Source: a bacterium (GTDB lineage Bacteria; SZUA-182; DTGQ01). From it: a DNA stretch of 20,435 nucleotides. Positions 1 through 20,435 of this stretch are shown piece after piece. Made by a program: the position numbers and the translations under genes. The stretch covers positions 1-20,435 of the forward strand of contig JBFLZW010000052.1 in the NCBI GenBank assembly GCA_040755755.1. Direction: 5' to 3'. Below the pieces are notes generated by a model. The model worked only from the letters and a program-made list of their open reading frames with translations. It had not been told where the DNA came from and ran no database searches. Position 1 is the stretch's first letter, and each line of letters starts with the position of its first letter.

Positions 1-21
1 ACACTTAATTCTAATTTCATG

Positions 22-79
22 GCGCTTTTCCTTTCTTTGGTGATTATTCCGATTAAAACCCATTGTAAAGGAAAAGCGC
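22..79. repeat. 13-bp perfect inverted repeat upstream of the ATPase gene
   Basis: GCGCTTTTCCTTT at 22-34 is the exact reverse complement of 67-79, with a 32-base loop. A T-rich stretch (TTTATTTTT) follows the right arm, so it could be a terminator for a gene left of the window. It could equally be a protein-binding palindrome controlling the downstream operon. No clear promoter was found between it and the ATPase start at 165. Confidence 0.5.
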
Positions 80-164
80 TTTATTTTTCTACCCCTCAAA
101 AATTTACACAAAACATTTTACACTACCCAAGTCAAACCTTGCCATCCTGCAGAAGGAATAAGCC

Positions 165-2468
165 ATGCCCGGGGAAGTGCTGCCGTTCATAAGATACCAT
201 ATCGCTGAATCATTAAAGAGGCAATCCCAGCAGGAGCTTCTTGATGCGGACCTCAACAGGCAATGCCTTGTTCTCCATGAAGAGCCGGTTGACATAACCC
301 CGGCGATATTCAGGGCTGGCAGGCCGTTACAGCAGCAGAAGTCAAAGGTCCTTTACGTATATCCCTCAAGAGCCGACTATAATGCTGATAATAGCGTGCA
401 ATACCTGGACAAGACATGCCAGCTTCTCGAATCCATCCACAGCATCCGGGAACAGGCCGCTTTCGAGATCAGGGGTAACAGGGAACAGTTTGTATGCAGG
501 TTTTGCGCCAGCGAGCATGAAATTGCAACCATCGATTCCGCTGTCAGGAACTTTTTCCCTCATAGCTTCACAGAGATAGGCGAGCCGGAGCCCGCCCCCT
601 ATAAAGAGGGCATGTTTTGCATGGACTTCATTCCTGAAGGGCCATGCTACAGGAGCATGACATCCTACAAGACCTTTGTCATCTCGCCCCTGAACCTTAT
701 CCCGCAGATATTGCTTAACATAGACAAGGAATCCACCGGAATTTACCAGGTGGTTTTCGTTCCGCTTCCGGGCGAAACACACGACATCATTGAACGTGCC
801 GTGGATACAGCATGGCAATCCGCGCTTCCCATAGACCGCCAGATTCCGCCAAGCCTCCAGGTATCAGAGGAGTCGAGAAGGCTCGGATTCAAGTCCAGCG
901 AGTTCAAGAATTTTTACGGCGCTGTTTTCCGCATCATCCTGCCTGATGAAAGTCTCATCACCTCAGTCAAGGCGTTCATAGCCAGCTATACTTACGGGAA
1001 AAGGCATTTCAGGATCCTGGATAGCTACTCCCAGGACCAGATAGCGGAAATGCTGTACAACAGCAGGGTCTCTTACCATACATCGTTCCTGCTCAACAGC
1101 CCGGAATTATGCTCCTGTCTCCATATCCCTTACCAGATTTTCGAGGATGAAAACTTCAACGGGATTTTTGCATCAGCGCCTACCGCCAGCAGGCCGCAGA
1201 AATCAGAAGGCAGTATCTCGATAGGAACCTGGGCATGCGGGAAAAGCTCTCTCGAAGTGTACCTGCCAAAACAGATGGACTACCCCCACTGCCACCTCCT
1301 TGGCCAGTCACGCATGGGCAAAAGCAGTCTCCTCGCGAGTTTACTATTACAGAGCTTGAAGAACCGGCAGGCATGCTTTCTTCTCGACCCTGCGGGCGAT
1401 CTGGTTGACAGCCTGCTCAGGAGCATTCCAAGGGAGCATATCGACGATGTTGTCTGGGTCAATTTCGGGCTTGATGAGACACCGTGCATCAATATCCGCG
1501 AAAACCTTAGCCTTTCAAAAACATACGCAGGAAAGCTTGCTGATGACATGAGCACATCTATGAAGGACATAACCAGCACAGGAGATAAGTACTACGGCTA
1601 CAAGTTAGCCTACTATTTTTGCGCACTGTATTACCTCTTTTTTACACTGCCGGACCTGAGCCTTATAGATGTCCGGCTTCTTTTCTCTTCATCAAAGAAA
1701 GGAAAGGCAATGAGGGAAAAGATAAAGCCGAGAATAAAAAACCCGATAGTCGCTGATTTCCTGGACGAGATAAGCGCCCTGACTGATGAGAACAGGGCAA
1801 GCGTAAGCGCCAGGCTCTCGCATCTCCTCATAGACGACAAATCATTGCAATTTTTCTCAATGGAGGGGAAAGAGAATAAGATATCGATTAAAGATATCCT
1901 CGAGTCAGGCAAATTGGGCCTCATTAATCTTAGCGCGTCTATCCTTGGCCGCCAGAGAAGCAGCCTTTTGGGAAGCCTGCTGAACAGCCTCATCCTTCAA
2001 AATATTTTTTCCAGGGCAAGCCTGCCTTTCAGCCAGAGAAAGCCATGCCTTCTTGTAAAGGATGAAGCATACCTTATCCCCTCTGACATGGACATGGAGA
2101 TAAGCCAGACCGCGAAATTCGGGCTTGGAATCATCTACAGCAACCAGTACCTGGGGCAGTTCTTCGGCCAGTCGCGGGATGTAATTTCAACTACAGCCAG
2201 CAAGATCCTTTGGCGGCTGAGACAGGAGGATGCTGATTTCTATGCAAAGCAGTTCAAAATACCCTCCGCTGAATTCACATCGCTTCAGCGTTTCCAGGCA
2301 CTGGCCTATGCTGAAGACAGGCTCGTCAAGGTAAATACCCCAAGACCGATGGCAAATCCTGATGATTGCAGCGAGGAAATAAAGAGAAACTGTATCGAGA
2401 AATATTACCTTTGCCACGATAAAAAACCGGCAGAAAAGAAAAAGAGACTGATGTTTGACATGCTTTAG
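165..2468 (+). CDS. VirD4/TraD-like or HerA-like type IV secretion/transfer ATPase
   Basis: This 767-aa protein has a C-terminal RecA-like motor domain of the coupling-protein/DUF87 type. The Walker A loop is GQSRMGKSS (residues 380-388), followed by FLLDPAGDLVDSLL (405-418), a pattern typical of conjugative coupling proteins. The Walker B segment is LLVKDEAYLIP (629-639), and a SNQYLGQ segment near 659-665 matches the conserved glutamine motif of this group. The first 370 residues match nothing I recognise and show no membrane segment, unlike classical VirD4, so the protein looks soluble. AGAAGGA upstream supports the ATG at 165. It is inferred to pump or dock DNA for transfer of the surrounding element. 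A HerA-like role in DNA processing is the main alternative. It ends 12 bases before the next gene. Confidence 0.85.
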   Translation: MPGEVLPFIRYHIAESLKRQSQQELLDADLNRQCLVLHEEPVDITPAIFRAGRPLQQQKSKVLYVYPSRADYNADNSVQYLDKTCQLLESIHSIREQAAFEIRGNREQFVCRFCASEHEIATIDSAVRNFFPHSFTEIGEPEPAPYKEGMFCMDFIPEGPCYRSMTSYKTFVISPLNLIPQILLNIDKESTGIYQVVFVPLPGETHDIIERAVDTAWQSALPIDRQIPPSLQVSEESRRLGFKSSEFKNFYGAVFRIILPDESLITSVKAFIASYTYGKRHFRILDSYSQDQIAEMLYNSRVSYHTSFLLNSPELCSCLHIPYQIFEDENFNGIFASAPTASRPQKSEGSISIGTWACGKSSLEVYLPKQMDYPHCHLLGQSRMGKSSLLASLLLQSLKNRQACFLLDPAGDLVDSLLRSIPREHIDDVVWVNFGLDETPCINIRENLSLSKTYAGKLADDMSTSMKDITSTGDKYYGYKLAYYFCALYYLFFTLPDLSLIDVRLLFSSSKKGKAMREKIKPRIKNPIVADFLDEISALTDENRASVSARLSHLLIDDKSLQFFSMEGKENKISIKDILESGKLGLINLSASILGRQRSSLLGSLLNSLILQNIFSRASLPFSQRKPCLLVKDEAYLIPSDMDMEISQTAKFGLGIIYSNQYLGQFFGQSRDVISTTASKILWRLRQEDADFYAKQFKIPSAEFTSLQRFQALAYAEDRLVKVNTPRPMANPDDCSEEIKRNCIEKYYLCHDKKPAEKKKRLMFDML

Positions 2469-2480
2469 GAGGATAAAATT

Positions 2481-3044
2481 ATGTCAAGGTTTGATGATGT
2501 AATGAAACATCTGCATCCAAAGGTTCTGATTGCAAAGATTGAGGTTCCCCATGACACTGCGAGGGGCCAATACCTGCTGAAAAGCTCGGTAGTCAAAAGC
2601 CACCAGGAGTTTGAGTTAGAACTGATCTCTTACGTGAAACACCACATGGCGGTCATAGGCCCTGCCGGATCTACCATTTATCCTGAACTGGCATTAAGCA
2701 GGGCAAAAAGCTTTCTTGAGGCAGAGATGGGATTTGACACGGCAGTTTATTGCGCCTTGAGCGGGACCATGGGCGGCATGCAAGGTATCCTCGACAGGGT
2801 CTGCGACGGTTTCAAAAAGGAACAGAAGCAGGCGTATTTCCAGTATATCATTGATAAATATGTTGATCCGCTGAACATTCACGAAATCATAGAATTGATG
2901 AGAGAGCTTAAGTCAAGGCTCATGAACTTTTCACCTCAGCCGTTCCAGTTTATCCCTGTAGAGCAGATGGCCCTTTCCTACAAGCAGGTAGTCTATGCCT
3001 ATATAGATACACTCATTCGCTATAAGAACCTGTGGGTGTATTAG
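2481..3044 (+). CDS. Conserved-looking hypothetical protein of the integrative element
   Basis: This 187-aa protein is not recognised. It has no signal peptide, no membrane helix and no cysteine-based metal site. The sequence looks like a folded mixed alpha/beta protein whose C-terminal half is mainly helical (around residues 110-187). Its reality is well supported: a textbook AGGAGG overlaps the stop codon of the ATPase gene and sits 8 bases before the ATG, so the two proteins are translationally linked. Lying between the ATPase and the excisionase/integrase pair, it may be a partner of the ATPase or a DNA-processing accessory factor. That is inference from position only. Confidence 0.75.
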   Translation: MSRFDDVMKHLHPKVLIAKIEVPHDTARGQYLLKSSVVKSHQEFELELISYVKHHMAVIGPAGSTIYPELALSRAKSFLEAEMGFDTAVYCALSGTMGGMQGILDRVCDGFKKEQKQAYFQYIIDKYVDPLNIHEIIELMRELKSRLMNFSPQPFQFIPVEQMALSYKQVVYAYIDTLIRYKNLWVY

Positions 3045-3075
3045 CCGGAAGCCAGGTTCTATAAGGATTACGTTG

Positions 3076-3420
3076 ATGGAAGATAACGAATTATATATAA
3101 TGCGCCCTGAGGATGTCGCCCAATATCTCAGGAAAAGCCTAAGCTGGGTTTACAAGAACTGGAAGATACTGGGCGGCAGGAAGCTCGGGGGTTCTCTGTT
3201 TTTTCCAGGAAAGGAGAAACTCCATGAGCATATATTTCGTCAAAGGGAAGGGGTGGAGGTACGACTTCACCCTGAACGGAAAAAGGTACACGGATACCTG
3301 GTTCTCGACCAAGCGGGAAGTAAAAGAGGCCGAGGCGAGGAAAAAGGAGGAGATAAACAATCCAAAACCGATAATAGAGACCCCAACCGACATGGTATTC
3401 TTGGACCTGGTGAACATTAG
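3076..3420 (+). CDS. Excisionase-like helix-turn-helix DNA-binding protein
   Basis: The first 50 or so residues form a MerR/excisionase-type winged helix-turn-helix: MRPEDVAQYLRKSLSWVYK (residues 9-27), then GGRKLGGSLFF, the usual wing that ends in a recognised Phe. Such proteins bind and bend attachment-site DNA, directing the integrase to excise rather than integrate. Others of this type act as repressors. AAGGA lies 8 bases before the ATG at 3076, and an overlapping TTG at 3073 is less likely. The last 64 residues are basic and hydrophilic, and their DNA also encodes the integrase N-terminus in another frame. The gene probably shares one mRNA with the ATPase and integrase. Confidence 0.75.
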   Translation: MEDNELYIMRPEDVAQYLRKSLSWVYKNWKILGGRKLGGSLFFPGKEKLHEHIFRQREGVEVRLHPERKKVHGYLVLDQAGSKRGRGEEKGGDKQSKTDNRDPNRHGILGPGEH

Positions 3421-4321
3421 GCTGGACTATGTGAAAGCGTATAATTCAGAAGACCATTACAGGGATTACCGGTGGCTGTCAAAGGGATGGGTGAAAAGAT
3501 GGGGCAAAATGCCGTGCTGTGAAATCACCCAGGACATGGTCCAGAGGTATATTCTTGAGATAAGAAGAAAGATTTCAGCCTACACTGCCAATAAGAATAT
3601 ACGGGACCTTCGCGCCACTTTCAATTTCGGCAAGAAAAAGAGACTTATCCGCTGCAATCCAGTAGACGGGATAGAATTTCTTCCTGAAGAGAAGAAGGTA
3701 AAGTATGTGCCGCCTGCTGAGGATATTGACAGGGTGATCGAAGCCGCTGACCCGGACACTCAGGATTATCTCTGGGTGCTCAGGGAGACAATGGGCCGGA
3801 TGAGCGAGATCAATCGCATGAGCTGGGACGATGTCAATTTAGAGATGCGCTTTGTGATCCTCTACACCCGGAAGAAAAAGGGCGGTCACCTGACTCCAAG
3901 GAAAGTTCCTATGACTGAGAAACTGCATCAGGTGCTCTCAGAGAGGTATTTCCAGAGGGACATGACAAAGCCCTGGGTATTCTGGCATACTTACTGGAGC
4001 AGAAGGGCAGGTTCGATGAAGCATGGTCCGTACCTTAACAGGCACAAGTTTATGAAGACTCTCTGCAAGAAGGCCGGGGTCAAATATTTCAGGTTTCATC
4101 CGCTAAGGCATTCTGGCGCTTCAATTATGGATAACAATAATGTCCCTATCCGGAGGATCCAAAAAATCCTGGGACATGAAAACCAGAAGACCACAGAAAT
4201 ATATTTGCATAGTATAGGTGAGCAGGAGCGGCTGGCAATGGCTGTTTATGAACAAGCCAGACAAAAGTCTCACACGGATTCTCACACGGATAAAAATAAG
4301 GGGTTAAGCCCTAGGAGCTAA
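3224..4321 (+). CDS. int: Tyrosine recombinase (site-specific integrase)
   Basis: This 365-aa phage-type integrase cuts and rejoins DNA at the tRNA-Lys attachment site. The short N-terminal arm-type DNA-binding region (residues 1-50, MSIYFVKGKGWRYDF) is followed by a SAM-like core-binding domain (about 58-155) and the catalytic domain. All key residues are visible: Arg192 in GRMSEINRMSW, a Lys in the beta-hairpin near 217-219, His292 and Arg295 in HPLRH, His318 in LGH and nucleophile Tyr327 in TTEIYLHS. AAGGAG lies 7 bases upstream of the ATG. The start lies inside the excisionase-like gene in a different frame. The stop codon lies inside a hairpin 18 bases from the tRNA 3' end. Confidence 0.95.
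   Translation: MSIYFVKGKGWRYDFTLNGKRYTDTWFSTKREVKEAEARKKEEINNPKPIIETPTDMVFLDLVNIRLDYVKAYNSEDHYRDYRWLSKGWVKRWGKMPCCEITQDMVQRYILEIRRKISAYTANKNIRDLRATFNFGKKKRLIRCNPVDGIEFLPEEKKVKYVPPAEDIDRVIEAADPDTQDYLWVLRETMGRMSEINRMSWDDVNLEMRFVILYTRKKKGGHLTPRKVPMTEKLHQVLSERYFQRDMTKPWVFWHTYWSRRAGSMKHGPYLNRHKFMKTLCKKAGVKYFRFHPLRHSGASIMDNNNVPIRRIQKILGHENQKTTEIYLHSIGEQERLAMAVYEQARQKSHTDSHTDKNKGLSPRS
4268..4291. repeat. Tandem 12-bp direct repeat in the 3' end of int
   Basis: TCTCACACGGAT occurs twice back to back, at 4268-4279 and 4280-4291, and encodes the repeated SHTD near the integrase C-terminus. The position, between the last catalytic codon and the tRNA, is where arm-type integrase or excisionase binding sites would be expected. 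Binding is inference. The repeat itself is exact. Confidence 0.6.
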
Positions 4322-4327
4322 CCCCTT
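4298..4327 (-). terminator. Hairpin terminator shared by int and tRNA-Lys
   Basis: AAGGGGTTA (4298-4306) pairs perfectly with TAACCCCTT (4319-4327) around a 12-base loop. Read on the - strand the stem is followed by ATTTTTA, a fair U-tract for ending tRNA-Lys transcription. On the + strand it is followed by GATTTATTT, so it may also stop the int transcript. The int stop codon (4319-4321) lies inside the stem. Confidence 0.65.
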
Positions 4328-4338
4328 GATTTATTTAG

Positions 4339-4411
4339 TGAGCCGTGCTGGATTCGAACCAGCGACCCTCTGCTTAAAAGGCAGATGCTCTGCCGACTGA
4401 GCTAACGGCCC
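4339..4411 (-). tRNA. tRNA-Lys (anticodon UUU)
   Basis: On the - strand the 73 bases fold into a full cloverleaf. The acceptor stem GGGCCGT pairs with ACGGCTC (one G-T pair), with discriminator A at 4339. The D arm is AGCTCAGTCGGCAGAGC, the anticodon stem is TCTGC/GCAGA around loop CTTTTAA (anticodon TTT), and the T arm GCTGG-TTCGAAT-CCAGC carries the invariant TTCGA. CCA is not encoded (CTA follows), so it must be added after transcription. It is close to other bacterial tRNA-Lys genes. Its 3' end is the insertion point of the integrase-bearing element. Confidence 0.97.
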
Positions 4412-4475
4412 TTTTTCTCGTTGTTTTTGGTAATTGTTGCTTATTGGTGCTATTCGCGACCCTGAAAGTGGGTGA

Positions 4476-4504
4476 ATTATAATAGACTTTGCTTCAATTG
4501 TCAA
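4476..4504 (-). promoter_or_regulatory. Consensus sigma-70 promoter for tRNA-Lys
   Basis: Read on the - strand, TTGACA (4499-4504) and TATAAT (4476-4481) are separated by exactly 17 bases, a perfect match to the housekeeping consensus. It points at tRNA-Lys, whose 5' end is 65 bases downstream. The tRNA therefore has its own strong promoter independent of purA. Confidence 0.9.
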
Positions 4505-4531
4505 TATTTTCCAGGAAATGAAAATGTTTTT

Positions 4532-5881
<1,350 letters not shown>

Positions 5882-5928
5882 TCAAGTTGTACCACATGGT
5901 AAAAGTAAACGTAAGCCAAAACCTTTTA

Positions 5929-5957
5929 TCTATATCATTTTTATAAATATTTGTCAA
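5929..5957 (-). promoter_or_regulatory. Probable sigma-70 promoter of purA
   Basis: On the - strand TTGACA (5952-5957) is followed after 17 bases by TATAGA (5929-5934), in very A/T-rich DNA. The purA start codon is about 78 bases downstream. The -35 box is perfect and the -10 box keeps the TATA half. Confidence 0.75.
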
Positions 5958-6116
5958 ATTTTTTTATCTGACTTTCATAAGTACCAGTTTTTATTGGACA
6001 TTTTAAGAAAAGTCTCAACTGTTACCGGGGGCGACCTCGGCAGCATAAAAAACCTGAGAGGGCTCCGGCATTTTCTTCCATCCGTCCGATATAAATCTCA
6101 GAGAAAGGAAGACAGA

Positions 6117-7364
6117 GTGCCAGCGGATTCAACGATTAACCAGCTTAAATTCCCCCCGCTTCACCGGCTCATTAACCGGGCAGGGAAAACCCTGGACCGG
6201 CTGGGGATATCCCTTATCAATTTATCGGCAGAGTCTCTGCTGAAGGCTGCCTGCCGTCAAACCGGATTATCTGACTGGGGAGATGAGGATTTTCTTACCC
6301 CGCTCACGATTCTGCTCGACTCTTATAACCAAGAGGCTGATCTGAGCTTTCTTGGACGAATCAGCGTGCGGCAGAACTGCATCAGATTGCTATCCAACAG
6401 ACTCCGCATCCAGGATGACTGTAACCGTTATCCACAGATCCTGGAAACCCCGATATGCAGGCCTCTGTTCATAGTCGGACTTCCCCGGACCGGGACCACG
6501 CTTCTTCATAACCTTCTTGCCCAGGACCCCACTGTCCGGGTACCTCGCACTTGGGAGCTTATGCAGCCATCACCGCCACCAACCCCGGAGGGCCGGAAAA
6601 CCGACCGCCGGATTGCAGCAGCCAGCAAGAAAATTAACCGGATTTTCGCTTGTGCTCCGCAGATATTCTCTATTCATCCCTTCGATCCGACCGGGCCGGA
6701 AGAGTGCATCCTCCTGTTTCAGCACGGATTTACAAGCTATCTTTTCGTGCTGTACACCAATGTGCCGCATTACACCGAATGGCTTCTCCAGCATGACATG
6801 GTTCCCGCGTACCAGTATTATCGCCGTCAATTGCAGCTTCTTCAATGGCGCTGTCCGGGCAGTCACTGGGTGCTCAAGTCACCTGCCCATCTCTTTTCTC
6901 TGAATGCGCTCCTGACAGTTTTTCCCGATGCCTGCCTGGTCCAGACCCATCGTGATCCCCATAAGGTTGTCCCTTCGCTGTGCAGTCTTTCGGCAATGGC
7001 TATCTCCTTGAGCAGCAACCGGCTTGACCTGAAGTGCCTTGGAGAAAGAGGGCTGTCCCTGTGTGGAACAGCCATTGACCGGGCAATGCAGGTGCGTGAA
7101 TCAGCCAGTCCCGGCCAGTTCTATGATGTTCATTACCGGGATCTTGTTACTGATCCTATCGGTGTAGTACGGCAGATATATACCCATTTCAGCTATGATT
7201 TTGATCCCTGCATGGAAAAGGGCATGAGGCAATGGCTGGCTGCAAACCCGCAGTTCAAGCATGGGTCTCACCGCTACTCACTGGATCAGTTCAGTCTGGA
7301 TCGACAAGCAATAGCCTCAAGGTTTGCAGCCTACAGGGAAAAGTTCAACGTCGGGCAGGAGTAG
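6117..7364 (+). CDS. Sulfotransferase family protein
   Basis: This 415-aa protein belongs to the Sulfotransfer_3-like group, which moves sulfate from PAPS to a hydroxyl or amine acceptor. The 5'-phosphosulfate loop is PLFIVGLPRTGTTLLH (from residue 116), WVLKSPAHL follows near 251-259, and the 3'-phosphate site is THRDPHKVVPSLCS near 277-290. The helical N-terminus (LLKAACRQTGLSDWGDEDF) is typical of the bacterial branch that ends in a short helical tail. The acceptor cannot be told; lipids, glycans and small molecules are all possible. I chose the GTG at 6117 because AAGGAAG lies 5 bases upstream. The frame is open back to a TTG at 5994, which has no ribosome-binding site. No operon partner is seen. 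Confidence 0.85.
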   Translation: MPADSTINQLKFPPLHRLINRAGKTLDRLGISLINLSAESLLKAACRQTGLSDWGDEDFLTPLTILLDSYNQEADLSFLGRISVRQNCIRLLSNRLRIQDDCNRYPQILETPICRPLFIVGLPRTGTTLLHNLLAQDPTVRVPRTWELMQPSPPPTPEGRKTDRRIAAASKKINRIFACAPQIFSIHPFDPTGPEECILLFQHGFTSYLFVLYTNVPHYTEWLLQHDMVPAYQYYRRQLQLLQWRCPGSHWVLKSPAHLFSLNALLTVFPDACLVQTHRDPHKVVPSLCSLSAMAISLSSNRLDLKCLGERGLSLCGTAIDRAMQVRESASPGQFYDVHYRDLVTDPIGVVRQIYTHFSYDFDPCMEKGMRQWLAANPQFKHGSHRYSLDQFSLDRQAIASRFAAYREKFNVGQE

Positions 7365-7906
7365 CAGCCTTCCCCTTTCCTCTAACCCATGTGCAGTATA
7401 AGTAAAACGGTTGCCTGAACGTGACACCGCTGTCTGTGCTGCCAGCAGGCAGGGAAATACAGAAAAAATTCAATTTAGTCTTGCTTCTGTATGCCATCAC
7501 CCAATACAATATAATATAAAGAGACACCAGGCATTCTTTTATCTCAATTCTTGTTACCTTCATCAGTGACCATCTCAAATATGCGCTGCTCCTGCTCCCA
7601 CTGAACACTCGACAGGCAAGATTCCCCAGGAAAACCAGGACTGTTTCCCCAGCCACGAAGAATTAAAGAGCCCCGTTTGATGCCGATCAGGCATCGGGAA
7701 AAAGAGCTTGCAGATATGAAACCCTTATCCTATCCGGAGAACTGGAAGCATAATCAGGTCCGGTGGAGTAGAAGCCCGCCGTCACCTGATTTTTATTGCC
7801 CTTGCCAGGATCAGGTCCCAAAACATTCCTCCCGTATGATTTTTTGTGTGGGCAGATTTTACGATAACCATTACTATTAATAAATCAACAAGCAGGTTCT
7901 TCAACT
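7365..7906. other. Gene-poor interval between the sulfotransferase and the secreted protein
   Basis: No convincing gene is seen in these 542 bases. One + strand reading frame (7677-7880, 67 codons) lacks a ribosome-binding site and has a low-complexity, Pro/His/Cys-rich product unlike a folded protein. A small hairpin GATGCC-gatca-GGCATC lies at 7679-7695. An A/T-rich patch with TATAAT near 7510-7520 could be part of a promoter, but no spaced -35 box is clear. The stretch may hold a decayed gene or the leader of the next gene. Confidence 0.5.
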
Positions 7907-8533
7907 ATGAAAAGCGTAAAGAAAGTATTAGTTTTATCAGTTAGTTGCATTCTCATCTCTCTGGCTTGCGCCTCCTTGAGCGAGGCCCAGTATCCGCTCA
8001 TTTATCCGCCTCCCGAGGTGCTGAATCCATACCTTTTTGCATCAGGCTTGCCAACCTATTACCCTCTCCCGGCACCTTTGGTTTCATTTCCGGTGATCAA
8101 TCCCTTTCTCCCGATTCCCTCCCCATTGTCCGCCATGCTTCTTCCGCCTCCTGCGGCATCTTCTCTTCCTGTACGCACCGCAGCCCAGGCCGGATTCTGG
8201 GTGGGGACCTGGCAGAGCACCTTTATAGCCTTTATTATCTTGTATCATTCTGGATCCATGACCCTGGAGCTTATCGAGAATCCCCTCCTGCAATCAATAA
8301 GCGGTACAGGCATCCTCATAGGAAGCCGGTATACCGACACCCTGTTTGATGTGAGAGGGGTATTGCCTCTTTCTACGACTTTTGAGTTAAATGCTATCTT
8401 ACCCGGCGGATATGCAATCGTTTTAAGCTGCTTTCTTACCTCGCCAACAACCATGATCGGAACCTACACGGTAACTCTCGGTTTTGGTGGTGCATTGGTT
8501 GACAAGGGGATATTTGACCTGTCTCTCGTTTAA
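7907..8533 (+). CDS. Secreted proline-rich hypothetical protein
   Basis: This 208-aa protein starts with a clear Sec signal peptide: basic MKSVKK, a hydrophobic core (residues 7-22) and a likely signal peptidase I cut after SEA at 27. Residues 28-100 form a proline-rich linker (repeated PLP, PPP, FPVINPFLP). Residues 105-208 look like one compact beta-rich domain with alternating short strands (GFWVGTWQS, GSMTLELIE, SGTGILIG, TFELNAILP, IGTYTVTLG) and a terminal IFDLSLV strand, suggesting a lipocalin-like barrel. I do not recognise a named family. The short AGCAGG before the ATG is a weak ribosome-binding site. It appears monocistronic, closed by a strong terminator 57 bases downstream. It is inferred to be a periplasmic or surface protein. 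Confidence 0.75.
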   Translation: MKSVKKVLVLSVSCILISLACASLSEAQYPLIYPPPEVLNPYLFASGLPTYYPLPAPLVSFPVINPFLPIPSPLSAMLLPPPAASSLPVRTAAQAGFWVGTWQSTFIAFIILYHSGSMTLELIENPLLQSISGTGILIGSRYTDTLFDVRGVLPLSTTFELNAILPGGYAIVLSCFLTSPTTMIGTYTVTLGFGGALVDKGIFDLSLV

Positions 8534-8589
8534 TCTCCGGGGCAGTGGCGGGGAGCCCCCTGCGGCACAGATGCCTGTGCCCATACGAT

Positions 8590-8619
8590 AAGGCGGGGTT
8601 GGAAAACCCCGCCTTTTTT
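8590..8619 (+). terminator. Strong intrinsic terminator of the secreted-protein gene
   Basis: AAGGCGGGGTT (8590-8600) and AACCCCGCCTT (8605-8615) form a perfect 11-bp GC-rich stem with a GGAA tetraloop, directly followed by a run of six T (8614-8619). Confidence 0.95.
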
Positions 8620-8820
8620 AGTGGGCGGATAAGTCCTCCCGGCTTTTAAAATATCCGGCCAGGTAGGGCCATTGCCGGATTCGGCCGATATAACCAATCA
8701 GTTATAAATACAAATACAAAAGATACCACACCAGACACAGAGGCACAGAGGTCCCCAGAGAAAAATAAAGAGAGATAGAGAAAAGCAGAGGGGAGCAGGT
8801 TATTCATTGGCAGCACCTCA

Positions 8821-10881
8821 ATGGATGAAAATTATCTCATGCAAGATTATCGTATGCTTCGCCAAGAGATGGTGGAAAATCAGTTGATGGCCCGTGGGAT
8901 CCTGGATCAGGCTGTTCTCGATGCCATGCGGAAGGTGCCGAGGGAGGAGTTTGTACCGGCGGGGATGGCGGAATTTGCCTATGAGGATACTCCCCTGCCC
9001 ATCGGCGAAGGACAGACCATCTCCCAGCCCTACATGGTAGCCCTGATGATCGAGAAACTGGAGCTTTCACCCGGTGACCGGGTTCTCGAAATCGGCACCG
9101 GATCGGGGTACGGGGCAGCGGTTCTCGCTCGGATCGCTGCCGAGGTCTACACCGTGGAGCGTTACCATGACCTGGCCGAGGCTGCACGGGAGCGCTTTCA
9201 GCAGCTCGGCTCTGCCAATATCCATGTCCTGCATGGTGACGGAACCCTTGGCTGGCCTGAGCATGCACCCTATAACGCTATTGTGGTAACTGCCGGTGGA
9301 CCGGATATCCCCGATCCTTTGCGTGAGCAGATGGCCGTGGGTGGCCGCATGGTTATTCCCGTAGGCCCGACGCCACGCCTCCAGGAGCTTGTCAGGGTGC
9401 GAAGGATCAGTGAATATGAATATCAGGAGGAGGGGCTTGGCTCTGTTCAGTTTGTACCCCTCATCGGCGCTGCCGGATGGGAAGGGCCGGGGAACGAAGG
9501 CAGCCATGAGTTGCCATCTGCGCCTCCCCGTCCATCCTTGCCCGAACTCATCCGCAAGGCTGCCGAGCCTGTCCTGTCCATCGTCCGGCCAGACCTTGGC
9601 GGGCTTCTTGAGCGGATCGGCGATGCGCGGGTGGTGCTCCTGGGAGATGCGAGCCATGGCACAGCCGAATTTTACGAGATGCGGGCCCGAATCACGCAGG
9701 AGCTCATAACCCGGCGGGATTTCACTATCGTGGCTGTGGAGGCTGACTGGCCCGATGCTGCCCGGATCGACCACTATGTGCGCAATACCCCGGTCATTGC
9801 TCCGGCAGACAAGCCTTTTTCCCGCTTCCCCACCTGGATGTGGGCCAATACCCAGATGCTGAGCTTTATCGAGTGGCTCAGGCAGTATAATCAGACCATC
9901 GAATCCCCGGAGCGGTCCGTTGGCTTCTATGGGCTTGACCTGTATAGCCTTTACACCTCCATTGCGGCTGCGCTCACCTGCCTGGACAATGTCGATCCTG
10001 AGACGGCGAGGGTAGCCCGGCATCGCTACGGATGCCTGCTGCCCTGGGAGCGGGACCCGGCTGCCTATGGCGCGGCAGCTTTAAGCGGGCGCTACCGGGA
10101 ATGCGAGCAGGAGGTGGTGGTCATGCTGCAGGACCTGATGAGAAAGCGTCTTGAGTATGCTGCCCGCAACGGCCAGTATTTCCTCAGCGTGGTTCAAAAG
10201 GCCCGGCTGATAGCCAATGCCGAGCGCTATTATCGGTTCATGTATTACGGCTCCGCGGCCTCCTGGAACCTCCGGGACAGTCACCTGTTCGAGACTCTGG
10301 ATATCCTGCTCAACTTTCGCGGACCTTCGTCCAGGGCCGTAGTCTGGGCCCATAATTCACACATCGGCGATGCTTCCGCTACCGAGATGGCAGCCAGGGG
10401 CGAATACAACCTGGGGCAGATGTGCCGGGCAAAATTTGGCAACGGAGCCTATCTGATCGGCTTTGGCACGGACCACGGCACCGTGGCCGCTGCCTCTGAC
10501 TGGGATGGACCGCTGGAGGTCAAGAATATCCTGCCTGCACACCCGAAAAGCTACGAATGGCTCTGCCATCATTCGGGGACCGAGGCCTTCCTGCTGCCCC
10601 TCAAGCCTGCTTCAGCCCAGAGCCGGATTCAAAGCCAGGGTCAAAGTCAGAGCCAGGGTCAGGTCCGGGACCAGGTCCGGAAAGAGCTGCTCAGACAGCG
10701 GCTTGAGCGCGCCATCGGCGTGATTTACCGACCTGAAACCGAACTCGAAAGCCACTACTTTCTGGCTTCGCTTCCCCGGCAGTTCGATGAATATATCTGG
10801 TTCGATGAAACCAGGGCTGTCACTCCGCTGAGCCCCGATGCAGGCAAAGGCATGCCCGAAACCTTTCCCTTCAGGGCTTAA
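8821..10881 (+). CDS. Fusion: protein-L-isoaspartate O-methyltransferase + erythromycin-esterase-like domain
   Basis: This 686-aa protein has two domains. Residues 10-215 are a protein-L-isoaspartate methyltransferase that would repair damaged Asp/Asn in proteins using SAM: VPREEFVP (39-46), TISQPY (66-71) and SAM loop LEIGTGSGYGAA (89-100). Residues 238-686 match the erythromycin esterase family: LLGDASHGTAEFYEMR (273-288, His279), VAVEADWPDAARIDHY (304-319) and VWAHNSHIGD (508-517). An Asp (276) replaces the usual Glu of LGExxHG. Such fusions exist in databases under double names, and the second domain's substrate is generally unproven, so macrolide resistance should not be assumed. A Gln/Gly-rich insert (601-620) interrupts the second domain. 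No strong ribosome-binding site is seen. ATG 8821 fits the family N-terminus, and ATG 8839 is possible. Confidence 0.9.
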   Translation: MDENYLMQDYRMLRQEMVENQLMARGILDQAVLDAMRKVPREEFVPAGMAEFAYEDTPLPIGEGQTISQPYMVALMIEKLELSPGDRVLEIGTGSGYGAAVLARIAAEVYTVERYHDLAEAARERFQQLGSANIHVLHGDGTLGWPEHAPYNAIVVTAGGPDIPDPLREQMAVGGRMVIPVGPTPRLQELVRVRRISEYEYQEEGLGSVQFVPLIGAAGWEGPGNEGSHELPSAPPRPSLPELIRKAAEPVLSIVRPDLGGLLERIGDARVVLLGDASHGTAEFYEMRARITQELITRRDFTIVAVEADWPDAARIDHYVRNTPVIAPADKPFSRFPTWMWANTQMLSFIEWLRQYNQTIESPERSVGFYGLDLYSLYTSIAAALTCLDNVDPETARVARHRYGCLLPWERDPAAYGAAALSGRYRECEQEVVVMLQDLMRKRLEYAARNGQYFLSVVQKARLIANAERYYRFMYYGSAASWNLRDSHLFETLDILLNFRGPSSRAVVWAHNSHIGDASATEMAARGEYNLGQMCRAKFGNGAYLIGFGTDHGTVAAASDWDGPLEVKNILPAHPKSYEWLCHHSGTEAFLLPLKPASAQSRIQSQGQSQSQGQVRDQVRKELLRQRLERAIGVIYRPETELESHYFLASLPRQFDEYIWFDETRAVTPLSPDAGKGMPETFPFRA

Positions 10882-10943
10882 TCCGGGAGAGTGTCCACGT
10901 CCGCCCCTGAACCCTCTCTTGCCGTGGGGTAAGGAGCCGCTCT

Positions 10944-11255
10944 TTACTCTCCGTTCTCCGGGAATTGTGCAAGCTCTCTGCTGATCGATTCTTCGTCCCG
11001 GTCAGTTTCCAGCAACTGAAACGCTGCATACCGGGGTTTCTTGTCTTCAAGCCTTTCAAGCCGCAATTCTATCGCCTTTCTTCGCGGATGGGTTTTGATC
11101 AAGGTATAGGCTCTGACTATATTAGCCATTGTTGCCTCCTGAAAGAGGAATTGCTCACCGCTTGAGGTTTCAATGACCGTGCGAAGGTGCCTGTGCCCGG
11201 CGGGAATGCCAACCATAACCCGCACTATCTCTGCATTGGGGAAATACCGCTTCAT
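10944..11255 (-). CDS. Small conserved-looking hypothetical protein
   Basis: This 103-aa soluble protein has no signal peptide or membrane helix. Residues 1-45 suggest a beta-rich start (IVRVMVGIPAGHRHLRTVIET, then EQFLFQEATMANIVRAYT), and a basic helical half follows (KTHPRRKAIELRLERLEDK). I do not recognise the family. It is probably real: AAGGAG lies 10 bases before the ATG on the - strand, the composition is that of a folded protein, and no better frame overlaps it. It is convergent with the methyltransferase/esterase fusion, the two stop codons being about 60 bases apart. Confidence 0.6.
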   Translation of the reverse strand: MKRYFPNAEIVRVMVGIPAGHRHLRTVIETSSGEQFLFQEATMANIVRAYTLIKTHPRRKAIELRLERLEDKKPRYAAFQLLETDRDEESISRELAQFPENGE

Positions 11256-11920
11256 TTGTTTTCATCTCCTTTCCTTCCCTTTTAAAGCAGCCCCACCCTA
11301 CATGTACTTGGTATTTCTCCCGCAGAGACGCAAAGGCGCAGAGGATATCATTTTCGGTTATTCTCTGCGCCTTTGCGTCTCTGCGGGAGATCATTAATAC
11401 ATGCATCGGATATGTGCCATTTATCCCATATGAGCGGAAGAGGTTATCAGTTACCGGTAAAATCACTGACCACTAACCACTGGCCACTGACCACTTTTCT
11501 TCTCTCCAGATTCTATCAAATGGAAGCTGGCATAGCCAGAGGTGAAACAGGAAGGGGGGAGAAAAACAGCGGTCCCAGGTAATTCATTCTCTCCTTGACC
11601 GCCGCCTTTCTGTTCAGCCGCACGGAGTCAGCTTTGACTGCCCCTTCCTGGGGAACAGCCGAAGATAACGACTAACGTACAGCCTCCCAGTCCGTACAGC
11701 GGACAGACAGGAGATTCTGAACTATCTGGGACCTGCTTAAGGATCGGAATAAGGGAAAGGAAGATACTACTTTTTACAACAAAAAAAGTACAAAAAAAGC
11801 TCAAAAATAGCGTAATAGATATCATCCAAAATACCGATTTATCTGTGTTATTGAGAGTAAAATCTTTGCCTTATACCAGGCAGGCACGAATAGCCGGGAG
11901 AAGGGGAAAAAGACTCGATT
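11256..11920. other. Repeat-rich intergenic region
   Basis: No gene is supported in these 665 bases. They hold a 22-base copy of a dispersed repeat (11284-11305), a perfect 28-bp inverted repeat (11316-11390), and a CCACTGRCC-type simple repeat (about 11463-11497). Near 11771-11810 there are A/T-rich runs of A. Short reading frames on either strand lack ribosome-binding sites and have non-protein-like composition. Confidence 0.7.
11316..11390. repeat. Perfect 28-bp inverted repeat, dispersed-repeat type
   Basis: The left arm (11316-11343) begins TCTCCCGCAGAGACGC and is exactly reverse-complementary to the right arm (11363-11390), which ends GCGTCTCTGCGGGAGA. The loop is 19 bases. Short CGCAGAGACGCAAAGG-type sequences are known as dispersed intergenic repeats in several bacterial genomes. 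A related fragment with CACAGAGG units lies near 8733-8752. Confidence 0.9.
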
Positions 11921-12964
11921 ATGGCCAGACCGAAGGTAAGGGTTCGTCTTTTTGAAGACCGCGATCAGGGGCGATGGGATGCCTATGTTCAGGGTTCTTC
12001 CCACTCCAGTCTCTATCATCTTTCGGCCTGGAAGAAGGTTTTGGAGACAAGCCTCGGCCATCCGGCTTATTACCTGTACGCAGAAGAGGGGGGCACGCTG
12101 GTCGGGCTTTTGCCCATGATTCATCTGAAAAGCTTCTTGTTTGGCTCCCGCCTCATCTCTCTGCCCTGCTTTAACTATGGCGGAGTGTGTGCCCATGATC
12201 CGGAGGTGCAGACGGCCCTGATCAGGGAAGGGATGGAGATTGCCCGATCAACCGGGGCCGCGCACCTTGAGCTGCGGCAGGCACAAACGTATCCCTGGGA
12301 GCTTGCGGTCAAACAGCACCGGGTGGCTATGCTCCTTGACCTGCCTGATTCGTGGTCAAATCTCTGGCAGGGTTTTTCTGCCAAACTGCGAAATCAGATA
12401 CGAAAAGGGGAAAAGCAGGACCTGGAGTTTCGCCAGGGAGTCGAGGAAGAACTGTCGTCGTTTTATCAGGTCTTTTCCCGAAACATGCGGGACCTTGGCA
12501 CGCCGGTTCAGGGAAAAGAATTTTTCCAGGCCATCATGACCACCTTTTCAGACCGGGCCAGAATCTGTACGGTCTACCAGGGATCAGAGCCACTGGCATC
12601 AGGACTGGTTCTTGGTTTCAAGCAGACCCTGGAAATCCCCTGGGCATCTTCGCTGCGCAAGTACAATTCCTCCTGTGCCAATATGCTCCTGTACTGGGGA
12701 GTGCTCCGGTATGCGTGCGATGCAGGATACAGACTTTTTGATTTTGGCCGTTCCGCTCCAGGCTCAGGCACATACAGGTTCAAAGAGCAATGGGGGGCAA
12801 AACCCCGTCCCCTGTACTGGTATTACTGGCTGCGAGAGGGTGAGAGCCTTCCGGCGCTCCATCCGGAAAATCCCCGGTACCATCTGGCCATCCAGATGTG
12901 GAAAAGGATGCCCCTGCCTCTCAGCCGGGCCCTTGGCCCCCTGCTGGCCAGGGGGATGCCGTAG
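11921..12964 (+). CDS. FemAB-like acyltransferase, PEP-CTERM/exosortase-system type
   Basis: This 347-aa cytoplasmic protein has the double GNAT fold of the FemAB/FmhB group. The first half includes SSLYHLSAWKKVLETSLGH (29-47) and LISLPCFNYGG (78-88). The second includes LRNQIRKGEK (156-165), the basic hinge of the group, and FDFGRSAPGSGTYRFKEQWG (273-292), a signature of the subfamily annotated as FemAB-related in exosortase (XrtA)/PEP-CTERM loci. That subfamily is thought to act on cell-surface or EPS building blocks; the exact donor and acceptor are unknown. AAGGGG lies upstream of the ATG. Simple repeats flank the gene on both sides in opposite orientation, and a DegT aminotransferase follows 119 bases later. 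No exosortase or PEP-CTERM protein lies in the window. Confidence 0.85.
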   Translation: MARPKVRVRLFEDRDQGRWDAYVQGSSHSSLYHLSAWKKVLETSLGHPAYYLYAEEGGTLVGLLPMIHLKSFLFGSRLISLPCFNYGGVCAHDPEVQTALIREGMEIARSTGAAHLELRQAQTYPWELAVKQHRVAMLLDLPDSWSNLWQGFSAKLRNQIRKGEKQDLEFRQGVEEELSSFYQVFSRNMRDLGTPVQGKEFFQAIMTTFSDRARICTVYQGSEPLASGLVLGFKQTLEIPWASSLRKYNSSCANMLLYWGVLRYACDAGYRLFDFGRSAPGSGTYRFKEQWGAKPRPLYWYYWLREGESLPALHPENPRYHLAIQMWKRMPLPLSRALGPLLARGMP

Positions 12965-12965
12965 A

Positions 12966-12982
12966 GTGGTCAGTGGCCAGTG
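12966..12982. repeat. 17-bp repeat copy, inverted relative to 11478-11494
   Basis: GTGGTCAGTGGCCAGTG here is the exact reverse complement of 11478-11494, so the FemAB gene sits between two inverted copies about 1.5 kb apart. The following bases up to 13080 continue as degenerate CAGTG and GGAGTC units, part of the simple-repeat background of this genome. Confidence 0.8.
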
Positions 12983-13083
12983 ATCAGTGAAGAAGGAGTT
13001 AGGAGTCGGGAGTCAAGGGGAAGTGATCAGTGCCCGGCGGTTAGTGAAAAGGAGTCGTGAGGCAGAAGCAAGGGTGAGGAATC

Positions 13084-14310
13084 ATGTGGATTCGGCGGAC
13101 TCTTCCTCCGACGGCAGCCCCGCTTTCCTTTCGGGATATCATCGGAGGATTGCAGGGATGGTTCGGTGAGGAGCGGGCAGTGGACAGACTGCGGCAGGAG
13201 CTGGCTGATTATTTCGGTGTACCTGACTGCTGGCTGATATCTTCGGGCAAAGCCGCCCTTACCCTGATCTTGAAGGCGATGCACAGTCTTTCACCACAGA
13301 AGAGCATGGTCCTGATTCCTGCCTATACCTGTTATTCGGTGGCCTCTTCCGTCGTCAAGGCAGGGCTGTCAGTAAACCTTGGCGACATTGATCCCCAGAC
13401 TCTGGATTTCGATTATTCCCGGCTTGAGTCCCAGGTGAGCGACCAGACACTCTGCCTGGTCGTCAATCATCTTCTGGGCAGGACGGCGGATGTGGACCGA
13501 TGTCTGCAGCTTGCCAGTTCACGGGGGATATGGGTGGTGGAAGATGCTGCTCAGGCCATGGGGACCTTCTCCAGGGGGAAACCGGCTGGCACCAGGGCAG
13601 ATGCCGGATTCTTCAGCCTTGGCCGGGGAAAGGTGATCTGCGCGGTCGAGGGGGGAGTGATCCTTACCCGAAATCCCGATCTGGCCGCGGCCGTGCAGCG
13701 AGAGTATCAGAATCTGCCTGTCTGCGGCTTCAGGGAAAAAGCGATCCTGCTGGCCAAGGCCATAGCCCTGACCTGCTTTTTGCGCCCTTCCCTCTACTGG
13801 CTGCCGGATCATCTGCCATTTCTCAAACTGGGCCAGACCGAGTTTTCCACCCGATTCGCTTTACATCGGATGAGCGGATTTCAGTGTGGTCTGATGCGAG
13901 GCTGGAAGCAGAAAATAGCCAGACTGAACCAGTCCCGGCTTGAGAGAACGCAATGCTACCGCAGGCTGCTTGCCGGGGCCGGGCTTTCTCCTTCGCAGAC
14001 CGGCCAGGATCATGATGGAGAAGCCGTGCCCCTTTTGCGCTTTCCCCTGATCCTGGAAAATACGAAGCAGCGGGACCAGCTTTATCGAAAAGCGCGGCAC
14101 CTCGGTTTAGGTATCAGCCGGATGTACCCGGATTCAATCGACAGCATTGATCAGCTCAAGGGCCAGGTATCCCGTGGCAATTATCCGGCAGCCAGCAGGC
14201 TGGCGAGGACCCTCCTCACCCTTCCCACCCATCCCCTGATTTCTCTGGCAGATCAGCGGCGCATCGCCCGCCTGATTACCTTATTCAGGGAAATAATTAC
14301 AAAAGAGTAA
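13084..14310 (+). CDS. DegT/DnrJ/EryC1/StrS-family PLP aminotransferase
   Basis: This 408-aa fold-type I PLP enzyme is of the sugar-aminotransferase superfamily, which usually adds an amino group to a keto-sugar nucleotide. Visible marks are the SSGKAALTLILKA phosphate-binding segment (53-65), IPAYTCYSVASSVVKAG (78-94), DIDPQTLDFD (101-110), VVEDAAQAMG with PLP-binding Asp154 (151-160), and Lys183 in SLGRGKVICAVEGG as the Schiff-base lysine. The segment around 210-260 is more hydrophobic (AILLAKAIALTCFLRPSLYW) than in textbook sugar aminotransferases, so membrane association or a lipid-linked substrate is possible. GTGAGGA lies only 3 bases before the ATG, so translation may be modest. It probably works with the preceding FemAB-like gene in envelope or glycan synthesis. 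Confidence 0.88.
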   Translation: MWIRRTLPPTAAPLSFRDIIGGLQGWFGEERAVDRLRQELADYFGVPDCWLISSGKAALTLILKAMHSLSPQKSMVLIPAYTCYSVASSVVKAGLSVNLGDIDPQTLDFDYSRLESQVSDQTLCLVVNHLLGRTADVDRCLQLASSRGIWVVEDAAQAMGTFSRGKPAGTRADAGFFSLGRGKVICAVEGGVILTRNPDLAAAVQREYQNLPVCGFREKAILLAKAIALTCFLRPSLYWLPDHLPFLKLGQTEFSTRFALHRMSGFQCGLMRGWKQKIARLNQSRLERTQCYRRLLAGAGLSPSQTGQDHDGEAVPLLRFPLILENTKQRDQLYRKARHLGLGISRMYPDSIDSIDQLKGQVSRGNYPAASRLARTLLTLPTHPLISLADQRRIARLITLFREIITKE

Positions 14311-14556
14311 TCAAATCACAAGATTGTAATCAGCGTAAAGACAATTTTGAAATCAAAGACGGCTTTTGTATTCGGCCCTATTCTGCAAAGCTGACCAATG
14401 AAGTTGAAAAGCAGCGATAAATCACCGTATTATCCAGAGAGAAGTGGAAAGCCTGTTTTAGCTGTCTCTGCGGAATGACTTATGCTGCTTATTGAAACCA
14501 AGAGAAAAACAATCCAGGTAAAAAAATCAATTAAAGAAGGGAGGATAAAAAATACC

Positions 14557-14976
14557 ATGTTCTTAAAACCGGGGAGAATTTGGTTGACAGCCGTGAATCC
14601 ATTCCATTCAGAAAAAGGTTTTACTCTTATCGAGCTGATGATCGCTCTGACCGTGCTGGCCATTTCCCTGCTGGGAACGGAAAGTGTCATCATCAGCATA
14701 GCCAGGAACAGGGCTTCAGCCCGGAAAGTGAGTATAGCGACCAATCTTTGTCAGGCGAAAATAGAAGAAATGAGGTCCCTGGGCTATAATGCGGTGGTCA
14801 ATTGTATTGAAGTCAATATTAATGAGAAAGGATTGTCCGGAGGAATCTTCAATCGCTATGTGGGCGTCAGCACAGGACCGGTGCCCAGGACCAAGGTGGT
14901 CCAGGTACTGGTCTGGTGGAAGGATTTGATGAGGTTCCGGAGCATATCCATGCGGACCATGGTTGCAGATATATGA
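14557..14976 (+). CDS. pilV: PilV/GspI-like minor pseudopilin
   Basis: This 139-aa prepilin has a 21-residue leader ending in Gly21, then mature Phe-Thr-Leu-Ile-Glu with Glu at position +5, then a hydrophobic helix (MIALTVLAISLLGTESVIISIA). A short globular part follows (CQAKIEEMRSLGYNAVV). This is the PilV/GspI pattern. After leader removal by prepilin peptidase it would insert in the inner membrane and join the pilus tip or initiation complex. I chose the ATG at 14557 because GGGAGGA lies 11-12 bases upstream and gives a normal leader. The frame is open from 14482 but without a ribosome-binding site. It is first in a four-gene minor-pilin operon. Confidence 0.88.
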   Translation: MFLKPGRIWLTAVNPFHSEKGFTLIELMIALTVLAISLLGTESVIISIARNRASARKVSIATNLCQAKIEEMRSLGYNAVVNCIEVNINEKGLSGGIFNRYVGVSTGPVPRTKVVQVLVWWKDLMRFRSISMRTMVADI

Positions 14977-14984
14977 TTTTGGAT

Positions 14985-15053
14985 AGGAGACAGGAGTCAG
15001 GAGTCAGCATTCAGAATAAAAGCTTTTCTCCTGACTCCTGACTCCTGTCTCCT
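14985..15053. repeat. 23-bp perfect inverted repeat made of GACTCCT-type units between pilV and pilW
   Basis: Positions 14985-15007 are the exact reverse complement of 15031-15053, with a 23-base loop. The arms consist of GGAGTCA and GGAGACA heptamers (CTCCTGA on the other arm), and further GACTCCT units continue to about 15066. The structure lies in the 110-base gap between two co-directional pilin genes, so the mRNA would carry a very stable stem. No U-tract follows, so it is not a standard terminator. Confidence 0.92.
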
Positions 15054-15086
15054 GACTCCTGACTCCTTAATAACGAGGTATGTCTT

Positions 15087-17252
15087 ATGACTAAACCTGT
15101 TCAGCCGATTTTTTCCTTCGATGCCGGTGGCTTCACCATGGTGGAATTGCTGATTGCCACCGCTATCCTGCTGCTTGCTCTTTCGGCAGCCTTTGGGATG
15201 ATGCTTTCCCAGAAAAAAGCCTACAAGGATGAGAATGAGCTGATCGAGATGTCTCAAGGCACACGGGCTTCCGTGGATATCCTGCTCAGGGACCTTCGTC
15301 ATGCCGGTTACAAGGTTCTGGAATCAGATTATCTTGGATCACTCTCCGACTGGGTTTCCAGTGAATATCTGCCCACCTACCCTGCTACTGTCAGTCTGGC
15401 TTCGAATAGCTGTCCGATAATTACCCAGGGTGAAGGTACGAATCCTGACATGATCACCCTCTTTATCGCGGACCTCAAAGAGAATGCCCTGGTAGCCGAT
15501 GCAGCCAGCGGCAGCACAACGATTACCCTTGATCCCAATGCTCCCGGTTTTTCCGGCAGTACCAAGTTCAGGATCAACGATGTCATCCGCCTCGGTGATC
15601 ATACCGAATTTGCCAGGATTACCGGCGTTTCGGGCAACTGCCTGACCATCGATACCAACCCCACCGCGAATGGAAATCAGGGGCTGGCGGAGGCTCATCC
15701 TGCCGGTGAACCCATCAGGGAAGTCAATGTAGTGACCTATGCCGTAATCAATGAGGGCAACGATCCATCTCATGAGCATCATACGGCAGGACATCCTGTG
15801 CTTAAAAGAAAGCTGAACGATACCGACTACGCGGATGTGGCCGAAGACGTGGAGGACATGCAGATCATACCGTATGCTCCCCCGCGCTACAAGCTGCAAT
15901 TGATCAGCCGCACTGCAAGCAGGGGTGATTTCGCCAAAGTGTCTGCGGATGGATACCGGCGGACCGAGCTGCTGGCTGACTTCCGGCTGAGGAACTACGT
16001 AAAGTCAAGCTGCCTGCCGGCAGAAACACCGGTTATAACCTCTCTGACCGGACTTAATTCATCAACGCCCTGTAACATCCAGGTCGCCTGGACGGCAGCT
16101 ACCAGGAACATTAAAGGCCAAACCCTCACTTCCGAGTGTGCGGTAACCGACTATGTCGTCACCTATGCTCCCACACCAGGCACCCGGTTCTACACAGCCT
16201 ATCCGGGCAACACTACCAGTTGCTCGCTCAACATCAGCGAGATTCTGCGAGATGCCAATTATACAACCAACACCTACTATATCAGTGTAGCAGCGGTCAA
16301 CGCCGGCGGCCTGGGCGCCTATTCCGCAGAGCAAACCATCAGCGATACCAGTCCCCCGTCAACCCCTGCGAATCTGACAGCCAGCGTCAGTACCACCGAC
16401 ATCAATGATGCAGCCATCCCCGGCCATTCGATTACTCTCAATTGGGTCGGTAATCCGGAATGTGACGTCGTGGCCTACCGCATCTATCGGGGGACCACGT
16501 CCGGCGGTCCCTATACACTGATAGCCAGTGACCCCAATATTAATGTCGGGACCACGCAGAACTATACTTACCAGGATATCAACCTTGCCTGCAACACCTA
16601 TTACTATGTGGTCAAGGCATATGACCTGCGGTATGAAAGTCCCGGCTCCAGTGAAGCATTCGCTACGGTAATTGACAGCAATGCTCCTGTCGGGCCGACC
16701 GGCTTTTCCGCTGCCCCTGCGGGCACTACGGTGACCTTCAACTGGACGACATCGATCGATGATCCAGCGAATGGCTGGGGAGATGACGATGTCGTCGGAT
16801 ATCATATTTATGCCTTGTTTAATGGTGCCGAGATTCTGCTGGACAGCGCAAATCCGGCAGGCCATACTACCAAGACCCTTGACAATCCGCTTGGATACAC
16901 CAACTTCGGCATCAAAGCCATAGACATATGCGGCAATACCAGCATCATGATCACTCAGGCAAGTTGCCCGAATCCACCCTCGGTCACCATCATCAGCCCA
17001 TCCTCTGGAGATACGGTCGCCGGAGCTGTCACCATTTATGGATGGGCAAGCTCCACCCAGTCCCTGGAATGGGTGAAGTTAAAAATCAATGGCGGACCCT
17101 GGATACTGGCTGAGGGGACCGCTACCTGGAGCTACACCTGGAATACATTAACGCTCGCTAACGGATCCTATACCATAACCGTTAAAGCCCTGGATGCCAA
17201 TGACTGCTCCACAGATGCATCAATCAATGTTGTGGTCAGCAACGGGCCGTAA
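15087..17252 (+). CDS. pilW: Giant PilW-like minor pilin with fibronectin-III and Ig-like domains
   Basis: This 721-aa protein starts with a short class III leader cut after Gly15, mature F-T-M-V-E (Glu20 is +5) and a hydrophobic helix to about 40. Residues 40-305 are PilW-like (MSQGTRASVDILLRDLRHAGYK at 55-76). Unlike ordinary PilW (about 250-350 aa), three fibronectin-III-like domains follow (about 315-418, 423-527, 533-625; repeated Y-x-I-Y-R/A and YYYVVKAYD-type strands), then an Ig-like domain (628-717; SVTIISPSSGDTVAGAVTI, NGSYTITVKALD). Such domains are common in adhesins, so a pilus-tip adhesin is inferred, perhaps doing the job of PilY1, which is absent here. GAGG lies 9 bases before the ATG. 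Confidence 0.9.
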   Translation: MTKPVQPIFSFDAGGFTMVELLIATAILLLALSAAFGMMLSQKKAYKDENELIEMSQGTRASVDILLRDLRHAGYKVLESDYLGSLSDWVSSEYLPTYPATVSLASNSCPIITQGEGTNPDMITLFIADLKENALVADAASGSTTITLDPNAPGFSGSTKFRINDVIRLGDHTEFARITGVSGNCLTIDTNPTANGNQGLAEAHPAGEPIREVNVVTYAVINEGNDPSHEHHTAGHPVLKRKLNDTDYADVAEDVEDMQIIPYAPPRYKLQLISRTASRGDFAKVSADGYRRTELLADFRLRNYVKSSCLPAETPVITSLTGLNSSTPCNIQVAWTAATRNIKGQTLTSECAVTDYVVTYAPTPGTRFYTAYPGNTTSCSLNISEILRDANYTTNTYYISVAAVNAGGLGAYSAEQTISDTSPPSTPANLTASVSTTDINDAAIPGHSITLNWVGNPECDVVAYRIYRGTTSGGPYTLIASDPNINVGTTQNYTYQDINLACNTYYYVVKAYDLRYESPGSSEAFATVIDSNAPVGPTGFSAAPAGTTVTFNWTTSIDDPANGWGDDDVVGYHIYALFNGAEILLDSANPAGHTTKTLDNPLGYTNFGIKAIDICGNTSIMITQASCPNPPSVTIISPSSGDTVAGAVTIYGWASSTQSLEWVKLKINGGPWILAEGTATWSYTWNTLTLANGSYTITVKALDANDCSTDASINVVVSNGP

Positions 17253-17289
17253 GGCAGGGAACTGCAATTTCAAAGGAGGACTTAAGCCA

Positions 17290-18378
17290 ATGACTGAGTA
17301 TAGATCATTGCCGGGAAGAGTCCTGCGGCTTTTTCAGGCAGCCTGGCTTTGTCAGGATAACCAAGGAATGGCCATGGTTATCGTCCTGTCCGTGATGGCG
17401 GCTCTTTTTGCGATCGGGACAGCATCCTTGACCAATTCGGCCACGGAAAACAAGATCAGTCAGAACTACCAGAAAAGCGTTCGGGCCTTTTATGACTGTG
17501 AGGCTGGAATAGCCGAGGGTATGGCCAAAATCAAATCCGGGACGGCTGTTATAGAACAGGATGGCGATCCCAACTGGATATCGACCACCCAATCATACCT
17601 GTTCAAATATCGATACCATACTACATATGATGCCGCTAACCGCACTTACACCATAACTTCCGAGGGAAAGGATCCCTCGCAAACCGCCAACCGCCGGATC
17701 GTGGCTGAAATGAAGCGCATTTTCAGTGCCGGTGATATCAGATCGCCGGTTTATTGCGGCTCGGGAGAGACCAAGGGTAACGCTAACTCGATCCGGGGTG
17801 ATTCCGTCTCTCCTGCCTGGGCGAGTGATGGCGATTCCTCGAACGAGGGCAGTGTTCCCTGTGTTACTACGCCAAATCCCTACGTCAGCGCGACCAACCC
17901 TCTGAAGGTGGACCAGACCCAGCTTTTTACCGCAGATCCCAACAAGGTTGACTACGATGTCGATCCCATTGATCTTGTGGCCATGGCCAATTTTTACAAA
18001 GACCTTCCCCCGGACATGACCAGCATCCCGACCGGTACGACAGTCACTATCGGGAGTGAGACGGATACCAAGGTAGTCTACATCAACGGGAATCAAACCA
18101 TTGCGGGAGATAAATACGGCTATGGCATCCTGGTGGTCACCGGTGACCTCCATATTTCGGGACAGCTTCACTGGAACGGTATAGTCATCGTTCTGGGCAA
18201 CAACCTTATCCAGACCGGCGGTGGAGTCAGCGGCCTCCAGGTTACCGGAGCGGTCCTGACTCCGAACCATTTTGAAATCAGGGGAAATGCGGATATCCAA
18301 TGGTCAGCCGATGTGGTGAAAAAGGTCATCAATAATGCCGGCGATCCCCTGAAGGTTGTCAGTTGGAAGGAGGAATGA
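17290..18378 (+). CDS. pilX: PilX-like minor pilin/pilus assembly protein
   Basis: This 362-aa protein has an N-terminal PilX-type segment: a 26-residue lead ending DNQG, then MAMVIVLSVMAALFAIGTASLTNSATENKISQNYQ, the usual PilX helix without the +5 Glu. A typical FYDCEAGIAEGMAKIKSG stretch follows (68-85). The long C-terminal part (about 160-362) is beta-rich, with YGYGILVVTGDLHISGQLHWNGIVIVLG-type turns suggesting a beta-helix or sandwich. This makes it longer than classical PilX. The ATG at 17290 is preceded by AAAGGAGG. The frame is open upstream into pilW but without support. It probably associates with the PilV- and PilW-like proteins at the pilus tip. Its stop codon abuts the next gene. 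Confidence 0.85.
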   Translation: MTEYRSLPGRVLRLFQAAWLCQDNQGMAMVIVLSVMAALFAIGTASLTNSATENKISQNYQKSVRAFYDCEAGIAEGMAKIKSGTAVIEQDGDPNWISTTQSYLFKYRYHTTYDAANRTYTITSEGKDPSQTANRRIVAEMKRIFSAGDIRSPVYCGSGETKGNANSIRGDSVSPAWASDGDSSNEGSVPCVTTPNPYVSATNPLKVDQTQLFTADPNKVDYDVDPIDLVAMANFYKDLPPDMTSIPTGTTVTIGSETDTKVVYINGNQTIAGDKYGYGILVVTGDLHISGQLHWNGIVIVLGNNLIQTGGGVSGLQVTGAVLTPNHFEIRGNADIQWSADVVKKVINNAGDPLKVVSWKEE

Positions 18379-18380
18379 GT

Positions 18381-18881
18381 ATGAACACCCGGTTATTATC
18401 CCATCAGGCCGCCTTCACGATGACCGAAGTCCTGATAGTTACCTCGATAGTTGTAATTTTGGTTACTCTTGGCGGGCCAAGCATCGTTCACATGATGCCT
18501 CAAATCAGGCTCAACAGTACTGCTCAGAATCTGGTGAATGACCTGCAGTTTGCCCGCATGCGTTCAATCACAACCTCCAAAGAATACCGGCTGAGCTTTG
18601 ATGCCTCTGCGGAAAGCTACCGGATAGAAGAAGGCAATAAATCAGAAGGATCGAGCTGGCCAGGCACTTTGGTTGATCTGGAAAGAAGGCTGCATGACAG
18701 TTCCAACCTGTATTATCAAAAAAATATCGATATCAACAGCGTAACCCAGGATCCGGTTTTCAATCCAAAGGGGTTATGTTCAGCGGTCTCGACGATCAAG
18801 ATTCAGAACAGTGATGGAGGCAAAAAAAAGATCGTCATTAACCTGGCAGGAGGGGTTAAAGTTTATGATACCTGGGATTAG
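18381..18881 (+). CDS. fimT: FimT/GspH-like pseudopilin
   Basis: This 166-aa pseudopilin has an 11-residue leader, MNTRLLSHQAA, cut before mature F-T-M-T-E (Glu at +5), then VLIVTSIVVILVTLGGPSIVHM and the FimT/GspH marker NLVNDLQFARMRSITTSKEYRLSF. The residue before the cut is Ala instead of the usual Gly. FimT/GspH proteins are minor components; some FimT proteins bind DNA for uptake, and this one has a basic patch (GGKKKIVI near 150) but no proven role. AAGGAGG lies 7 bases before ATG 18381. An ATG at 18375 overlaps the preceding stop codon but is too near the ribosome-binding site. It is the last gene of the pilin operon. Confidence 0.85.
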   Translation: MNTRLLSHQAAFTMTEVLIVTSIVVILVTLGGPSIVHMMPQIRLNSTAQNLVNDLQFARMRSITTSKEYRLSFDASAESYRIEEGNKSEGSSWPGTLVDLERRLHDSSNLYYQKNIDINSVTQDPVFNPKGLCSAVSTIKIQNSDGGKKKIVINLAGGVKVYDTWD

Positions 18882-18968
18882 CAGCAGCTTTTTCGGCGGG
18901 GAAAGGCCGGTAACTGAACATTAAATTCACAGCCCGTTAGGCTCGACCACGAGATCGCGTGCGGTATT

Positions 18969-18995
18969 GGGTGGGGCGAAAAAGCAGCCCCACCC
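18969..18995. repeat. GC-rich hairpin containing a dispersed repeat
   Basis: GGGTGGGGC (18969-18977) pairs perfectly with GCCCCACCC (18987-18995). The right part, from 18981 to 19002, matches 11284-11305 at 21 of 22 bases. It lies about 90 bases after the pilin operon, so it could act as a terminator, but no U-tract follows. Confidence 0.7.
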
Positions 18996-19028
18996 TCCAT
19001 GTGATCGATGCCTTTCTTAGAGGGGATA

Positions 19029-19082
19029 GCCCTCCTCCACTCCCTCGTCCCCCTTTGGGGGAGAGGTCTGGGGTGAGGGGGC
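19029..19082. repeat. REP-like CCCTCACCCC/CTCTCCC palindrome
   Basis: An imperfect inverted repeat is centred on CCCCC-TTT-GGGGG (19049-19061), with flanks CCTCCACTCCCTC and GAGGTCTGGGGTGAGG. Read on the - strand it gives the CCCTCACCCCAGACCTCTCC pattern that occurs as an intergenic repeat in many bacterial genomes. Nothing suggests coding. Confidence 0.75.
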
Positions 19083-19124
19083 TATTATTTGACCGGCTGT
19101 GTAATTCCCGCGAATCGCCTCTAC

Positions 19125-19859
19125 TTATTCCTGTTTCTTAATGACCACATTGACCTTATCTTTGAGGATATTCTTGAATTCGTTGGCGTCATCGCTCTTT
19201 CCCTCATACAAACCATAATGAATGGGTATCGCAATTTTTGCCTTAACGTCGAGTACCGAATCTGCGGCTTCCTTTATATTATTCATCGTATATGTCTGTC
19301 CAAGAGGGACCAAGGCGATATCACAATTGAAATTCTTCATTTCCGGTATCTTCTCTGTATCCCCCGCATGATATATTCTCACTCCATGTATTGTGAGGAT
19401 ATATCCCATCCATTTATTTCCTTTGGGATGATACTTTGTCTTTACGAGGTTATAAGCCGGCACAGCTTCTGCGAGGATACCATTTATGGTGGTCTTCATT
19501 CCAGGTTCCAGGAGAATAACTTTGGATTTTTTTACTTTTTCAAGGTCCTGTGCACAATCTTTGGGAACTGTCAACACGGTGTTTTCCGTTGTGACCTGAG
19601 AAATATCCGGCAGAGAAAAATGATCGGGATGCTTGTGCGTAATAAAAACAATGTCAGCCTTATCAGATTTTTTAATTTGATATGGATCAAAATAGATTAC
19701 CTGATCGTCAGCGTTGATTTTAACCGTAGCCTGTCCTAACCAGTGGATATTCTCGACCATTTGTTCAGGATTAATCTTCTTGGAATCTTCGCTGTGACTG
19801 AGAGAAGAAAAGGTTAAGAGTGCAGAGAAAATAATTATATAAAATATAATTTTTTTCAT
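19125..19859 (-). CDS. Exported metallo-beta-lactamase-fold hydrolase
   Basis: This 244-aa protein starts with a Sec signal peptide (MKKIIFYIIIFSALLTFSSLSHSE, probable cut near 23), so it acts in the periplasm or outside. The mature part is an MBL-fold hydrolase of the UlaG-like/metal-dependent type. The metal-binding HKHPDH (75-80) is present, then KYHPKGNKWMGYIL (142-154), Asp167 in HAGDTEKIPEM and His214 in IPIHYG. Together these give a full binuclear metal site, so it should be active. The substrate is unknown; cytosolic relatives act on lactones, phosphodiesters or N-acyl lipids. The ATG at 19859 has GGAG 7 bases upstream. The A/T-richness of this gene contrasts with its neighbours and may mark acquisition. 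Confidence 0.92.
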   Translation of the reverse strand: MKKIIFYIIIFSALLTFSSLSHSEDSKKINPEQMVENIHWLGQATVKINADDQVIYFDPYQIKKSDKADIVFITHKHPDHFSLPDISQVTTENTVLTVPKDCAQDLEKVKKSKVILLEPGMKTTINGILAEAVPAYNLVKTKYHPKGNKWMGYILTIHGVRIYHAGDTEKIPEMKNFNCDIALVPLGQTYTMNNIKEAADSVLDVKAKIAIPIHYGLYEGKSDDANEFKNILKDKVNVVIKKQE

Positions 19860-19890
19860 CAAAGATCTCCATTTCTTAATAATTTATTCG

Positions 19891-20034
19891 CTACCGGACA
19901 CTTTTTTTTCAATTAATCAACCGCGAATGCACACGAATAGACGCTAATAAATTCTTTTGATTTGCCTTCATTATCGAGTCCCCTTTGTTCAGTTCGCGTT
20001 CATTCGCGGTTGTTACCTCAAAAGTGTCCGGTAG
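19891..20034. mobile_element. 144-bp MITE-like palindromic element
   Basis: CTACCGGACACTTTT (19891-19905) is the exact reverse complement of 20020-20034, giving 15-bp terminal inverted repeats. Nested inside, AACCGCGAATG (19919-19929) pairs with CATTCGCGGTT (20001-20011). The interior carries GAATAGACGC- and TTCGCGTTCATTCGCGG-like units seen as dispersed repeats in other genomes. No transposase or reading frame is present. No target duplication is obvious at the edges. Either a non-autonomous miniature transposon or an old insertion-sequence remnant fits. Confidence 0.6.
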
Positions 20035-20085
20035 AGAGAAGTGCCGAAACTCTTTGAAAATATATTGACTCTTCCCCCCGTTGTA

Positions 20086-20435
20086 CTATGCTTTTACGAC
20101 CTTTTCATCCTTCAGCGAAACGCGCAAGGCATTTCTGGTGTCAATGATCAGTTTAGCCACAGAGTACAGCCACTTGTAGTCATAATCAGAATGGTCGGTC
20201 ACGATGACCACGGCATCATAGGAAGAGACCGTGTGCTCAGTGAGCGGAACGGATTTCATGCTCAGAGCATGATGCCGCATTTTGGGAAGCTCAGGAACAT
20301 ACGGGTCATTGTAGTCCACGACAGCTCCCTTGCTCTGGTACAGCTCGATTACCTTGAAGGATGGGGATTCCCGCGGGTCGTCAACATCTTTTTTGTAGGC
20401 AATCCCCAGAACCAGCACCCGTGCCCCTTTCAGGC
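20086..20435 (-). CDS. Nucleotide-sugar dehydrogenase, C-terminal part (cut by the window edge)
   Basis: Only the last 116 or so residues are present; the frame runs open off the right edge. They match the C-terminal domain of the UDP-glucose/GDP-mannose dehydrogenase family: VLVLGIAYKKDVDDPRESPS, then DYNDPYVPELPKM, SSYDAVVIVTDHSDYDY and LIIDTRNA. The family oxidises the C6 hydroxyl of a UDP- or GDP-sugar to a carboxylate with two NAD+. The sequence is closest in feel to UDP-N-acetylglucosamine/UDP-hexosamine dehydrogenases of surface-polysaccharide loci, but the substrate is not certain. The GTG at 20418 is internal, not the start. It suggests that an exopolysaccharide or O-antigen locus continues to the right. 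Confidence 0.93.
   Translation of the reverse strand, partial: LKGARVLVLGIAYKKDVDDPRESPSFKVIELYQSKGAVVDYNDPYVPELPKMRHHALSMKSVPLTEHTVSSYDAVVIVTDHSDYDYKWLYSVAKLIIDTRNALRVSLKDEKVVKA

Follow-up and report, generated by a model that had tools for sequence, protein, structure and literature searches.

How does a type IV pilus of the diderm kind arrange its tip when its minor-pilin operon contains no PilY1, and one of its pilins carries a long arm of non-pilin domains? For the type IVa pili of diderms, PilY1 is regarded as the standard protein at the tip. In the preliminary description of the window, which is the whole 20,435-nucleotide stretch analysed here, the extended PilW-like protein was taken for a self-contained, pilin-anchored adhesin of unusual design. 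The answer to which we incline, with rather more belief than doubt, is that the modular PilW and an apparently also modular PilX supply the ligand-binding and capping work of PilY1 at the pilus tip. The features concerned are as follows.

14557–14976, + strand: PilV-like minor prepilin; the frame opens at 14482, with the likely start at ATG 14557 (N_methyl 34.8 bits; partial TIGR02523 PilV match below cut-off)
15087–17252, + strand: PilW-type minor pilin with a C-terminal arm of three FN3 domains and one Ig domain, 721 aa (single open frame; seven full-length copies in four genomes)
15087–15131, + strand: PilW prepilin leader, residues 1–15, cleavage expected after Gly15, Glu at mature +5 (sequence; N_methyl)
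15132–16010, + strand: pilin helix and PilW core, residues 16–308 (hhalign against short PilW proteins, 99.9%, residues 12–305)
16020–16346, + strand: FN3-1, residues 312–420, the best conserved module (83% between orthologues; profile, AF2, and fold match)
16347–16676, + strand: FN3-2, residues 421–530 (profile match to 3mpc, E 8.6e-6; AF2)
16677–16967, + strand: FN3-3, residues 531–627 (AF2 fold matches)
16968–17243, + strand: Big_7 Ig domain, residues 628–719, distal end, the least conserved module (Pfam; fold match)
17290–18378, + strand: PilX-like cap pilin, 362 aa, without Glu5, probable β-solenoid inserted at about residues 145–345 (about 17722–18324) (PilX_N; fold matches)
18381–18881, + strand: FimT/GspH-type minor prepilin; the frame opens at 18363, with the likely start at ATG 18381 (GspH Pfam 24.5 bits, ComGD 47 bits)

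The start of pilX next to the window pilW is at 17290, not at 17194. A PilV-like prepilin is kept upstream of every complete long PilW. FimT, PilV, and PilX are all encoded with the long PilW in the window (14557–18881) and in the C67 and G001 clusters; a FimT adjoining the long PilW was not seen at G002 C107 or G003 C347.

Two repeats were also observed in the window. The interval between pilV and pilW (14985–15067) holds a tandem and inverted repeat (AGGAGTCAGGAGTC / CTGACTCCTGACTCCT), whose unit recurs elsewhere in the source genome (L018, L021). MITE-like nested inverted repeats (TCGCTACCGGACACTTTT ... AAAAGTGTCCGGTAGAGA; CAACCGCGAATG...) lie at 19888–20037.

Domain architecture of the window PilW

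The pilW frame begins with ATG, is preceded by a GAGG Shine-Dalgarno sequence about 8 nt upstream, and runs through 721 codons with zero internal stops. The prepilin motif, AGG↓FTMVELLIA, scores 21.3 bits with N_methyl, barely above the cut-off of 21.2. The class III signal/pilin motif by which modular pilins are recognised (Raynaud et al. 2021) is present as GG↓FTMVE, and the extra non-pilin module is represented by Big_7 (residues 631–699, 55 bits, E 1e-14) and by FN3 domains found via profile and fold. The core was assigned to PilW by comparing its profile with that of short PilW proteins: residues 12–305 aligned with six of them at 99.9% probability (hhalign, E 1.3e-34). Pfam PilW PF16074 gave no match in the window protein at E up to 1; the short relative at L060:5311–6204 reaches 40.4 bits against that family.

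From the single window sequence, Pfam fn3 remained below its cut-off (15.9 versus 25 bits). The family profile of the long PilW proteins matched FN3 structures (3mpc, E 8.6e-6; Dscam, titin). In the AF2 model of the full protein, residues 312–719 form four β-sandwiches with pLDDT values mostly of 70–91. The modelled arm resembles fibronectin 7-B-8-9 (3t1w) with a Z score of 13.6 over 349 residues; the rmsd of 14.8 extends across several domains, and is this large because the domains bend. The last domain of the arm matches Ig domains with a Z score of 13.8 and an rmsd of 1.7 over 90 residues. The model of the core was weak (pLDDT mostly <55, pTM 0.36), so the geometry of the arm is not given by it. 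The three FN3 domains and one Ig domain of the preliminary description are thus borne out by the Big_7 match, the family profile, and the four sandwiches; likewise, the intact frame and the prepilin motif agree with its view of an adhesin-type arm on an intact pilin.

Conservation of the long PilW and the search for PilY1

A search for other very long PilW proteins found the architecture kept in all seven full-length copies of the four genomes examined (G000–G003) from this family of uncultured bacteria. Two copies each are present in G000, G001, and G002, and one complete and one truncated copy in G003. The seven proteins have 721–933 residues and are 51–72% identical to the window copy; those other than the window type carry one further C-terminal Ig-like domain. 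The second long PilW of the source genome, C67, shows 59% identity over residues 12–719, and among the 16 N_methyl matches in this genome the two long PilW genes are the only open frames above about 300 aa. In the core tree, the window copy pairs with G002 C107, and C67 pairs with G002 C122. This means that the two copies predate the split of those two species. The named relatives are MAGs, namely HOT.CON.50 and CSMAG genomes labelled Pseudomonadota.

Between the window pilW and its orthologue, the core had a dN/dS ratio of 0.14, FN3-1 one of 0.06, and FN3-3 and the Ig domain ratios of 0.26–0.30; FN3-2 was left out because its dS was saturated. Purifying selection acts on every module where the ratio is computable (0.06–0.30) and, judged from these values, the arm appears to be functional. 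Identity to the orthologue drops from 83% in FN3-1 to 62% in FN3-3 and the Ig domain, as would be expected if the stalk is conserved and the outer end varies. The outer end thus seems to evolve fastest, as a ligand-facing end might.

No PilY1 was found in the four family genomes (drafts of 88–640 contigs), either by PF05567 or by A2, a profile made from four PilY1 proteins including both from G004. In three genomes from other phyla, the A2 profile gives matches of 1e-30 to 1e-76. The absence of PilY1 from the operon, as described earlier, therefore extends to the genome as searched with both profiles. PilT is present, and retractile pili are therefore likely.

Several candidates were rejected as PilY1. 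Weak A2 matches in the source genome (E 0.016–0.08) extend over no more than tens of residues; the match at L065, which was inspected, sits among PQQ-type propeller proteins. The large genes beside the second minor-pilin cluster (L017, L023) do not match A2; one encodes a C25 peptidase and the other lacks a Pfam match. The former, at L017:5206–8280 (−) and L023:5063–8161, is gingipain-like, contains cohesin and dockerin, and is divergent from the second cluster. The latter is a large secreted repeat protein of 1,200–1,400 aa at L017:1–3610 (−) and L023:9505–13752; its L023 copy was the one scanned against Pfam.

Two PilY1 proteins were found by PF05567 in G004, the sole genome examined from the same order outside the family. 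The operon of this sister-family genome reads FimT-PilV-PilW (311 aa)-PilX (210 aa)-PilY1 (1083 aa); another set contains a PilW of 298 aa and a PilY1 of 1519 aa. The 311-aa PilW is the closest short relative of the window PilW. This state, a short PilW with PilY1, fits a replacement of PilY1 by the arm; the loss of PilY1 and the gain of the arm in the window family count as one evolutionary event. The other possibility considered at the outset, that a PilY1 encoded elsewhere and short PilW paralogues do this job, found no support: in addition to the negative searches, short J-type pilins of the source genome are confined to three further type IV filament clusters, each of which has machinery of its own.

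Proposed arrangement at the pilus tip

The FimU-PilV-PilW-PilX complex is located at the pilus tip (PMC7541494; PMC10191384). In M. xanthus, the minor pilins, together with PilY1, prime assembly and exit at the tip, and a proposed model has PilX and PilW at the top (PMC7541494). In the window family, the PilW-type core would be cut by prepilin peptidase. From the known behaviour of the family we infer that PilW would then become part, with FimT, PilV, and PilX, of the pilus-initiating complex, and so reach the tip. There it would extend a slim rod made up of three FN3 domains with the Ig domain at the end, presumably thin enough to exit via the PilQ secretin. The cap pilin PilX, with its putative ComZ-like β-solenoid, would stand beside this rod. 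The modules of the two pilins together would most likely do the ligand binding and tip capping of PilY1. The arm would be adhesive, and may compensate for the missing protein.

It should be mentioned that M. xanthus PilW3 bearing the bulky sfGFP was incorporated into pili, but motility was not supported (PMC7541494). A large addition to PilW is therefore not automatically tolerated. This result suggests that the shape of the graft matters, and the FN3 row would be slim, unlike the bulky graft.

PilX seems to be a second modular pilin. PilX_N scored 18.6 bits in the window protein, below the cut-off, and above the cut-off in its paralogue. The top PDB match of the PilX model by Foldseek was ComZ (6qvi, E 2.3e-3). 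This match is moderate (Z 7.0 and rmsd 9.8 over residues 56–362), and the N-terminal half of the model is of low confidence. Ice-binding solenoids matched over residues 145–345, and pilin folds spanned residues 61–362. In short, the window PilX looks like a β-solenoid inside a pilin sheet, on the plan of ComZ. The shared plan would be that of a K-type pilin with a β-solenoid ahead of the last pilin strand, the solenoid being similar to ice-binding proteins (PDB 6qvi; PMC6561018). The putative solenoid of the window PilX has about 200 residues versus about 380 in ComZ, its start is recognisable as PilX_N, and no similarity between the two was detected at the sequence level. The lack of Glu5 in PilX is that of a capping pilin (PMC10191384). 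Since PilX also appears modular, the view of PilW as a self-contained adhesin is not supported.

FN3 and Ig domains are frequently mere spacers, arrays of them are commonly stalks, and no ligand site could be identified in the PilW arm. The arm might accordingly serve as a structural spacer, or as an adaptor that carries some other secreted protein, with no surface binding of its own. CofB with CofJ provides a precedent for such an adaptor (PMC8179133, PMC10191384), and the second cluster of the genus lies opposite the secreted C25 peptidase with cohesin and dockerin. However, no secreted partner is conserved beside all copies, and none was seen at the window locus, in G001, or in G003; we consider this explanation unlikely. 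Still less likely is a DNA-uptake pilus, in which PilX would be a ComZ-like DNA receptor assisted by the PilW arm. The PilX model matches ComZ of Thermus thermophilus end to end, its solenoid, like that of ComZ, matches ice-binding proteins, and ComZ binds DNA (PMC6561018); against this, the match is moderate in fold and undetected in sequence, and a solenoid fold alone does not imply DNA binding. There is little probability that the cluster forms a type II secretion-like pseudopilus whose PilW arm recognises exported proteins in the periplasm. Although FimT-PilV-PilW-PilX correspond to GspH-I-J-K, and several T2SS-like clusters are present in the source genome, these clusters have their own H-I-J-K-type pilins beside their machinery. 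The window cluster, as is often the case for minor-pilin clusters of T4P, stands by itself, and the homologue in the sister family is linked to PilY1, which is a hallmark of T4aP. Finally, the window is an entire draft contig, but two separate genes, or an assembly or fusion artefact that put a pilin and an unrelated adhesin gene together, can practically be dismissed: the frame is intact, the same junction recurs in the seven full-length copies, which come from four genomes and align over their whole length, and the conserved architecture and purifying selection argue that the long PilW is neither an artefact nor a one-off.

Known systems and a wider survey

The favoured reading, joint work of modular PilW and PilX at the tip, can be set against known systems. 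Modular pilins, defined in 2021, comprise more than 1,200 proteins in 264 architectures, and FN3 (IPR003961) is among their 15 commonest grafts (PMC8179133). The type example is PilB (vWA) of Streptococcus sanguinis, together with PilC (lectin) (Raynaud 2021, PMC8179133; PMC9934059); in this T4P, PilABC, with two modular members, takes the place of the PilHIJK set (PMC10191384). The window PilW shares with these pilins a C-terminal non-pilin module and a proposed exposure at the tip. It differs in its carrier, a PilW (J-type) in an ordinary diderm FimT-V-W-X set, in its graft of three FN3 domains and Big_7, and in the PilY1-linked short relative that persists in the sister family. With canonical T4aP PilW (PF16074; M. 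xanthus, P. aeruginosa) it has in common the core (99.9%), the place between PilV and PilX, and Glu5, but it has about 400 additional residues and no PilY1, and falls under the PF16074 threshold. CofB of the enterotoxigenic E. coli CFA/III pilus is also a tip minor pilin with added C-terminal β-domains (PMC8179133), whereas it belongs to a T4b system, is trimeric, has other domains, and carries the secreted CofJ. The PilY1/PilC tip adhesin likewise shows a module at the pilus tip, the job proposed for the window PilW; unlike it, PilY1/PilC is not a pilin, contains a β-propeller, and was not found in the window family.

The kind of protein, a modular pilin, is therefore already known. A literature search returned only modular pilins and ComZ, and neither an FN3-bearing PilW nor a PilY1-less modular tip. 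The design, earlier called unusual, is less so because modular pilins are widespread and FN3 grafts common (PMC8179133); what stands is the variant, a PilW carrier in a diderm FimT-V-W-X set with an apparently modular PilX beside it, PilY1 gone, and the old state in the sister family, which is undescribed as far as searched.

A PF16074 PilW is present in 119 of the 395 genomes from the phylum to which G012, a Desulfobacteraceae record, belongs. The frames measure 198–548 aa except for two giants, of 1,974 aa in G098 and 1,617 aa in G299, the latter with Big_1 and Big_2 domains. The giants are homologous (31% over 1,647 columns) and were therefore counted as one lineage; their arms are unlike the window arm. 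With G407 left out, PF05567 detected PilY1 in 108 of 116 genomes with normal PilW versus 0 of 2 with giant PilW (Fisher p 0.0065). Three of the eight exceptions (G157, G300, G315) have an adjacent PilY1 found by A2, which gives 111 of 116, and in two more the contigs end just beyond PilX. PF05567 alone was rejected as proof of PilY1 absence, having overlooked these three adjacent genes. For the giant-PilW genomes, the A2 search covered their own contigs, in G098 entirely and in G299 over 56 kb.

PilX has 150–351 aa (median 210) in the PilY1-linked operons read, versus 340–712 aa in PilY1-less operons (window family, G098, G299, G057, and the Zixiibacteriota genome G010). This trend is a lead rather than a law, since the lengths were read off ORF lists manually and no more than four lineages are involved. 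At L081, two successive giant PilW-like prepilins of 1,617 and >826 aa (8608–13461 and 15522–18001) follow a 712-aa PilX; the first giant contains bacterial Ig domains, and PF05567 finds no PilY1 in that genome. In G057, each of two minor-pilin sets contains an enlarged PilX, of 405 and 593 aa (L084:5025–6242 and 8570–10351), and PilY1 was not detected. Tentatively, and with more doubt than for the window family itself, a PilY1-free tip might have recurred in several lineages, enlarged top minor pilins having taken over the capping and adhesive roles of PilY1. PilX would then bear a solenoid or another enlargement and PilW an arm of FN3/Ig or Big_1/Big_2 domains, and a coupling of PilY1 loss to enlargement is equally tentative.

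A family with FimT-V-W-X and PilT, no detectable PilY1, and modular top pilins offers a natural test of which tip parts are interchangeable. The rule it suggests, a larger PilX or PilW where PilY1 is lacking, can be checked in every genome. The window PilW shows what size of graft pili apparently tolerate when the rod is thin. If true, an exchange in which enlarged pilins at the tip stand in for PilY1 would add something new to the known grafting of modules onto pilins.
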